DNA of 64,000 bases from Desulfotignum sp. (GTDB taxonomy: Bacteria > Desulfobacterota > Desulfobacteria > Desulfobacterales > Desulfobacteraceae), in NCBI GenBank assembly GCA_011389575.1, contig JAABUB010000004.1, forward strand, positions 1-64,000. Reading direction: 5' to 3'. Shown here piece after piece: positions 1 through 64,000 of this stretch. A program made the position numbers and the translations under genes. Below the pieces are notes generated by a model, which made no database searches, was not told where the DNA came from, and saw only the letters and a program-made list of their open reading frames with translations. Numbering within the stretch: the stretch's first letter is position 1; each line of letters begins with the position of its first letter.

Positions 1-585
1 GACTATAAGAGTACTTGGCGAGCCGTTGGAGTTTGTCTTATCGGTTGGATTGTTCAGATCGTCATTTTCGGTATATTTTTTGGGTTAGCAGGTGGATTTG
101 GAGGTTCACAGGGATAATTCATATTCCATATCTATTTCAACGGAATTTCTGTATTCTATGGCGCTGGTCATGGCTGACAGGGAGCCTTTTCCGGGTATGC
201 TTTGGGCCATTTTTTGACCCTGTTTGTGGCCGGCACAGTGGTTGAAAGGATCAGCGCCGGACGGACCCTGCCCCTGGGGCTGCTTCCGCTGGTTGCAAGC
301 CTTGTTTTTCTTGGACTGGTCCAGTCTGATTGGGCAGCATATGTCTACCTGGTGCTGATCGGCATGGCATCAGGGCTTTGTGCTACTGCCGGCGGCGCTG
401 TATGGGGGGCTATACGGGCCATGACACTGGCAATAATGGTGTTGTCCACTGCCATTGCCCCGGTACTGCTCGGGTTTCTTCTGGATTTTGGCATGGAGGT
501 GACCACTCTGTCTATTTCCATGGCGGTTGTGGTCTTGATGGTTTCGTTTTTAAGCTCTATTCCTGAATTAGGATTGCATACCTAA
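1..585 (+). pseudogene. Degraded MFS transporter, C-terminal part
   Basis: The 3' half, from about 181 to 585 in frame 1, encodes hydrophobic segments resembling the last transmembrane helices of MFS permeases (GAFSGYALGHFLTLFVAGT, then WGAIRAMTLAIMVLSTAIAPVLLG). Frame 1 upstream also looks like an MFS helix but meets stops at 115 and 175. Between them the MFS-like reading (STEFLYSMALVM) lies in frame 2, so at least two frameshifts are needed. The conserved WxExYGxxHLGAIRA region of this family looks shortened to AVWGAIRAM, suggesting a small internal deletion. The gene starts before the window, so the N-terminus cannot be judged. A sequencing error could explain one frameshift, but not the shortening and a second frameshift together. 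Confidence 0.6.
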
Positions 586-630
586 TATTTTTTATTTATA
601 TTAGTATTAAAATCCTAATAAGCTGGAGAT

Positions 631-1224
631 ATGATGATTGAAGCACTGGTCCATCACCACCGCACCATCCTGCGCACGTTCAACCGTCCGTTCAAACGGT
701 ATTTTCTATCAAAACATCGCCTTGAAAACCGTTTTTCCATGATTTCCGGTCAGCGGGGTGTGGGAAAAACCACGGCAATGATCCAGTATATCCATACATT
801 CCATTCACCCCGGTCTGTCCGGTGCCGGCATCCAAAAATTGAAACGGCTGCTTGCCGCCATTGCCAGATCCGCACCCTTCACACTGGACATGAAGCGGTT
901 GAAACAGATCATCGATATCGGCGATGAAAGAACAGGGAATTGTTTTTTATCTGCATGGTCCGGGAAAATCACAATATCACGATTCCGTCCAAAGGTGATT
1001 TTCAGGTGGATGGTTCCCTTATTTTTGAAGTCGGCGGTAAAGGCAAAACCTTTAAGCAGATCAAAGATTTGCCGGATTCTTATTTGGCGGTTGACGGCAT
1101 TCCTTTCCCATATGCAGGCATCCCGGACTGTTCAAAATTTCATTTTTTTTTTGCAGTTTTGACCGGATTTACATGCACCAGGACAGTGATATGGGTGAAA
1201 CTCCTTATTTACCGTCCGGGGTAA
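631..1224 (+). pseudogene. Degraded AAA ATPase (DUF4143-type, COG1373-like)
   Basis: Three collinear pieces of one ATPase family are spread over two frames. From 631 a frame-1 piece begins with ATG and carries a Walker A motif, GQRGVGKTT, in a context typical of AAA/DUF4143 proteins. From about 797 frame 2 gives the middle region (KLKRLLAAIARSAPF, then LKQIIDIGDERT). From about 950 frame 1 gives the C-terminal nuclease-like fold (IPSKGDFQVDG, then FEVGGKGKTFKQIKDLPDSY). Intact relatives are about 380-450 residues, so most of the ATPase core (Walker B, sensors) is missing. These ATPases are often found as accessory, horizontally spread genes. Together with the broken MFS gene just upstream, this marks a decaying segment. 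Confidence 0.7.
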
Positions 1225-1279
1225 TGCAGTTGAAAATATCAAGAAATAAAAATTACAGAAAACAAGGAAAATTTCTGCC

Positions 1280-3448
1280 ATGACCAGATCATCCAGTACC
1301 GGAAACCCTGACAGCGACAACCACGAACAGCAGGATCACCAACGCGAAGACCAGGAACAAAAGGACAACCAGGGACAGCAGGAACAGCTGCCAGGAGACC
1401 AGGACAAGCAGGAACAGCAGGACCAGGAAGGTCACCAGCACCAGGAGGAAGGAGATCAGGAGCACCAGGGCCATGATCACTCTGATCATCATGCACACAT
1501 GGTGGCTGATTTCAGGCGCAGATTCTGGGTTTCTCTGGTTCTGGGAATTCCCATTGTGCTGCTTTCTCCGCTGATCCAGCAATTTATGGGTGTAAAAGGC
1601 CAGTGGGACTTTCCAGGCGATGCCTATATTCAGTTCGGAGTTTCAACCATCGTTTTTTTCTATGGGGGATGGCCGTTTTTAAAAGGGCTGGTGGACGAAC
1701 TCAAAAAAAAGAATCCGGGCATGATGACCCTGATAGGCCTTGCCATCTTTATTGCCTACGCTTACAGTTCGGCCGTGGTGCTGGGTCTTGAAGGAAAAGT
1801 GTTTTTCTGGGAACTTGCCACCCTTATTATCATCATGCTTCTGGGTCACTGGATTGAAATGCGTTCTGTAATGGGGGCTTCCGGCGCTCTGGAAGAGCTG
1901 GTCAAATTGATTCCCTCAACCGCCCACCGTATCACGGAAGATGGTGAAACCGAAGAGGTCAAAGTATCTGATATCAAAAAAGGAGACAAGGTAGCTGTCA
2001 AGCCGGGGGAAAAAATCCCGACCGACGGGGTCATAACAGACGGACGTACCAGTATTGATGAATCCATGGTCACCGGGGAAAGCAGGCAGGTGGAAAAAAA
2101 CACAGGTGATGAGGTTATCGGCGGCAGCATAAACGGTGATTCAGCCATTGAGGTGGAAATCAAAAAAACCGGTGATGAAACCTATCTTTCCCAGGTTGTC
2201 GATATGGTGAAAAAAGCACAGGAATCCCAGTCAAAGGCACAGAATACAGCAGACCGTGCAGCTTTCTGGCTCACCATCATCGCACTTGCCTCAGGAGGTA
2301 TCACCCTGGCTGCATGGCTGTCTGCAGGCAGGGAGTTTGTTTTTTCCCTGGAACGGATGGTCACGGTGATGGTTATAACCTGTCCCCATGCACTGGGCCT
2401 GGCAGTACCCCTTGTGGTGGCGGTATCCACTGCCATGGCAGCCAAAAAAGGACTGCTGATCAGGGATCGCACCGCTTTTGAAAAAGCAAAAGATCTGGAA
2501 GTTGTGGTTTTTGACAAAACCGGCACCCTGACCCAGGGGCGTTTCGGTGTTTCTGATATTGTCAGTCTCGGCAGTCTTTCTGAAGATGATATTCTGGGCC
2601 TGGCCGCCGGATTGGAAAGCCGGTCTGAACATGCCATTGCCAGGGGTATTGTTGCAGCTGCAAAAGACAGAAACATTGATATCCCTGATCCTGAAAACTT
2701 TGAGGCCATTCCGGGAAAAGGGGCCAAAGCCACGGTGGCAGACAAAAAAATCAAGGTGGTCAGCCCGGGCTTTCTGCAGGAACATGATATCAGTGTGGAC
2801 AAAGAGCACAAAGACAAGATCGATCAACTGGCTGAACAGGGAAAGACCGTGGTCTATCTTCTGTCCGAAGATATGCCTGAAGCAGTGCTGGCACTGGAAG
2901 ATATGGTCCGTGATTCAGCCCAAAAAGCTGTCCGGGAATTACAGGAAATGGGCCTGAAGGTGATGATGCTCACAGGTGACTCGGAAGCAGTGGCAAAAAC
3001 GGTTGCAGATCAGCTGCACCTGGATGACTATCTGGCACAGATTCTGCCTGAGCAAAAATCGGATCAGATCAAACAGCTCCGGCAGAACAACAAAGGTGTC
3101 GCCATGGTGGGAGACGGGGTAAACGATGCCCCTGCCCTGGCTGAAGCCGATGTGGGCATTGCCATCGGCGCAGGAACGGATGTTGCCATGGAAGCTGCCG
3201 ATATTGTACTGGTGCGCTCGGATCCCCGGGATGTCGCATCTGTTATGAAGCTTTCCCGGGCAACCTACAGGAAAATGGTCCAGAATCTCTGGTGGGCTGC
3301 CGGATACAACATCATTGCCATTCCCCTGGCAGCAGGCATTTTGTATCCGGTTTATCAGTTTCTGCTGCCCCCGGCGGCCGGTGCCGTTGTCATGTCACTT
3401 TCCACGGTCATTGTGGCGGTGAACGCCAAACTGCTGTCCACATCATGA
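1280..3448 (+). CDS. copB: CopB-type copper/heavy-metal P1B ATPase
   Basis: This 722-residue membrane pump couples ATP hydrolysis to export of a soft metal ion, probably copper. The P-type hallmarks are present in order: the TGES actuator motif near 265, the membrane metal-site motif CPH near 368, the phosphorylated Asp in DKTGTLT near 412, TGDS, and GDGVNDAP near 611. CPH instead of CPC places it in the CopB (P1B-3) group rather than CopA. In place of a CxxC metal-binding domain, residues 1-74 form a tail rich in Gln, Glu, Asp and His ending in a His cluster (HGHDHSDHHAH-like), a usual CopB feature but here unusually acidic and Gln-rich. An AAGGA-type ribosome site precedes the ATG. It stands alone, so its regulator is not visible. 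Confidence 0.93.
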   Translation: MTRSSSTGNPDSDNHEQQDHQREDQEQKDNQGQQEQLPGDQDKQEQQDQEGHQHQEEGDQEHQGHDHSDHHAHMVADFRRRFWVSLVLGIPIVLLSPLIQQFMGVKGQWDFPGDAYIQFGVSTIVFFYGGWPFLKGLVDELKKKNPGMMTLIGLAIFIAYAYSSAVVLGLEGKVFFWELATLIIIMLLGHWIEMRSVMGASGALEELVKLIPSTAHRITEDGETEEVKVSDIKKGDKVAVKPGEKIPTDGVITDGRTSIDESMVTGESRQVEKNTGDEVIGGSINGDSAIEVEIKKTGDETYLSQVVDMVKKAQESQSKAQNTADRAAFWLTIIALASGGITLAAWLSAGREFVFSLERMVTVMVITCPHALGLAVPLVVAVSTAMAAKKGLLIRDRTAFEKAKDLEVVVFDKTGTLTQGRFGVSDIVSLGSLSEDDILGLAAGLESRSEHAIARGIVAAAKDRNIDIPDPENFEAIPGKGAKATVADKKIKVVSPGFLQEHDISVDKEHKDKIDQLAEQGKTVVYLLSEDMPEAVLALEDMVRDSAQKAVRELQEMGLKVMMLTGDSEAVAKTVADQLHLDDYLAQILPEQKSDQIKQLRQNNKGVAMVGDGVNDAPALAEADVGIAIGAGTDVAMEAADIVLVRSDPRDVASVMKLSRATYRKMVQNLWWAAGYNIIAIPLAAGILYPVYQFLLPPAAGAVVMSLSTVIVAVNAKLLSTS

Positions 3449-3549
3449 ACCTGTAAATTATCATGTGTCTGGAATTAAATTATGGAAAGGCAGTCAACCG
3501 GATTATACAAAGATTTTTACAATAAGTAAGAAACCGCTCAAAACTCTGT

Positions 3550-3819
3550 TTATTCCTTGTGGGGGGCGGTCTCAATAATGTGATCAAACAAATGGTCCTG
3601 AATATGATCCCATCCATCACTGTCCGTTATGGGCCGGGCGTGTTTGTCATCTGTGTGGTGATAGTCAACATATTGGTTTATCAGCGGTTTTTTTCTTTTT
3701 AATGTTTCCCACAAATCTTTTGGTTCATGGCCCCCGGCAAGGGCTGCAATGGCATCAACAATGTATAATTTGCCGTCAGATGTAAACCGCACCGGCATCT
3801 CATCTAATTTTATCTGCAT
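3550..3819 (-). CDS. Small conserved-looking protein of unknown function
   Basis: I do not recognise this 89-residue soluble protein. The start at 3819 is preferred over an upstream in-frame ATG at 3843 because AAAGGAG lies about 6 bases before it. The protein is acidic and His-rich toward its C-terminus (YVDYHHTDDKHARP) and has no membrane segment, signal peptide or Cys. It begins MQIKLDEMPVRFTSDGKLYIVDAIAAL, which resembles a small phage or antirepressor-like fold only in a general way. A short open frame ends within its ribosome site, so the two may be co-translated. Confidence 0.55.
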   Translation of the reverse strand: MQIKLDEMPVRFTSDGKLYIVDAIAALAGGHEPKDLWETLKRKKPLINQYVDYHHTDDKHARPITDSDGWDHIQDHLFDHIIETAPHKE

Positions 3820-3821
3820 GG

Positions 3822-4022
3822 CTATCTCCTTTGGTGCAGGCATTTTTGTTCCAGGATGTCCCGTTCCGGTGTTTTTCCGGGCATAATGGTAAATTTTTCA
3901 AAATTTTCTTTGCGCTGTGTGTCCGTTTTTTTATGATTTAAGTTTTTTTTCTGTCGATAGATTACAATGATTGAATTGGTATCGATTTTTTTCATCATGA
4001 ACTGGATACCATCTGAAAACAA
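3822..4022 (-). CDS. Possible small basic protein, uncertain
   Basis: This 66-codon frame stops with TAG inside the ribosome-binding region of the next gene, a geometry seen in translationally coupled pairs. The product is Lys/Arg-rich (MMKKIDTNSIIVIYRQKKN) with no motif I recognise. There is no good ribosome site at its own start and the DNA is AT-rich. It may be spurious; it is listed because of the tight junction with the gene at 3819. Confidence 0.25.
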   Translation of the reverse strand: MFSDGIQFMMKKIDTNSIIVIYRQKKNLNHKKTDTQRKENFEKFTIMPGKTPERDILEQKCLHQRR

Positions 4023-4132
4023 TAGGTAGAAATATGTATTTTTTTTGTTTTGTTTTGTTTTTGCTTTTCCTTATATGACCCGTTTTATTACCTCAGGTAA
4101 GTGCGGGTGGAAAAAACTGAAAATGGGGGGTT

Positions 4133-5125
4133 TTATTCTGTTTTTTTGCCGGCGGTTTTTTCAATCCGGTCTATTATCCAGTCGGCAAGAAATTTACGGG
4201 CTGCAGTGCCGGTATCTTTTCGGATCAGGTGAAGGGACAATTCGGCCCGGGCCATGGTTTTATGGCCTCCGGCGGAACCGTATTTTGAAAAAGCTTCCTT
4301 TGCAGTATTGCCCGCGCCTTTGCGCAGGCCGTCGTTTCTGAGAATAATAATGAGTTTGCGGTCCATTACCCCGGAAATAACGGACCAGTTAACCCCGGCA
4401 ATGGACAGAAAAAAGTCAGCCACCACCACCAGTTCATCCGGCTTGGAAATTTTTCCGGCATGGTAAAAAACCCGGTTGTTGACCACCCGCCGTTTTTTAA
4501 TGGCAACCCCTAAAAAATCCAGATCTTCGTTGGTAAAAAACGCACGCTCCACCTTGGTGACGATATTGTTGTCTGCAAATTTATACAGATACTGAAACGC
4601 CCGGATATCCTTTAAGCTAGCCTGGCGGGTGAAATCAGCAGTATCGGTTTTAATACCCATCATCAAAGCTGCGGCAAGTTTTCCCGATGGTTTGATGTTC
4701 CAGGATTTGAGATATTCGTTAAGGATGGTGGAACAGGCCCCGTAACCAGGTCTGATATCTGTATAGGCCGCATCAGGAGCGGACACCGGATGGTGATCAA
4801 TGATGGCATCATAGGTGACTCCGGCAAATGCCGCATTATGATCCGGCTGAGAATCCACAATCATAAAGTTGTCAAAATAGGTTTTGTCCAGTGATGCCAG
4901 GTCCACCAGTCCGGCATCTGTGAGTTCAATCAAAGTAAGGTTGTCCGGCCGGCTGATACGGTTGAAATGGGCAATGGCCACTTCTGATACCTTTCGCCAC
5001 AACAGCCGTTTTATTGCCATGGCAGAGGCTATGGCATCCGGATCTGCATTGATGATCACCAATACCTTTGCATTGGTTTTGAACTGCTTGAAAAAGCGTT
5101 TTATTTTTTCCCGGTTACTGCTCAT
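4133..5125 (-). CDS. DHH-family phosphoesterase (NrnA/RecJ-like)
   Basis: This is a 330-residue DHH/DHHA1 hydrolase, a family that cleaves short oligoribonucleotides, cyclic dinucleotides or pAp using Mn2+. The N-terminal metal motifs are visible: NADPDAIAS near residue 30, VDSQPDHNA near 95 and the signature IDHHP near 112. GGHKTMAR in the C-terminal region is the DHHA1 substrate-binding motif. The first motif is DPDA rather than the common DHDG, so substrate preference may differ from typical NrnA. The start at 5125 is chosen because its ATG overlaps the upstream stop as ATGA, indicating translational coupling with the membrane protein. The exact substrate cannot be read from sequence. Confidence 0.8.
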   Translation of the reverse strand: MSSNREKIKRFFKQFKTNAKVLVIINADPDAIASAMAIKRLLWRKVSEVAIAHFNRISRPDNLTLIELTDAGLVDLASLDKTYFDNFMIVDSQPDHNAAFAGVTYDAIIDHHPVSAPDAAYTDIRPGYGACSTILNEYLKSWNIKPSGKLAAALMMGIKTDTADFTRQASLKDIRAFQYLYKFADNNIVTKVERAFFTNEDLDFLGVAIKKRRVVNNRVFYHAGKISKPDELVVVADFFLSIAGVNWSVISGVMDRKLIIILRNDGLRKGAGNTAKEAFSKYGSAGGHKTMARAELSLHLIRKDTGTAARKFLADWIIDRIEKTAGKKTE

Positions 5126-6225
5126 AGAGGTAGCTTTTGTGTATGGTTGCTGCTGAAAAATAAAACAAGTGTAATAAAAGCATACCCTATAATGGCCAGA
5201 ATGGCAAACCACCCGTAAAACACCCCCAAAGGTGCCAGGACAATGGCGGTAAGCCAGTGAATAAAAATCACCGTGAGAGAATGCAGCTGGATGGGAAAAT
5301 CATCAAACCTGCAGATAACGGCCAGACCGCACAGGTTCCAGCCATAAAGAGAGGCGAACACATGCAGGTGCAAAAGCCATTTGGTCTTTTCCGGATCATA
5401 ACTTTCCGCCATCTGAAAAAAAATGTAGGCAATCCCGGTAATGGCGGTGACAATCAAAAATCCGATGCCCGAGGTGAGAAACATTTTCTGCTGCATGGAC
5501 TTGGCAAAAGTGTAATACAGATAAAACACCACCATCACCGCTGCAAACAGAGCGAATGTCACAAAAATCTGGGGGATGAACCGCTCCAGCAGGATAAACA
5601 CAAAAAAAATGATCACCCCCAGGGTGATGGTCCAGAAAGACAGCTCCATAAACACTTTATAACCGGAAGTTTCAATTTCTTTGAGCATGGAAAACACAAG
5701 GGACAAAGTGATCAATGACAAGGGAAAGGAAAAGCCCAGAAAAAAGGTGTTTAACACCAGTTTTTCCATGTATACCCAGTGAAAATACTCATTGTTCAAA
5801 ATTACTGCAGAGGCCATGCCGATACCGGTGGACAGACACAGCAAAGATGCCTGATGAAATTTATGTGACACAGACACGCTTTTTTGGAAAAACTCTTTGG
5901 GAAACCAGGAAAACGCATTGACCCGGACTTTTTCCACCAGAAGATACAAAAAAAAAGATATTGCCAGGGTCAGGGGATACAGTTTTAAAAAGGCGGAAAA
6001 TGCATAAATCAAAGAACCGGCAAAAAAAAGCCTTACCGTGTTGGACACCTGTTTTTGTCCCTGGGTGTAGTACAGCAGAATGGAGCCGCCCGTGCACAGG
6101 TTGAACAAAAAGATGTGCAGGCGCTCGAAGCTGTAGTTCTGCAAAGGAAAATAAATATGAACAAATCCGAAAATCAGGGCTGTTATCATCAAAAAAGAAA
6201 ATAATAATTTCAAAGGTGCTGTCAT
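5122..6225 (-). CDS. Polytopic membrane protein of unknown function
   Basis: This 367-residue protein has about 10-12 predicted transmembrane helices and no cleavable leader. Several membrane-embedded His, Tyr and Trp residues (HLHVFASLYGWN near 290; FIHW near 325) recall haem-binding membrane proteins such as distant oxidase or NnrS-like families, but the similarity is only impressionistic and I do not assign a function. It follows the SRPBCC-epimerase fusion by 35 bases and overlaps the DHH gene by 4, so the three are probably one transcript. Base composition matches its neighbours. Confidence 0.7.
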   Translation of the reverse strand: MTAPLKLLFSFLMITALIFGFVHIYFPLQNYSFERLHIFLFNLCTGGSILLYYTQGQKQVSNTVRLFFAGSLIYAFSAFLKLYPLTLAISFFLYLLVEKVRVNAFSWFPKEFFQKSVSVSHKFHQASLLCLSTGIGMASAVILNNEYFHWVYMEKLVLNTFFLGFSFPLSLITLSLVFSMLKEIETSGYKVFMELSFWTITLGVIIFFVFILLERFIPQIFVTFALFAAVMVVFYLYYTFAKSMQQKMFLTSGIGFLIVTAITGIAYIFFQMAESYDPEKTKWLLHLHVFASLYGWNLCGLAVICRFDDFPIQLHSLTVIFIHWLTAIVLAPLGVFYGWFAILAIIGYAFITLVLFFSSNHTQKLPL

Positions 6226-6260
6226 GAAAAAATTCCGTTTTTAAAAAAGTGTCACGGGTA

Positions 6261-7628
6261 TCATCGGCCCAGCAGATGCCTGAGGGCAGGGTCCAGTCTA
6301 TCGTGCTGAAATACAAATCCGGTGTCCAGCAGTTTTTCGGGCATCACTCTGGCACTGGTCATCAGGGTTTCTTTTCCCATATCTCCCCAGAGAAGGGCTG
6401 CAGCCCAACCGGGAATCACAAAAAAGGCCGGCCTGGATACCACCTTGCCCAGGGTCTTTGTAAACTTGCGGTTGGTAACGGCATGGGGCGCTGTCAGATT
6501 AACCGGTCCCTGTACCGCTTTGTTGTCCAGGATGTGCAGAATGCTGCCAAGGGTATCATCCATGCTGATCCAGCTCATGTATTGCTGTCCGGAACCAAGC
6601 CTGGCCCCGCATCCGGATAGAAATGCAGGCATCATCCGGGCCAGGGCACCGCCGGCCGGGGTGAGCACCACACCGATGCGCAGCTGAACAGTGCGGATAC
6701 CGGCATCTTCTGCCGGTAAAGATGCCTGTTCCCATTTGTGGCAGACCCGGGAAATAAAAGAATCCCCCATGGCAGATGCTTCGGTGAGAACGGCATCCTG
6801 TCCTTCTCCATAATATCCGATGGCAGATGAGGAAATAAACACAGAGGGTCTGCGGTCCATGGCAGACATTTTTTCCACCAGCAGCCTGGTGGGCTGTATC
6901 CGGGAGTCAATAATCTTCTGTTTTTGCTTTTCGGTCCATTTTCCCCGGGAAATATCCACACCGTTGAGGCTGATAACAGCGTCCACCGGCCCGGCTGCGG
7001 CCATGTCCAGAAAACCCTTGACAGGATCCCAGAACATTTCATCTGCTGCCAGATCATTGCTGCGGCGCACAAGGCGGATCACCTCATGGCCGCAGGTGCG
7101 CAGAAAAGGCACCAGCATGGAACCGATGGTACCGGATGCCCCTGACACCAAAATCCGCTGGCGCTTGACCTTGTCTGCATAGTGTGTCAGATCATATGCC
7201 AGCACCCGGTGCCGGTAGTCGAATATCCTGCCCAGCTCTTTGCGCACATGGCCGTAAAAGGGGCTGGCCAAAAACCCCATGGGCAGCTGCCAGACCACCT
7301 GATCCTCCATGATGGAACGGTTCCGGCCGTCAGGATAAAAAAGATGGGTGTGCTCCCATCTGGCAAACGGACCCTTTGTCTGCCGGTCCTTGAACAGTCG
7401 GTTTTCCTGAAAATCTATGTGCTCAGCCTCCCATTCCATGGGAATGCCCAACACCCGCATGTCAAACCCCACCCGTACCCCTTTGTCGATCCCGCTGCCC
7501 TGCCGCCACTTGAGTCTGAGCGGGGCCCAGGGAGGAGTGAGCCGCATGATGGCGCCGTCTCTGGCATGCCAGGCAAACAATTGCTCCACCGGGGCATTGA
7601 TTTTTGACTTTTTTGTAAATACCTGCAT
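6261..7628 (-). CDS. SRPBCC domain fused to TIGR01777 SDR epimerase
   Basis: This 455-residue fusion has an N-terminal SRPBCC/polyketide-cyclase-like ligand-binding domain (about 1-150, starting FTKKSKINAPVEQLFAWH) and a C-terminal NAD(P)-binding extended SDR of the TIGR01777/YfcH type (about 160-455). The Rossmann motif is GASGTIGSMLVPFL and the active-site region SSSAIGYYGE. The combination is common in bacteria, but the substrate is unknown. A shorter paralogue lacking the SRPBCC part lies at 18867-19775. It is probably the first gene of the minus-strand operon running to the DHH phosphoesterase and is divergent from the rubredoxin gene. Confidence 0.85.
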   Translation of the reverse strand: MQVFTKKSKINAPVEQLFAWHARDGAIMRLTPPWAPLRLKWRQGSGIDKGVRVGFDMRVLGIPMEWEAEHIDFQENRLFKDRQTKGPFARWEHTHLFYPDGRNRSIMEDQVVWQLPMGFLASPFYGHVRKELGRIFDYRHRVLAYDLTHYADKVKRQRILVSGASGTIGSMLVPFLRTCGHEVIRLVRRSNDLAADEMFWDPVKGFLDMAAAGPVDAVISLNGVDISRGKWTEKQKQKIIDSRIQPTRLLVEKMSAMDRRPSVFISSSAIGYYGEGQDAVLTEASAMGDSFISRVCHKWEQASLPAEDAGIRTVQLRIGVVLTPAGGALARMMPAFLSGCGARLGSGQQYMSWISMDDTLGSILHILDNKAVQGPVNLTAPHAVTNRKFTKTLGKVVSRPAFFVIPGWAAALLWGDMGKETLMTSARVMPEKLLDTGFVFQHDRLDPALRHLLGR

Positions 7629-7730
7629 ATCCTGTATTTTCCCAAATCATCATTGATTTTACCCAGGGTATATTATAATAATAGTATTCAAAGTGAAAAC
7701 CTTTTTTATCCAACTTGTCGTGTTCTATTT

Positions 7731-7749
7731 TCCGGCACACTCTTTGCAA
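7731..7749 (+). promoter_or_regulatory. Candidate sigma-54 promoter of rubredoxin-FDP operon
   Basis: The sequence CCGGCACACTCTTTGCAA fits the sigma-54 consensus, with GG at 7734-7735 and GC at 7746-7747 separated by exactly 10 bases. It lies about 100 bases before the rubredoxin start. Flavorubredoxin genes of enteric bacteria are sigma-54/NorR controlled, so this is plausible, but no activator site was identified. Confidence 0.5.
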
Positions 7750-7849
7750 GACCTGTAATATGTAATACGTTCCAATGGTTTTCGGCAATGGGCCGACAGC
7801 CTGGACAACAACAGGAAAATATCAATCGTTAATGAACGGAGGAATAAAA

Positions 7850-8008
7850 ATGGACAAATGGGAATGCCCGTGCGGATATGTGTATGACCCTGAAGAAGGG
7901 GATCTGGATAATGGTATAGAACCGGGGACTGCCTGGGAAGATCTGCCTGAATCATGGGTCTGCCCCCTTTGCGGTGCAGAACAGGAATATTTTGAAAAAG
8001 TGGATTAA
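7850..8008 (+). CDS. rub: Rubredoxin with CxC first knuckle
   Basis: This 52-residue one-iron electron carrier is the likely donor to the flavodiiron protein that follows 11 bases later. The second metal knuckle is a standard CPLCGA, but the first reads [11 protein letters not shown], with one residue rather than two between the cysteines (C6 and C8). The rest ([24 protein letters not shown]) is textbook rubredoxin. The start at 7850 follows a strong GGAGGAA site; an upstream in-frame start would add a non-homologous leader. Expression is probably driven by the sigma-54-like promoter at 7731. Confidence 0.93.
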
Positions 8009-8019
8009 CCGGAGGTTTC

Positions 8020-9219
8020 ATGTTTAGACCCGTTACGATAGCAGAAGGGATTTATTCAGTGGGGTGCCGGGACTGGGATATCCGTGATTTTCACGGGTAT
8101 TCCACTGATGAAGGCACCACATACAATGCCTTTCTGGTGCAGGGGGAAAAAAATATCCTCATTGATACGGTGAAATCAGGTTTTGGAGAGGAGATGATGG
8201 ACAATATCAGCCGCATCATGGACCCAAAAAAAATCGATGCCGTGATCAGCAACCATACGGAAATGGACCATTCAGGAACAATTCCCCTGGTAATGCACAA
8301 AATCGGAGAAGACAAGCCCCTGTATTGTTCCAAAATGGGGGCCAAAAATCTGAAAAGCCATTATAAAAAAGACTACAACTATCAGGTGGTGGGATCAGGA
8401 GAAACCGTCACACTGGGTAACCGGACATTTTCTTTTCTGGAGACCCGGATGCTGCACTGGCCGGATTCCATGTTCACCTATATGCCTGATGAGAAAATTT
8501 TGTTTTCCAGTGATGCCTTTGGCCAGCACTATGCAGGGGACAAATTCTTTGATGATGAAATCGGAGAGGAGATCATGCCCCATGCCCGCAAGTATTATGC
8601 CAATATTCTGCTGCATTTTTCTCCCCGGGTACAGGCCCTGCTTGCGGATGTGGCCAAAATGAACCTGGATATCCGCATGATATGCCCGGATCACGGCATC
8701 ATCTGGCGCAAAGACCCTGCAAAAATCATCTCTGCCTATGACCAGTGGTCCCGGCAGGAGCCTGCAAAAAAGGCTTTGGTAATTTTTGATTCCATGTGGG
8801 AAAGCACCGCCAAAATGGCCCGGACCATCACCAGCGGTATCGAGTCGGAAGATGTGCATGTACGGCTGATGAACACCCGCAAATGGCACAGATCCGACAT
8901 CATGACCGAGGTGCTGGATGCCGGCGCACTGGCTGTGGGGTCCCCTACCCTCAACAACGGGATTTTTCCGGTGGTTGCCGATGTCATGACCTATATCAAA
9001 GGGTTGCGGCCCCAGAACAAAATTGCTGCGGCATTCGGCTCCTACGGGTGGAGCGGTGAGGCGGTCAAGATATTGAACAAAGAGTTTGAGGAAATGAAAT
9101 GGGACATGGTTGATGACGGGGTCAAGGTGCTGTATGTGCCGGATGCATCCGATCTTGCGCGCTGCTTTGACCTGGGCGTTACGTTGGCGAAAACCCTGAA
9201 GGAAAAACTGTCGGAATAA
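8020..9219 (+). CDS. fprA: Flavodiiron protein (rubredoxin:oxygen oxidoreductase, FprA/Roo)
   Basis: This 399-residue cytoplasmic enzyme reduces O2 to water, or NO to N2O, with electrons from rubredoxin. The metallo-beta-lactamase-like domain keeps all diiron ligands: H79, E81, D83 (NHTEMDHSG), H146, D165 and H225. The C-terminal flavodoxin domain (about 255-395) shows the FMN-binding GSPTLNNG and GSYGWSGEA stretches. A GGAGG site lies just before the ATG. Co-transcription with rubredoxin supports the electron path NADH to rubredoxin to FprA. A bidirectional terminator follows. Confidence 0.96.
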   Translation: MFRPVTIAEGIYSVGCRDWDIRDFHGYSTDEGTTYNAFLVQGEKNILIDTVKSGFGEEMMDNISRIMDPKKIDAVISNHTEMDHSGTIPLVMHKIGEDKPLYCSKMGAKNLKSHYKKDYNYQVVGSGETVTLGNRTFSFLETRMLHWPDSMFTYMPDEKILFSSDAFGQHYAGDKFFDDEIGEEIMPHARKYYANILLHFSPRVQALLADVAKMNLDIRMICPDHGIIWRKDPAKIISAYDQWSRQEPAKKALVIFDSMWESTAKMARTITSGIESEDVHVRLMNTRKWHRSDIMTEVLDAGALAVGSPTLNNGIFPVVADVMTYIKGLRPQNKIAAAFGSYGWSGEAVKILNKEFEEMKWDMVDDGVKVLYVPDASDLARCFDLGVTLAKTLKEKLSE

Positions 9220-9309
9220 CCACGCAACGCTGTTAGCTGTTAGTAACCAGCAGGGAAGAATTTGTAATTGTTAACTGGAAGCTGATAACTGACATAAAAA
9301 AACCAGAAC

Positions 9310-9352
9310 AAAAAAGCCCCGGGGACCTTATTTTGGTCTCCGGGGCTTTTTG
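9310..9352. terminator. Bidirectional intrinsic terminator
   Basis: A 13-bp stem (AGCCCCGGGGACC with GGTCTCCGGGGCT, one G-U pair) surrounds a 7-base loop and is flanked by an A-run on the left and a T-run on the right. It can therefore end transcription from both the flavodiiron gene (+) and the desulfoferrodoxin gene (-). Confidence 0.9.
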
Positions 9353-9376
9353 TTACACGGTTTTATATGACGGGTA

Positions 9377-9757
9377 TCAGGCTTTCCACAGGCCGTGCAG
9401 GTTGCAGTATTCCCTGGCCACCACTTTGGCGGCATCTGTTTTAAAAGTGGCCTCTGGTGCACTGTCCGGGGTCAGCATCTGGCGCTGGACAAACATGTTA
9501 TCTTCACTGGCCAGTTCGATCCACTGGATATAATGTTCACTGGTCATGGGATGCGGCGCACTGCCGATTTTGACCTTGTATCCGCCTTCGATTATTTCCA
9601 CCACCGGCACATGTTTTTCCAGGGCTGCATCCACGGTGTTTTCCACCAGCCTGTCCATGGGTTTGCCGCAGCAGGTTACCGGCGGCTGCTCACCATGAAG
9701 GACCTGCACGATATTGCCGCATTTTTCGCACTTGTAAATACCCATTTTTTCTGCCAT
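9377..9757 (-). CDS. dfx: Desulfoferrodoxin (class I superoxide reductase)
   Basis: This 126-residue protein reduces superoxide to peroxide without making O2, a defence typical of anaerobes. The N-terminal desulforedoxin centre has four cysteines (C10, C13, C29, C30). The catalytic square-pyramidal iron site has H49, H69, H75, C118 and H121, with the conserved E47-K48 pair before HVPVVE. Both centres are intact, so it is the two-iron (class I) form. An AAAGGAG site precedes the ATG. It converges on the flavodiiron gene and probably takes electrons from the nearby rubredoxin. Confidence 0.97.
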
Positions 9758-9862
9758 TTTCTACTCCTTTTGCTATGTTTGGGGTTGGATTATACAGGTT
9801 GTTTCGGCCCGCACAGGGACAGTGGCCAATCTGCTGTAACACTATTGTAACACTACCTTATT

Positions 9863-10099
9863 TCATAAGCCATTCACAATCATTTTCCCACTGTTATCCG
9901 GCTGTTCCGGAAGCCTGTCCATTAAAATCCGGTGCATCCACTCTTTTGCCAGCCGGGTTTCATTCTGACTCACCTCTCTGAATACAGAGGCAATCTGGAA
10001 ATATATTTCATTTCTGGACTTCCGCGCCCCGTAAAAGCTGGCTGAAAGCTGTTCTTGGCTTTCTCTATCCTGGTTTGGTATTTTCTTTTCTTCTGGCAT
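9863..10099 (-). CDS. Small hypothetical protein
   Basis: I do not recognise this 78-residue hydrophilic protein. The start at 10099 is chosen because ACAGGAAACC precedes it; an ATG at 10138 would add 13 residues but has no ribosome site. The centre is probably alpha-helical (SRNEIYFQIASVFREVSQNE) and there are no cysteines or membrane segments. It sits between desulfoferrodoxin and thioredoxin on the same strand, so a role in the same stress response is possible but unsupported. Confidence 0.5.
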   Translation of the reverse strand: MPEEKKIPNQDRESQEQLSASFYGARKSRNEIYFQIASVFREVSQNETRLAKEWMHRILMDRLPEQPDNSGKMIVNGL

Positions 10100-10240
10100 G
10101 GTTTCCTGTCTTTCGGACTGGTCCACTTTTTTTTGCATTCACGTTTGTGCATTCACAATTGCTACCAGTAATTTAATAAGCAAACATCATACCAAAAAAA
10201 ATCGCGCCAGGGACAATTGCCTGCAGAGGCGGCTTAGGTC

Positions 10241-10687
10241 TCACAAAATTTTTGCAATGGCGGCTTCCAACTGTTCTTTTGGCAGTGCCCCCACCAGGGT
10301 ATCCTGCACCTTCCCGTTTTTCACCAGCAGCATGGTTGGAACAGAAGTGATGGCGAACCGTGATCCTGTGCCGGGATTTTCATCCAGATTCAGCTTGGCC
10401 ACTTTTAACCGGCCCTGGTATTTTTGGGCCAGGGCATCCATGATCGGTCCCACAGCACGGCATGGTCCGCACCAGGGTGCCCAGCAGTCCACCAGCACGG
10501 GCAGATCCAAAGCCATGACTTCCTGGTGAAAGGTGGCATCAGACACAACCACAGGCTTTCCCGGGGCTTCCATGGAAAGAGGCGTGCCGCATTTTCCGCA
10601 CCTGGGGTGATCTTTCATACGTGACACCGGTACCCGGTTCTTTGCATTGCAGCCGGTGCAGCCGACAATAACTGTCTGGGGTTTCAT
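10241..10687 (-). CDS. trxC: Thioredoxin with N-terminal zinc ribbon (TrxC/Trx2 type)
   Basis: This 148-residue protein-disulfide reductant has a zinc ribbon at residues 10-33 (CTGC and CGKC pairs) followed by a thioredoxin fold with the active site WAPWCGPC (C73, C76). The cis-Pro region (ITSVPTMLLVKNGK) is intact. Zinc-ribbon thioredoxins are often linked to oxidative stress. A strong AAAGGAGAGG site precedes the ATG. It follows the flavodoxin gene by 24 bases, so the two are probably co-transcribed. Confidence 0.93.
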   Translation of the reverse strand: MKPQTVIVGCTGCNAKNRVPVSRMKDHPRCGKCGTPLSMEAPGKPVVVSDATFHQEVMALDLPVLVDCWAPWCGPCRAVGPIMDALAQKYQGRLKVAKLNLDENPGTGSRFAITSVPTMLLVKNGKVQDTLVGALPKEQLEAAIAKIL

Positions 10688-10711
10688 GGCCTCTCCTTTA
10701 CCTGAATTTGT

Positions 10712-11146
10712 CTATATCATGGCGGCGATCTTTTTCCCGTATTCCTGGGCTGCTTTTATCCCGCCCCCCACCCATGCTGCCTTGAGCATGAGCGGACCGT
10801 CAGACACCATGTTCATTTTAAAAATATGGTTCATGGTATCAAAAATCCGGCCTGCTGCCTCGCCGCTCCATCCGTAGGAACCGAATGCACCGCCGGGTTT
10901 CCCCGACAGATCAGCGCGTTCCGCCATGAACAGCAGCTGTTTCATTGAGGTAATCATTTCCCCGTGATAGGTGGGAGAACCGAAAATACAGGCATCATAG
11001 CCTTTGATATCTTCTTCGCTTTTAATATCAGTGACCCTTTTGATTTCTGCATTATGACCGGATATCCGGATGCCTTCACCGATGATGTCTGCAATGGCTT
11101 TGGTCTCTTCAGACCGGGTTGCATAAACAATCAATACCGTTCCCAT
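10712..11146 (-). CDS. Flavodoxin
   Basis: This 144-residue FMN electron carrier shows a phosphate-binding loop near residue 10 (YATRSEETKAIAD) and the flavin-binding stretches GSPTYHGE and GSYGWSGEA. The last motif is the same as in the flavodiiron protein's flavodoxin domain, so the fold is of that type rather than the classical TGNTE long-chain type. A GGAGG site precedes the ATG. Its place with thioredoxin and desulfoferrodoxin suggests it serves low-potential electron delivery in this stress cluster. Confidence 0.9.
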   Translation of the reverse strand: MGTVLIVYATRSEETKAIADIIGEGIRISGHNAEIKRVTDIKSEEDIKGYDACIFGSPTYHGEMITSMKQLLFMAERADLSGKPGGAFGSYGWSGEAAGRIFDTMNHIFKMNMVSDGPLMLKAAWVGGGIKAAQEYGKKIAAMI

Positions 11147-11515
11147 GGGTCCTCCTTACGTATTTGTGGTGTTTTTGTAATGGGGATATCCCCGTCTTTT
11201 GTCAACCTGTACCGCTGATACGTTTCATCCTGAGACACTTATGCCTTTTTTTGTATGGATGGTATACATATATTTTGTATCATTACCCGGGCGGTTTTAA
11301 AAGCAAAAATCACGCCAGTTCCCATAAGGCTGCCCTGTCAAAATGTGAATTGTTCCTTGCCAAACCGGCATAAAAAATGCAAACTGTATATGAAAATAAA
11401 AAAAATGATGCAAACCAAAATCCGGCACCGGTTGCAGCCAGGATAAAACCTGGCAGCGATTCACAAAAAAAGCAAACACAACAAACCATGATACCTAATA
11501 CTCAAGGAGCATCCA
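11147..11515. other. Divergent intergenic region with perfect 12-bp palindrome
   Basis: No gene is visible in these 369 bases between flavodoxin (-) and glutaredoxin (+). A perfect palindrome, GGGGATATCCCC, lies at 11182-11193, about 40 bases before the flavodoxin start, and could be an operator or short hairpin. The stretch around 11240-11285 is AT-rich (GTATACATATATTTTG) and is a likely promoter zone. An AAGGAG site for the glutaredoxin gene ends the region. Confidence 0.45.
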
Positions 11516-11773
11516 ATGACCAAGGAAAAACCCATACTATACGCCTTAAGCACTTGCAGCCACTGCAAATCCACCAAAAAATTATTGAATGACTGCAATG
11601 TGGAATATACCTACGTGGAAGTGGATGACCTGGAAGGTGAAGAAAGAAAAGCCATTATCTCTGATATCAAGGAGTTGAACCCCAGGTGTTCTTTTCCCAC
11701 CATCAAAATCAATGATACAGTAATTGTCGGTTACAAGGAAAAAGAAATCAAAGACGCACTGGGGATAAAATAA
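11516..11773 (+). CDS. Glutaredoxin-like protein, CSHC active site
   Basis: This 85-residue thioredoxin-fold protein has the redox motif STCSHCKSTKK near residue 14 and the cis-Pro segment SFPTIKIND near 60. It is of the small NrdH/glutaredoxin type often reduced by a thioredoxin reductase rather than by glutathione. Its stop overlaps the next start as TAATG, so it is translated together with the ferredoxin:thioredoxin-reductase-like protein, which is its likely reductant. An AAGGAG site precedes the ATG. Confidence 0.88.
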   Translation: MTKEKPILYALSTCSHCKSTKKLLNDCNVEYTYVEVDDLEGEERKAIISDIKELNPRCSFPTIKINDTVIVGYKEKEIKDALGIK

Positions 11774-12102
11774 TGAAAGTCGAACAACTTTATCAGGCTT
11801 TAAAAAAATCACAGGAAGCCAAAGGTATTTATTTTAACAAGGACAAAGATCTGGTTTTTGAATTGCTGGAATCATTGCTTTTAAACAAAGACCGGTATGG
11901 CTACATGGCCTGTCCCTGCCGCCTGGCCTGCGCAGACAAAGAAAAAGACAAGGACATTATCTGCCCATGTGTATACCGGGAACCGGATCTTGAAGAATTC
12001 GGGGCCTGCTACTGTGGACTCTATGTTTCCAAAGCAGTGCACAACGATGGTGCCCTGGTGGAATATGTCCCGGAAAGAAGACCCCCTGAAAAAATATTTT
12101 AA
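11773..12102 (+). CDS. Ferredoxin:thioredoxin reductase catalytic-subunit-like protein
   Basis: This 109-residue protein matches the FTR beta-chain pattern of three CxC motifs: CPC near 50, CPC 14 residues later and CYC 12 residues after that. The surrounding DIICPCVYREPD and FGACYCGLYV are typical. Plant-type enzymes have CPC-x16-CPC-x8-CHC, so spacing differs and the third motif has Tyr for His. The family uses a 4Fe-4S cluster beside a disulfide to pass ferredoxin electrons to thioredoxins. No variable (alpha) subunit is nearby. Coupling with the glutaredoxin-like gene suggests that protein is the substrate. Confidence 0.87.
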   Translation: MKVEQLYQALKKSQEAKGIYFNKDKDLVFELLESLLLNKDRYGYMACPCRLACADKEKDKDIICPCVYREPDLEEFGACYCGLYVSKAVHNDGALVEYVPERRPPEKIF

Positions 12103-12122
12103 ATGCCTTTAAGGAGATTACC

Positions 12123-13307
12123 ATGAATGACGAGTGCGCACCTGTTTTAAACACAGGTCTCCGCGGCATTGATGTCGCAAGTTCAAAAATCTGTGATGTC
12201 CGGGGCAAAGAAGGCAAACTGATATACCGCGGATATCTCATTGAAGACCTGGCAGAAAACGCAACCTTTGAAGAGACATGTTTTCTTCTGCTTTACGAGC
12301 GCCTGCCCAAAAAACAGGAACTGGCGGATTTTGATGCCAGCCTGAAGCAGAAACGCCGGCTGCCTGAAAATCTGCTGCCGCTTTTGAAAAGCCTGCCCAA
12401 AAAGATGAACCCCATGGACGTAATCCAGATAGCCACACCCATGCTGATCCAGACCGATGAAAATGCAGGCAGGGAAAATATGGAGGATGTCCTTTACAGC
12501 GCCGAAAACCTGATTGCCGGTTTGTCAACCATCATTGCAGCCTGGGACAGAATCCGTAACTTTAAGGCCCCGGTGGTGCCGGACAACACCCTGGGCCATG
12601 CCGCCAATTTCCTGTATATGCTCACTGGTGAAAAGCCCGAACCGGAAGTGGTCGGTTTTTTTGATACAGGACTGGTGCTTCATGCAGAGCATTCCTTTAA
12701 CGCATCCACTTTTACAGCCCGACAGGTGGCTTCCACCAAAGCCCATATTTATGCGGCAGTATCCGCAGCCATCGGCAGTCTTTCCGGCCCTTTGCACGGC
12801 GGAGCCAATGTCCGGGTCATGAAAATGCTCATGGAAATCAATTCCGAGGAAAATATCGAACCATATATCAACAAAACCCTGGATTCCGGCGGCCTGATCA
12901 TGGGCCTGGGCCATGCGGTCTACCAGACAGACGACCCCCGGGCCCTTATTCTGGCCCCCATGTGCCGGCGCATGGGAGAAATCGCCGGAGATACCCACTG
13001 GTATGAGCTGTCAAAAGCCCTGGAAAAAAAGGCCAAACAGGCATTTAAAAAACACAAAAACAAAGATATCTTCTGCAATGTGGATTTTTATTCCGCATCC
13101 CTGTTTTATGCCATGGGTATTGCCATGGACCTGTTTTCCCCCATTTTTGCCCTGTCCAGAGTCAGCGGCTGGTGTGCCCATATCATGGAAGAACAATTTG
13201 CCATGGCCGCACCCAAACCCTCTTTGTACCGCCCCGGTGCCGCCTATGTGGGAGAATACTGCGGACCGGATGAATGCCGGTTCACTGATATTGAGGAAAG
13301 GGGGTGA
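12123..13307 (+). CDS. gltA: Citrate synthase
   Basis: This 394-residue enzyme condenses acetyl-CoA and oxaloacetate to citrate. The catalytic residues are in place: His in LHAEHSFNAST (about 187-190), H264 in MGLGHAVY and D321 in NVDFYSAS. The CoA-binding loop GPLHGGAN is also present. Length and motifs fit the type I dimeric form. An AAGGAG site precedes the ATG, and the gene follows the FTR-like gene by 20 bases, so it may share its transcript. With icd and mdh nearby it supports a TCA-cycle acetate-oxidation route. Confidence 0.96.
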   Translation: MNDECAPVLNTGLRGIDVASSKICDVRGKEGKLIYRGYLIEDLAENATFEETCFLLLYERLPKKQELADFDASLKQKRRLPENLLPLLKSLPKKMNPMDVIQIATPMLIQTDENAGRENMEDVLYSAENLIAGLSTIIAAWDRIRNFKAPVVPDNTLGHAANFLYMLTGEKPEPEVVGFFDTGLVLHAEHSFNASTFTARQVASTKAHIYAAVSAAIGSLSGPLHGGANVRVMKMLMEINSEENIEPYINKTLDSGGLIMGLGHAVYQTDDPRALILAPMCRRMGEIAGDTHWYELSKALEKKAKQAFKKHKNKDIFCNVDFYSASLFYAMGIAMDLFSPIFALSRVSGWCAHIMEEQFAMAAPKPSLYRPGAAYVGEYCGPDECRFTDIEERG

Positions 13308-13359
13308 GGGGTGAGGAGTGAGGGATGAGGAGTGAGGAGTGAGGAGTGAGGAGGCAAGT
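13304..13359 (+). repeat. TGAGG(AG/GG) short tandem repeats after gltA
   Basis: About seven imperfect copies of a 7-8 base unit (GTGAGGA or GTGAGGG type) begin with the TGA stop codon of gltA and run toward the next gene. The same unit appears after icd and, on the opposite strand, at the end of the exonuclease III gene. Confidence 0.85.
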
Positions 13360-13388
13360 TTAGAAATGATAATTGAGAAGGAAAACAT

Positions 13389-14018
13389 ATGAAAGCCTGG
13401 AAATGTACTGTATGCAATTATATTCATAAAGGTGATTCCCCGCCGGACAAATGTCCGGTATGCGGGGCCGGCAGAGACAAGTTTGTGGAAATTGAGGTCC
13501 CTGCCGGCAACGGTGGCGGCGCTGGTACCGGAAAACAGGAACCTGATCCAAAAGCAGAAAAAACAGCACCGGCTTCCCCCCGGACATTGTACCAGCGGAT
13601 GACAGATTTGATGGTCCGCCACCATGCCCACCCCATCCTGGTGCATACCCCGAACGGGGTTCTGCCGATTGCAGTTGTCCTGTTTATCCTGGCCTGGGTG
13701 TCTGGCGCATCCCTGCTGGCAACGGCCGCATTCATCAACCTGGTCTTTGTGGTCCTGTCCCTGCCCCCGGTACTGCACAGCGGTTTTCTGGTGTGGCAGA
13801 AAAAATACAACCAGGCTGATACGGTTTTGTTCAGAATCAAAATTCTGGCTGCTGCCCTGACCACCGGGGCCTGCGTTATTTCTCTGGTCTGGTACCTGCT
13901 GGACCCTGATGTTTTGTCATCTCCTCTGGCCGTGGCATTTATTTTCATAAATGTTGTTATGGTGGCATCTGCGGGTGTGGCCGGTTACATCGGGGGCAAG
14001 CTGGTATTCAAGGACTGA
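13389..14018 (+). CDS. Rubredoxin-like domain fused to DUF2231-type membrane domain
   Basis: This 209-residue protein starts with a rubredoxin-like (rubrerythrin C-terminal type) iron site: C6 and C9 ([10 protein letters not shown]), then C22 and C25 (CPVCGAG). A flexible Gly/Pro/Lys linker (about 38-65) leads to four transmembrane helices. The membrane part opens with [15 protein letters not shown], the H-x-H-P pattern of DUF2231 proteins, whose histidines may bind haem. An AAGGA site precedes the ATG at 13389. A membrane-tethered rubredoxin could pass electrons between the cytoplasm and a membrane carrier; the partner is not known. Confidence 0.8.
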
Positions 14019-14080
14019 TTGCTGTTTTCATCCACCACTACACTAATTCATCCACAACCAAATTGTAAAGGAAGTATATT

Positions 14081-15304
14081 ATGTCAGACCTTATCACCGT
14101 GAACGCGGACAACTCTTTGAACGTGCCTGATCATCCGGTCATCGGGTGTATCCCCGGAGACGGCACAGGACCAGATATCTGGCATGCCACCCGGCCGGTG
14201 CTTGATACAGCGGTTGAAACAGCCTATGCCGGACAACGGAAAATACGCTTTGAAGAACTGCCTGCCGGAGAAACCGGATTCCGGAAAACCGGAGAATGGC
14301 TGCCCAAAACCACCCTGGAGCAGATCAAACAATTCCGGGTGGCCATAAAAGGCCCCATGACAACACCGGTGGGAGAGGGCATGCGCTCTCTTAATGTGGC
14401 CATCCGCCAGGAACTGGATCTGTTCGCCTGTATCCGGCCGGCCCGGTATATAAAAGGGGTGCCCTCCCCGTGCAGCAACCCCTCTGCCATTGACATGGTG
14501 ATTTTCAGGGAAAACACCGAAGACCTTTACGCAGGCATTGAATGGCAGTTTGGCAGTGAGGATGCAAAAGAGATCATTGATTTTATCAAAAACAAAACCG
14601 GCAAGGCCCTGGCGCAGGACACCACCGGCATCGGCATCAAACCCATCAGTGAAGCCAACACCAGACGTCTGGTGACCAAAGCCATCCAGTATGCCCTGGA
14701 CAACAACCGCAAAAGCGTCACTCTCATGCACAAGGGCAATATCATGAAATTCACGGAAGGGGCATTTCTCAACTGGGGCCTGGCAGTGGGAAAAGAGGAT
14801 TTTGCCGGTACCGTGATCCTGGAAGACCAGCTGTGGAAAGATTTCAACGGCAAACTCCCCGCAGGAAAAATCCTGCTCAAGGACAGGATTGCCGACAGCA
14901 TGTTTCAGCAGGTGCTGCTGCGGCCTGAAGAGTATGACATCATTGCCGCCCCCAACCTGAACGGGGACTATATTTCAGATCTGCTGGCTGCCATGGTGGG
15001 TGGACTGGGGCTGGCTCCGGGGGCCAACATCGGAACAGAATGCGCCGTGTTTGAAGCCACCCACGGCACCGCCCCCAAATATGCGGGCCAGGACAAGGTC
15101 AACCCGGGATCCCTGATTCTGTCAGGTGCCATGATGCTGGATCACATGGGGTGGCATGAGGCTGCCGATCTGATCCATGATGCCCTGCAAAAGACCATTG
15201 CTGCCAAAACCGTCACCTATGACCTGGCCCGGCAGATCCCGGGTGCCACCGAGGTATCCTGCTCCGAGTTCGGCCGGCAGATCTGCAAGCAGATGGAGGG
15301 GTGA
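14081..15304 (+). CDS. icd: NADP-dependent isocitrate dehydrogenase
   Basis: This 407-residue enzyme oxidatively decarboxylates isocitrate to 2-oxoglutarate. It is of the E. coli-like subfamily. The substrate loop [18 protein letters not shown], the phosphorylatable-Ser region MRSLNVA and the metal-binding [10 protein letters not shown] are clear. The cofactor segment [17 protein letters not shown] has the Lys-Tyr pair that marks NADP specificity. An AAAGGAAG site precedes the ATG. The gene follows the rubredoxin-membrane fusion by 62 bases. Its stop lies at the start of the TGAGG repeat block. Confidence 0.96.
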
Positions 15305-15403
15305 GGTATGAGGGATGAGGAGTGAGGAGCAAGGGAGATCGTTACTTTTTCCTCATACCTCACACCTCATACCTCACACCTCATACCTCACACCTCATAC
15401 CTC
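15301..15403. repeat. Inverted TGAGG/CCTCA repeat block between icd and xthA
   Basis: GTGAGG-type units at 15301-15336 face a run of alternating CCTCATA and CCTCACA units at 15351-15403. The halves are complementary (GAGGTATGAG with CTCATACCTC), so RNA from either strand can fold back, and a T-run lies between them. This may terminate both converging genes. The left block begins at the icd stop and the right block contains the xthA stop. Confidence 0.8.
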
Positions 15404-16204
15404 TATTTCAATTCCCACGGGGCAGTGGTCAGACCCGAAAATATCATTGTATATGAAGGCATCTTTGACCATGCCGCTGTCCAGCAGATCCCGGGTGACA
15501 AAAAAATAATCGATGCGCCACCCGGCATTGTTTTTTCTGGCACTGAACCGGTAGGACCACCACGAATATTTCACCGTGTCCGGATAAAAATAGCGGAAGG
15601 TGTCCACATATCCATCTGTTGTCATGCGGTCCAGGACATCCCTTTCAATGCGCAAAAATCCGGAGCGCTTGGCATTGGGGCCGGGATTTTTCAGGTCGAT
15701 CTCATTGTGGGCGGTGTTGAAATCCCCGGTGATGATCAACCCCCTTCCCGCGTCCCGCAGCCCCCGGGCATAATCCAGGAACCAGTCGTAAAAATCCAGT
15801 TTGTACTGCAGGCGTTTATCACTCATCTGTCCGTTGGGAAAATAGACATTGAACAGGGTGAATCGGTCGAAATCCATCTGGATCACCCGGCCTTCGCCGT
15901 CATATTCCGGCCGGCCGAAATCAGTGATCACTTTTGCCGGGGCATGTTTTGCATAGGCTGCTACCCCGCTGTATCCTTTTTTCACCGTGGCATAGGACCA
16001 GAAGGACTGAAACGGGGAAAAATCGATCATTTCAGGAGTGCGCTGGTTTTCCTGGAGTTTTGTTTCCTGAAGCAGCAGGATGTCCGGATCCAGCGTGCGC
16101 ACCGATGCAAAGAAATCTTTTTTGAGTACTGCCCGGAATCCGTTGACATTCCAGGACACCAGCCGGAGCTTTCGGGTATCGGGATCAGAAATTGGGGCCA
16201 TCAC
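15395..16204 (-). CDS. xthA: Exodeoxyribonuclease III
   Basis: This 269-residue AP endonuclease/3' exonuclease acts in base-excision repair. The endonuclease/exonuclease/phosphatase motifs are complete: SWNVNGFRA, QETKL, GDFNTAHNEIDL, WRIDYFFVT and GSDHCPVG. Two adjacent ATGs (16204 and 16201) could start it, and no strong ribosome site distinguishes them. It follows the acyl-CoA synthetase beta gene by 8 bases, so it is the last gene of that operon. Its final codons (GAG GTA TGA) are part of the CCTCATA repeat block. Confidence 0.95.
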   Translation of the reverse strand: MMAPISDPDTRKLRLVSWNVNGFRAVLKKDFFASVRTLDPDILLLQETKLQENQRTPEMIDFSPFQSFWSYATVKKGYSGVAAYAKHAPAKVITDFGRPEYDGEGRVIQMDFDRFTLFNVYFPNGQMSDKRLQYKLDFYDWFLDYARGLRDAGRGLIITGDFNTAHNEIDLKNPGPNAKRSGFLRIERDVLDRMTTDGYVDTFRYFYPDTVKYSWWSYRFSARKNNAGWRIDYFFVTRDLLDSGMVKDAFIYNDIFGSDHCPVGIEIEV

Positions 16205-16212
16205 AGTATTCT

Positions 16213-16890
16213 CTAAAAAAGCATGATACGGGCATCAGCCACCACACAGCGCTCCGGGGTGCAGATCACCGGGTTCAGATCAATGGATTCAAAAAAAGGT
16301 TCCAGATCCATGATCAGCCCCGAAAAGGTTACCAGCAGATGAACCAGTGCTTCCATGTTCACCCCTGGCCGGCCCCGAAATCCTTGGAAAACCGGTTTTG
16401 CTCCCAGAGAATCCACCATGGAATATACATCTGTGGGCTTCACCGGTGCCATCCGGATGGCAGTATCGTTATACAGTTCCACCCCGGTTCCGCCGGGTCC
16501 CAAAACCACCACCGGACCGAACTGGGTATCATTTTTGCCCCCCACCAGGATCTCGATGCCGGATACCATTTCCTCCACCAGGACCTGGCTGCACCCTTTC
16601 AGGGACAACAGCCGTTCCATGTGTTCTGCAAGAGTGTCGGGATCCTGTATCCCGGTGACCACAGCCTGGTGCTCGGTTTTATGCACAATGTCAGCAGACA
16701 CGGCCTTGATTACCACGGGTCCAGCATTGGCTGCCAGAAACTTTTGTGCCGTGTCCAAAGAATCGGTTACAATCCCTTTGGGGATGCCCAGCCCGCATTC
16801 TGTCAGCAGTTCTTTGGCCTGCGGTTCCAGGATCCAGCCCATGGGCTGTGTCTCTGCAATGATTTTTTGCATCTTTGAGGTCATCACCAT
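16213..16890 (-). CDS. ADP-forming acyl/acetyl-CoA synthetase, beta subunit
   Basis: This 225-residue ATP-grasp subunit works with the alpha subunit to convert acyl-CoA, ADP and phosphate into acid and ATP, or the reverse. ATP-grasp features are visible: PVVIKAVSADIVHKTE, VLVEEMVSGIEILVGG, and the metal/phosphate site VVVLGPGGTGVELY with IDLNPV near the C-terminus. The start at 16890 is chosen because AGAGG lies about 8 bases upstream; a GTG at 16899 is also in frame. It overlaps the alpha-subunit stop by 7 bases. Acetate or another short acyl group is the likely substrate but cannot be proven here. Confidence 0.88.
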   Translation of the reverse strand: MVMTSKMQKIIAETQPMGWILEPQAKELLTECGLGIPKGIVTDSLDTAQKFLAANAGPVVIKAVSADIVHKTEHQAVVTGIQDPDTLAEHMERLLSLKGCSQVLVEEMVSGIEILVGGKNDTQFGPVVVLGPGGTGVELYNDTAIRMAPVKPTDVYSMVDSLGAKPVFQGFRGRPGVNMEALVHLLVTFSGLIMDLEPFFESIDLNPVICTPERCVVADARIMLF

Positions 16891-18251
16891 GGTCTGCACC
16901 TCTTCAATGCCTTGGCCATGAGCACGGCACCCTCCACAGAAGAGGCCACTGGAATCTTGTTGAGTGCAAACCCTTCTGTAATAATTTTGTACTTATCTTC
17001 CTTGGGAACATAGGCAATCAGGGGCTTGCCCTCGTTTCTGGCCACCTGGCTCAATTTGGCCCCGATGTCAGCGGAAATACCCGGAGAATACGGCAGCAGC
17101 AGGGCCAGGATACAGTCAAGGTTCTGGTCCCGGGACAAGTGGCGCACAGATGTAAGGATATCTGCATCCACACAGGAACCGGTCAGATCCAGAGGATTGT
17201 CCAGGGCGGCAATTTCCCGGATTTCCGGGGACAGCCTGGACCGGATGGCCGCTGCAGTGGATGCTCCGATTTTGGGGATATCCAGACCGTGGTGGCCGCA
17301 GGCATCTGCCGCCACCACCCCGTGTCCGCCGGAAACCGAAACAATGCCCACATTGCCGAAGATTCCCCTGGGGTAACAGCTTAACGCTTCGCAAAAAGAG
17401 GTGAGTTCATATTCCGTATCTGCCTCTGCCACACAATGCTGCTGCATGATCTGTGAAAATACCCGGTAGTCACCGGCCATGGAGGCGGTATGGCTGGAGG
17501 CGGCTGCACTGCCTCTGGCGGTTTTGCCTGCTTTGAGCACCACAACAGGTTTGGAACAGGCCTCGGCCCGTTTGATAAAATCCCTGCCTTCCCGGCAGTC
17601 AAATCCTTCGATATAAAAAGCGATGACCCGGGTGGCAAGATCCTGTTCAAACCAGTCGATCATGTCTGTTTCCCGAAGACAGGCTTTGTTTCCGATGCTC
17701 ACTGCAGATGATACCCCGATGCCCTCGCCGGCAAATTTCACCATCTGGTCCACCAGTACCCCACCGCTCTGGGAAACAAATCCGATATTGCCTTTTTTGG
17801 GGTTGATAATACGCTCTCCGGGCAAAAAGAATGTATCCACTGCATCAGGAGAATAAATGCCCAAACAATTGGGACCCATAACAGGAAAGTCTGCACCGGC
17901 AGCCATATCTGTGACCTGTTTCTGCAGATCCCTGCCGCCGGATTCAGCAAACCCGCCGGAAATGATCACCGCCCCTTTTACGCCTTTGTCAATGCACTGG
18001 GACACGACTTCAGGAACAAATCTGGCCCTGACCGCAATCACGGCCAGGTCCACGGGAATTTCAATGTCTGCCACGCTCCTGTAAAGGGGTTCTCTGTTGA
18101 GCTGTCCGCCTTTGGGATTGACCGCAAAAGTCTGTACCGGATACCGCAGGTGATTTTTGTTGTAAATCACATTGGCCGGGTGGCTGTCATGGGAGGTGGA
18201 CACCCCGATGACAGCCATGGAAGACGGTCTGAAAAGGCAGGTAAGGTTCAT
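16884..18251 (-). CDS. ADP-forming acyl/acetyl-CoA synthetase, alpha subunit
   Basis: This 455-residue subunit has a CoA-binding Rossmann domain (from FRPSSMAVIGVS, with YPVQTFAVNPKG) and two succinyl-CoA-ligase-like domains. The phosphohistidine region ASSHTASMAGDYRVF is present. The start at 18251 fits the domain boundary; a start 15 codons further upstream would lie inside the rubrerythrin-like gene. There is no strong ribosome site. It lies 13 bases after the rubrerythrin-like gene and overlaps the beta subunit. Split alpha and beta subunits are typical of archaeal and some bacterial Acd enzymes. Confidence 0.87.
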   Translation of the reverse strand: MNLTCLFRPSSMAVIGVSTSHDSHPANVIYNKNHLRYPVQTFAVNPKGGQLNREPLYRSVADIEIPVDLAVIAVRARFVPEVVSQCIDKGVKGAVIISGGFAESGGRDLQKQVTDMAAGADFPVMGPNCLGIYSPDAVDTFFLPGERIINPKKGNIGFVSQSGGVLVDQMVKFAGEGIGVSSAVSIGNKACLRETDMIDWFEQDLATRVIAFYIEGFDCREGRDFIKRAEACSKPVVVLKAGKTARGSAAASSHTASMAGDYRVFSQIMQQHCVAEADTEYELTSFCEALSCYPRGIFGNVGIVSVSGGHGVVAADACGHHGLDIPKIGASTAAAIRSRLSPEIREIAALDNPLDLTGSCVDADILTSVRHLSRDQNLDCILALLLPYSPGISADIGAKLSQVARNEGKPLIAYVPKEDKYKIITEGFALNKIPVASSVEGAVLMAKALKRCRPW

Positions 18252-18264
18252 AAGGGGGTTATGT

Positions 18265-18726
18265 TCAGTTGCCCTGGTCGGCCAGGAAATCGTCATACAT
18301 GGATTCCAGACCCAGTTTGTGTTTGGATTCTTCCTGGACCAGCATCAAAAACAGCTTTTTGGCATCCTGGTTATCGGTCTGATCGGAAAGGGTCTGGTAC
18401 AGCTTCACCGCTTTTTCCTCTCTTTTCATGGCCAGTTTCAGAATTTCAGGCAGGGGCATGCCTTGTTCATATTCCTGCTCCACCATATAATCACTGATTT
18501 TCAGATCCGGTATATTTTTAAACTCATAGGAATCAATTTTTTCCTTGTTTCCGGAAATATCAGACAACAGGGCTGCATGTTTTTCTTCTTCTTTGGCAAA
18601 ATTTTCAAAAATACCCTTAAGAGAGGCCCTGGTAGCCTCTTGTGCAAGCGAGTTGTAGAATGCAACCGCTTCTTTTTCCTTGCCGATGGCAAATTCCAGT
18701 ATTTCATCAATGGATCCAAAATTCAT
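18265..18726 (-). CDS. Rubrerythrin/ferritin-like diiron protein without rubredoxin domain
   Basis: This 153-residue four-helix-bundle protein carries two repeats of a diiron half-site: E near 17-20 with EEEKHA near 47, and E near 105 with EESKHK near 133. It lacks the C-terminal CxxC rubredoxin domain of full rubrerythrin, so it belongs to the COG1633 ferritin-like group. A peroxidase or iron-handling role is likely. A strong AGGAGGAA site precedes the ATG. It leads the operon with the acyl-CoA synthetase subunits and exonuclease III. Confidence 0.87.
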   Translation of the reverse strand: MNFGSIDEILEFAIGKEKEAVAFYNSLAQEATRASLKGIFENFAKEEEKHAALLSDISGNKEKIDSYEFKNIPDLKISDYMVEQEYEQGMPLPEILKLAMKREEKAVKLYQTLSDQTDNQDAKKLFLMLVQEESKHKLGLESMYDDFLADQGN

Positions 18727-18866
18727 GGGTGTGTTCCTCCTGATTTATGTTTTTCACAATTGGGTGCATACCTGATGTATAATATGACAAGCCTGTATAA
18801 CAATCAGGTAAAATACCAGTTTTGCACCAGTTTGTATACCAGATTCAGGGCAATCGCAAGCAACTT

Positions 18867-19775
18867 TTAGGCGTTATTGAATATTGCTGCCAGGGCAGCT
18901 TCAACATTTTCATGTTCAAATGTAAACCCCAGATCCAGCAATGCTCTGGGAGTGGCTTTCTGGCTCTGGAGCAAAGCAGCTCCCAGCTCTCCCATGACCA
19001 GCTTCACCATAAAGGCCGGGGCAGGCACCAGTGCGGGCCTGTGCAATGCCTCTCCCAGGGCTTTTGCAAAATCCCGCTGCCGGACAGGTTCGGGTCCCAC
19101 CAGGTTACAGGTTCCTGAAAAATCCGGTTTATGTGCCAGAAAATCCACGGCCCGGACCAGATCCTGAATATGTATCCAGGAAAACCACTGACGGCCGCTG
19201 CCCAGCGGACCGCCGGCAAACCATTTGTATACCGGGGACATAATTGACAACGCCCCGCCGTCACCGAGCACCACCCCGAAACGCATGATGTTTACTGATG
19301 CCCCGGTCTCCTGTGCCTTGCGGGCCTCAGCTTCCCAGTCCAGGCAGACCCGGGCAAGAAAATCCGATCCTGTTTCTGCGTCTTCTGTAAGCAGCTGTTC
19401 TTTGCCGTCTCCATAAATACCTACAGCAGAAGCGTTCAGCAGTTTTACCGGTTTGTCTTTTGCCATGGCAGCCACAAGATTGCGCGTGGTAAGAATCCGG
19501 GAATCATAAATAGCCTTTTTATAGGCTTTGTTCCAGCGTTTGAAAATATTTTGCCCGGCCAGGTTGATAATGGTATCTGCACGGGCTGCGTGCTCCTGCC
19601 ACACTCCCTGCTGTGTGAGGTCTGCCTGCACCCATTCAAAATTATCAAACTCTTGTGAAAAAGGAGGGGCTGTGGAAGTGCCCAGTCCTGTCACATGCAC
19701 ATTTTTTTGCAGAAAATGCCTGGACAGGTGTGTTCCCACAAAACCGGATGCACCGGTAATCAGCAGTCGTTCCAT
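18867..19775 (-). CDS. TIGR01777 SDR-family epimerase (YfcH-like)
   Basis: This 302-residue NAD(P)-binding protein shows the Rossmann motif TGASGFVGTHLSRHF at its N-terminus and the active-site-like segment NASAVGIYGDG. The C-terminal DUF1731-like part (PAFMVKLVMGELG, then TPRALLDLGFTFEHE) completes the family signature. It is a paralogue of the second half of the fusion at 6261-7628 but has no SRPBCC domain. A CAGGAGA site precedes the ATG. It is transcribed alone; substrate unknown. Confidence 0.88.
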   Translation of the reverse strand: MERLLITGASGFVGTHLSRHFLQKNVHVTGLGTSTAPPFSQEFDNFEWVQADLTQQGVWQEHAARADTIINLAGQNIFKRWNKAYKKAIYDSRILTTRNLVAAMAKDKPVKLLNASAVGIYGDGKEQLLTEDAETGSDFLARVCLDWEAEARKAQETGASVNIMRFGVVLGDGGALSIMSPVYKWFAGGPLGSGRQWFSWIHIQDLVRAVDFLAHKPDFSGTCNLVGPEPVRQRDFAKALGEALHRPALVPAPAFMVKLVMGELGAALLQSQKATPRALLDLGFTFEHENVEAALAAIFNNA

Positions 19776-19930
19776 GGATGGTCTCCTGTTGGTTCGGGTT
19801 AATAAGTATAATCATAACCATGAATTCACCGTCTACAACTGCTCATTTATTCTGTTGCTTCAAGGCAATACGGCATTCCTGCCTGACAGGGCCGGGCAGT
19901 GGCTAATCCCGGCACTTTTTTCTTTTGGAT

Positions 19931-19960
19931 TTGACAACCGCTACCGGGTCAGCCTACAGT
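19931..19960 (+). promoter_or_regulatory. Candidate sigma-70 promoter of the malate dehydrogenase pair
   Basis: TTGACA at 19931-19936 and TACAGT at 19955-19960 are separated by 18 bases, about 90 bases before the first dehydrogenase start. The -10 match is moderate, and another TTGACA lies near 19992. Confidence 0.35.
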
Positions 19961-20048
19961 ACAGGCATTTACTTTGCATATATAAATCCATTGACACCAA
20001 ACATTTTTTACCATGCAACACCTGCAATCTACCAAAAAGGAGGTTTCC

Positions 20049-20963
20049 ATGATCGGAATCATCGGCAGCGGAAATGTCGGCGCCAACACGGCTTTTTTTC
20101 TGGCGGAAAAAGGGGTGGACCACGTCGTCCTGTGCGACATCCAGGAGGGACTGGCACAGGGCAAGGCCCTGGATATGATGGAGGCAGCCCCCATCAGGGG
20201 ATACAGGACCTGTATCCAGGGCACAGATGATCCGGATACGGTTCTCAATGCAGACATCATTATCATCACCGCCGGAGCTGCACGCAAACCCGGCATGGAC
20301 AGAGATGCCCTTTTCCGGGAAAACAAAAATATCATCAAAACATATGCAGAAAAAATCACCAATCCCGGAACAAAGGTCATTGTGGTCACCGAGCCGGTGG
20401 ATTTGCTGACCACGGTGTTTGCGCAGCATTCGCCGCTGCCCTCCCAACAGATCATGGGCCTGGGCGGTATTCTGGATGCCACCCGACTGCGGTTTTTCAT
20501 TGCCAAAACCCTGGGGGTATCCATGGAAAACGTGGCAACCCAGGTGGTGGGCAGACATTCCGATGATATGATCATTCTGCAGGATTACTGCTGCGTATCC
20601 GGGGTGCCCATAGAAACCTTCATGGAAAAAGATACCATTGCAGACCTGTTTGACCAGACCCGGCAGGCCGGTGCTTTGATCGTGGAGATGGCAGGCAGGG
20701 CCAGTGCATACTACGGCCCGTCTGCCGTGGCCGCAGACCTGGCCGAAGCCGTCTGCCGCGACACCGGCCGGGTTTTGTCCGTATCCCGGGTATTCACCGG
20801 ACAGTTCGGCATTCATGGTGCGGCCTTGTCCCTGCCTTGTGTAATCAACCGGACAGGTGCGGCAGAAGTGATGGAACCCCGGCTGGACAACAGGCAGATG
20901 GAGACACTGCATACAGGTGCACAGATGATAAAAAAGACTGTCAAGGAGGACGAGCATGCATAA
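20049..20963 (+). CDS. Divergent malate/lactate dehydrogenase paralogue
   Basis: This 304-residue protein has the full LDH/MDH fold: the GSGNVGANTAFFLAEKG dinucleotide site, ARKPGMDRD substrate loop, LDATR with catalytic Asp/Arg, and a His in the active-site loop. Two usually invariant places are changed: the NPxD motif reads TEPVD (Asn to Glu), and GGHGDTMVPL reads GRHSDDMIIL. It may have altered substrate or low activity, or act as a partner to the next gene. The start at 20049 follows AAAGGAGG. It overlaps the canonical mdh gene by 8 bases. Confidence 0.85.
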   Translation: MIGIIGSGNVGANTAFFLAEKGVDHVVLCDIQEGLAQGKALDMMEAAPIRGYRTCIQGTDDPDTVLNADIIIITAGAARKPGMDRDALFRENKNIIKTYAEKITNPGTKVIVVTEPVDLLTTVFAQHSPLPSQQIMGLGGILDATRLRFFIAKTLGVSMENVATQVVGRHSDDMIILQDYCCVSGVPIETFMEKDTIADLFDQTRQAGALIVEMAGRASAYYGPSAVAADLAEAVCRDTGRVLSVSRVFTGQFGIHGAALSLPCVINRTGAAEVMEPRLDNRQMETLHTGAQMIKKTVKEDEHA

Positions 20964-21894
20964 AGTATCCATTATCGGCGCAGGAAACGTGGGAGCCACA
21001 GCGGTGTATTATATCGCGGAAAAAAACCTGGCAGACATTGTCATGGTGGATGTGGTGGAAGGCCTTCCCCAGGCAAAGGCCATGGATTATCTGCATGCCG
21101 CACCCATGAGAAACTACAATGTGCGTATCTCAGGTACCAATGACTACAAAGATATTGCCGACTCGGATGTGGTGGTTCTCACCGCCGGCATTCCCAGAAA
21201 ACCGGGAATGGACCGCATGGATTTAATGAAAATCAATGTGGACATCGCCAAAAAAGCCTCACAGGCCATTGCCGAATACGCCCCCAATGCCATAGTGGTG
21301 GTGGTGTCCAACCCCCTGGATGTCATCGCCATGGCCACCCTCCAGGAAACAGGATTTGCCCTGAAACGGGTCATGGGCATGGCCGGAATTCTGGATGCCA
21401 CCAGGTTCCGGTATTTTATCGCGGAAAAGCTTTCGGTCTGGCCCGGGGATGTCATGGCCATGGTTCTGGGAGGCCATGGCGACACCATGGTGCCTTTGCC
21501 CCGGTATACCCGGGTAAGCGGCATTCCGGTAACAGAACTGATCGCACCTGATGAACTGGAAAAACTGATCGACCGCACCCGCACCGGCGGCGGAGAAATC
21601 GTGTCTTTGCTCAAGCAGGGATCTGCTTTTTACGCGCCCGGGGCTTCGGTTGCCAAGATGGTGGAAGCCATCATCAAGGATGAAAAACGGGTGGTGCCGG
21701 TGTCTGCGTATCTGCGGGGAGAGTACGGGTACCAGGATATATTCTTAGGGGTGCCTGTCCTGCTGGGAAAAAACGGGGTGGAAAAAATCCTGGAACTGTC
21801 CTTGACCCACGAGGAGAAAACCGCCCTGGATGCATCAGCTAAGGCAGTGAAAGACGGGGTAAAGACCCTGCGGTCCTTTTTTTCTCCGGGTTAG
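20956..21894 (+). CDS. mdh: Malate dehydrogenase
   Basis: This 312-residue NAD-dependent enzyme interconverts malate and oxaloacetate. All active-site elements are canonical: GAGNVGATAVYYIAEK, IPRKPGMDRMDL, VVSNPLD, AGILDATRFR and GGHGDTMVPL. It belongs to the LDH-like MDH group common in Desulfobacterota. The start is inside the end of the preceding paralogue, with AAGGAGG upstream, so the two are translationally coupled. It supplies oxaloacetate for citrate synthase. A large inverted repeat follows the stop codon. Confidence 0.95.
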   Translation: MHKVSIIGAGNVGATAVYYIAEKNLADIVMVDVVEGLPQAKAMDYLHAAPMRNYNVRISGTNDYKDIADSDVVVLTAGIPRKPGMDRMDLMKINVDIAKKASQAIAEYAPNAIVVVVSNPLDVIAMATLQETGFALKRVMGMAGILDATRFRYFIAEKLSVWPGDVMAMVLGGHGDTMVPLPRYTRVSGIPVTELIAPDELEKLIDRTRTGGGEIVSLLKQGSAFYAPGASVAKMVEAIIKDEKRVVPVSAYLRGEYGYQDIFLGVPVLLGKNGVEKILELSLTHEEKTALDASAKAVKDGVKTLRSFFSPG

Positions 21895-21909
21895 TTTCGT
21901 ACAACGGTA

Positions 21910-21984
21910 GCCCCCGGTGGTGCCTTCCTGCAGGACTGTCAGATCCTGGGGATCTCAGGCCGGCAGGAAGGCACCACCGGGGGC
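21910..21984. repeat. Perfect 22-bp inverted repeat downstream of mdh
   Basis: The arms at 21910-21931 and 21963-21984 (GCCCCCGGTGGTGCC.. and its complement) match perfectly over 22 bp around a 31-base loop. The loop contains its own perfect small hairpin (AGATCC-TGG-GGATCT, 21941-21955). No T-run follows, so this is not a standard terminator. It could be a factor-independent pause, an mRNA-stabilising hairpin, or a small repetitive element. Confidence 0.85.
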
Positions 21985-22143
21985 GGCATCCATGCCACAC
22001 AGTTCCATACTGTTTTACTGCAAAATGGGTGAATTCCCCCATTGACCCAGCAAAAAGATATGCATACAATCAGTGACAAATATAACACAAAGATGAAGGT
22101 GCACGTTACTATCTTACCATTACTAAAGACTTTGGAGGTAATT

Positions 22144-22596
22144 ATGAAACTTGCCAGTTCCGCTTTTGTCCGGGGAGAAAAAATTCCGTCCAAATATACC
22201 TGCGACGGCGACAATGTCAATCCGCCCCTGGAAATAACCGGTGTTCCCCATGAGGCCAAGAGTCTGGTTCTGATCGTGGATGACCCGGATGTTCCCAAAA
22301 ACCTGCGGGAAGACGGCATGTGGGACCACTGGGTGGTTTTCAACATACCTCCGGACACACACAGCATTGAAGAAAACAGCGAGCCTTCGGGAACTCCGGG
22401 CCTCGGCACCAACGGCAAGACAGGGTATGCAGGACCCTGCCCCCCGGACAGAGAGCACCGGTATTTTTTCAAATTGTTTGCACTTGATACACAGCTTGAT
22501 CTGCCTGAAAAAAGCACCAAGGCAGATGTGGAAAACGCCATGCCCGGCCATGTACTTTCCCATGACGAACTTATGGGCACATATGAAAGAATATAA
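22144..22596 (+). CDS. YbhB/YbcL family PEBP-like protein
   Basis: This 150-residue protein belongs to the bacterial phosphatidylethanolamine-binding/Raf-kinase-inhibitor-like family. The signature pieces are FVRGEKIPSKYTCDGDNVNPPL, LVLIVDDPDVP, MWDHWVVFNIP, and GKTGYAGPCPPDREHRYFFKLFALD. No leader peptide is seen. The start at 22144 follows TTGGAGG; an upstream frame start at 22042 is unlikely. Its stop overlaps the glycosyltransferase start as TAATG, so both are co-translated. The ligand of bacterial members is largely unknown. Confidence 0.9.
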   Translation: MKLASSAFVRGEKIPSKYTCDGDNVNPPLEITGVPHEAKSLVLIVDDPDVPKNLREDGMWDHWVVFNIPPDTHSIEENSEPSGTPGLGTNGKTGYAGPCPPDREHRYFFKLFALDTQLDLPEKSTKADVENAMPGHVLSHDELMGTYERI

Positions 22597-23873
22597 TGCA
22601 TATCTGCATGTTTACAAATACATACCTGCCCCATGTGGGAGGTGTTGCGCGCTCGGTGCACACATTTTCTCAGGATCTGCAGAAAAATGGACATGAGGTG
22701 CTTATTATTGCACCCACCTTTGCCGAAACCGATACAGAGGATACGGAAGATGACACTGTTTTGCGGGTGCCTGCCATCCAGAATTTCAACGGCAGTGACT
22801 TTTCCATGCGCATCCCGGTACCGTTTTACATTGATGAAAGACTCGATGATTTCCAAGCTGATATCATTCACAGCCATCATCCCTACCTGCTGGGGGATGC
22901 GGCCTTCAGGGCTGCCCGGCGGCGCAGGCTGCCGCTGATTTTCACCCACCATACCCTGTACGAGGAATATACCCATTATGTAACCGGAGACAATGACAAT
23001 TTCAAGCTCTTTGCCAAAAATCTGTCCACCATGTACGCCAATTTATGCGACCAGGTAGTGGCCCCCAGCAAAAGCATTGCTGATCTGATCAAAAAGCGGG
23101 GCGTTACCACGCCGGTGACAGAAATCCCGACCGGGGTGGATACCCGTTTTTTTTCTTCCGGAGATGCAGATGTCTTTAAAAAAGCGTACCACATACCCAA
23201 AAATGCGTTTATCATCGGGCATGTGGGCAGGCTTGCCCCGGAAAAAAATCTTGTGTTTCTGGCGCAAAGCGTTGCCAAATCCATGAAAAAGTCTGCAGAC
23301 ACCTTTTTTTGTGTGGCAGGAGACGGACCGGACAAACAAAAAATTGCTGATATCTTCAAGGAAAGCAACCTTTCTGACCGGCTGATTCTGACAGGAAACC
23401 TCACAGGCAGGGATCTGGCCCATGCTTACCAGGCCATGGATATCTTTGTTTTTTCTTCTCAATCGGAAACCCAGGGCATGGTACTTACCGAAGCCATGGC
23501 CGCAAAAACCCCGGTCATCGCCCTTGATGCCCCCGGGGTCAGAGAAGTGGTGGAAAACAAAAAGAACGGACTGCTTCTTCCTGCTGATGCCAGGGAAGAA
23601 TATTTTTCTCAAAGTATCTGTGATACGGTATCTGATCCTGAAAAACTTTGCGCATGGCAGCAGAGCGCCTGGCAGACGGCCCAAAATTTCAGCAGAGAAA
23701 CCTGTACCAGAGAACTTCTGGACCTCTACACATTCACCATTTCCCATGGGCATGAAAACACCCGGGCTGCGGAGACTGAAGCCGAACCCTGGGATACATT
23801 TTTACTGGCAATACGAAGCGAATGGGACCTGTTCACTGAAAAAGCACAATCCATTGTCCGCACTTTCACCTGA
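22596..23873 (+). CDS. Family 4 glycosyltransferase
   Basis: This 425-residue GT-B enzyme resembles diacylglycerol or alpha-glucosyl transferases. It has the N-terminal acceptor-side loop MFTNTYLPHVGGVARSVHTF, IIHSHHPYLLGD, and the C-terminal donor site with GHVGRLAPEKN, AGDGPDKQK and the E-x7-E stretch SETQGMVLTEAMAAK. The donor is an NDP-sugar; the acceptor may be lipid or glucose. An extra C-terminal tail of about 50 residues follows the fold. Linkage to the downstream glycosidase suggests polysaccharide or glycolipid metabolism. Confidence 0.88.
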   Translation: MHICMFTNTYLPHVGGVARSVHTFSQDLQKNGHEVLIIAPTFAETDTEDTEDDTVLRVPAIQNFNGSDFSMRIPVPFYIDERLDDFQADIIHSHHPYLLGDAAFRAARRRRLPLIFTHHTLYEEYTHYVTGDNDNFKLFAKNLSTMYANLCDQVVAPSKSIADLIKKRGVTTPVTEIPTGVDTRFFSSGDADVFKKAYHIPKNAFIIGHVGRLAPEKNLVFLAQSVAKSMKKSADTFFCVAGDGPDKQKIADIFKESNLSDRLILTGNLTGRDLAHAYQAMDIFVFSSQSETQGMVLTEAMAAKTPVIALDAPGVREVVENKKNGLLLPADAREEYFSQSICDTVSDPEKLCAWQQSAWQTAQNFSRETCTRELLDLYTFTISHGHENTRAAETEAEPWDTFLLAIRSEWDLFTEKAQSIVRTFT

Positions 23874-23920
23874 GCCCCGATCATGAAAAGGTCCGGAAAA
23901 CATAAATAAGGAGGCATAGT

Positions 23921-24730
23921 ATGCTTAGAAGCGCAAATGAAATTATTGGATATAAATTATATGTTGAAGAAGAAAAGTTCGGCACATGTGAAGACCTGCT
24001 GTTCGATGACCGGTGGTGGACCGTGCGCCATATAGCGGCCAATACCGGAAACTGGCTGGTGGGAAAGCTGGTGCTGGTATCTCCTTTGATGATTGCCACG
24101 CCTGACTGGAACACCCGCAGCCTTTTTCTCAGTGTATCCAAAGAAGCGGTGGAAAACTGTCCGGACCTGTCTGAAGACGAAACTGTGTCCCGGGAACATG
24201 AAAAAAAATTTTTCCGGCACTATGGTTATCCCTATTACTGGGCCGGAGCCGGCCTGTGGGGACCATCGACCTATCCGGCAGCAGTGGAACCGATTACCAC
24301 GGCCACCCCAACCGCCCTGGAGGAAGAGTCAGAGCAGACAGAAGACAGTGAAGAAAACCATCTGCGGTCTTTCAAAGAAGTAAAAGGATATTTTATCAAG
24401 GCCTCGGATGGCGATATCGGACATGTCCAGGATTTTATTTTAGATGATGAAACCTGGGCCCTGCGGTACGTGGTGGTGGACACCCGCAACTGGCTGCCCG
24501 GCGGTAAAAAAGTCATGCTGTCTTTGAACTGGGCAAAATCCGTTAACTGGGCGGATTCCACCTTTGAAATGGATCTGACCACCCATGCCATTGAAAACGG
24601 TCCTGAATTTGATCCCAAAACGCCGGTGAACCTGGAAACAGAGACCCGTCTGTATGATTATTACGGCAGACCGTTTGAAAAAAACATTGACAAACAGCTG
24701 CAGCAGCATATTGCCAACCCCTTTATTTAA
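23921..24730 (+). CDS. Protein with two PRC-barrel domains
   Basis: This 269-residue soluble protein contains two PRC-barrel-like repeats, at about 5-75 (ANEIIGYKLYVEEEKFG, then WTVRHIAANTGNW) and about 145-215 (FKEVKGYFIKASDGDIG, then ALRYVVVDTRNWLPGG). An acidic, Thr-rich linker joins them. PRC barrels are small beta folds used in RNA processing and in photosynthetic reaction centres; stand-alone bacterial ones have general stress or surface roles. AAGGAGG precedes the ATG. It sits in line between the glycosyltransferase and glycosidase genes. Confidence 0.82.
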   Translation: MLRSANEIIGYKLYVEEEKFGTCEDLLFDDRWWTVRHIAANTGNWLVGKLVLVSPLMIATPDWNTRSLFLSVSKEAVENCPDLSEDETVSREHEKKFFRHYGYPYYWAGAGLWGPSTYPAAVEPITTATPTALEEESEQTEDSEENHLRSFKEVKGYFIKASDGDIGHVQDFILDDETWALRYVVVDTRNWLPGGKKVMLSLNWAKSVNWADSTFEMDLTTHAIENGPEFDPKTPVNLETETRLYDYYGRPFEKNIDKQLQQHIANPFI

Positions 24731-24742
24731 CCAAGTCTTATT

Positions 24743-27004
24743 ATGCTCAGACTCTTCAAAAAATGGCTGCCATGGCATTTTCTGATCAGACGGGTTACCG
24801 GTTTTTACGGATTTCTGGATCCTGTTACCCTTATGGCCCGGCTGCGCCAGTTCAGCAAACCATCAGAAGTGCAGGAACCTATTGAACTGCTCCGGGCCGG
24901 GCTCATTTTTCATGCTCGGGGCCTGGTCAACACCCGGGCCATTCAATACAACCTTGACTGGATCTGGCCTTACTGGGTGGTAAAACAGTTCACACCCACA
25001 GACGCGTCTTTTATCCCCCGGGGATTTACTTTTTCCCATATCAATGTCACCCACAGAAACTGGACCGCAGTAGGGCATCCAGACCTTGCAGCATATCCTG
25101 TCATTGATCCCAGAGGACTTGTGACACCCTTGTTTGACGCATGGTCCATTGATGTCTGGCTCATGACTGAAACCGACAACATGCTTTTGCCGTCCCGGCA
25201 GGCACAGGCTGAACAGACACTGGATCTGGCAGACGAACTCGTTGTTACCACGGCCACGGCAAAAGACAATCTGTCTTTGGTCTGCAGCACCACGGTGGCA
25301 ATGGACAATCCTGCACATCCGGTGATGCAGCTGACTGCCAAAGGCAGTATGCAAAAAGAGAGTGGCTGGCTTATTGTATCCATACGGCCCTATAATCCGG
25401 AAGGCATTCATTTCATCGACCATATCCTTTATGAGGACAGCACGTTTACCATCAACCACTCCCATAAGGTATACTTTGGCACTGTGCCTGACAAGGTGTT
25501 GTTTTCCACCTATGATCACGGGGATGTGTCTTTGGATCTGCACCGTGCCGAAGCTGAAAACCAGGCAGATTGCCCCATCGGCATGGCTACGGCAGCCGCT
25601 TTTTTTCCGGTTGGTGCCAATAAAACCACCCATATCGATGTTCGGGTGCCCCTGGATCAGGACACGGCCACACGCTTTCCCGGGGCCGGTACACAGGTCA
25701 CGCCGACTGCGCAGATTGTCTCACAGGCCGCTGTTTTGTCCATACCGGATACACATTTTCAATTTTTGTATGATGCAGCAGTCAGAACCATGCTGCTGTT
25801 AAGTGCAGATGAGATATTTCCAGGTCCCTATACATACCGACGGTTCTGGTTCCGGGATGCCTGTTTAATGATCAATGCCTTGCTGGGTTTGGGGCTTGGC
25901 AAGAGAAGCGAACGCCTGATCCGGAGATTTCCCGAACGTCAGAACCTGAGCGGATATTTCCAGTCCCAGGAAGGGGAATGGGATTCCAACGGCCAGGTGC
26001 TGTGGATTGCCCATCGGTGCGCCTGCTGCACCGGACGGGCACCGTCTAAACCGCTATTCACCGCTCTGATGAAAGGGGCCCGGTGGATCGTGAACAAACG
26101 CCGCAGCAAAAACGATGGCAAACTCCATGACGGCCTGATGCCGGCCGGATTCAGCGCGGAACACTTAGGCCCCAACGACTATTATTACTGGGATAACTTC
26201 TGGGGGGTTGCCGGGCTTACGGCTGCGGCTGCACTGGCAGAAAAGCAGGGAAATACGGTAGATCAAAAAGATTTTGCGGCCCTGGCAAAGGCTTTTGAAG
26301 ACCGGATTTTTACCACCCTGCACCAGGCACCGGGGTATAAAAAACACCATGCCATACCAGCCTCTCCCTACCGCCGGATGGATGCAGGCGCGGTAGGATC
26401 TCTGGTTGCGGATTATCCCTTGCAGATAACCTTGCCCAACGATACCAGAATCATGCAGACCATGTCCTATCTCATGTCCCATTGTTCCTATGGCAATGCC
26501 TTTTTCCAGGATATGATCCATTCAGGCATCAATATTTATCTGACCCTGGCCATGGCCCAGACTTTTTTGCGCAGCCAGGACACCCGGTACAGGGATCTGA
26601 TAGCAACCGTGGCGGATCTGGCTTCCCCCACCGGGCAGTGGCCCGAAGCCATCAACCCCTTGACCGGGGGCGGGTGCATGGGAGACGGACAGCACGGCTG
26701 GGCCGCTGCAGAATGGATAATGATGATGCGCAGCCTGTTCATAAGAGAAGAAGGGGGCCTTCTTGTTCTGGGATCAGGCCTTTTTCCCCGATGGCTCGAA
26801 AAAAACACCACCCTGTCTTTTGGCCCCACCCTGGTGCCAGGGGGGACTGTTACGGTGACATTCACCACATCAGACAAGGGCCTGGAACTGTTTCTTGATG
26901 CATCTGTACACGACAAACCCATCGCCTGCAGGGCAGCGGTTCCCGGATATCACCCCGAAGATCTGGATACATCACAGGCGCATTGTCTGCTTGAACCGGT
27001 GTAA
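24743..27004 (+). CDS. Six-hairpin glycosidase-like protein (amylo-alpha-1,6-glucosidase/GDE-like)
   Basis: This 753-residue protein has an N-terminal beta-rich region and a C-terminal (alpha/alpha)6 barrel, about 345-680. Conserved barrel segments are FWFRDACLMINALLGLGL, EGEWDSNGQVLWI, YYYWDNFWGVAGL and PEAINPLTGGG followed by GDGQHGWAAAEW. The acidic residues in these segments are the likely catalytic pair, as in glycogen-debranching, trehalase and GH15/GH63 relatives. No signal peptide is clear. It lies 12 bases after the PRC-barrel gene without a strong ribosome site. The substrate is probably an alpha-glucan or glycolipid sugar, by inference from context. Confidence 0.75.
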   Translation: MLRLFKKWLPWHFLIRRVTGFYGFLDPVTLMARLRQFSKPSEVQEPIELLRAGLIFHARGLVNTRAIQYNLDWIWPYWVVKQFTPTDASFIPRGFTFSHINVTHRNWTAVGHPDLAAYPVIDPRGLVTPLFDAWSIDVWLMTETDNMLLPSRQAQAEQTLDLADELVVTTATAKDNLSLVCSTTVAMDNPAHPVMQLTAKGSMQKESGWLIVSIRPYNPEGIHFIDHILYEDSTFTINHSHKVYFGTVPDKVLFSTYDHGDVSLDLHRAEAENQADCPIGMATAAAFFPVGANKTTHIDVRVPLDQDTATRFPGAGTQVTPTAQIVSQAAVLSIPDTHFQFLYDAAVRTMLLLSADEIFPGPYTYRRFWFRDACLMINALLGLGLGKRSERLIRRFPERQNLSGYFQSQEGEWDSNGQVLWIAHRCACCTGRAPSKPLFTALMKGARWIVNKRRSKNDGKLHDGLMPAGFSAEHLGPNDYYYWDNFWGVAGLTAAAALAEKQGNTVDQKDFAALAKAFEDRIFTTLHQAPGYKKHHAIPASPYRRMDAGAVGSLVADYPLQITLPNDTRIMQTMSYLMSHCSYGNAFFQDMIHSGINIYLTLAMAQTFLRSQDTRYRDLIATVADLASPTGQWPEAINPLTGGGCMGDGQHGWAAAEWIMMMRSLFIREEGGLLVLGSGLFPRWLEKNTTLSFGPTLVPGGTVTVTFTTSDKGLELFLDASVHDKPIACRAAVPGYHPEDLDTSQAHCLLEPV

Positions 27005-27072
27005 CACCGCTGAAATTGGAACTCTTTTTGCGCCGCACCGGAACCTACACCCGAAACAAGCGTGATTCAAGC

Positions 27073-28092
27073 CTAAAAGGAAACAGTCACAGCCAGTGAT
27101 CCCAATACATGTCCCTTGGCCTGGTTATCGAACTGTTCGGTTCTGAAAACATGGCGGTAGGTGAGCTTGACCATTTTATAGCTTACGGCAATGCCAGTGG
27201 AAAATTCCGCCACCAGGTTTTTTTTATCTACACTGTGGCTGCTTTCAAAGGTGTTGCCATCCAGAAATATATCCCGAAGCACAAATTCCCCCCGTACACC
27301 AGCAAACCAGTGCAGGCCAAAGACAGGGAGGTCTGGATAACTGAAAACAGACACTGGTGCGCTGATTCCGGCCCCGGGGCGGATAACGTCGGAGCCGAAA
27401 TCCATGGGGATATTGTATCCCAGCCGTATTTCAGCCCCTGCATCTGCCGATGTTCTGACATTGCCCAGGGTAACACCGGTATGGGTGAGCATGTCATAAC
27501 ACAGAATATCGGTCAGATTTGCCCGGTGTGTGCGCCATTTGCGCTGCCAGGAAAATCCCAGGGCAGGCTCATTATCCAGCTGGTTATCCCACCCCTGTGC
27601 CTCGTCAATGCCCCTGAGATCATGCACGGTATTCTGGACCTGTTCCGCCAGAGATGCCGGGCCAACTATTCCCAGGGTGATTTCAATGGTATCCAGTTTG
27701 GTTGTGGTTTTGCTGTGCAGGGCAATCCCGGTGTACAAATAACCGGCATAAGGCCGGTCATCAGGCAGCAGTGCAGCAACGTCTTTGTCTGACGGCGTAT
27801 AGATCTGGTGCCCCAGCAACAACCCGATATTGTGGATACTGTCGGGAACATGGGCAAACGGGACTTTGCGGATCAAAGGCAGGGCCCATTCAGGCAGGCG
27901 TACATCTTCTCTGTATCGTTCCAGGTCTTTGGACAGCCAGGTCATCTGCAGGGCATTGGTGTAATACCGGTCGGTATCACCAAAAAGATCGTTTTCATAA
28001 AAAACCTGAAACGTCTGCAAGCCCGCAGATTCCTGACACCAGGCCAAAGAGGAAAACAACAAAATCAGTCCGGCTGTAAATAATATTTTCAT
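27073..28092 (-). CDS. LpxR-like outer-membrane lipid A deacylase (DUF2219)
   Basis: This 339-residue protein begins with a clear signal peptide (MKILFTAGLILLFSSLAWC) and ends in a terminal Phe, as in outer-membrane barrels. The family marks are YENDLFGDTDRYYTNALQMTW, GHQIYTPSD, DRPYAGYLYTG and GIVGPASLAEQVQNTVH. In Salmonella LpxR removes the 3'-acyloxyacyl group of lipid A. Alternating hydrophobic strands fill the rest. Its ATG overlaps the stop of the upstream VTT-like membrane gene as ATGA. The deacylase reaction is inferred from family. Confidence 0.83.
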   Translation of the reverse strand: MKILFTAGLILLFSSLAWCQESAGLQTFQVFYENDLFGDTDRYYTNALQMTWLSKDLERYREDVRLPEWALPLIRKVPFAHVPDSIHNIGLLLGHQIYTPSDKDVAALLPDDRPYAGYLYTGIALHSKTTTKLDTIEITLGIVGPASLAEQVQNTVHDLRGIDEAQGWDNQLDNEPALGFSWQRKWRTHRANLTDILCYDMLTHTGVTLGNVRTSADAGAEIRLGYNIPMDFGSDVIRPGAGISAPVSVFSYPDLPVFGLHWFAGVRGEFVLRDIFLDGNTFESSHSVDKKNLVAEFSTGIAVSYKMVKLTYRHVFRTEQFDNQAKGHVLGSLAVTVSF

Positions 28093-28652
28093 CTGTTTTT
28101 TTCTCTTTTCATAATATCATTGTAAATATCAAGAATTTTGCGTCTGAACACAAAAATTATAAGAATAACTATTCCTGCCCCCACCAGCAGCTTTATATCC
28201 CATTGCACCACTGCCTTTCCCATGATCACAAAAGGAATGCCCATAATTCCCTGAATCAGCCACCCGCAAATCAGATAAGGGACAAACCCGATCCCGGACA
28301 AAGGCAAAAGAAAATTCTTCAAAGAATAACTGAGTCCCGGAACCGCCATGAACAAAAATCCAAATCCCAGGTGCCGGTTTTCAGGCATCCGGGGGATGGC
28401 CACCCCCATTTTTTTTGCCAGGCTCTGTACCCATCTGCCGGCAACCGCCCGGCTGAACCAGAAGGCAAAGGCAAGATGGACCGGCATGATGGCCAGCATG
28501 ATGACAATGCCCCCCACAGATCCGAATCTCAGACCCAGCAGGACCAGGAAAGGAGTGACCGGAAATCCCACCACCGGCAGGACTGCATACGGGAGAAGCA
28601 CCATTGCCGGATGGACCTGTGGACCTGAAATATAGGACCAGAAGGCATCCAT
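28089..28652 (-). CDS. VTT/SNARE-associated-like membrane protein
   Basis: This 187-residue protein has about five hydrophobic segments. LPVVGFPVTPFLVLLGLRFGS near 27 and PGLSYSLKNFLLPLSG near 108, followed by VPYLICGWLIQ, resemble the two re-entrant motifs of TVP38/DedA (VTT) proteins, although the match is weaker than for the gene at 29366. Such proteins are linked to lipid scrambling and membrane homeostasis. It is translationally coupled to the LpxR-like gene, which fits a role in envelope lipid maintenance. Confidence 0.65.
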   Translation of the reverse strand: MDAFWSYISGPQVHPAMVLLPYAVLPVVGFPVTPFLVLLGLRFGSVGGIVIMLAIMPVHLAFAFWFSRAVAGRWVQSLAKKMGVAIPRMPENRHLGFGFLFMAVPGLSYSLKNFLLPLSGIGFVPYLICGWLIQGIMGIPFVIMGKAVVQWDIKLLVGAGIVILIIFVFRRKILDIYNDIMKREKNR

Positions 28653-28725
28653 TGATCTGTCATCGTCTCAAAAGTGACATTTCATGTGCCTGCATAAAAA
28701 TTCCCCACCGCCTTAAAAAAGACCG

Positions 28726-29145
28726 TTAATCGGAAAACTGCATAAAAGGAACCGCTTCTTTGTACTCCTGTTCCTGGTCGGTTGGTTCTTTGTCAGTGTC
28801 AGGTGCTGATTTCGGGATCCATTGATAGGCTTTTATGATTTTTGTGTCAGAAGTGGGCAAAGAACAGCTTCTGGACTTGGGAAAAGGTCCGTCCGATGAC
28901 TGGAAACGGGTAACCACCGCATCATCCGGACTGTCTGCGATTTCCACAATATCTTCTACATACACTGCCTGAATATTTTTAAAAATCGGGGCCTGGATCT
29001 CATCTCTGATGGCCTGGATCCGCTGACGAAATTTTTGAAGCGCCAGTTCCGGGGTTCCCGCTTTTACCAGACAGGTAAAATATCCATGCCGTTCCTGGCC
29101 GGATGTGCTTATCTCATCAAATGAAAAATGTCCTGAATATAACAT
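28726..29145 (-). CDS. Hypothetical protein
   Basis: I do not recognise this 139-residue soluble protein. The first 70 residues (FSFDEISTSGQERHGYFTCLVKAG, then ALQKFRQRIQAIRDE) look like a small alpha/beta domain; the C-terminal half is polar, rich in Pro, Asp and Glu, and likely disordered. There is no leader or membrane segment. An AAGGAGG site precedes the ATG. It stands apart from its neighbours by 70 bases or more on each side. Confidence 0.6.
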   Translation of the reverse strand: MLYSGHFSFDEISTSGQERHGYFTCLVKAGTPELALQKFRQRIQAIRDEIQAPIFKNIQAVYVEDIVEIADSPDDAVVTRFQSSDGPFPKSRSCSLPTSDTKIIKAYQWIPKSAPDTDKEPTDQEQEYKEAVPFMQFSD

Positions 29146-29365
29146 GTTGCGGCCTCCTTGTAATGTTTGGAACTATTTTAAATCAAAACCCGTGTTCAGG
29201 TCAAATTTTAATATCCCGGATTACAGGATTTGTTCGGCAAAATTCATTTTGTCCCGTATCAAACCACAGCATCAGACCACTCATAAAAAGTTTGGTTGGG
29301 CGTATTAAGCGGCTTCGGCCAGACTCTCATCTGCGAGACTGAAGCCGATGACCAACACCAGCGGA

Positions 29366-30130
29366 TCACCCATAATTGTTTTGGCTTTGTTCCTTTCTGA
29401 TGTCATCTTTGCCCCCTTCTGTTCCAGGGTTTTTGATGTGTTTGCGGACATACCGCTTGACTCCGCAGATCACTGCAATTCCCAGCATCACCACTGCCAG
29501 CAGGACCATGATATTCTTCGCAGAAGGATTTGTGATCACGTTTTCCAGCTGTTCCCCGAAAATGGCCAAAGTGAGGGTCCCCGGAAGATGGGCGATGAAG
29601 GTGCCGATCAGAAAATTTCGAAACCGGAGATTGATCGATCCGGCCGCAGTATTTACGACCGCATAGGGGGCAATGGGTATCATACGGACGCCGACCACAG
29701 CGCCAATGCCGCCCTTGCGCAGAAATTTCTGCACTTTCCCGAAACGGTTGCCTTTCATAAAATCGCGCTTTCCAATGCCGTACCATCGACCAAGATAAAA
29801 GAAGAGAGAAGCGGCTGTCAGGCTGCCGGTGATGGCGCAGGCCCAGCCGAAAAATCCCCCCAGGGTCAGAATAACCGCACAGTTCAACACCATATTGGGA
29901 AACAGAAGGCTGTTGGCCAACAGGTAGGCCGGGATGACGGTGAGGAGGGTCCACCACTGGCCCCGGACGAAAACAATGAGCCTGCTGAGGTTTTCCTGTT
30001 CAGTGTAATGCTGAAGGGGCGTAAAGCGCCAAAGGCCCGCAAACCCTAAAATGAGGAGAAGGATACCCCCGGCAGACAGCCACATCTGTTTTCGATCCTT
30101 GATTTTTTTGAATAAGGATGATTTTTTCAT
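29366..30130 (-). CDS. TVP38/TMEM64 family membrane protein
   Basis: This 254-residue protein has a basic cytoplasmic start (MKKSSLFKKIKDRKQMW) and about six transmembrane segments. The VTT-domain pattern is strong: GGFFGWACAITGSLTAASLFFYLGRW, then VGVRMIPIAPYAVVNTAAG and FLIGTFIAHLPGTLTLA. Family members act in membrane lipid transport or scrambling and stress resistance. It is transcribed alone, divergent from the UbiB-like gene. Confidence 0.87.
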   Translation of the reverse strand: MKKSSLFKKIKDRKQMWLSAGGILLLILGFAGLWRFTPLQHYTEQENLSRLIVFVRGQWWTLLTVIPAYLLANSLLFPNMVLNCAVILTLGGFFGWACAITGSLTAASLFFYLGRWYGIGKRDFMKGNRFGKVQKFLRKGGIGAVVGVRMIPIAPYAVVNTAAGSINLRFRNFLIGTFIAHLPGTLTLAIFGEQLENVITNPSAKNIMVLLAVVMLGIAVICGVKRYVRKHIKNPGTEGGKDDIRKEQSQNNYG

Positions 30131-30396
30131 AAAAAGTGTGCTTTCTTTGGCGGCAGAGCCTCCTTCACCGATTTCATATCTGTTTTTCCTTTATGAAATA
30201 TCCAACAAATATACTGGTAAGTGTATCATTTTTATTGTATTAATATATCAAATTTTTAAATATTTTCAGAGATTACCTCTTGTTTTCCAAATATAAAAAA
30301 TTTGTTTTGAACAAGCGAAATCAAAAATGATATACATGCAAAAGTTATTTTTCAAAAAAAAATTGTTGCGGCGTATACAATAAAAGGAATCTGCCT
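30131..30396. other. AT-rich divergent promoter region
   Basis: These 266 bases separate the TVP38 gene (-) from the UbiB-like gene (+). The stretch 30190-30345 is very AT-rich, and TATACAAT at 30374-30381 is a possible -10 element close to the UbiB start. No coding frame or structured RNA is apparent. Confidence 0.4.
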
Positions 30397-32052
30397 GTGG
30401 AACTGAAAACCTTAACCAATCTCGGGCGTTTAAAGGATATCGCTGTGGTGCTGGTCAAGTATGGATTCGGAGATCTGCTCCAGCGTCTGGATCTGCCGAT
30501 GAAAGACCTGGTGCATGACATAGCCCCCCAGATAGATACAGAGGCTGACGTGTTTGCGCGCATACGGCTTGCCATTGAAGAACTAGGCCCCACTTTTGTC
30601 AAGGTGGGGCAAATCTTAAGCATGCGTCCGGATATATTGCCCGTGCCTTTGATCCGGGAATTGAGCAAGCTTCAGGATTCGGTCGGCCCGATTCCCTTTG
30701 AACAAGTCAAAGAAGTTCTGGAAAAAGAATTTGACACCTCCCTGGAATCTTTGTTCAGCTCTTTTGAACCGGAACCCGTGGCTGCGGCATCCCTTTCCCA
30801 GGTACACAAAGCGGTCCACCGCAGCAAAGGAAGGGTTCTGGCGGTAAAAGTCCGGCGGCCGGGAATTGCCAACATCGTTAAAAATGATCTGGATATTCTG
30901 GAAACCCTGGCCAGACAAGGCCACAACAATATTGATACCCTCAGGATGTATGACCTGCCGGGTATTGTGGAATCAAGCAGGCGGACACTGCTCAGGGAAA
31001 TTGATTTTTCCAGGGAGGCCCGGTATATCCAGATTGCCAAATCAAAAATTGAACAAGAATCAGATATTGTTATTCCCGAAGTATTCACCGAATATTCAAC
31101 CCCTAAAGTGCTTGTGATTGCCTTTATTTCAGGAACCAAGATCACACCAGAGCTTACACTTTCTCAGGATCAGCGTAAAGTCTTAGCCGGGATTGGTTTG
31201 CGCTCCGCCATTCTTCAGATCCTGGACCACGGCTTTTTCCATGCAGATCCGCATCCGGGAAATATGGTTATCACAAGGGATAACCGGCTGTGCCTTATGG
31301 ACTGGGGTATGGTGGGCAGGCTGACCGTGGATGAAAAAAACGAACTGCTTTTTCTGATCCGGGCTGGAGTGGACAAAGACAGCAGAAAACTGACAGAAAT
31401 ACTGCTCAATATCGCAATTGCACAAAAACCCATAAATTTCCGGCAGCTGGAAAAAGATATAATGGAAATCATGGATGTTTACATGTCTCTGTCACTCAAG
31501 GAAATCCGGGTGGGCCAGCTGCTGGAGGACCTTGTCCAGATATTGAAATCCCATGAACTGCGGCTGCCGCCGGACATGTCCATCGTCATCAAGGCCGCAA
31601 TCACTGTGGAAGGCACAGCCCGCATGCTGTATCCGGATCTGGACGTAATTTCCGAAGCCAGACCCCATATACGCAAACTGGTATCCCGGCGGTATTCAAA
31701 ACAATATATGTTGCAGCGGCTGCGCCATAACCTGTCCAGCATGTGGGACCTCCAGAAGCATCTGCCCACGACCCTTTCCGCCATCTTTAAAAAAATGGAA
31801 CATGGGGATTTCACCATTAAGTTTGAACACAAAAATCTCAGTCCCCTGCAAAATGCCCTGGAAAGCAGTTTCAAGCGTCTGACCCTGGGCATTGTTCTGG
31901 GGGCCATGATCATCGGGTCATCCATGATTATTACCACCGGTGTGCCCCCCTTTCTTTTCGGGTTCCCTGCCCTGGGCATGATCGGTTATATTATTTCCGC
32001 TGTGATAGGACTGTGGCTGATCATTACCATTATCAGAGGAAAAGAGCATTGA
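30397..32052 (+). CDS. ABC1/AarF/UbiB-family atypical kinase (copy 1)
   Basis: This 551-residue protein kinase-like protein is related to UbiB/ADCK, which support quinone synthesis and lipid handling. Motifs in order: KVGQILSMRPDILP (the KxGQ signature) near 70, AAASLSQVHKA, AVKVRRPG, EIDFSREARY, HADPHPGNM near 285 and LMDWGMVG (Asp of the DFG-equivalent). Two C-terminal transmembrane helices anchor it. Translation starts with GTG at 30397 after AAAAGGA. It is coupled to a small protein that overlaps its stop. A second UbiB lies at 58068. Confidence 0.9.
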   Translation: MELKTLTNLGRLKDIAVVLVKYGFGDLLQRLDLPMKDLVHDIAPQIDTEADVFARIRLAIEELGPTFVKVGQILSMRPDILPVPLIRELSKLQDSVGPIPFEQVKEVLEKEFDTSLESLFSSFEPEPVAAASLSQVHKAVHRSKGRVLAVKVRRPGIANIVKNDLDILETLARQGHNNIDTLRMYDLPGIVESSRRTLLREIDFSREARYIQIAKSKIEQESDIVIPEVFTEYSTPKVLVIAFISGTKITPELTLSQDQRKVLAGIGLRSAILQILDHGFFHADPHPGNMVITRDNRLCLMDWGMVGRLTVDEKNELLFLIRAGVDKDSRKLTEILLNIAIAQKPINFRQLEKDIMEIMDVYMSLSLKEIRVGQLLEDLVQILKSHELRLPPDMSIVIKAAITVEGTARMLYPDLDVISEARPHIRKLVSRRYSKQYMLQRLRHNLSSMWDLQKHLPTTLSAIFKKMEHGDFTIKFEHKNLSPLQNALESSFKRLTLGIVLGAMIIGSSMIITTGVPPFLFGFPALGMIGYIISAVIGLWLIITIIRGKEH

Positions 32053-32225
32053 ATACTGCGGATGACATTAAAAAACGCATGGCAGAACTGGAAATTTTGA
32101 TCAGGGAAACCAAAGAACGGCTGCCGGCCCACTCAACCAAACCCCCGGTGATGATGGATCTTTTGGCCTGTGAAGATGAATACGATGCCCTGAGGAAAAA
32201 ACTGGCTGACCTGAAAAATGGGTAA
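32049..32225 (+). CDS. Small helical protein coupled to UbiB-like kinase
   Basis: This 58-residue, charged, probably coiled-coil protein begins with TTG at 32049, which overlaps the kinase stop (TTGA), with AGAGGAAA just upstream. An in-frame ATG at 32013 lies inside the kinase gene and has no ribosome site. The sequence alternates Lys/Glu-rich helices (IKKRMAELEILIRETKERL) around a Pro-containing turn. No named family is recognised. Overlap with the kinase gene suggests a partner or regulator. Confidence 0.6.
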   Translation: MNTADDIKKRMAELEILIRETKERLPAHSTKPPVMMDLLACEDEYDALRKKLADLKNG

Positions 32226-32242
32226 AGTGATTGTATCGGATA

Positions 32243-32266
32243 CGCAGCCTATATTGACTGGCTGCG
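32243..32266. terminator. Hairpin between converging genes
   Basis: A perfect 7-bp stem (CGCAGCC with GGCTGCG) encloses a 10-base loop between the UbiB-linked small gene and the gamma-carbonic-anhydrase-like gene. There is no T-run, so termination is inferred from position. Confidence 0.5.
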
Positions 32267-32271
32267 GTAAA

Positions 32272-32811
32272 TCATTCACCAGCTTGTTCGATCTGCGCTT
32301 TTTTGCATTCCTCTATCAATGGTTTGTACTCTTCATACGCGCTTTTTGCCCACCAGAGCTGCTCTTCTGAAACCCGGCCCGTGATCCGGCCCGGGGTACC
32401 GAACACCAGGGAATACTCCGGGATGATCTTGCCGGCACCCACCAGGGCTCCTGCACCTATGAGACAGAAATCACCGATACAGGCTTCATGAAGCAGGGTG
32501 GCATTCATGCCGATGAGCACATATTTGCCGATGGAACGGCAGTTGAGCACCGCCCCGTGGCCGATGACCACCCGGTCACCGATGAAGACATTCCCGTCTC
32601 TGCCCCCTGGTGCGCCGGCATGGATCACGCAGTTGTCCTCCACAATGCTTTGTCTGCCGATGGTAATTTTTCCCAGATCGGCCCGGATGACCGCTCCCGG
32701 CCAGACACTGGATTCTTCACCGATTTCCACATCCCCGATAATCACTGCCGTGTCATCCACAAATGCAGATGCGGCAATGCGCGGTGTTTTGCCCCTGAAA
32801 GACCGTATCAT
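32272..32811 (-). CDS. Gamma-carbonic-anhydrase-like left-handed beta-helix protein
   Basis: This 179-residue hexapeptide-repeat protein matches the gamma-CA/PaaY/YrdA group: RIAASAFVDDTAVIIGDVEIGEESSVWPGAVIRAD, then IVEDNCVIHAG and GDRVVIGHGAVL. Two of the three zinc-binding histidines are present (H64 and H85), but the third, expected about five residues after H85, is Asn90 (GHGAVLNC instead of GHGAVLHGC). It may therefore be inactive or use another ligand. The C-terminal helix is intact. It is followed by the MobA-like and YqeC genes but separated from them by 26 bases. Confidence 0.88.
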   Translation of the reverse strand: MIRSFRGKTPRIAASAFVDDTAVIIGDVEIGEESSVWPGAVIRADLGKITIGRQSIVEDNCVIHAGAPGGRDGNVFIGDRVVIGHGAVLNCRSIGKYVLIGMNATLLHEACIGDFCLIGAGALVGAGKIIPEYSLVFGTPGRITGRVSEEQLWWAKSAYEEYKPLIEECKKAQIEQAGE

Positions 32812-32837
32812 CTATTTTATCCTCCCTGATCTTTTTG

Positions 32838-33479
32838 TCATGGTTCTGCATCCTGCACTGTCCCGAGTTTTCTGTAATCTTCCGGCGTGTCCACATCCTT
32901 AATTATCCCGGCATCTGCAACTGCAATGTGCTGCATCCGGTGCGCAAATTCCCGGAACAGCACCCTGGCACCGGCATCGCCTGCCGGAGAGGCAAGATGC
33001 GAAAACAAAGGCTTTGCCACCAGCACTGGATTGCCCCGCTGTCCCTGGAACCGGGGCACCAGAATCCAGTAGTCCGTGGTCTGGAATGCAGATACCAGAC
33101 GGTTGATGGTCCGGACCATGACCAGGGGCTGGTCCCCCAGCAGGAACAGGGCACCGCCGGTGTCCTCCGGCAGGGCCTTGAGACCGGCGGCCACTGAAAA
33201 GGATTGGCCTTTGTTCCAGTGTGGATTTTCGATCACGTGAATGCCGGTCATGTCCGGGCAGGTCAGGTCCAGGGAACGGCGGATCCGGTCAGCCGCAAAT
33301 CCCAGAACCAGGATAATTTCATCCAGCATGGATGCTCTGGCCGTGGCGATCACCCGGCCTAAAATGGTGGTGTTTTCAAAGGGCAGCAACTGTTTGGTGG
33401 TACCCATGCGTGATCCGCACCCGGCAGCCAGAATGATACCGGCAACCGGCTTTTTGCAGGACCCTGAATTATCAGGCAT
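32838..33479 (-). CDS. MobA-like NTP transferase (molybdenum cofactor cytidylyl/guanylyl type)
   Basis: This 213-residue nucleotidyltransferase has the signature LAAGCGSRMGTTKQLLPF near residue 15, LGDQPLV near 100, and RFQGQRGNPVLV near 142. It is of the MocA/YgfJ type, which adds CMP or related groups to molybdopterin for molybdenum hydroxylases. The start at 33479 overlaps the preceding yqeC stop as TGATG and fits the family N-terminus. YqeC linkage supports a selenium-dependent molybdenum hydroxylase pathway, although no hydroxylase is in the window. Confidence 0.87.
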   Translation of the reverse strand: MPDNSGSCKKPVAGIILAAGCGSRMGTTKQLLPFENTTILGRVIATARASMLDEIILVLGFAADRIRRSLDLTCPDMTGIHVIENPHWNKGQSFSVAAGLKALPEDTGGALFLLGDQPLVMVRTINRLVSAFQTTDYWILVPRFQGQRGNPVLVAKPLFSHLASPAGDAGARVLFREFAHRMQHIAVADAGIIKDVDTPEDYRKLGTVQDAEP

Positions 33480-34327
33480 CACAGGACCACCACACCCTTG
33501 ACCGGATCCGGGTCTGCCAGGCTGGCGATCACCACCCGGCCTGGCCATGGATAGGGCTGATTATGGTGAAGGGGGTGTTTTCCCCCGCCTTTTTGGACAT
33601 CTCTTTTTTGCATATCCTGCCGGTGTTTTTTCAACCTGGCCGCAACCGCATGTCCGGCTGCCAACCGGTCCGGGTCATCTGCCTTGTTGAGCCAGACAAA
33701 GCCAGCCGGGTCAGATCCGGCCAGGGTACAGGCTTTTTGCATTTCCAGAACACAGGAGCCGGCCAAGGCAGATATATCCACAAGGCTTCCCGGGGCCAGG
33801 CCGGTGTTGCGGGAAAATATGGCAGACCTGTGGACATGGTCGTCATCCAGGGGGGTATTAAGGGCATCCAGGCCGGTGACATGGATAACCACAGTGGTGA
33901 CCGAGGGCATCACCGGCTCATGGGTGTCGCTGGCCTTGATGGGCAGCTGCCGGGCCCCGTCCGCCTCCACAATGATCCAGTCAAAGCAACCGGCACGCCA
34001 TATCTCATCGATGACCGGGGCGGCAAACCCCTTGAGTTTGCCCGTTTCCGGCACATGCAGGCTGCCGGCGGACAGATGCCGGTGGTCTTTAAAAAATGAA
34101 ACGCTCCGGGCCGAAAGGGCTTGCGCGTTGTCTGCCACCAGGGTGACGGGAGACTGTTCTTCTGAAGGAAAATGCACATTGGTGGTGGTGGTGGAAAGAA
34201 CTGTGCTGCCGGCACCTGCCAGTTCCCGCGCCAGGCAGAACATCAGGCTGGTTTTACCGCCGGCACCGATCAGACAGATTACGCCCGGGCTGGAAAGGCC
34301 CAGGCTGTCACAGATGGGGAATGCCAT
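33479..34327 (-). CDS. yqeC: YqeC-type selenium-dependent hydroxylase accessory protein
   Basis: This 282-residue protein matches the YqeC family, associated by gene context with selenium-containing molybdenum hydroxylases. The P-loop-like GAGGKTSLMFCLARELA near residue 22, TTTTNVHFP near 48, VEADGARQLPIKA and FVWLNKADDPD are the family marks. It is co-translated with the MobA-like gene. Three UGA-encoded selenoproteins elsewhere in the window are consistent with a selenium-using host, but YqeC's exact step is not established. Confidence 0.85.
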   Translation of the reverse strand: MAFPICDSLGLSSPGVICLIGAGGKTSLMFCLARELAGAGSTVLSTTTTNVHFPSEEQSPVTLVADNAQALSARSVSFFKDHRHLSAGSLHVPETGKLKGFAAPVIDEIWRAGCFDWIIVEADGARQLPIKASDTHEPVMPSVTTVVIHVTGLDALNTPLDDDHVHRSAIFSRNTGLAPGSLVDISALAGSCVLEMQKACTLAGSDPAGFVWLNKADDPDRLAAGHAVAARLKKHRQDMQKRDVQKGGGKHPLHHNQPYPWPGRVVIASLADPDPVKGVVVL

Positions 34328-34353
34328 GGTTTGAGATTTCGGGCGGTGACAGA

Positions 34354-34557
34354 TTATTTCTGCTGCTTTCGCAGCTCGGTGACCGGAATACCGCCCACGC
34401 CCCAGTTGTCGGTGTCCACTTCTTGTATGGTCACAAAGGTGGTGGCAGGATTTTTTCCCAGCACATCCGCCAGCAGCCGGGTGACCCCCTGGATCAACTC
34501 GGCTTTCTGCTGTTTGGTGGCCCCTTCCTTTGTAATCTTGATGTTGACATAGGGCAT
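34354..34557 (-). CDS. 4-oxalocrotonate tautomerase-family protein
   Basis: This 67-residue protein has the family features: catalytic Pro after the initiator Met (MPYVNIKITKEG), the helix KQQKAELIQGVTRLL, and the conserved FVTIQEVDTDNWGVGG. It catalyses keto-enol tautomerisation of small acids; the natural substrate is unknown. GGAGG lies just before the ATG. It follows after yqeC's start on the same strand and may be the first gene of the yqeC transcript. Confidence 0.9.
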   Translation of the reverse strand: MPYVNIKITKEGATKQQKAELIQGVTRLLADVLGKNPATTFVTIQEVDTDNWGVGGIPVTELRKQQK

Positions 34558-34639
34558 ACTGCCTCCTTTAATTTTTTTATCGATGGTCTATCCAGGATGC
34601 CGGCCCTGTTTTCATACCGGCATGCATTTGCCCGGACCC

Positions 34640-35677
34640 TTATACCACCCCGTCCAGCTCGTGTTTCAGAGACCGGTTCATGAGGCGCTGCACGGTTTGG
34701 GCCACAGGAAAATCTTCAAACAGCACCCGGTACACTTCATTGCAGATGGGCAGGTCCACCCCGATTTTGCGGGAAAGGTTATACACCGACCGGGTGGTTT
34801 TCACCCCTTCGGCCACCATGCGCATCTCCGAGATGATATCATCCAGTTTTTTGCCCTGACCGATCTGGACGCCCACGGTGTAATTACGACTCAATGCACC
34901 GGTACAGGTGAGCAGCAGGTCCCCTACCCCGGCCAGACCGGACAGGGTCAAGGGGTCGGCCCCCAGGCGGGTGCCCAGACGGTTCATTTCCGTCAGCCCC
35001 CGGGTGATGAGCGCAGCCCTGGGGTTCAGCCCCATGTTCATGCCGTCGCAGATGCCCGCGGCAATGGCCAGAACATTTTTCATGGCCCCGCCGATCTGAG
35101 TTCCCACCGGGTCATCGTTAACATAGACCCGGAAAGTGGGGCAGGAAAACACGGACTGGACAAACCGGGCCACTTCCCGGTCAACCGATGCCGCTGCCAC
35201 CACCGTGGGGATACCTGCTGCCACCTCTTTGGCAAAACTGGGGCCGGACAGAACCGCCAGGTTTTTGGGGGGAATATGATCCAGGATCTCTTGGAAAATA
35301 CCGGTCATGGTCAGGTGGGTCTTGTTTTCAATGCCCTTGGAAGCACTGACCACCACTGCATCGCCGGCAATAAACCGCTTCATCTGCAATGCCACCGTCC
35401 GCATGCAATGGGAAGGCACCACCACCAGCACCAGGTCTTTGTCTTTCACCACGGTTTTCATATCATTAGAGGGACAAATGGATTCCGGCAGGTGAAACCC
35501 CGGCAGAAACACCCGGTTTTCCCGAAAAGTTTCAATCTGTTCTTTCACCTCAGGCTCATATACCCAGAAATCCAGGGCCAGGCCTTTATCTGCCAGCAGT
35601 TTGGCCAGGGCGGTACCCCAGGAGCCGCCCCCCACAACCCCGATACGTGTCGTTTTTATATTGTCTGTCTGCTTCAT
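34640..35677 (-). CDS. gpsA: Glycerol-3-phosphate dehydrogenase [NAD(P)+]
   Basis: This 345-residue enzyme makes sn-glycerol-3-phosphate from dihydroxyacetone phosphate for phospholipid synthesis. The dinucleotide site is VVGGGSWGTALAKLLADKG near residue 14. The catalytic Lys lies in GAMKNVLAIAAGICDGM, and LAGVGDLLLTCTGALSRNYTVG is the conserved substrate region. KGIEN and LSGPSFAKEVAAGIPT complete the family pattern. AGGAAGG precedes the ATG. It is not clearly in an operon. Confidence 0.95.
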   Translation of the reverse strand: MKQTDNIKTTRIGVVGGGSWGTALAKLLADKGLALDFWVYEPEVKEQIETFRENRVFLPGFHLPESICPSNDMKTVVKDKDLVLVVVPSHCMRTVALQMKRFIAGDAVVVSASKGIENKTHLTMTGIFQEILDHIPPKNLAVLSGPSFAKEVAAGIPTVVAAASVDREVARFVQSVFSCPTFRVYVNDDPVGTQIGGAMKNVLAIAAGICDGMNMGLNPRAALITRGLTEMNRLGTRLGADPLTLSGLAGVGDLLLTCTGALSRNYTVGVQIGQGKKLDDIISEMRMVAEGVKTTRSVYNLSRKIGVDLPICNEVYRVLFEDFPVAQTVQRLMNRSLKHELDGVV

Positions 35678-35799
35678 GCACCCTTCCTGACCTAATTTTT
35701 TATGAAAATTTTAAGATCCTGATGACCCCACCCTGATATACAGCAAACCGGTCCAACATTCAATGCATGTTTTATCAAGCATAACCCATACCACCGGGT

Positions 35800-36303
35800 T
35801 TAATGATAAAAAACCGGATGGTCAGTCTGCTCTTCCAGGAACCGGTCCGGGTTCTGGAGCAGCTCCGGCCGGCAGGTGTCAAAAAGGGGTGAGGATATCG
35901 GCCGATTGAACCGGGTTTTAAGCAGCAGTATCCGGTCCAGGACCTGATCCTGAAACATAAAAATCAGCACGTTCTGCTTTCTGTACCGGGCGATCCAGAC
36001 ATCTGCGGTGTCAAGCTCTTGAGTATAGGAAAAGTGGCGCCGGGTGACAAGGGTTGTCCTGGAACGGGGACTGCAGGTGACCAGGGTTCTGATGGCCGGT
36101 ACCCGGTTGATTTCCGCCAGTATCCGCTGCTTGGGAGAAGTGATTTTAAAGGCCCGAAACCCGTTGGTGGTATAAGAATAAATCCCGGCCGGGGAGATGG
36201 CCAGCACTTCCACCAGGATCACCACCACCAGCATGCCAAAGCCCAGACCGATCTGAAGGGCGCGCTGCCGCTGTTTCCGGGTCATCCCGGCCAGAAAATC
36301 CAC
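35800..36303 (-). CDS. Single-pass membrane protein of unknown function
   Basis: This 167-residue protein has one transmembrane segment near the N-terminus (LQIGLGFGMLVVVILVEVLA) after a basic stretch, so the rest probably faces the periplasm. No domain is recognised in the soluble part. Translation probably starts with GTG at 36303; an ATG six codons later is equally possible and neither has a good ribosome site. It lies 14 bases after the DJ-1 gene and is probably co-transcribed. Confidence 0.6.
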   Translation of the reverse strand: MDFLAGMTRKQRQRALQIGLGFGMLVVVILVEVLAISPAGIYSYTTNGFRAFKITSPKQRILAEINRVPAIRTLVTCSPRSRTTLVTRRHFSYTQELDTADVWIARYRKQNVLIFMFQDQVLDRILLLKTRFNRPISSPLFDTCRPELLQNPDRFLEEQTDHPVFYH

Positions 36304-36317
36304 AGGATGGTGCCAGC

Positions 36318-36866
36318 CTAAAGGGCCAGTCCTCCTTTTACGTCATCCACGGTTTTGTCATCAAACAGCCGGGCCACCAGTGCCAGGGAAAATTCCAGGG
36401 CGGTTCCCGCCCCTTTGCTGGTGATGCAGTTCCCGTCTGTGACCACATTCTTGTCCTGAACGGTTCCGCCTTCAATCATGGCGGCAAAACCCGGATGACA
36501 GGTCACAGCCCCCGGTGTGACCAGGCCCAGGTGATGCAGGACCACAGCAGGAGAGGCACAGATGGCCCCGTACAATTTCTGGTTTTCAGCCTGGTTTTTG
36601 AGAAGAAAGGCCAGGTCTTCGGACTTTTTCAGATTTTCAGCACCCGGGATGCCGCCCGGAAGCACGATCAGGTCAAAGGTCTGTTCCAGGCAGTCTTTGA
36701 TCAATGCATCTGCTTTAAACTGCGTTCCCCGGGCAGCCGTGATATCCATATCATCCACAGATGCCGCCACCACCTTTGCACCGGCTCTTCTGAGCACATC
36801 AATGATGGTAATCGCCTCCATTTCTTCGATTCCCTGGGCCACTGGTACCAATACGGTTTTTCCCAT
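36318..36866 (-). CDS. DJ-1/PfpI family protein
   Basis: This 182-residue protein has the DJ-1 fold, with the reactive Cys in YGAICASPAVVLHHLG near 103 and the Glu in VPVAQGIEEMEAI near 15. Such proteins act as glyoxalases, deglycase-like enzymes or redox sensors. The start at 36866 follows AAAGGAGG; the in-frame ATG at 36917 would add 17 unrelated residues. It lies between the TetR regulator and the single-pass membrane protein, all on the minus strand. Confidence 0.92.
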   Translation of the reverse strand: MGKTVLVPVAQGIEEMEAITIIDVLRRAGAKVVAASVDDMDITAARGTQFKADALIKDCLEQTFDLIVLPGGIPGAENLKKSEDLAFLLKNQAENQKLYGAICASPAVVLHHLGLVTPGAVTCHPGFAAMIEGGTVQDKNVVTDGNCITSKGAGTALEFSLALVARLFDDKTVDDVKGGLAL

Positions 36867-36913
36867 AACTGCCTCCTTTGGATCATGGATGGACCGGGTC
36901 ATGCACAATGGCA

Positions 36914-37549
36914 TCAAAAACTTTTACCTCTGTGATGACTCAGCAACTGGTTTTCATATAGCGATGCGGTGATTTTCACCACTTTTATAATATGATCCCG
37001 CCTGAATGCTTTGTTTTTTAAGGGAGAATTGCGGAAGGTCATAAGAATACCGGTAATAGATGCCACAAATGCATGGGAATAAATCCTGGCGCTGTCTGCG
37101 GCAACTCCGTGACGGCAGAGCAGCTTGGCAAACAGATCAAAAAAGATCTTGGTCACGGAATCAAATTTTCCCATGACCGGATGGGTGAGGTTGTCCTTGA
37201 GCATCAAATAGGTCATCATCTGAAATGTGGGCTCATTTTCAATGAGATGTTCCACAAATTTCACCCCGAACTGCTCGATACTGGCAGGTTCATCTGTTTC
37301 CACCATGGCTTCAAAATCTTTGCTGGCAGAGGAAATATCCTGGAGAAAGGCTTCGTTGAACAAGGCTTCCTGGCTGGGGAAATACCGGTAAATGGTGGCA
37401 GGGGATATGCCGGCTTCATCTGCCACTTCCCGCATCCCCACCTCATAAAACGGTTTTTTGGCAAACAATGCCAGGGCGGATTCAATTACAATCTGTTTTC
37501 TTGCCTGCTTTTCCTTTTCCTTGAGTTCTGCAAACCGTGATTCAGCCAC
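36914..37549 (-). CDS. TetR/AcrR-family transcriptional regulator
   Basis: This 211-residue repressor-like protein has an N-terminal helix-turn-helix: ALALFAKKPFYEVGMREVADEAGISPATIYRYFPSQEALF in two parts at about residues 25-62. The C-terminal ligand domain is not specific. The GTG at 37549 is chosen because it gives the usual length before the DNA-binding domain; a longer frame to 37708 has a non-homologous leader. Its targets could be the DJ-1 gene just downstream or the divergent arginine kinase genes. Confidence 0.88.
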   Translation of the reverse strand: MAESRFAELKEKEKQARKQIVIESALALFAKKPFYEVGMREVADEAGISPATIYRYFPSQEALFNEAFLQDISSASKDFEAMVETDEPASIEQFGVKFVEHLIENEPTFQMMTYLMLKDNLTHPVMGKFDSVTKIFFDLFAKLLCRHGVAADSARIYSHAFVASITGILMTFRNSPLKNKAFRRDHIIKVVKITASLYENQLLSHHRGKSF

Positions 37550-37706
37550 AGAAAATCCACCTTTTCCAGAGATTAACAAAAAATTACTGCCACTGCTTTT
37601 TCCCTTATCATGACTGCCAAAGTCTGACAAGGCTAAATACCCGTATTGACGACACTGCCCTGTATCTGGTATATTGCCGCTTGTGAACAAAAAGAAAAAT
37701 AAAGCC

Positions 37707-37892
37707 ATGAACCCAGCGATTAAAAGAGACCTGTTTGATTTTGAAATCGGTTACCTGACCCGGAGCCCCTGCCTCAACTGCCCCCGCAGAAAGGATCTGC
37801 CCAGGTGCCACGATGACTGCGATGTGCTGGACATGATCCAGACCACCCTGGCCAGGGGCATTTCCTGCCAGTCTTCTAAATATGAAAGCTGA
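37707..37892 (+). CDS. Small Cys-rich protein coupled to arginine kinase
   Basis: This 61-residue protein has a CxxC pair followed by two more cysteines (SPCLNCPRRKDLPRCHDDCDVLD in two parts), a likely zinc or Fe-S site, plus one Cys near the C-terminus. I do not recognise a named family. Its TGA stop overlaps the arginine kinase ATG as TGATG, so the two are translated together. The ATG at 37707 has no clear ribosome site, and GTG or TTG codons upstream are alternatives. A redox or metal-sensing role toward the kinase is only a guess. Confidence 0.6.
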   Translation: MNPAIKRDLFDFEIGYLTRSPCLNCPRRKDLPRCHDDCDVLDMIQTTLARGISCQSSKYES

Positions 37893-38920
37893 TGCATGTG
37901 ACCGGCCCGCTGTTTCCTGAAGCATCCTGCTCCCTTGTAGCACGGTTTTTGACTCCGGCAATGTTTGACCGCCTGTCCGGGTGCAAAACCGCCACAGGAT
38001 TCACCCTGGCCCGGGCCATCCAATCCGGACAGAAAAACCATGACTCCAGTATCGGCATCTATGCCGGTGATGCTGAATCCTATACCCTGTTCAGGGAAAT
38101 ATTCGATCCTGTGATCACAACCTATCACCAGATCACAGGATCTGTCCGCCATTTCAAGAACCTGGAACCCCTGGATCCTGCCGACCTGGACCCGGACAAG
38201 GAGTTCATTCTTTCCTCCCGGGTGCGGGTGGCCAGAAATCTTTTTGCACATGCATTCACCCCCCATATCAACCGGCAGGACAGACAATGCGTGGAAAGAC
38301 AGATCCTGGATGCATTGAAAAACCTGCCTGCCCCGCTGAAGGGTCGCTACCATCCCATGGGAGAACTGGATCCCGGACAGATTCGGGACAAGGTCCCCGC
38401 CGGCAGGGCATTTGCACCTGGAGACCGGTTCCAGGAAGCTGCCGGCATTCTTACGGATTTTCCCCTGTCCCGGGGGGTATACACCAGTAAAAACAAAAAA
38501 TTCATGGTATGGATCAATGAAGAGGACCATCTGCGGATCATCTGTATGGAAAAATCCGGACATCTCTGCCGGGTATTCAACCGACTGGTCACGGCACTGG
38601 ACATGCTTGAACAATACCTGGTGTTTGCATCTGATCCAGACCTGGGCTATCTGAACGCCTGCCCCACCAATATAGGAACCGCCATGCGGGCCGGGGTCCA
38701 TATCCGGCTGCCGAAACTGGAAAAGCAGCCGGACGAGATGGCAAAACTTGCCCGTGCCCATGGCCTTCAGATCCGGGGCACCGCCGGTGAAAAAACACAG
38801 GTTACCGGATCTGTATTTGATATCAGCAACCGCCGGCGCCTGGGTGTTTATGAAACCCAAATCATCCAGGATCTTTCCTTGGGCATAGCCGCACTCATAA
38901 AAAAAGAGAAAAACCTGTAA
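37892..38920 (+). CDS. Arginine kinase-like phosphagen kinase
   Basis: This 342-residue ATP:guanido phosphotransferase would reversibly phosphorylate arginine or a related guanidino compound. Motifs are nearly complete: SSRVRVARNL near 108-117, WINEEDHLRIICM near 207-219 with the catalytic Glu, the reactive Cys in NACPTNIGT (C257), and the flexible loop RGTAGEKTQVTGSVFDISNRRRLG in two parts near 295-318. Length is close to animal enzymes (about 355), including an N-terminal helical domain. Phosphagen kinases are rare in bacteria but known from Desulfobacterium and Myxococcus. It is coupled to the preceding small protein. Confidence 0.93.
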   Translation: MHVTGPLFPEASCSLVARFLTPAMFDRLSGCKTATGFTLARAIQSGQKNHDSSIGIYAGDAESYTLFREIFDPVITTYHQITGSVRHFKNLEPLDPADLDPDKEFILSSRVRVARNLFAHAFTPHINRQDRQCVERQILDALKNLPAPLKGRYHPMGELDPGQIRDKVPAGRAFAPGDRFQEAAGILTDFPLSRGVYTSKNKKFMVWINEEDHLRIICMEKSGHLCRVFNRLVTALDMLEQYLVFASDPDLGYLNACPTNIGTAMRAGVHIRLPKLEKQPDEMAKLARAHGLQIRGTAGEKTQVTGSVFDISNRRRLGVYETQIIQDLSLGIAALIKKEKNL

Positions 38921-38980
38921 ATTCCTGCTTGCCATCCCCCGGGCAGTAAATATGCTACAATTAGGCCGAACCATCTGTTT

Positions 38981-39904
38981 TCAGACAAGCAGGTGATCCA
39001 GTATGCCCAGGGCCATGAAAAAAAACATGGACAGATTGATGGCATAAAATCCCGGGCCAGTCTTGGGGGCTGGACACCTTTTGAAGAAAGCGGCCATGCC
39101 CACAGGCAAAACCAGTGCCATGCCTGCCAGAGCAACTGAAAATGCATAACCGGAAATACCGCCTTTGATGATGAACAAAAAAACTGACAGGCTGTAAAGG
39201 CTGGTCCAGATGAGAATCTGGATGTTACGTTCTGAAATGGTCCACACGAAAGATGGTGTGAAAAACGGCACATGATCCGGGTCCACTGTTTTGTGCCTTG
39301 ATGCCAGCACCATAAAATGGGGCACCTGCCAGATACCTGTTACAAGCATCAAAACAAGCAGTGTGTGAAAGCCTGTGTAAGATGATGTCACGCTGCCGGC
39401 TGTCCAGCCGATGGCCGGCGGCAGCATACCGCAAACAATCCCCGGCAGTACAGCCAGGCATGTTTTCTTTTTCAGCGGGGTATACAGCCCGTTATAGCAG
39501 ACCAGGGACAAAACGCCCAAAATCAAGGGAAGGGGCGTATGAAAACACAAAAACAACATCCCGAGTCCGGACAAAATAAGGCCTGCTGCAATAACACCTG
39601 CTGTATTGGCTGTTAATTTTTTTCGGGGCAGACTGCGGCAGCAGGTCCTGACAAAATATGCATCATATATACGGTCCTGGATATTGTTCAGCACTGCTGC
39701 CCCGGCTGCCAGCAACCATACAGCAGATCCCAGAACCAGGGTGTCTCCCCCTGGATCTTGTGTGGCAATCACATGGCCGAACACGGCGGACAAGGCGATA
39801 TAAAAGGTGAGGTGGGCTTTGGTGAGTTCTGTGAAAATTTTCACCCTGCCTGCCGGATGCACCAGCCGGGCAGATACGCACATGGCAGGATTACCATTCG
39901 TCAT
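38981..39904 (-). CDS. ctaB: Protohaem IX farnesyltransferase (haem O synthase)
   Basis: This 307-residue UbiA-type prenyltransferase adds a farnesyl group to haem B for the oxidase next door. About eight transmembrane helices are visible. The diphosphate-binding motif reads NNIQDRIYDAYFVRTCCRSLP, and YTPLKKKT with GWTAG mark the second conserved region. The start at 39904 overlaps the coxB end by 14 bases; ATGs at 39955 or 39883 are alternatives. It is the last gene of the oxidase operon. Haem A synthase is not in the window, so haem O or A use is open. Confidence 0.88.
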   Translation of the reverse strand: MTNGNPAMCVSARLVHPAGRVKIFTELTKAHLTFYIALSAVFGHVIATQDPGGDTLVLGSAVWLLAAGAAVLNNIQDRIYDAYFVRTCCRSLPRKKLTANTAGVIAAGLILSGLGMLFLCFHTPLPLILGVLSLVCYNGLYTPLKKKTCLAVLPGIVCGMLPPAIGWTAGSVTSSYTGFHTLLVLMLVTGIWQVPHFMVLASRHKTVDPDHVPFFTPSFVWTISERNIQILIWTSLYSLSVFLFIIKGGISGYAFSVALAGMALVLPVGMAAFFKRCPAPKTGPGFYAINLSMFFFMALGILDHLLV

Positions 39905-40502
39905 CTTCTTCCACCCATTCATCAAACGCCTCCCGGGATACCACACTGACCACACCGGTCATATCTGCATGTCCCACCCCGCAGAATTCCGTGCACTGGA
40001 AAAAATATTCCCCTTGTTTTTCCGGCAGAAACCAGGCATGGGTCTTGATCCCTTTCACCGCATCCACTTTGACCCGAAAGGCGGGTATAAAAAGGCTGTG
40101 GATCACATCGGTTGATGTAATCGTGAGTTTCACCGGCGTGTTCACCGGCACCAGGATCTCATTTTCCGTTTCCTTGCCATTGGCATAAATGAAAATCCAG
40201 GAAAAAGACTGGGCAATGACCTCGATCTCCATGGCCCCTTCCGGCACATTGCGCAACCCGGTATAGGCCTGCCACCCGGAAACGAACATGGCCAGGGCAA
40301 TGACGGTGGGAATAAATACCCAGGCAGTCTCCAGCTTCCAGTTCCCCCGTATGTCGGCTGATACCGGGTGCCTGCTCCTGCGGTAACGGATCACAAAATA
40401 GACCATCACCAGGGTGATGGCAAACAGGAAAACAAAAGAAAATCCTATGATAAAATAAAAGGATCTGTCCACAAGGGTAACCGGATTCATGATATCGCTC
40501 AT
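39891..40502 (-). CDS. coxB: Cytochrome c oxidase subunit II (CuA subunit)
   Basis: This 203-residue subunit has two N-terminal transmembrane helices and a periplasmic cupredoxin domain. The CuA ligands are all present: H135 in TDVIHSLFIP, then C170, E172, C174, H178 and M181 (QCTEFCGVGHADM). This shows it is a cytochrome c rather than quinol oxidase. Unlike many caa3 enzymes there is no fused cytochrome c domain. It is placed after the other subunits in the operon, 7 bases after the subunit IV gene. Confidence 0.95.
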   Translation of the reverse strand: MSDIMNPVTLVDRSFYFIIGFSFVFLFAITLVMVYFVIRYRRSRHPVSADIRGNWKLETAWVFIPTVIALAMFVSGWQAYTGLRNVPEGAMEIEVIAQSFSWIFIYANGKETENEILVPVNTPVKLTITSTDVIHSLFIPAFRVKVDAVKGIKTHAWFLPEKQGEYFFQCTEFCGVGHADMTGVVSVVSREAFDEWVEEDDEW

Positions 40503-40509
40503 CTCGACC

Positions 40510-40794
40510 TCACCTGAATGCCACGTCCCAAAAAATAAAACCGATCATAATAGCCAGAAAAAACACGGTGGAAAGAAAAGACACCACCACGCCTTTTCCT
40601 GCAGATTTCATGTGCATGAACACCACCAGCACCAGGCTGGCCTTTGCTGATGCAATCACCAGAGTGATCCAGACATTGATCCATCCCAGATCGATGTAAG
40701 ACGCGCCCACAGTCACGCCGGTGAGTACCAGCAAAGTCCCCAGCACAAGGCCCAGGGTTTTGTAGGAAAATATGTGAGATGCATGCTCCATCAC
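40510..40794 (-). CDS. Cytochrome c oxidase subunit IV-type small membrane protein
   Basis: This 94-residue protein has three transmembrane helices (GLVLGTLLVLTGVTVGASYI, WITLVIASAKASLVLVVFMHM, VVSFLSTVFFLAIMIGFI) and fits the prokaryotic COX4/CtaF pattern with the conserved KASLVLVVFMHMK. It probably stabilises the oxidase core. GGAGG precedes the ATG. It lies 10 bases after the subunit III gene. Confidence 0.85.
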   Translation of the reverse strand: MMEHASHIFSYKTLGLVLGTLLVLTGVTVGASYIDLGWINVWITLVIASAKASLVLVVFMHMKSAGKGVVVSFLSTVFFLAIMIGFIFWDVAFR

Positions 40795-40804
40795 GCCTCC
40801 TTTA

Positions 40805-41401
40805 TCAGACCACCAGGTAAAACAAGGGGAAAATAAATATCCAGATCAGATCCACCAGATGCCAGTAAAGGCCGCAATTATCCAGCACTGCATCATTTTC
40901 TGCCGTAATTTTCCGGCAAAACACCAAAACAAGGCTCACCCCCAGAAGCACCATGCCGATCACGATGTGAATGCCGTGAAGGCCTGTGACAACATAGTAC
41001 AACCCGAAAAACAGGTTCTGGGGTGCCGGGCCGTCCAGCAATCTTTCCGAGCCCGGGTAAATGCCGATCTCTATTTTGTGGCCCCATTCAAAATATTTGT
41101 TCACCAGAAAAACAGCACCGCAGACCAGAGCACCTGTCAGTGCTGCCAGTGCGGTGTTTCTCTGGTCTTTATGCACCGCTGTGATGCTGGCAGCCACCAG
41201 AAAGGAGGAAACCAGCAGAATAACGGTATTGATCACCCCGAAACCCAGGCCCAGTGCTTTGGCACCCAGAATAAAATCCTGCGGGTACCAGGAAAAATAC
41301 ACGGCATACAGCACAAACAGGCCGCCGAACAGGATGATTTCAGTGTACAGAAAAAGCCACATTCCCATTTTTTTTCCGGTCTGGTCGCGCTGCACAGGCA
41401 T
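40805..41401 (-). CDS. coxC: Cytochrome c oxidase subunit III
   Basis: This 198-residue subunit has five transmembrane helices, the short form typical of caa3/bo3 relatives. Family marks are KMGMWLFLYTEIILFGGLF, FEWGHKIEIG, FFGLYYVVTGLHGIHIVIGM and YWHLVDLIWIFIFPLFYLV. It is not itself redox active but supports oxygen delivery and stability. It begins directly after the subunit I stop codon and is clearly in the operon. Confidence 0.93.
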   Translation of the reverse strand: MPVQRDQTGKKMGMWLFLYTEIILFGGLFVLYAVYFSWYPQDFILGAKALGLGFGVINTVILLVSSFLVAASITAVHKDQRNTALAALTGALVCGAVFLVNKYFEWGHKIEIGIYPGSERLLDGPAPQNLFFGLYYVVTGLHGIHIVIGMVLLGVSLVLVFCRKITAENDAVLDNCGLYWHLVDLIWIFIFPLFYLVV

Positions 41402-43036
41402 TTATTCTCCTTTTGGACTTTGTGCAGACCTGTCTGTCACCCCGGAAAAATCATAGGGATATGCCATGATTTCAGGCGGGCGCACAAAATTGTGCACCGG
41501 CGGGGGAGACGGAATGGTCCACTCCAGGGTCACCCCGCCCCAGGGATCAGGCCCGGCATCTCTCTGCCTGCCCAAAGAAGCAAGAAGATTGGCCACCATA
41601 AGACCGATCCCGAAAATCATAAACAAAGCTCCGAAACCGGCAAAAAAGTTGCCGGTAGCATACTGGGGCAGGTAATCATAATACCGCCTGGGCATGCCCT
41701 GGAGACCGAGAATAAACATGGGCACATAGTGAAACATGAATCCCCCGGTCACAAGGATGGCAGCGATATAGGCTTTTTTAAAATCATACATCCGGCCGAA
41801 CATTTTGGGCCACCAGTAATGCAGGGCCGCAAAAAAGGCAAATCCCGTGCCCCCGAACATGGTGAAATGAAAATGGGCCACCACAAAATGGGTGTCATGG
41901 ACATGGATGTTGGCGCCTGCCGCCCCCAGCACCAGACCGGTGAGCCCTCCCACGGAAAACAGATAAATAAAGCACAGGGAAAAAAACAGGGGCGGAGTCA
42001 TCTGTATGGCTCCCTTGTACAGGGTGGCCACCCAGGAGAACACCTTGATTGCCGAAGGAATGGCCACCACAAAGGTGAGCAGGGAAAACACGAACACAGC
42101 AGTATCGCTCATGCCGCTGGTGTACATGTGGTGGGCCCACACCAGGGAGCCGGCAATGGCAATGGCCAGAGAAGATCCCACAAGGGCTTTGTATCCGAAA
42201 ATGGATTTTCTGGCAAATACCGGAATGATTTCTGAAATCACCCCCATGCCCGGCAGGATCATGATATACACCGCCGGGTGGGAATACATCCAGAAAAGGT
42301 GCTGGTACAGGATGGGGTCCCCGCCCCTGGCAGGATCGAACAGCCCCACATTGAAAAACCGTTCAATCATCACCAGTACCAGGGTGATAGTCACCACAGG
42401 GGTGGCCAGCAGCTGGACCCAGGCTGTGGCATACAGGCTCCAGGTAAACAAGGGAATCTGCAGCCATCCCATGGCCCGATCGCGCATCTTGTGCACGGTG
42501 GTGATGAAATTCAGCCCGGTGAGCATGGAGGAAAATCCCAGGACAAAGGCGGCAAAAACAGCGGTGGACACATTGGTGTTGGTGGAAATGGAAAACGGCA
42601 CATAAAAGGTCCACCCTGTATCGGCAAACCCGTCGGAAAAAAGTGAAAAAACAGCAATTGCCCCGCCGGCCATGTACAGGTACCAGGACAACAGATTGAG
42701 CTTTGGAAAATACACATCCTCTGCACCGATATGAATGGGCAGGAAAAAATTGCCGAAAACAGCCGGCAGGGCCGGTATGATGAACAAAAAAATCATGATG
42801 ACGCCATGGAGGGTAAACGCGGAATTATACAGCTGAGGAGATAAAACGGTTTCTCCGGGAAACATCAGCTCCAGCCGGAGTACCCCACCCAGAAGGACTG
42901 CCAGCAGAAACCAGAACAAAATAGCATACAGGTACATCAATCCGATACGCTTGTGATCCAGGGTGAACAGCCAGGACCGGATCCCGGTGAAACGGGCAGG
43001 TTCAGGTGTTTCATAAAATGATGCGACCGTTTCCAT
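41402..43036 (-). CDS. coxA: Cytochrome c oxidase subunit I (A2-type haem-copper oxidase)
   Basis: This 544-residue subunit reduces O2 to water and pumps protons. Haem and CuB ligands are present: H77 (haem a), H253, the H302-H303 pair, H388 (haem a3) and H390. Helix VI reads MYSHPAVYIM: the D-channel Glu of A1 oxidases (GHPEVY) is absent and replaced by the Tyr-Ser pair that defines A2 oxidases. The K-channel Lys is in AIPSAIKVFSW (K331). The start at 43036 follows GAGG; the frame extends upstream but without homology. Twelve helices are expected. It is led by DOMON and SCO genes. Confidence 0.95.
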   Translation of the reverse strand: METVASFYETPEPARFTGIRSWLFTLDHKRIGLMYLYAILFWFLLAVLLGGVLRLELMFPGETVLSPQLYNSAFTLHGVIMIFLFIIPALPAVFGNFFLPIHIGAEDVYFPKLNLLSWYLYMAGGAIAVFSLFSDGFADTGWTFYVPFSISTNTNVSTAVFAAFVLGFSSMLTGLNFITTVHKMRDRAMGWLQIPLFTWSLYATAWVQLLATPVVTITLVLVMIERFFNVGLFDPARGGDPILYQHLFWMYSHPAVYIMILPGMGVISEIIPVFARKSIFGYKALVGSSLAIAIAGSLVWAHHMYTSGMSDTAVFVFSLLTFVVAIPSAIKVFSWVATLYKGAIQMTPPLFFSLCFIYLFSVGGLTGLVLGAAGANIHVHDTHFVVAHFHFTMFGGTGFAFFAALHYWWPKMFGRMYDFKKAYIAAILVTGGFMFHYVPMFILGLQGMPRRYYDYLPQYATGNFFAGFGALFMIFGIGLMVANLLASLGRQRDAGPDPWGGVTLEWTIPSPPPVHNFVRPPEIMAYPYDFSGVTDRSAQSPKGE

Positions 43037-43043
43037 GACAACC

Positions 43044-44003
43044 TCACAAAGGATTTCCGCGTTTTTTGGAAGGCCTGAGCAAAAACACCACAAAGCCTGC
43101 CAATAGAGCCAGGATGGCTGTTCCAGTGATCCGGAACATCTTGAACACATAGGTTTTGTTTTCAGGGTCATAGTCAAAACAAAAGGAAAGCACCCCCCGT
43201 TTGATGGAGATGCCGGGCTCTCCTTTTCGGGCCTCATTCACCGCCATGCCCAGGTCAAAAGGCAGAAACCCGGGACCATACAGATAACGGATGATTTTTC
43301 CATCTTCTGCCAGCACCACCATCACATTGGGATGGATGTAAAAATGCGCTTTTTTCTTGATGAAATAATACCCCATAGAATCGGTGACCCTGCGGATATT
43401 TTCTGCATCTCCGGTGAGATAATACCAGTTTTCCATGGGAAATTCCCGCTGGATCAGATTGGCATAATTTTTTTTGGCTGCACTGGCATGAGAGGGGCCT
43501 TCATCATCTGAAAAACTCAAGGTGACGACGTTGAAATCTTTGCCCGGTATCTGGCCCACCCTGTTCAGGGCCTTTGCCAGATCAGCCTGGAGAAAGCTGC
43601 ACACTGTGGGGCACAAAAACCAGATGGGCAAAATGGCCACTGGTTTGTCAAAAATTGTTTCCAGCACCACGGTTCTGCCGGTGGCATCCTTAAACTGTGC
43701 CCCAAGATCGATATATTCCCCCAGTTTTTCGTCCACCCTGACCTTGTCTGCCAGATCCGCATCCCGGGCCTCTGCCTCCATGACCATTTGTGCATGGTCA
43801 TGGCCTGTATCTGCCTGATCTGTATGATCTGTATGATCCAGGACTGCATCATCAGGAACGGCATCATGCATGTCTCCATGATCATGGGAGTTCATGCCGT
43901 TTTTTTCACTGCCAAAAGCCGAGGTATGCCATAACAGCACCAGCACCAGACAGCAGATCCAGGCTGCCTGGTGTGATCCTGTTTTTTTGTTCAGCCGAAT
44001 CAC
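43044..44003 (-). CDS. SCO1/SenC-family copper chaperone with His-rich leader region
   Basis: This 319-residue protein probably inserts copper into the oxidase. It has an N-terminal membrane segment, a His/Asp-rich stretch (about 37-72, many HD and HDH clusters), a thioredoxin-like domain with CPTVC (C131, C135) and the distal His in YIHPNVMVVL, and a second transmembrane segment near the C-terminus. Typical SCO proteins lack the His-rich stretch and the long C-terminal extension. Translation starts with GTG overlapping the DOMON stop as GTGA. It lies 7 bases before coxA. Confidence 0.9.
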   Translation of the reverse strand: MIRLNKKTGSHQAAWICCLVLVLLWHTSAFGSEKNGMNSHDHGDMHDAVPDDAVLDHTDHTDQADTGHDHAQMVMEAEARDADLADKVRVDEKLGEYIDLGAQFKDATGRTVVLETIFDKPVAILPIWFLCPTVCSFLQADLAKALNRVGQIPGKDFNVVTLSFSDDEGPSHASAAKKNYANLIQREFPMENWYYLTGDAENIRRVTDSMGYYFIKKKAHFYIHPNVMVVLAEDGKIIRYLYGPGFLPFDLGMAVNEARKGEPGISIKRGVLSFCFDYDPENKTYVFKMFRITGTAILALLAGFVVFLLRPSKKRGNPL

Positions 44004-44539
44004 TTAACCTTAACAACCTCACCTGTGGCAAAATTAATATCATACACCGTCCGGTAGCGGTGGCTGGTGCGGAAGGAATCACGCCCGGTGCCATAGGCAA
44101 TCATGACACGGGTCATCTTGTCGGTATGAACGGGCTTATCCCATTCTTCCGCTGCTGCCACGGAAAGGGTAAAAGAAATGGTGGTAACCCCGTCTGTTTC
44201 ACTGCCTTCAGGATTGATCACATGGTTGCTTCCCCCCAGTTTATCATCAGGGGAATGGCCTCTTCTGGAATCGGCAAAATGGTCCTGAATTCTTACTTTT
44301 CCCTTTTTTACCGCACCAATAATGATGTCGGACCCGCCCATGGCCTCTTCCGGATCAATGCCGATGGCTACCCAGCCCGTGGTTTCAGCGGACAACTGCA
44401 TATGTATGTGTTCGCCTTCCAGGGTCCAGGAAACGGTCATGTCTTTTGCTTTCAGTGTGTGGGCATAGTCTGCTGCAAACAGGCCTGCAGGAAAAAGAAC
44501 TGCTGCCGCCAATACCATTAATCCGATTTTCCGTATCAT
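44000..44539 (-). CDS. Exported DOMON-domain protein
   Basis: This 179-residue protein has a signal peptide (MIRKIGLMVLAAAVLFPAGLFA) and a DOMON beta-sandwich: MTVSWTLEGEHIHMQLSA, TTGWVAIGIDPEEAMGGSD, and IIGAVKKGKVRIQDHFA. Conserved Met and His residues suggest haem b binding, as in cytochrome domains of this family. It is the first gene of the oxidase operon and is coupled to the SCO gene. It may carry electrons to the oxidase or help copper/haem assembly; neither is proven. Confidence 0.83.
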   Translation of the reverse strand: MIRKIGLMVLAAAVLFPAGLFAADYAHTLKAKDMTVSWTLEGEHIHMQLSAETTGWVAIGIDPEEAMGGSDIIIGAVKKGKVRIQDHFADSRRGHSPDDKLGGSNHVINPEGSETDGVTTISFTLSVAAAEEWDKPVHTDKMTRVMIAYGTGRDSFRTSHRYRTVYDINFATGEVVKVK

Positions 44540-44593
44540 TTTGTCACTCCTTATATTCTGTTAAGATCTTGCACACTGTTTTGTACAAAAATA

Positions 44594-45019
44594 TTACCCG
44601 TATAGCAGCTCACCGCCTGAAAATCCCAGACCAATGGTAAGCAGGAGCAGCAACAGATAAAATCCGGTTTGTCTGTCCAGTTTTCTGTTTTCAGGATCAT
44701 CCTTTATTGCAACAACAAAAAGCACAATGGTCAATACTGCAGCAAGCACCATTTTCAATACAATCAAAAACTCCCATACCCCGCCATACCGATGCTGCCA
44801 GTCCAGGTATCCGGTAAACACAGTGGGAGCCACCCCTAAAAGGGCCAGTATAACACAATGATACCCGGTTCTTGCCAGCACCTTTAATCGCGGCAGAAAT
44901 GAAGCCAGGCGAAAGACAACAGCGCCGATCACAAGGCCCATGGGAATATGGGTCATGGCTGGATGAACAGGGTGGGTAAAACCGATTTTGTTCAGGAACT
45001 CAAAAATAATTTCTGTCAT
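44594..45019 (-). CDS. DUF2231-type four-helix membrane protein
   Basis: This 141-residue protein begins with FTHPVHPAMTHIPMGLVIG, the His-rich H-x-H-P pattern of DUF2231, and has four transmembrane helices. The histidines could ligate haem, as suggested for this family. It lies 54 bases upstream of the DOMON gene on the same strand and may be part of the oxidase transcript. The membrane part of the rubredoxin fusion at 13389 has the same pattern. AAGGTGATT precedes the ATG. Confidence 0.75.
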   Translation of the reverse strand: MTEIIFEFLNKIGFTHPVHPAMTHIPMGLVIGAVVFRLASFLPRLKVLARTGYHCVILALLGVAPTVFTGYLDWQHRYGGVWEFLIVLKMVLAAVLTIVLFVVAIKDDPENRKLDRQTGFYLLLLLLTIGLGFSGGELLYG

Positions 45020-45072
45020 GGAATCACCTTTTAATAGTTTCTTTGTGTTTAACGTAAGCCAGCTCTTTGCAA

Positions 45073-45101
45073 TTGCAATAAAAATGTTTTACCTTTACTA
45101 T
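45073..45101 (+). promoter_or_regulatory. Candidate sigma-70 promoter of the SelW-like gene
   Basis: TTGCAA at 45073-45078 and TACTAT at 45096-45101 are 17 bases apart and lie about 54 bases before the SelW-like ATG. The spacing is ideal and the boxes are fair matches. Confidence 0.5.
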
Positions 45102-45154
45102 ATTCAGTACGATATCACAACTGATTCCTGACATACAACATTAAGGAGGTTACC

Positions 45155-45382
45155 ATGGAAATTACCATCACTTATTGCGCGGTATGAAACTACCAGCCGC
45201 GGGCTGCCGGTCTGGCAGACGACATACAAAAGGCATTGCATATCACCCCGGAACTGGTTCCGGGCAGCAATGGGGTATATGAGATAACAGCCGGTGGGGA
45301 AACAGTTTTTTCAAAACGCAACGCCGGCCGTTTTCCGGAAAACCAGGAGGTGATTGATCAACTCAGGCAGCACATGGAATAA
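45155..45382 (+). CDS. SelW-like (Rdx family) selenoprotein with in-frame UGA
   Basis: Reading through the TGA at 45185-45187 gives a 75-residue protein beginning MEITITYCAV, then Sec11, then NYQPRAAGLADDI. This is the Rdx/SelW motif C-x-x-U followed by N-Y-x-P-x-A, at the normal place after the first beta strand. The rest (VYEITAGGETVFSKRNAGRFPEN, in two parts) is standard for the family, which has a thioredoxin-like fold and an unclear redox role. A strong AAGGAGG site precedes the ATG. A short hairpin follows the UGA at SECIS distance. Ordinary gene finding stops at codon 10 and misses it. The gene is divergent from the DUF2231 gene. Confidence 0.93.
45204..45218 (+). promoter_or_regulatory. 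Candidate bacterial SECIS hairpin of the SelW-like gene
   Basis: CTGCC and GGCAG form a perfect 5-bp stem with loop GGTCT, starting 17 bases after the UGA codon. A small stem with G and U in the loop at this distance is what bacterial SelB recognises. Confidence 0.7.
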
Positions 45383-45889
45383 CAAAAATAAGGATGCCAT
45401 ATTTCCGGGGCCGCATGGCATGTCTTGTGATATATCATGGCTACATATCACCACTGAATGGATATGCTTTCTTGTACCAGGGCCCGGGCATAAAACCAAA
45501 AAAGGCTGCCCATGTGGACAGCCTTCTTTGGAAAAGGAAAAAAAGATGAAAAAACTAATTGGCGATTAGTTGAAAATAGATTATTGCAACCCTTGTGCCA
45601 GACATTGGCCAATAAAAATATTTTTGACCCTTTGGATCAAAAACATATTAATTACAAGGGGTTGTATATATTAAAAAACATTGGATAAAAAATGTTATTA
45701 TCTGACCCCCCTTTTGTTCACCTCTGTTTTGCAAAAGTGCCGCACAAAAGTTCATAATTTTGAACTTTTGTGCTTTTCAAAAAAACTTCCGGGACATAAT
45801 GACGGCCTAACTATTTAAAATAAAATAAAAATACATACAATCCAAAAATATAAACCCGCTCCATAGATTTTTGTACCCCGGAAAAAATG
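45383..45889. other. Hairpin-rich non-coding region
   Basis: No convincing gene is seen in these 507 bases. Inverted repeats are frequent: ATGCCAT/ATGGCAT near 45394-45422; AAGGCTG/CAGCCTT at 45502-45525, preceded by an A-run so it would terminate minus-strand transcripts; TTTTTGA/TCAAAAA near 45620-45645; and AACATT/AATGTT near 45678-45697. The AT content rises from 45560. A regulatory RNA cannot be excluded. Confidence 0.5.
45742..45777 (+). terminator. 13-bp perfect hairpin followed by T-run
   Basis: GCACAAAAGTTCA at 45742-45754 pairs perfectly with TGAACTTTTGTGC at 45761-45773 around a 6-base loop, followed by TTTT. It looks like an intrinsic terminator on the plus strand, although no plus-strand gene directly precedes it; it could also be an operator near yebG's 3' end. 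Confidence 0.6.
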
Positions 45890-46240
45890 CTATTTTTTAG
45901 ACTGCTTTTTTTTGGATGCCGGGGTTTCCGAAGCAGCTGCATCAGAACCGGCTTTTTCAGTGCCTTTTTTTTCAGATGCGGGTTTTTGTACAGATGTCTT
46001 TTTCTTTTGGGGATTGATGCCTCTGAGTATAGGCATCACCGTATCCCTTTTCTGGGCCAGAAGCAGTGAAATCTCTTCCATCTGTGTCTCTGACAGTTTC
46101 ACATCTGCATTGTCCAGGAACTCAAACAAATTGTCGGCAATATCAAGCATTTTGTCATAGGCGTCTGCTTCTTTTTTTGTCGCAAATGTCATTTTTTCCT
46201 CTCCGTTCCTGACAACAATGTATTTAACAATGACTGCCAT
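45890..46240 (-). CDS. yebG: YebG-family protein with Lys/Ala-rich tail
   Basis: This 116-residue protein matches YebG, a small DNA-damage-inducible protein of unknown biochemical role in E. coli: VKYIVVRNGEEKMTFATKKEADAYDKMLDIAD (two parts) and ISLLLAQKRDTVMPILRG. Beyond residue 78 it has a low-complexity Lys, Ala, Ser and Glu tail (KKKTSVQKPASEKKGTEKAG) that could bind nucleic acid. AAGGAG precedes the ATG. I did not recognise a LexA box upstream, but the box in this lineage is not known to me. Confidence 0.85.
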   Translation of the reverse strand: MAVIVKYIVVRNGEEKMTFATKKEADAYDKMLDIADNLFEFLDNADVKLSETQMEEISLLLAQKRDTVMPILRGINPQKKKTSVQKPASEKKGTEKAGSDAAASETPASKKKQSKK

Positions 46241-46365
46241 ACCATCTCCTTATATCGCAAATAAATAAAAACACCTGAACAAGCAAGCCAAAACACAAAC
46301 CAGGGCCTGGAAATATGTATGCCAGGCCCTGGTTCTCATGAAATCGGTTTGTCTGTATGTTCTGT

Positions 46366-47298
46366 CTATACTTTTGGCCTTGGGTAAAGACCGCTTCGCT
46401 CCACGATTTCAGGCACTTTTTCTTCCCATTCAATGGCCATGATGTGGAACCCGGCAACCCCTTTTATTTCCGAGAGTTCCTGGATATGCTCCACACAGAT
46501 ATTGATGCCTTCTTCGGCCTGTTTCTTTTTTTCCACCCCGGCCAGGCGGTTGATGATCTCTTCAGGCACATCCATGCCCGGTACCTTGTTTTTCATGTAT
46601 TTGGCCATACCCACCGACTTCATGGGGGTCATGCCGGCCATGATAAAGGTTTTTTCGGTCAGGCCCCTGTCCACGGCCCTGCGCATCCATTCTTTGAACT
46701 TGTCCAGGTTGTAGATACACTGGGTCTGGATAAATTCCGCGCCGCAGGCGATTTTTTTGGCCAGGCGGGGTATCCGGATTTCAAAGGGATCGGCAAAGGG
46801 ATTGGCTGCGGCCCCCACAAATATTTTCGGGGGCTGCTTGATGGCATCACCGCCCAGAAACTTTCCTTCATCGCGCATGTGGCGCACGGTCTGCACCAGC
46901 TGCATGGAATCCAGGTCATGGACGTTCTGGCCCTGGGCGCAGTCACCAAAACTCTGGTGGTCTCCGGACAGGCACAGCATATTGGGGATATCAAAGGAAG
47001 CCGCCCCCAGAATGTCGCTTTGCAGGGCCACCCGGTTTCTGTCCCGGGTCACCATCTGGAGTACCGGTTCGATGCCCTGCAGTTTTAAGTGGATGCAGGC
47101 AGCCAGAGAAGACATGCGGGTCATGGCGGTCTGGTTGTCCGTGACATTCACCGCATCCACATGGTCCTTGATGAGCAGGCCTTTTTTCTTGACCTCTTCC
47201 GCATCAGTGCCCCGGGGCGGTCCGCACTCGGAAGTAACCCCTAAGTGCCCTGCCTTTAACACGCGCTCCAGCCTGCTGTTGCTCACATATTCGCTCAT
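46366..47298 (-). CDS. metF: Methylenetetrahydrofolate reductase, MetF
   Basis: This 310-residue flavoprotein interconverts methylene-THF and methyl-THF in the Wood-Ljungdahl C1 branch. It shows the TIM-barrel features VTSECGPPRGTD, DAVNVTDNQTAMTRMSSLA, MLCLSGDH and GAEFIQTQCIYNLDKFKEWM. It belongs to the short MetF type that works with MetV, not the E. coli NADH-dependent type. Its ATG overlaps the MetV stop as ATGA. It is the last gene of the hdrA-mvhD-metV-metF operon. Confidence 0.93.
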   Translation of the reverse strand: MSEYVSNSRLERVLKAGHLGVTSECGPPRGTDAEEVKKKGLLIKDHVDAVNVTDNQTAMTRMSSLAACIHLKLQGIEPVLQMVTRDRNRVALQSDILGAASFDIPNMLCLSGDHQSFGDCAQGQNVHDLDSMQLVQTVRHMRDEGKFLGGDAIKQPPKIFVGAAANPFADPFEIRIPRLAKKIACGAEFIQTQCIYNLDKFKEWMRRAVDRGLTEKTFIMAGMTPMKSVGMAKYMKNKVPGMDVPEEIINRLAGVEKKKQAEEGINICVEHIQELSEIKGVAGFHIMAIEWEEKVPEIVERSGLYPRPKV

Positions 47299-47963
47299 AT
47301 CTTCACATCCTCCCTGATTACGGTTCTGGGGCCGCCGGCCCGATCAGTGGACCAGTCTTTTACAGGGGCTACTTTCTCATAATCATCCATTTTGTCAAGG
47401 GCTTTCAACCGGTCGATGATCAGCTGCCAGGCACAGTCCGTGTCCTTGGATATTTCACATTTGCCGTTGGTGGACCCGCCGCAGGGGCCGTTCAGGACCC
47501 GCTTGGCACATCTGGATACCGGGCAGATACCGCCGGTGCGGGCCAGGACACAGGTTCCGCAGGCCTGGCACCGCTCTGTCCACAGGCCTCTGTCTTCATT
47601 GGCCCCCAGGCAGATGGTGTTCACACCGGGAAGCAATGGCGTGGTCAGGTATTTTTCCGCGGCAAACTGGACACCCACCCCGCAGGCCAGGGATACAACC
47701 GCATCATAGTCGTCAATAATATTTCGGATTTCCTCTAAGTATTCATGGTCGCACTGGCGCTCCAGGGTACGCTCGCCAATGGTCTTTTCCTGCCCCTGGG
47801 CCATGAAATACATCCTGAGTACCGATGCCAGAACCTCCACCTCTTTTTTTCCCCCTGCCTCACACACGGTGACACATTCGTTGCACCCCAGGATCAGGAT
47901 CCGGTCAAAATCCTTGACTTCCTGGATAATTTCCTCAATGGGTTTTTTCTCTGCTATTATCAT
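47295..47963 (-). CDS. metV: MetV, zinc/Fe-S partner of methylene-THF reductase
   Basis: This 222-residue protein corresponds to the methylene-THF reductase C-terminal-like family. It has many cysteines: LILGCNECVTVCEAGG near 25, ERCQACGTCVLARTGGICPVSRCAK near 130-153, and LNGPCGGSTNGKCEI near 157. These suggest Fe-S and zinc sites. MetV proteins pass electrons to MetF in acetogens. A GAGG site precedes the ATG and the gene is 35 bases after mvhD. Confidence 0.9.
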   Translation of the reverse strand: MIIAEKKPIEEIIQEVKDFDRILILGCNECVTVCEAGGKKEVEVLASVLRMYFMAQGQEKTIGERTLERQCDHEYLEEIRNIIDDYDAVVSLACGVGVQFAAEKYLTTPLLPGVNTICLGANEDRGLWTERCQACGTCVLARTGGICPVSRCAKRVLNGPCGGSTNGKCEISKDTDCAWQLIIDRLKALDKMDDYEKVAPVKDWSTDRAGGPRTVIREDVKI

Positions 47964-47998
47964 GGTTACCTCATCTTAGGTGGTTATTTGTTGTATTT

Positions 47999-48448
47999 TC
48001 AGGCAGCATCAGCCTTTTTTTGCATGCGTTGCTTGGCCAGCTTTACAGGGCTTGGCCCCAGTTCTTTTATCTTGTTGACCATTTCCATGGAATACTGAGC
48101 AAACAAAGGACCTTCCCCCGAAGACAGGTTGTACATTTTCACCCGCTCTCCGCCGACCCCGATCTTGTCCAGAATTCCGGCAGCCTGTTCAACCCGTTTT
48201 CTTGCCTGGAAATTGCCCTCGTTAAAATGGCAGTCTCCTTCCATGCATCCCACCACATACAGACCGTCCGCCCCTTTTTCAAAGGCTCTCAGTATATGAA
48301 TGATGTCAATTTTCCCTGTGCAGGGAAGGCGCACAATTCTGAAATCTGTCGGTATCTTCAATCTCATGGAACCTGCCAGGTCCGCAGCCGAATACCCTCA
48401 GTAATTGCAGCAGAACGCCAGTATCACCGGTTCAAATTCTTTTGTCAT
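47999..48448 (-). CDS. mvhD: MvhD-type electron-transfer subunit, selenoprotein
   Basis: Reading through the TGA at 48398-48400 gives a 149-residue protein that starts [16 protein letters not shown], then Sec17, then GYSAADLAGS. MvhD proteins normally have a Cys in this place (FxCNxC), binding a 2Fe-2S cluster. The remaining conserved region is VRLPCTGKIDIIHILRAFEKGADG followed by VVGCMEGDCHFNEGN. MvhD passes electrons to HdrA. Its ATG overlaps the hdrA stop as ATGA. Without Sec decoding the gene would be called from an internal Met and lose 27 residues. Confidence 0.93.
48368..48383 (-). promoter_or_regulatory. Candidate SECIS hairpin of mvhD
   Basis: Starting 15 bases after the UGA, GGACCT pairs with AGGTTCC (one bulged T) around a GGC loop. 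The stem is shorter and less perfect than in the other two selenoprotein genes. Confidence 0.45.
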
Positions 48449-51400
48449 AATTCCCCCTCCAGCAGGGATTCCACCTTGCTGAGCAATGAGTCATCTTCAT
48501 ACCAGTTAAGTTTTATGGTTTTGGCAGGACATTCCGAAGCACACACCCCGCATCCCTGGCACAGGGCCGGATCGATGTAGGAAACCCCCATCTCGTTGAT
48601 CACCGGCACATTATAGGGACAGGACCGCACACATACCAGGCAGGAAGCACAATGGGACGGGTTGACTTCGGCCACCACCGAAGACAGGGTCAGGTATTCC
48701 TGGGACAGGTATGTGGTGGCCCGGGAAGCTGCTGCCATGGCCTGGGCCACGGTTTCGGATATCAGTTTGGGGCCGTGGGCCGTGCCGCAGATGAACACCC
48801 CTTCGGTGCCCCCGTCCACCGGCCGGAGCTTGACATGGGCTTCCATGAAAAACCCTTCCGGGTTGCGCTGGGCTTTGATGATGGTGGACAATTCTTTGGT
48901 GTCGGCAGCGGTGACGCCTGCGGAAAGCACCACAATATCGGCTGCCGCCTCTATGCGCTGCCCCAGGACATGGTCCCGGAAGGTGACGGAAAGGTTACCC
49001 TCACTGTCTTTTTCCACTGCAGGCGGATCATCCTGGCTGAACCGGGAAAAGATAACGCCCATATTCCTTGCCTTGGTGTAGAACTCTTCCAGCATGGAAT
49101 AGGTTCTCATGTCCCGGTACAGGATGAACACGTCTGTATCCGGACTGGTTTCCTTAATGGCAATGGCGTTTTTCACCGCGCTCTGGCAGCAGACCCGGGA
49201 ACAGTTGGGATTTTCTTCGTTTCTGGATCCCACGCACTGGATCATGATAACCCGGTCCGGATTTCCCATCTTTTTTTCCGCCAACATGTCGGACAGTTCC
49301 AGCTGGGTGACCACGGATTCACTTTCGTTGTACAGGTATTCGGTGGGCTGGTATTCACTGGCACCTGTGGCCACAATCATGACCCCGTGATCGATCTTGC
49401 GCTGTTTCATGGAAGGTCCCACCAGGACCTCGGTTTTAAAATTGCCTTTATATCCGCCGAATTCCACCACCAGGGCCTGCTTGAGCACCTCGATGTGTTC
49501 GTGTGTTTCCACTGATTCCACGAGTTCTTTCACAAAAGCCTGGACATCATCTCCTTCAATGGTATGGTGCAGCCGCCTGCCCAGACCGCCCAGGGAATCT
49601 TCCTTTTCCAGCAGGGTCACATGAAATCCCTGGTCAGCCAGACCTTTGGCCGCAGTCATGCCGGCAACACCGCCGCCCAGGACCAGGGCTTTGTCAATGA
49701 TGGAAATGCGCTTGTCATGCAAAGGACCCAAAGTGCTCACCCGGGCCACGGCCATGCGGATAAGATCCTTGGCCTTGGCAGTGGCTTTTTCCGGTTCATG
49801 AAAATGCATCCAGGAATCCTGGTTTCTGATATTGGCCATTTCAAACAGATATTTGTTCAGACCGGCTTCTTCCAGGGTATCCATGAAAATGCCCTCATGG
49901 GTTTTCGGGGTGCAGGATGCCACCACCACCCGATTGAGCTGGTGTTCGTTGATGATCTCCTTGATGGATACCTGGGTGTCCTGGGAGCAGGTGAACAGAT
50001 TTTCACCGGTATACACCACATTGGGAAGGGTCTTGGTATAGGCTTCCACCTCTTCCACATCGATGACCCCGGCAATATTGATACCGCATTTGCACACAAA
50101 CACCCCCACCCGGGGTTCTTCTCCCAGCACATCCCGCTCTTCGGGCATGGACACGGTTTTGGTCAGGGTGTGCCGGGCAGGTGACAGGTTTCTGCCTGCA
50201 GCACAGGCAGCACCCGAGGCTTCGGTCACAGACGAGGGAATATCTTTGGGTCCCTGAAAGGAGCCTGACACAAACACGCCGGGACGGCTGGTCTCCAGGG
50301 GACTGAAGGTTGGGGTTTTTACAAAGTTATAGGGATTGAGGGCAACCCCGATGCGGTTGGCCAGATCCACACTTTCTTTGGGAATGGTCAGCCCCACGGA
50401 CAAAATGACCATGTCAAACACTTCCTGTTGCATCTGGCCTGCCTCATCCACATAGTTAAGGATGAGATTGTCGGTGCCCGGTTCCTCCACCACGGAATGG
50501 ATCCGTGATTTGACAAACCGTACCCCTTCCTGGTCTGCGGCCCGGTTATAGTATTTTTCATAATCCTTGCCGAATGTCCGCATATCCATGTTGAAGATTG
50601 CGGCGTCCAGCTCTTTTTCCGAATGTTCCTTGGCGATCATGGCATCTTTGATGGCATACATGCAGCACACCGAAGAGCAGTACCCGTTGCCGCACCGGTT
50701 GGTATCCCTGGAACCGATGCACTGGAGCCAGGCGATCTTTTCCGGTTCTTTTTCATCAGAGGGCCGCACCAGATGCCCCATGGTGGGACCGCCGGCAGAA
50801 AGAATCCGCTCAAACTCCAACGATGTCATGACATTTTTGGACCGTTTGTACATATAGATGTCATCCAGACCGGAGGGATCAAAGGTGGTGGCGCCTGTGG
50901 TCATGATCACCGAGCCCACGTTGACATCCCGGACCACCGGCACCTGGTCGTGGTCCACAGCCCCGGCAAGGCACACCTCCACACACTGGTAGCACTCGGA
51001 ACAGATGCCGCAGGACAGGCACCGGGCCGCTTCCCGGTCGATCAGTTCTTTGGCCAGCGCCAGGGTCACTTCCTTGAAATTACCTTCTCTTTGTGCCACC
51101 TGCAGTTTTTCCGGTGTCACCCGGTTGATCTGCGGCACATTGTCTATTTCCGGTTTTTCAAAATCCCAGGATTTTTCTCTGCCTTCTGCCAGATCCAGGC
51201 CGTTGATATACCGGTGAATACTTTCCGCCGCAGTCTTGCCCGATGCCACGGCATCCACCACGGATTTGGGGCCGTAAAACGCATCTCCGCCTGCAAACAC
51301 CCACTCAACAGGGGTCTGGAGGGTCACAGGATCTGCCGCATATCCGCCGGGAGGGGTCAGGGCTATGCCCTGGTCTTTGGCAAATTCGGTTTCTCCCATC

Positions 51401-52893
51401 TGGCCGATGGCCACGATCACGGTATCTGCTTCATGGGAGATCAGCTGACAGTCATCGTACTGGGGGTTGAACCGGCCGTTTTCGTCAAACACAGCAGTGC
51501 ATTCCTGAAAAGAGACTTCAGTGATCTTTCCGTTTTCATCTCCGTAAAACCGCAGGGGGCCTTTGCTGTTCACGATATTGACTTTTTCTTCCAGGGCTTC
51601 TTCAATCTCATAATCCCAGGCCGGCATCTCTTCTCGTTTTTCCAGACACACCATGGTGACATCATCGGATCCCAGGCGCCGGGCAGTGAGTGCCACGTCC
51701 ACGGCCACGTTGCCGCCGCCGATGACAATGGTTTTGCCGGACAGTTTGTCGGCCTTGCCCATGGCAGCATCCCGCAAAAATGTGGTGCCGCCCAGTACAC
51801 CTTTCAGGTCTTCTCCTTTGACACCCAGAGAACGCGATCCGTGCAGGCCCGTGGCCATGAACGCCGATGCAAATCCCTCTTTTTTCAGGCTGTCCAGGGT
51901 GATGTCTTTGCCGAATTCCATGCCGGTCTTGATCTCTACCCCCAAAGCTTCGATCACGGCAATCTCTTTTTCCAGCTCCGCCTTGGGCAGCCGGTATTCT
52001 GGAATGCCCACCGCCATCATGCCGCCTTTTACCGGCAGTTTTTCATATACTGTGACCCCGTATCCCTTTTGGGCCAGATAATAGGCTGCGGTGAGACCGG
52101 CCGGGCCGGACCCGATAATGGCCACTTTTTCATCTCTTTTTTCTTGAATTTCCGGGAGCCACGCAGATTCCTGTTCAAAATCAAGGTCTGCCAGAAACCG
52201 GTGCAGATACTGGATGGCCAGGGGCTGGTCTGCGTCGCCTCTGGTGCACACCGCTTCACAGGGATGGTGACAGACCCGACCGCAGGAGCCGGGAAACGGG
52301 TGTTCCTGCTTGAACAGTTTCAATGCTTCTGCATATTTTTCCTGCTGCATCAGGGCAATGAACCCCTGGATGGACACATGGGCAGGACAGGTGGCTTTGC
52401 AGGGCGCAACAGAGTGCTTGGAAATGCCGTAGGCCCCGGGAATGGCCTGTTCATACTGTTTAAAAATAGCTTTGCGCTGATTCAGGGCCTCGTTATGCTC
52501 GCTGGGGGTATCCACCGGACACACTTTGGTGCATTCCCCGCAGGAGGTACATTTGGATATATCGACAAACCGCGGTTTTTCTTTTATTCTGGCCGTGAAG
52601 TTTCCCTGTTCACCATCCAATTCCAGAAGTTCGGTATTCGTCAACAACTCTATGTTCAGATGCCGGCCGACCTCGACCAGTTTGGGTGAGATCACTCACA
52701 TGGTACAGTCATTGGTCGGAAATGTCTTATCCAGCCGGGCCATCATACCGCCGATGGCATATGATTTTTCAACCAGATAGACATAATAGCCTGAATTGGC
52801 CAGGTCAATGGCGGACTGCATACCTGCAATCCCGCCACCAAGGACCATGACAGACCCTACAAGGTTGCTGTTTGGTGTCACCTTCTGCGTCAT
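48445..52893 (-). CDS. hdrA: Selenocysteine-containing HdrA with inserted NfnB/GltD-like module and second HdrA
   Basis: Decoding the TGA at 52696-52698 as Sec joins two frames into one 1482-residue protein. Residues 1-125 are HdrA-like: FAD site [27 protein letters not shown] then Sec66, [12 protein letters not shown], and a 4Fe-4S motif C115-C125. About 130-580 is a GltD/NfnB-like module with [18 protein letters not shown] and a second dinucleotide site [17 protein letters not shown]. About 585-860 continues HdrA ([13 protein letters not shown]). About 870-1482 is a second HdrA module ([19 protein letters not shown]) ending in two ferredoxin clusters, [12 protein letters not shown] and [12 protein letters not shown]. 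The ATG at 52893 follows GGAGG. Confidence 0.92.
52663..52680 (-). promoter_or_regulatory. Candidate SECIS hairpin of hdrA
   Basis: CTGGTC and GGCCGG form a 6-bp stem (with G-U pairs) around the loop GAGGTC, beginning 16 bases after the UGA. Both distance and the GGU in the loop fit the bacterial SECIS pattern. Confidence 0.65.
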
Positions 52894-53198
52894 TATCAAA
52901 ACCTCCTAACCGTTATTATCGCCCATTGGCGGTAAGCTGTGGCGCCAGATTTTTTCAGTTTTTTTTGTCACATGCGCAGCAGGTGACGGAAAAAGCCCGT
53001 AAAAAAAGACGTCACGCCATTAAATTTTCCCCGCCTTTAAGTAAAAAAATGGCCTTTTTTTGTCAACAATTATTTAATTTACACCTGGTTATCCCTTTTT
53101 TACATCCCGGTATCCGGGGTTTAAAAACATATCCGGTGCCATATGCAATACTTTAGAAACCATAGAACCCGGTTTTATTCCCACAAAAAAACCACAGT
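52894..53198. other. Upstream region of the hdrA operon
   Basis: No gene is seen in these 305 bases. On the minus strand a TTGACA (53061-53066) with a weak -10 (TACTTA, 17-base spacing) could drive hdrA. Nearer the gene, GTCAC, GTGACG and CGTCAC elements lie at about 52968-53016 and may form an operator or hairpins. A small hairpin (ATCCCGG/CCGGGGT) at 53105-53121 may end the ampG transcript. Confidence 0.4.
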
Positions 53199-54713
53199 TT
53201 ATCCGGCAATATCCAGGTGGCGGCTGCAATACCATACCAGTCCCAGCACAGGCAGGCCCATGAGCGTGGTCAATAAAAAAAAGGCTGGATATCCCACAGC
53301 ATCGACAATGGTACCCGAATACCCGCCAAACACTTTGGGCACCAGGGTCATCAAAGAACTGAATATTGCATACTGCACTGCTGTGAACCGGATGCTGGTC
53401 AAACTGGACAAAAAAGCCACAAACGCAGCAGAGGCAAGTCCTGCAGCCAGATTATCCGCCGCGATCACCAGATACAAAAGGACCAGATTATGCCCGGCAA
53501 ATGCCAGAACCATGAACAAAAGGTTGGTGGCGGATGCCAGCAGGGCGCCCAGAAACAGAATACGGATCACGCCGTAGCGGATGGAGAGAATACCGCCGGC
53601 AAATCCGCCGATAAGTGTCATGAAAAGCCCGAATGTTTTCACCACACTGGCGATCTGGGTTTTGGAAAACCCCAGATCCTGATAAAAAACATTGGATATG
53701 ACCCCAAGAACAATATCGGAAATCCGGTACAGACCAATGAGTGCCAGGATCAGCCAGGCAAGAGAAAGCCTGTATCTGCTGAAAAAATCCAGTACCGGGG
53801 CCACATAGCCGGCAGCCACCATTTTTTCATTCACAAGCCTGGCTGTCATACCGATTTTGCCCACCAGGGCTGCCGCTCCAAGCCCTGCCCCCAGCCGGAA
53901 GCACTCCACCAGAAACCCTGCCAGGGTGGGGTTGTTCAGCCACTGCCCCAGCTGTGCTTTCACCTCCAGGGTAATTTGGCCGGTAAAATAAAAGGTCATG
54001 ATAAAGGCAGCCACGGCCAGACCAAACAGGGCCAGGCCGGTAAGATAATCCTTTGAACTGTATGCATCTGCCGGATTATAATCTGACTTTGGCTCGTCAA
54101 TGATCAGGGCTGTGATTATTCCCACCAGCATCAGCCCGGCCATGATGCAGTAGGTGGCCTGCCAGGCCTCAAACCGGTAACTTCCCTTTGCCGATCCAAA
54201 CCATTCCGCCAGGATCAGGGCACCTGCCCCGGCCACCAGCATGCCGATACGGTAACCCCCGATATAGGCGGAGGCCATCATGGCCTGGAGATCAACCGGT
54301 GCAGATTCGATGCGATAGGCATCAATGGCAATATCCTGGGTTGCCGACGAAAATCCCAGCAGCACCGCTGCCATTGCCATGAAAACCAGCGGGTGGTACC
54401 CGGATCCCGGATCTGTGAATGCCATCCACAAGACAGCCCCCACAATCCCGGTCTGGGCTGCCAGAATCCAGCTTCTCCGTCTCCCCAGCTTGCGGGTGAG
54501 CCAGGGAATGGGCATCTGGTCCACCAAGGGGGCCCAGACAAACTTGAAAGAATACCCCAGAGCTGCCCAGGAAAAAAAGGTCACCGCAGATCGCTGCACC
54601 CCGGCTTCCCTGAGCCACAAAGAAAGGGAGGAAAAAATCAGCAGAATGGGCAACCCTGCACAAAACCCGAAAAACAGCATGGTAACCACCCGAGGATGGA
54701 AAAAAGCATGCAT
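53199..54713 (-). CDS. ampG: AmpG-like MFS permease
   Basis: This protein of about 504 residues has twelve or more transmembrane helices and resembles AmpG, which imports muropeptides for cell-wall recycling. The start of the permease (LFFGFCAGLPILLIFSSLSLWL), FKFVWAPLVDQMPIP, GRRRSWILAAQ and SSATQDIAIDAYRIE match the family. The ATG at 54713 leaves a short leader as in E. coli AmpG; a GTG at 54800 would overlap the preceding gene. No strong ribosome site decides. An anhydro-muropeptide substrate is inferred. Confidence 0.85.
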   Translation of the reverse strand: MHAFFHPRVVTMLFFGFCAGLPILLIFSSLSLWLREAGVQRSAVTFFSWAALGYSFKFVWAPLVDQMPIPWLTRKLGRRRSWILAAQTGIVGAVLWMAFTDPGSGYHPLVFMAMAAVLLGFSSATQDIAIDAYRIESAPVDLQAMMASAYIGGYRIGMLVAGAGALILAEWFGSAKGSYRFEAWQATYCIMAGLMLVGIITALIIDEPKSDYNPADAYSSKDYLTGLALFGLAVAAFIMTFYFTGQITLEVKAQLGQWLNNPTLAGFLVECFRLGAGLGAAALVGKIGMTARLVNEKMVAAGYVAPVLDFFSRYRLSLAWLILALIGLYRISDIVLGVISNVFYQDLGFSKTQIASVVKTFGLFMTLIGGFAGGILSIRYGVIRILFLGALLASATNLLFMVLAFAGHNLVLLYLVIAADNLAAGLASAAFVAFLSSLTSIRFTAVQYAIFSSLMTLVPKVFGGYSGTIVDAVGYPAFFLLTTLMGLPVLGLVWYCSRHLDIAG

Positions 54714-54768
54714 GGATTTTTGCCATTTATTCTGGTTGCGGTTTTCTTTTTCCAGGGAACCGGGAGTA

Positions 54769-55608
54769 TCAGAGTATGATTTCAAAATCACAGGAAACAC
54801 CGTAACAATGGAGCTTATTGTTCTGGGAAGTTAAAAAATGTCTGCAGTTATGCACAATAGCATCCATGTCCTGGTCGGAACGGTCCTGGTTCAGATGGAT
54901 GAGGCCCAGCTGCGCCACCTCGGCTTTTACAGCCAGATCCAGTGCATGGGGAACAGATGAGTGGCCCCAGCCTTTGCGGAACTGGTATTCCTCTTGGGTA
55001 TATTCTGCATCATGGAACAAGATATCCGCCTGTTCGGCAAACCGTTTGTATCCGTCAAATCCCTGCCCCTGGGGATGGGCAAACCCCAGTTCATTGTCGG
55101 TGAGAAAAACAAAGGTTTTATCATCTTCTGTGAATTTATACCCGAGACTGCCCCGGGAATGGCTGGTGAAAATGGTATCGATTTCCACAGAACCGATACA
55201 AAACCGGTTGTTCAATGATTTATCAAAACAAATATCTGCTTTCAAATCCTTGAGCCGGACAGGAAAAAATGGCGGACACAACACCCGGCTCAACACGTCT
55301 TTTGTGGAAAATCCTGCAAATTTTCTGTCCTGGATGACCAGACGGTTGCGGGTGTAAAGCAGGGGCCTGAAAAACGGAAACCCCAGGATGTGGTCCCAGT
55401 GGCAATGGGTAAACAGCATGTAATACTGTGTTTTCTGCTGCTCCAGCAGAACATTTCCCAGCCGCCGGATACCGGTGCCGGCATCGATGATAATTGTCTC
55501 TCCGGATCCGGCGGTTATTTCAAGGCAGGTGGTATCCCCGCCGTAAACAACATACTGCCTGCCTGATACCGGTATAGATCCTCTGGAACCCCAGCATTTA
55601 ATAATCAT
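54769..55608 (-). CDS. MBL-fold metal-dependent hydrolase
   Basis: This 279-residue metallo-beta-lactamase-fold protein has IIDAGTGIRRLGN, the zinc motif THCHWDHILGFPFF near 68-80, TSHSRGSLGYKF, and a C-terminal GHSSVPHALDLA. It resembles PhnP/RNase Z-like or phosphodiesterase groups (as in the ElaC/cAMP-phosphodiesterase class). The substrate cannot be told. It is divergent from the acyl-CoA dehydrogenase gene, and its end lies 56 bases before the chosen ampG start. Confidence 0.83.
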   Translation of the reverse strand: MIIKCWGSRGSIPVSGRQYVVYGGDTTCLEITAGSGETIIIDAGTGIRRLGNVLLEQQKTQYYMLFTHCHWDHILGFPFFRPLLYTRNRLVIQDRKFAGFSTKDVLSRVLCPPFFPVRLKDLKADICFDKSLNNRFCIGSVEIDTIFTSHSRGSLGYKFTEDDKTFVFLTDNELGFAHPQGQGFDGYKRFAEQADILFHDAEYTQEEYQFRKGWGHSSVPHALDLAVKAEVAQLGLIHLNQDRSDQDMDAIVHNCRHFLTSQNNKLHCYGVSCDFEIIL

Positions 55609-55672
55609 GATTCTCCTGTATCACAACCATCCATAAATATCCAGCAGCTATAATCCCATCTGGATAATTGCT

Positions 55673-55704
55673 ATACCATGGTATGAATCAATTGATAAAT
55701 CAAT
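55673..55704. promoter_or_regulatory. Two palindromes upstream of acyl-CoA dehydrogenase
   Basis: ATACCATGGTAT (55673-55684) and ATTGAT-AA-ATCAAT (55691-55704) are perfect palindromes in the divergent promoter region between the MBL hydrolase and acyl-CoA dehydrogenase genes. They are candidate repressor sites. Confidence 0.4.
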
Positions 55705-55812
55705 ATTTTTTTCGTATCATTCGTTGACAACCCATTGGTTTTTGCCTAAGGAAAGATGCAGGCAGACCAGAATTTTTTTATAAAAACCCAAGATAAAAGG
55801 GATTGCTGACAT

Positions 55813-57660
55813 ATGGCACAAGTGATTGCTGACCGCAGGGATGTGGATTTTGTACTCCATGAACAAATCGGACAGGTGGACCATGAAAGCTTTGCTGAAT
55901 TCAACAAAAAAACCATTGATCTGATTGTCTCAGAAGCCAGAAATCTGGCCATAAAAGAGATCCTGCCCACCTTCAAGCAAGGGGATGAGCAGGGATGCAC
56001 CCTGGAAAACGGTAAGGTGCGGGTGCCTGAATCCTTTAAACGGGCCTGGCGCCTGTTATGTGAAGGAGAATGGCTGGCCATGTGCGATGACCCTGCCGCA
56101 GGGGGACAAGGCATGCCAAAAACCGTGGGAAGTGCGGCCCTGGAATATATGGTGGGCGCGAACTCGGCTTTCATGTTGTATTACGGCATGACCCACGGGG
56201 CAGCCAAGCTGGTGGAAGCTTTTGGTGATGATACCCAGAAACGCCTGTATCTGAAAAAAATGTTTTCCGGCGAATGGGGCGGCACCATGCTGCTCACCGA
56301 GCCTGAAGCAGGATCTGATGTGGGGGCCTTGACCACCACGGCACAAAAAAATGCAGACGGCACCTACTCTCTTTCCGGATCCAAAATTTTTATTTCAGCC
56401 GGTGAACACGACCTGTGTGACAATATTATACACCCGGTACTGGCCAGAATCCCGGGGGCTCCTGCCGGCACCAAAGGCATTTCTCTGTTTCTGGTACCCA
56501 AATTTCTGGTGAATGGAGACGGTTCTTCAGGGGATTTCAACAACGTGGTCTGTACCGGCCTGGAAAAGAAAATGGGTATCCACGGCAATGCCACCGCCTC
56601 CCTGTCTTTGGGAGACAAAGGCCCGTGCATCGGCACCCTGCTGGGAGAAGAAAATAAGGGCATGCCCGCCATGTTCCAGATGATGAACGAGGCCCGGGCA
56701 TTTGTGGGGCTCCAGGGTTTTGCCGTGGCATCTGCCTCCTACATGTATGCCCTGGACTATGCCAGAACCAGAATCCAGGGACGTCATTTGACAGCAGGAA
56801 AAGATACCGGTGCCCAAAGCGTTCCCATTATCCAGCATCCGGATGTCAAACGCCAGCTGCTCAACATGAAAGCCTGTACAGAAGGCATGCGGTCTCTGAT
56901 CTATTATTATGCCTGGTGCAACGATATTGTCCACACCACGGATGACAAAGAGCTGAAAGCAGATACTGCCGCCATGGTGGAAGTGCTCACCCCGGTGGTC
57001 AAGGGATATATCACGGACAAGGCCCTGGAGGTATGCTCCCACGGGATCCAGGTTTACGGGGGATACGGGTATGTCAGTGAATACCCGGTGGAGCAGCTCA
57101 TGCGGGATGCCCGGATTTTCATGATTTATGAAGGCACCAACGGGATCCAGGCCATGGACCTTCTGGGCAGAAAACTGTCCATGAACCAGGGCAGGGCCTT
57201 CCAGTATTTTATAAGCTGCATGAAAAAAACCATACATGAATTTTCCGGTGTTTCGGGGGTGAAAGATCTGTGTGCCAGCGTATCCCATGCCGTGTCCCGC
57301 TTAGAAGAGCTGGCCCGGGTCATCGGGGACCGTTCCAGATCAGACCGGGTATTGAATGCCTATGCTTTTGCCCATCCGTTTTTGGAAGTAACCGGCGATG
57401 TCTGTTTTGCCTGGATGCATCTGTGGCGGGCCGGCATTGCCGCACCCAAACTGGCCAAAAAAGCCGGCAGTCTTGACAGGGATGCTGTGGCCCAAAAAGC
57501 TGCCAAAAATAAAGATGCAGCATTTTATGCCGGCCAGATGGAAACTGCAAAATTTTTCATCAACACGCTTTTACCGGCCACTTATGGCAGAATGGATGCC
57601 ATTCTGGCAGGTGATTCCTGTGTGGAAGATATGCTGGATGTGTCATTTGGCACAAAATAA
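55813..57660 (+). CDS. Acyl-CoA dehydrogenase, long C-terminal-extended type
   Basis: This 615-residue flavoenzyme introduces a trans double bond next to the thioester of an acyl-CoA. The FAD and substrate regions are TMLLTEPEAGSDVGALTTTA, FISAGEHDLCDN, KKMGIHGNATASL and GYVSEYPVEQLMRDARI; the catalytic Glu is in MIYEGTNGIQAMDLLGRKL. The extra C-terminal helical domain is shared with DmdC-like and FadE12-like enzymes. The ATG has only a weak ribosome site. It is probably co-transcribed with the phasin-like and UbiB genes. Confidence 0.93.
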   Translation: MAQVIADRRDVDFVLHEQIGQVDHESFAEFNKKTIDLIVSEARNLAIKEILPTFKQGDEQGCTLENGKVRVPESFKRAWRLLCEGEWLAMCDDPAAGGQGMPKTVGSAALEYMVGANSAFMLYYGMTHGAAKLVEAFGDDTQKRLYLKKMFSGEWGGTMLLTEPEAGSDVGALTTTAQKNADGTYSLSGSKIFISAGEHDLCDNIIHPVLARIPGAPAGTKGISLFLVPKFLVNGDGSSGDFNNVVCTGLEKKMGIHGNATASLSLGDKGPCIGTLLGEENKGMPAMFQMMNEARAFVGLQGFAVASASYMYALDYARTRIQGRHLTAGKDTGAQSVPIIQHPDVKRQLLNMKACTEGMRSLIYYYAWCNDIVHTTDDKELKADTAAMVEVLTPVVKGYITDKALEVCSHGIQVYGGYGYVSEYPVEQLMRDARIFMIYEGTNGIQAMDLLGRKLSMNQGRAFQYFISCMKKTIHEFSGVSGVKDLCASVSHAVSRLEELARVIGDRSRSDRVLNAYAFAHPFLEVTGDVCFAWMHLWRAGIAAPKLAKKAGSLDRDAVAQKAAKNKDAAFYAGQMETAKFFINTLLPATYGRMDAILAGDSCVEDMLDVSFGTK

Positions 57661-57667
57661 AACCCAA

Positions 57668-57693
57668 GGCCGGCATATGGGTGTATGCCGGTC
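57668..57693. terminator. Hairpin after acyl-CoA dehydrogenase
   Basis: CCGGCATA and TATGCCGG form an 8-bp stem, extended to 10 with a G-U pair, around a 6-base loop, 8 bases after the stop. There is no T-run, so it may reduce rather than end transcription into the next gene. Confidence 0.5.
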
Positions 57694-57754
57694 CCACAAT
57701 AACGTATGAAAGCCGGATACATCCGGTTGCACATTCGTAAAAACAGGAGGTCCC

Positions 57755-58057
57755 ATGTTTGAATATGTAAAAAAAAGTCTGCTCACCGGTGTTGGCATGG
57801 CGCTGCGGTCCAAAAGCGAAATCAGGGAGCTGGCAGAAGAATTTGCCAAATCCACCCAGATGAGCCAGGCTGAAGCCAGAGAATTTTTGGAAGAATGCCA
57901 GCAAAGCTATGAAGAAGCCAGATCCAACCTGGACAAGCGCATGGAAAATGCGGTGGAAGACATCCTCAAAAGAATGGACCTGCCCACCAGTTCGGATATC
58001 CAGGCATTGAACAAAAGGATAGATGATCTGGTCAAGCAGATAGAAACCAAAACCTGA
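57755..58057 (+). CDS. Phasin-like small helical protein
   Basis: This 100-residue protein resembles phasin-family/polyhydroxyalkanoate granule-associated proteins: an N-terminal hydrophobic start (FEYVKKSLLTGVGMALRSKS) followed by amphipathic helices (IRELAEEFAKSTQMSQAEAR) and a C-terminal coiled coil (ALNKRIDDLVKQIE). GGAGG precedes the ATG. Such small proteins often precede AarF/UbiB genes, as here, 10 bases apart, and may help the kinase associate with membrane or lipid. Confidence 0.75.
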   Translation: MFEYVKKSLLTGVGMALRSKSEIRELAEEFAKSTQMSQAEAREFLEECQQSYEEARSNLDKRMENAVEDILKRMDLPTSSDIQALNKRIDDLVKQIETKT

Positions 58058-58067
58058 CGACCATTTC

Positions 58068-59768
58068 ATGCTCAGCATCAAAAAAATCGGCAAGGTGGGC
58101 AAGCGGTACCGGCACCTGCTCCGGTACCAGCAGATCATCGGCATCATCCTCAAATATGGATTTGATAATATCCTGGATGCCATGAACATTGACCGCTACA
58201 TTGAATCCGGCCTGAAACTGATTCCTTTTTCCCGGCCCCATGAACGGGTGGAAAGATTATCCAGGAACCAGCGGATCCGCATGGCCCTGGAGGAACTTGG
58301 CCCCACGTTCGTCAAAATGGGCCAGGTGCTGTCGTCCCGGCCGGACCTGGTTCCCATGGACCTCATTGCCGAACTGTCCAAGCTCCAGGATGAGATCCCC
58401 CCTTTTGCATTTGACCTGGTCAAAAAAACCATTGCAGCTGAATTTGGCAGACCCCTTGAGGAAGTTTTCCTTTTCATGGATGAAACCCCTTTTGCCTCCG
58501 CCTCCATCGGCCAGGTGCACCGGGCATCTGTAACCGGTGAGGACCGGCTTGCTGTAAAAATCCAGCGCCCGGGCATCCGCAAAACCATTGAAGCAGACCT
58601 GGAAATCATCCTTCATCTGGCCGGTATCATGGAGAGAAATATCCAGGAGATGGCATTTTACCGGCCGGTGAAGATTGTGGAAGAGTTTGCCAAAACCCTG
58701 GAAAAGGAACTGGACTACACCATTGAAGCCGCGAACATGGAACGGATGGCAACCCAGTTTCTGTCTGACAGAACCATCCATATTCCCGGGGTATATGCAG
58801 CTGAATCTTCTGAACGGGTATTGACCATGGAATTTATCGACGGGATAAAGGCCAGTGATATCGATGCCATTGACCGGGCCGGTCTGGACAGAAAGCGGAT
58901 CACCCGGCGGGGGGCTGACTTTATCATGAAGCAGGTATTTGAACATGGATTCTTTCATGCAGATCCCCATCCGGGCAATATCTTTATTCTGGACAACAAC
59001 CGCATCTGTCCGGTGGATTTCGGGATGACCGGTTTTCTGGACCAGACCACCCGGGAATTGTTCGTGGACATCATCCATGCGGTGGCCACAAGCAATGCCA
59101 AACTTGCAGCCAGGCTTTTGTGTGATTTGTGCCACTATGAAATTCGGCCGGATATGGGCCTTCTGGAAAAAGAAATTTCCCTGTTCGTGTCTGTTCACCT
59201 GAGCAGATCGTTAAAAGAGATCAGAACCAGTAAAATGGTGAACCAGCTTTTGGAACTGTGTGCGGCCCATGGTCTGCGGATTCCGCCGGATCTGTTTTTA
59301 ATGATGAAAGCTTTTGTTTCCATTGAAGATGTGGCCAGAAAACTGGATCCGGATTTCAACATGCTCGGCCATGCGGTTCCCTATGTACGCTCTGCCAAAT
59401 ATATGCAGATGGCGCCGTCAAAAATTGCTGAAAATGTCCTGAATATTGCCAGGGAATCATTTAAACTGTTTCAGCAGCTGCCGGCTGATACCATGGAAAT
59501 TCTGCGTCTGGTGAAACAGGGAAAACTGAAAATCGCCATCGATATCCAGGGACTGGACAAGCTGATGCTCCACCAGGACCAGACCAGTAACCGGATCTCT
59601 TTTTCCATCATTATTGCCGCCCTGATCCTGGGATCTGCCATTGTGATCAATTCTGATGTGCCGCCCATGCTGTTCGGGGTGTCTGTCATCGGGATCGCCG
59701 GATTTGTGGCTGCAGCTGTCATGGGAATATGGCTGCTGGTGGCCATCATCCAGAGCGGACGGCTGTAA
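58068..59768 (+). CDS. ABC1/AarF/UbiB-family atypical kinase (copy 2)
   Basis: This 566-residue protein carries the same family motifs as copy 1: KMGQVLSSRPDLVP near 85, ASASIGQVHRASV, AVKIQRPG, EKELDYTIEAANM, HADPHPGNI near 302 and PVDFGMTG with the metal-binding Asp. Two C-terminal transmembrane helices end the protein. The Gln of KxGQ and the Ala-rich loop support an ADCK-like ATPase rather than protein kinase. It is linked to a phasin-like protein. It may support quinone or lipid homeostasis. Confidence 0.9.
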   Translation: MLSIKKIGKVGKRYRHLLRYQQIIGIILKYGFDNILDAMNIDRYIESGLKLIPFSRPHERVERLSRNQRIRMALEELGPTFVKMGQVLSSRPDLVPMDLIAELSKLQDEIPPFAFDLVKKTIAAEFGRPLEEVFLFMDETPFASASIGQVHRASVTGEDRLAVKIQRPGIRKTIEADLEIILHLAGIMERNIQEMAFYRPVKIVEEFAKTLEKELDYTIEAANMERMATQFLSDRTIHIPGVYAAESSERVLTMEFIDGIKASDIDAIDRAGLDRKRITRRGADFIMKQVFEHGFFHADPHPGNIFILDNNRICPVDFGMTGFLDQTTRELFVDIIHAVATSNAKLAARLLCDLCHYEIRPDMGLLEKEISLFVSVHLSRSLKEIRTSKMVNQLLELCAAHGLRIPPDLFLMMKAFVSIEDVARKLDPDFNMLGHAVPYVRSAKYMQMAPSKIAENVLNIARESFKLFQQLPADTMEILRLVKQGKLKIAIDIQGLDKLMLHQDQTSNRISFSIIIAALILGSAIVINSDVPPMLFGVSVIGIAGFVAAAVMGIWLLVAIIQSGRL

Positions 59769-59776
59769 ATGGCTGC

Positions 59777-60289
59777 TTACCTGTCTCCCTGGTAGGGATA
59801 CCAGTCAGACTCTCTGAGCCGTTCCACTTTCAGGGTAAGGATTTCACAGGTCAGGGTGTTGAAAACAATTTTGCGTCCCAGCTCTCCGCCTACATCCTTT
59901 GATACGATGCGGATTTTTTTTTGCCTCAGCATATCTTTGGCGATATGGTAATTTTGTTTTCCCACATCATGGGTGCACACATCTGTGTTATTGGCCCCGC
60001 CGAAAATCTGGGCTTCCAGGTGATCGGGATTTGAGCCTTTCTGGATCATCATCCGGACCAGGGTAATCACGGCGATATTGCCGTATATGGCAGTGGTTTT
60101 TTCCCGGCTTTCAGCAATCGGAAACAAAAAATGGTTCATTCCCCCGGTTTTGCGTTTTTTATCATAGAGGCTCACCGAGACAGATGATCCCAGAACCGTT
60201 GAAATAACCGTGGGTTTTTCCGGCAGATAAATATATCCGGGCTTGAGAAAATAATCCCGGGTAACCAATTTTTCAGAGTTGTTGTCCAT
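59777..60289 (-). CDS. CheD-like protein with Ser in place of the catalytic Cys
   Basis: This 170-residue protein matches chemoreceptor glutamine deamidase CheD over its length: VISTVLGSSVSVSLYDKK, TGGMNHFLFP, YGNIAVITLVRMMIQKG, EAQIFGGANN and SKDVGGELGRKIVFNTLT. In active CheD the motif is LGSCV; here it is LGSSV, so the nucleophilic Cys is Ser36. The catalytic His (H53) and Thr (T31) remain. It may be inactive as a deamidase but still bind a partner. The ATG at 60289 is preferred to 60346. No chemotaxis gene is nearby. Confidence 0.88.
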   Translation of the reverse strand: MDNNSEKLVTRDYFLKPGYIYLPEKPTVISTVLGSSVSVSLYDKKRKTGGMNHFLFPIAESREKTTAIYGNIAVITLVRMMIQKGSNPDHLEAQIFGGANNTDVCTHDVGKQNYHIAKDMLRQKKIRIVSKDVGGELGRKIVFNTLTCEILTLKVERLRESDWYPYQGDR

Positions 60290-60363
60290 ATCCTTCTTCT
60301 TTATCCTGACTTTCCGTATATAACATCTAAAGCCGGTGCTTGCCAATAAATAAAGGCTGTGGT

Positions 60364-61410
60364 ATGAAGAATGCTTATATTGCAGCCAGGCAATACCGGC
60401 TTATACCACTATACCAGGGCAATTCACAAGGGGCAGTAATGGGGAACCATTTTCCAGACATCTGTATCGGGCATTTAAAAATTGTGGACCATCTGCTTTT
60501 GGGCATGGCCGCCGCAAACCACCCGGAAAAGGATGAACACCGGCCCTGGCGCCTTATCCCGGTTCCCATGAACACGTGGGATGAAATCTGTGACAAATTG
60601 ACAAATGAGACCATTCAGGGCGCCTTTGTCACCACTCCCCTTGCCCTGGAACTGTTTGCCTCAGGCATGGACATCCGCTTTCTCATGTTTGTTCACAGAT
60701 CCGGCAGTCTCATGGTCAAAAACCGGAAAATTGGTATCCATTCTCTGTCTGACTTCAGGGGAAGATCAGTTTTGATTCCAGAACAATTTTCCATCCAGGC
60801 CATACTTATGCACAAATTGTTTGCCGATGCCGGGCTGGTTCTGGGCCCCCATGATCAGACCGCTGTTGATGTTGCCTGGGAAATCGTTCCCCCATACCTT
60901 ATGCCAAAAATGCTTCTGGCTGAAAATGATATGGATGTTGATGACATGGCCATAGGCGGGTGTATGACACCGGAACCCTTTGGCAGCCTGGCAGTTCACC
61001 AGAATCAGGCTGATCCGGTCTGTACTTCAGACAGTCTCTGGAAAGACCATCCCTGCTGCGGATTTGTGGCCACCCGGCATTTTTTACAAACATCTCCTCA
61101 GATTGCCGAATCCCTGGTGAAACTTTTTTTTACAGCTGCCCGACACCTGGAAACCAAAAACATATTGGAAAAGGCTGCCCTTGCTGCCGGCTTTCTTGAA
61201 CAGGATCAAGCTTTTGCGCAATCTGTGCTTACCCGCAGTAAAATCCGTTTTATCCCGGAAAAGCTGATGCCGGATACTGCCGCCATTGACATGATGCAGA
61301 CCTATATGGCTGATGCCATGAAAATTCTGCCCCGAAAAGTTGATCTGAATACATTTGTGGACAAAACCCGGGCACAAACCGCCTTAACGGAAGCACCCAT
61401 TGCAGATTGA
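60364..61410 (+). CDS. ABC-transporter substrate-binding-like protein without leader
   Basis: This 348-residue protein has the NrtA/SsuA/NMT1-like fold: ICIGHLKIVDHLLLGMAAAN, IQGAFVTTPLALELFASGMD, and GRSVLIPEQFSIQAILMHKLF. It shares a WKDHPCC motif with the second binding protein at 62169. There is no recognisable signal peptide, so location is unclear. The ATG at 60364 is chosen; TTG at 60340 is an alternative. It overlaps the ATPase gene start by 11 bases and begins the transporter operon. Confidence 0.82.
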   Translation: MKNAYIAARQYRLIPLYQGNSQGAVMGNHFPDICIGHLKIVDHLLLGMAAANHPEKDEHRPWRLIPVPMNTWDEICDKLTNETIQGAFVTTPLALELFASGMDIRFLMFVHRSGSLMVKNRKIGIHSLSDFRGRSVLIPEQFSIQAILMHKLFADAGLVLGPHDQTAVDVAWEIVPPYLMPKMLLAENDMDVDDMAIGGCMTPEPFGSLAVHQNQADPVCTSDSLWKDHPCCGFVATRHFLQTSPQIAESLVKLFFTAARHLETKNILEKAALAAGFLEQDQAFAQSVLTRSKIRFIPEKLMPDTAAIDMMQTYMADAMKILPRKVDLNTFVDKTRAQTALTEAPIAD

Positions 61411-62167
61411 TATTGAAAAAATAACCAAGACCTATGCGTATGACGGAAAACCCGGGCATGTGGTATTAAAGGATATTTCCTTTGCCATTGCACCTGGTGA
61501 TTTTGTTATCATTCTGGGAGAATCCGGGTGCGGCAAAACCACTTTGCTCAACCTTCTGGCCGGTCTTGAACAGCCCACCAAAGGCTGTATCCGGGCAGAT
61601 GGTGACATCATAACCGGGATTCATCCATCCCGGTCCATGCTCTTTCAGCAGCCGGCCCTGCTGCCCTGGCTCACTGTCTGGGAAAACGTGGCGTATGGCT
61701 GTAAAATACGAAAGGATACCAAGAATCTGGATTACCGGGTCAACCAGTTTCTGGAAATCATGGGACTGACCGGATTTGCCGATTCCCGGCCCAGCCGGCT
61801 GTCTTTGGGCATGGCCCAGCGGGTCTGCCTGGCCAGGGCATTGGTGGGACATCCCAGGGTACTGCTGCTGGATGAACCATTTGCCTCTCTGGATACCTTT
61901 ACCCAGGCCCATATCCAGGAAGAGCTGGTGAACCTGTGGCTGTCGGAAAATTTCACAGCAGTCTTTGTGACCCATGATATTGATGAGGCCATTTACCTGG
62001 GCAATAAAATCATTCTTCTGGCCGGAGATCCAGCCAATATCACAGACATATTCGAGGTTGCCGAAGCCTATCCCCGAGACAGAAATCACCCCCGGTTCAA
62101 GGAAATCCGGAATAGTATCCTGGACCGGTTTAAAAATGCCTACCTGGCCAAAAGGACCTTGTTGTAA
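61400..62167 (+). CDS. ABC transporter ATP-binding protein (nitrate/sulfonate/taurine type)
   Basis: This 255-residue ATPase belongs to the NrtD/SsuB/TauB family. Walker A is GESGCGKTT near 37; the Q-loop is in MLFQQPALLPWL; the signature reads RLSLGMAQRVCLARAL (LSLGM rather than LSGGQ); Walker B is VLLLDEPFASLD and the switch His is in FVTHDIDEA. A TTG at 61400 is the likely start because it overlaps the binding-protein gene and follows GGAAG. It powers import by the permease at 63382. Confidence 0.92.
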   Translation: MQIDIEKITKTYAYDGKPGHVVLKDISFAIAPGDFVIILGESGCGKTTLLNLLAGLEQPTKGCIRADGDIITGIHPSRSMLFQQPALLPWLTVWENVAYGCKIRKDTKNLDYRVNQFLEIMGLTGFADSRPSRLSLGMAQRVCLARALVGHPRVLLLDEPFASLDTFTQAHIQEELVNLWLSENFTAVFVTHDIDEAIYLGNKIILLAGDPANITDIFEVAEAYPRDRNHPRFKEIRNSILDRFKNAYLAKRTLL

Positions 62168-62168
62168 C

Positions 62169-63353
62169 ATGGGCAGCCTTACCAGCAAAAACCTGCAGGC
62201 TTTCATGACCCGGCGGCAATTTTTATGCACCGCTGCAACCGCCTGTTCGAGTCTGGTACTCAGATCCCCCGTGATTGCAAAACAGGTGGGCCTGCGCCTG
62301 GGATATCTGCCCATCACCGATGCAACCCCCCTTCTGGTGGCCCATGGACTGGGATATTTTTCCCAGGAAGGTCTGGAGGTTGAACGTCCAGTTATGGTGA
62401 GATCCTGGAACATACTTACTGAATCTTTTCTGGCCAGAAAATTTGATATCACCCATATGCTTTTTCCCATCCCGGTATGGATGCGGTTCAAACAAAACAT
62501 GCCGGTGCGTGTACTGGCATGGGACCATACCAACGGCAGTGCGGTAACCGTGCGGGGGGATTCAACCATCAGAAAGTTTGCAGATCTCGGGGGAAAACAG
62601 GTGGCGGTTCCCTCATGGTATTCCATGCACAATCTGGTGCTGCAACTGGGGTTGAAGACCCAGGGCCTGACCCCGGTGATCCAGCCCCAGTCGGCGCCCC
62701 TTGCCCCCCATGAAGTCAATCTGTTTATTTTGCCCCCTCCGGACATGCCCACAGCCCTTCTGGGGAAAAAAGTGGATGCCTTTATCGTGGCAGACCCTTT
62801 CAATGCCCTGGCTGAGCAACGGTTCAATGCCAGGATCATGCGGTATACCGGAGATATCTGGAAAAACCACCCCTGCTGTGTCATTGTTGCAGCCCAGCCG
62901 TTCATTGACCAGCACCCGGTGGTGGTGCAAAAAGCCATGAATGCCATTGTCCGGGCCCAGGCCTGGTGCCGGAAAAATCCCAAAGAAACCGCCCATCTTT
63001 TAAGCAGTGACGGAGAACGGTATCTGCCGGTTTCACAGGAGGTGCTGCGCAGGGTTTTTGAATCCCCTGATCCGGACCTACTGGTGCATCCTGAATGGGA
63101 TGTTCCGCGCATTGATTTTCAGCCTTTTCCCTTTCCCTCGGCCACCCGGTTCATCATCGACCAGATGAAAACCACCCGGGTGGAAGGAGATACCGCATTT
63201 TTGTCGGCACTGGATTCCGGCCGCGCAGTCCAGGACCTGGTGGATGACCGGTTTGTATTGCAGGCCATGGATGAAACAGGGGGAATGGCGCCTTTCTGCG
63301 ACTGCAATATGGACTTACCCTATACAAGAGAAGAAACCGTTGAAATCATCTGA
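62169..63353 (+). CDS. ABC-transporter periplasmic substrate-binding protein
   Basis: This 394-residue protein has a leader with a twin-Arg-like start (MTRRQFLCTAATACSSL) and the NMT1/SsuA-like fold: LRLGYLPITDATPLLVAHGLGYF, LEVERPVMVRSWNILTESF, and WKNHPCC. The Cys in the leader could be a lipobox-like site but is not at a canonical position. The ATG at 62169 or 62205 could start it. It lies one base after the ATPase stop. The ligand may be a sulfonate, nitrate-like anion or pyrimidine precursor. Confidence 0.85.
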   Translation: MGSLTSKNLQAFMTRRQFLCTAATACSSLVLRSPVIAKQVGLRLGYLPITDATPLLVAHGLGYFSQEGLEVERPVMVRSWNILTESFLARKFDITHMLFPIPVWMRFKQNMPVRVLAWDHTNGSAVTVRGDSTIRKFADLGGKQVAVPSWYSMHNLVLQLGLKTQGLTPVIQPQSAPLAPHEVNLFILPPPDMPTALLGKKVDAFIVADPFNALAEQRFNARIMRYTGDIWKNHPCCVIVAAQPFIDQHPVVVQKAMNAIVRAQAWCRKNPKETAHLLSSDGERYLPVSQEVLRRVFESPDPDLLVHPEWDVPRIDFQPFPFPSATRFIIDQMKTTRVEGDTAFLSALDSGRAVQDLVDDRFVLQAMDETGGMAPFCDCNMDLPYTREETVEII

Positions 63354-63381
63354 CCGCCACACATACCATAACCCCAGGCAA

Positions 63382-64000
63382 ATGGGACTTAATGTGTTTT
63401 TCATGCCCCGCAAATTTGGATTTCGCTATGAAATGATGGGACTTGCCCTTTTTGCGGCTGCCTGGGTACTGGTATCTTATATTATATTTTCCCGGCCCCA
63501 GTTCAGTCAGTTCCAGGGATTTTTGCCCGGTCCCACTTTCAGGGCCCTGATTTCGGCATTTGCAGATGAACGGTTCTGGCTGTCGGTATTCACCAGTCTG
63601 CGCCGGATCGTGGTGGGCATTTCCCTGGCCGCTCTTTTTGGCATTCCCATAGGTATTCTGGTGGGATTTTATCCCAGGGTCCAGGGACTGTCTTATTCCG
63701 CTATTCAGTTTGTGCGCATGATCAGCCCCTTGTCCTGGATGCCTATTGCCCTGCTTTTGTTTGCCAGCTTTGAATCAGCGGTTTATTTTTTGATTGTAAT
63801 GGCCACCATTTGTCCTGTAATATTGAATACCACCACAGGGGTGCGCAATATCAATCCCCAGTGGATAAAAATGGCCATGAATCAGGGAGCCGGCAACTAT
63901 CAGCTCATCCGGACCATCGTCATTCCCGCTTCGGTGCCCCATATGCTCACCAGCCTGCGGCTGGCGCTGGGAGTGGCGTGGATTGTGCTGGTCCCGGCAG
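63382..64000 (+). CDS. ABC transporter permease, partial (runs off window end)
   Basis: From ATG at 63382 an open frame of 206 codons continues to the window edge without a stop. It has transmembrane segments (MMGLALFAAAWVLVSYIIF; IALLLFASFESAVYFLIVM) and the SsuC/NrtB-type permease pattern FTSLRRIVVGISLAALFGIPIGI and the EAA-like loop AMNQGAGNYQLIRTIVIPASVPH. The gene completes the importer with the ATPase and binding protein. No strong ribosome site is seen before the ATG, and a later ATG at 63403 is possible. Confidence 0.88.
   Translation, partial: MGLNVFFMPRKFGFRYEMMGLALFAAAWVLVSYIIFSRPQFSQFQGFLPGPTFRALISAFADERFWLSVFTSLRRIVVGISLAALFGIPIGILVGFYPRVQGLSYSAIQFVRMISPLSWMPIALLLFASFESAVYFLIVMATICPVILNTTTGVRNINPQWIKMAMNQGAGNYQLIRTIVIPASVPHMLTSLRLALGVAWIVLVPA

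Follow-up and report, generated by a model that had tools for sequence, protein, structure and literature searches.

The window analysed here, a 64,000-nucleotide stretch of DNA from a Desulfotignum metagenome-assembled genome (MAG), contains on its forward strand, at 45155..45382, a frame that is interrupted at codon 11 by a TGA, which raises the question of whether this triplet is a stop or a selenocysteine (Sec) codon in a SelW-like selenoprotein gene. The frame starts with an ATG at 45155 and is closed by a TAA at 45380–45382; with the TGA (45185..45187) read as Sec, it encodes 75 residues (MEITITYCAVUNYQPRAAGLADDIQKALHITPELVPGSNGVYEITAGGETVFSKRNAGRFPENQEVIDQLRQHME). The first-pass annotation had placed the TGA at the Sec position of a C-A-V-U motif followed by N-Y-x-P-x-A, and both are present in the sequence; the CxxU redox motif, C8-A-V-U11, occupies 45176..45187, and the translation continues with NYQPRA. 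The ribosome site that it had described is present as well, as a Shine-Dalgarno sequence (TTAAGGAGGTTACCATG, with AAGGAGG at 45143..45149) located 5 bases upstream of the start codon; TTAAGGAGGTTACC precedes the ATG at 45155. The “good promoter” proposed at the same time did not hold up, however, as a scan for sigma-70-like sites identified no promoter for this gene, with a single match found against 1.6 expected, and this match overlaps both the Shine-Dalgarno sequence and the start codon. The mechanical list of open reading frames contains only a 48-residue, TTG-started fragment of the frame, indicating that naive gene calling would miss the gene, as had been stated; annotation is known to miss SelW genes entirely (PMC4607533).

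The read-through protein matched the Rdx family (PF10262) with E = 3.4e-18 and 66.1 bits (cut-off 22.6) over profile positions 1–73 of 74, confirming the suggested resemblance to Rdx/SelW proteins and the family-like sequence through to the TAA. It also scored 55 bits against TIGR02174 (CXXU_selWTH, covering SelT, SelW, and SelH; cut-off 34.2), while the score against NF041051, the SelTWH_Campy equivalog, was 84.9 bits (E = 3.4e-24), missing the curated cut-off of 88 by 3 bits. The CxxU or CxxC motif near the N-terminus of Rdx and SelW/SelT/SelH proteins is represented by C8-A-V-U11, in which C8 and the column holding the TGA or C11 are invariant among 22 aligned proteins. A search of PDB sequences with the read-through protein retrieved bacterial SelW-related proteins of solved structure, and in both alignments shown (2oka and 2fa8) the TGA position is occupied by Cys. 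An AlphaFold model, built from an alignment of 22 homologues, reached a pLDDT of 95 and presented the thioredoxin-like fold of the Rdx family, with the order beta-alpha-beta-beta-beta-alpha and the CxxU loop joining the first strand and helix. Foldseek matched this model to 2fa8, 2ojl, 2oka, 2obk, and 2p0g with a TM score of about 0.9; these SelW-related structures were followed by MIEN1 and mouse SelW, with thioredoxins matching more weakly. The Cys-containing bacterial Rdx structures (2fa8, 2oka, 2obk, 2ojl, 2p0g, and 3dex) share the fold at about 30% identity, while the N- and C-termini of the product described here are shorter; mammalian selenoprotein W (2npb) shares the CxxU motif and the Rdx fold but is remote in sequence.

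The gene, with one TGA, was found in each of the 13 genus genomes. Of 86 genomes in the family, 49 presented a match, 48 of which contained the in-frame TGA; the sole exception (G043) is partial and adjoins a stretch of N, and in two TGA-containing matches (G061 and G074) the terminal TAA also falls inside the aligned range. Across the class, 53 of 56 NF041051 matches contained the TGA; two of the three without it are partial and one (G111) is full-length and has TGC in place of the Sec codon (YCITCNYRP; L072, 1000–1204). TGA-bearing homologues were also found in MAGs of Thermoanaerobaculia, Myxococcota, Tectomicrobia, and Desulfobulbaceae. In a set of 36 distinct homologous sequences, each one carried TGA at this codon, which makes a chance explanation untenable. 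Among 12 distinct sequences of the genus, dN/dS was 0.095 before the TGA and 0.18 after it, the latter value indicating that translation and selection continue beyond the TGA. Among the class matches, G111 was the sole full-length one with Cys, and its genome keeps selB; its hairpin looks partly decayed, suggestive of a change from Sec to Cys or the reverse. A single full-length Cys form agrees with the previous report that organisms using Sec have few or no Cys forms of SelW-like proteins (PMC1794560).

Immediately downstream of the TGA we identified a hairpin with G in its apical loop, at 45204..45218, consisting of a 5-bp stem (CTGCC at 45204–45208 and GGCAG at 45214–45218) and a GGTCT loop (45209–45213); 16 nt separate it from the TGA, and the loop lies 21 nt from the TGA, at the SECIS distance claimed in the first-pass annotation. 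By itself, such a hairpin is weak evidence: of the 2289 TGAs in the window, 7.3% have a loosely SECIS-like hairpin after them, but only one, the Sec codon of the selW-like gene, is followed by a hairpin whose loop is GGTCT. Among 29 sequences of the family, codons 17, 18, and 20 are invariant (GCT, GCC, and CTG, each 29/29) and codons 19 and 21 hardly vary, and in the genus pS was 0.07 for hairpin codons 17–22 versus 0.57 after codon 23. Across 24 aligned sequences, the five stem pairs form in 96.7% of cells, with two of the five changing on both sides; the covariation score of 0.206 (shuffled mean 0.057) was reached by none of 500 shuffles, and registers slid along the alignment scored at most 0.05. 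The minimum free energy (MFE) of the window sequence was no lower than that of synonymously recoded controls, partly because the recoding pool holds the hairpin codons and the lower part pairs alternatively, the MFE structure of a longer segment being an alternative one; MFE was thus no useful discriminator here, and the hairpin was assessed by synonymous-site conservation and covariation. A search of the window against Rfam at gathering thresholds gave no matches.

The ordinary MFE would also be expected if the hairpin were a by-product of the conserved AAGLAD protein motif and no RNA signal at all, and the residues concerned are indeed strongly conserved. Protein conservation does not account for the nearly frozen synonymous sites of these codons, however, as other invariant residues use three to four codons (up to four for those outside the hairpin in the 29 family sequences), nor for a stem that is kept by compensatory changes in distant homologues, and we consider this explanation very improbable. 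Judged from the frozen synonymous sites, the covariation, and the uniqueness of the GGTCT-loop hairpin among those following TGAs in the window, the hairpin is a bacterial SECIS and acts as an RNA signal. The same covariation also argues against the TGA being an ordinary stop, either in a decayed SelW pseudogene or because a Cys codon of a SelW homologue was misread in sequencing. In favour of this reading, TGA is one nucleotide away from TGC and TGT, and the assembly that holds the window is a draft MAG, but a stop or an error is already refuted by the conservation of the TGA across genera and phyla, and conflicts with its occurrence in all 36 distinct homologous sequences and with the purifying selection that persists past it; its probability is negligible.

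Equally hard to credit is a TGA read without selenium, either as a standard amino acid under a reassigned code (TGA as W or G) or by generic read-through; while the frame would be open under any sense reading of TGA, several orthologues (L019, L022–L024, and L026–L028) themselves end in TGA, as does the window's MvhD frame, so that TGA is also used as a stop; in addition, the TGA at codon 11 coincides exactly with the Sec/Cys position, and the conserved hairpin comes after it. Furthermore, the Sec machinery, which had been named as a check and was sought family by family, was found in full in the host genome (3.56 Mb in 163 contigs; 83% estimated completeness; closest named relatives, other Desulfotignum MAGs): selA (599 bits), a full-length selB (344 bits, over the cut-off), selD (368 bits), and a tRNA-Sec with the anticodon TCA (UCA) that scored 76.9 bits (gathering score 47). 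As selB was present in all 47 genomes checked, comparing the presence of selB with that of SelW is uninformative. Taken together, we regard 45155–45382 as a genuine bacterial gene for a SelW-like selenoprotein of the Rdx family, with Sec predicted at the UGA, and assign this reading a probability of about 0.97; as judged from sequence comparison, UGA codon 11 very probably encodes Sec.

SelW-like proteins rank with the most common selenoproteins known from bacteria; they have been recognised since the mid-2000s and are widespread, with members described in Desulfotalea psychrophila, Geobacter sulfurreducens, Campylobacterota, and marine metagenomes (PMC1794560, PMC4607533, PMC1088965, PMC2398784); the first two species were already listed in 2006 (PMC1794560). 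The gene described here is a further member of this published family, to be expected from the published surveys; it shares with the other bacterial members the size, the CxxU motif, the thioredoxin-like fold, the hidden TGA, and the directly downstream SECIS, and nothing of substance sets it apart except a further species and the local residues AVU and NYQP. The form of its hairpin agrees with the 5/6-bp apical hairpin and invariant loop guanosine of epsilonproteobacterial selenoprotein mRNAs (PMC4607533). In eukaryotic selenoprotein W, the SECIS is located in the 3′ UTR, whereas here it lies inside the coding sequence. The minimal SECIS of E. coli fdhF is likewise a short apical hairpin a few nt past the UGA whose loop begins with G, and it has the same GGUCU loop as the selW-like hairpin. 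In the latter, a lower stem is not evident, and conservation is confined to the 5-bp apical stem.

Expression of the gene would involve initiation at 45155, recruitment by the SECIS hairpin (starting 16 nt past the UGA) of SelB with Sec-tRNA-Sec at codon 11, and insertion of Sec in competition with release factor 2 (RF2), placing Sec in the thiol/selenol redox site C8-x-x-U11. We infer Sec incorporation at UGA codon 11 by this route, which is the standard one in bacteria (PMC4513850). The 75-residue product is most likely a small cytosolic thiol/selenol oxidoreductase; the function of SelW-like proteins is unclear and probably redox-related, and an interaction with glutathione has been reported (PMC1088965). 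With the physiological role of bacterial SelW unclear, an anaerobe that keeps the gene throughout its genus is a fair place to test it, and the annotation of a conserved Desulfobacteraceae gene is corrected.

In 13 of 13 genomes of the genus, selW is arranged head to head with a gene for a DUF2231 membrane protein, which is followed by one for a DOMON protein and, where the locus extends far enough, by genes for a SCO-like protein and cox1. In the window, these cytochrome c oxidase genes and the genes for the SCO, DOMON, and DUF2231 proteins occupy 39891–45019 on the reverse strand, divergent from selW, with the neighbours conserved across the genus; it is possible that they form an oxygen-defence cluster in this sulfate reducer. 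A search at E 1e-6 of loci from the other genera of the family did not recover this neighbourhood, making a functional link of selW to the cluster only a lead; that SelW in Desulfotignum contributes its selenol there to redox or copper-centre maturation as part of oxygen defence seems improbable.

Downstream of selW, the opposite strand contains yebG, followed by metF, metV, mvhD, and hdrA, the last two of which are also Sec genes, 3–8 kb from selW; the 64-kb stretch thus has three Sec genes that the standard list of open reading frames breaks or misses. Both belong to Sec families already listed in the literature, as FrhD and HdrA (PMC1794560). The MvhD/FlpD-like gene (48448..47999, reverse strand) carries its in-frame TGA at codon 17 (U17, in CCNYU); its standard frame begins only at 48367, and read-through raised the FlpD Pfam score from 120.5 bits (profile positions 21–123) to 156.5 bits (positions 1–123). 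The HdrA-like gene (52893..48445, reverse strand) is preceded by TTAGGAGG and has its TGA at codon 66 (U66, in TNDCTMU), directly followed by the GTG (52695) at which the standard frame begins. Folding placed a hairpin after the TGA in both genes, that of hdrA having 6–7 bp and a G-containing loop. A codon-bias scan of the window for TGA-interrupted genes recovered hdrA and mvhD, but its noise was too high for further candidates to be named. Elsewhere in the host genome, selD (contig C105) is likewise a Sec gene, with its own in-frame TGA (KGAGU, in CVKGAGUAAKLPPG).
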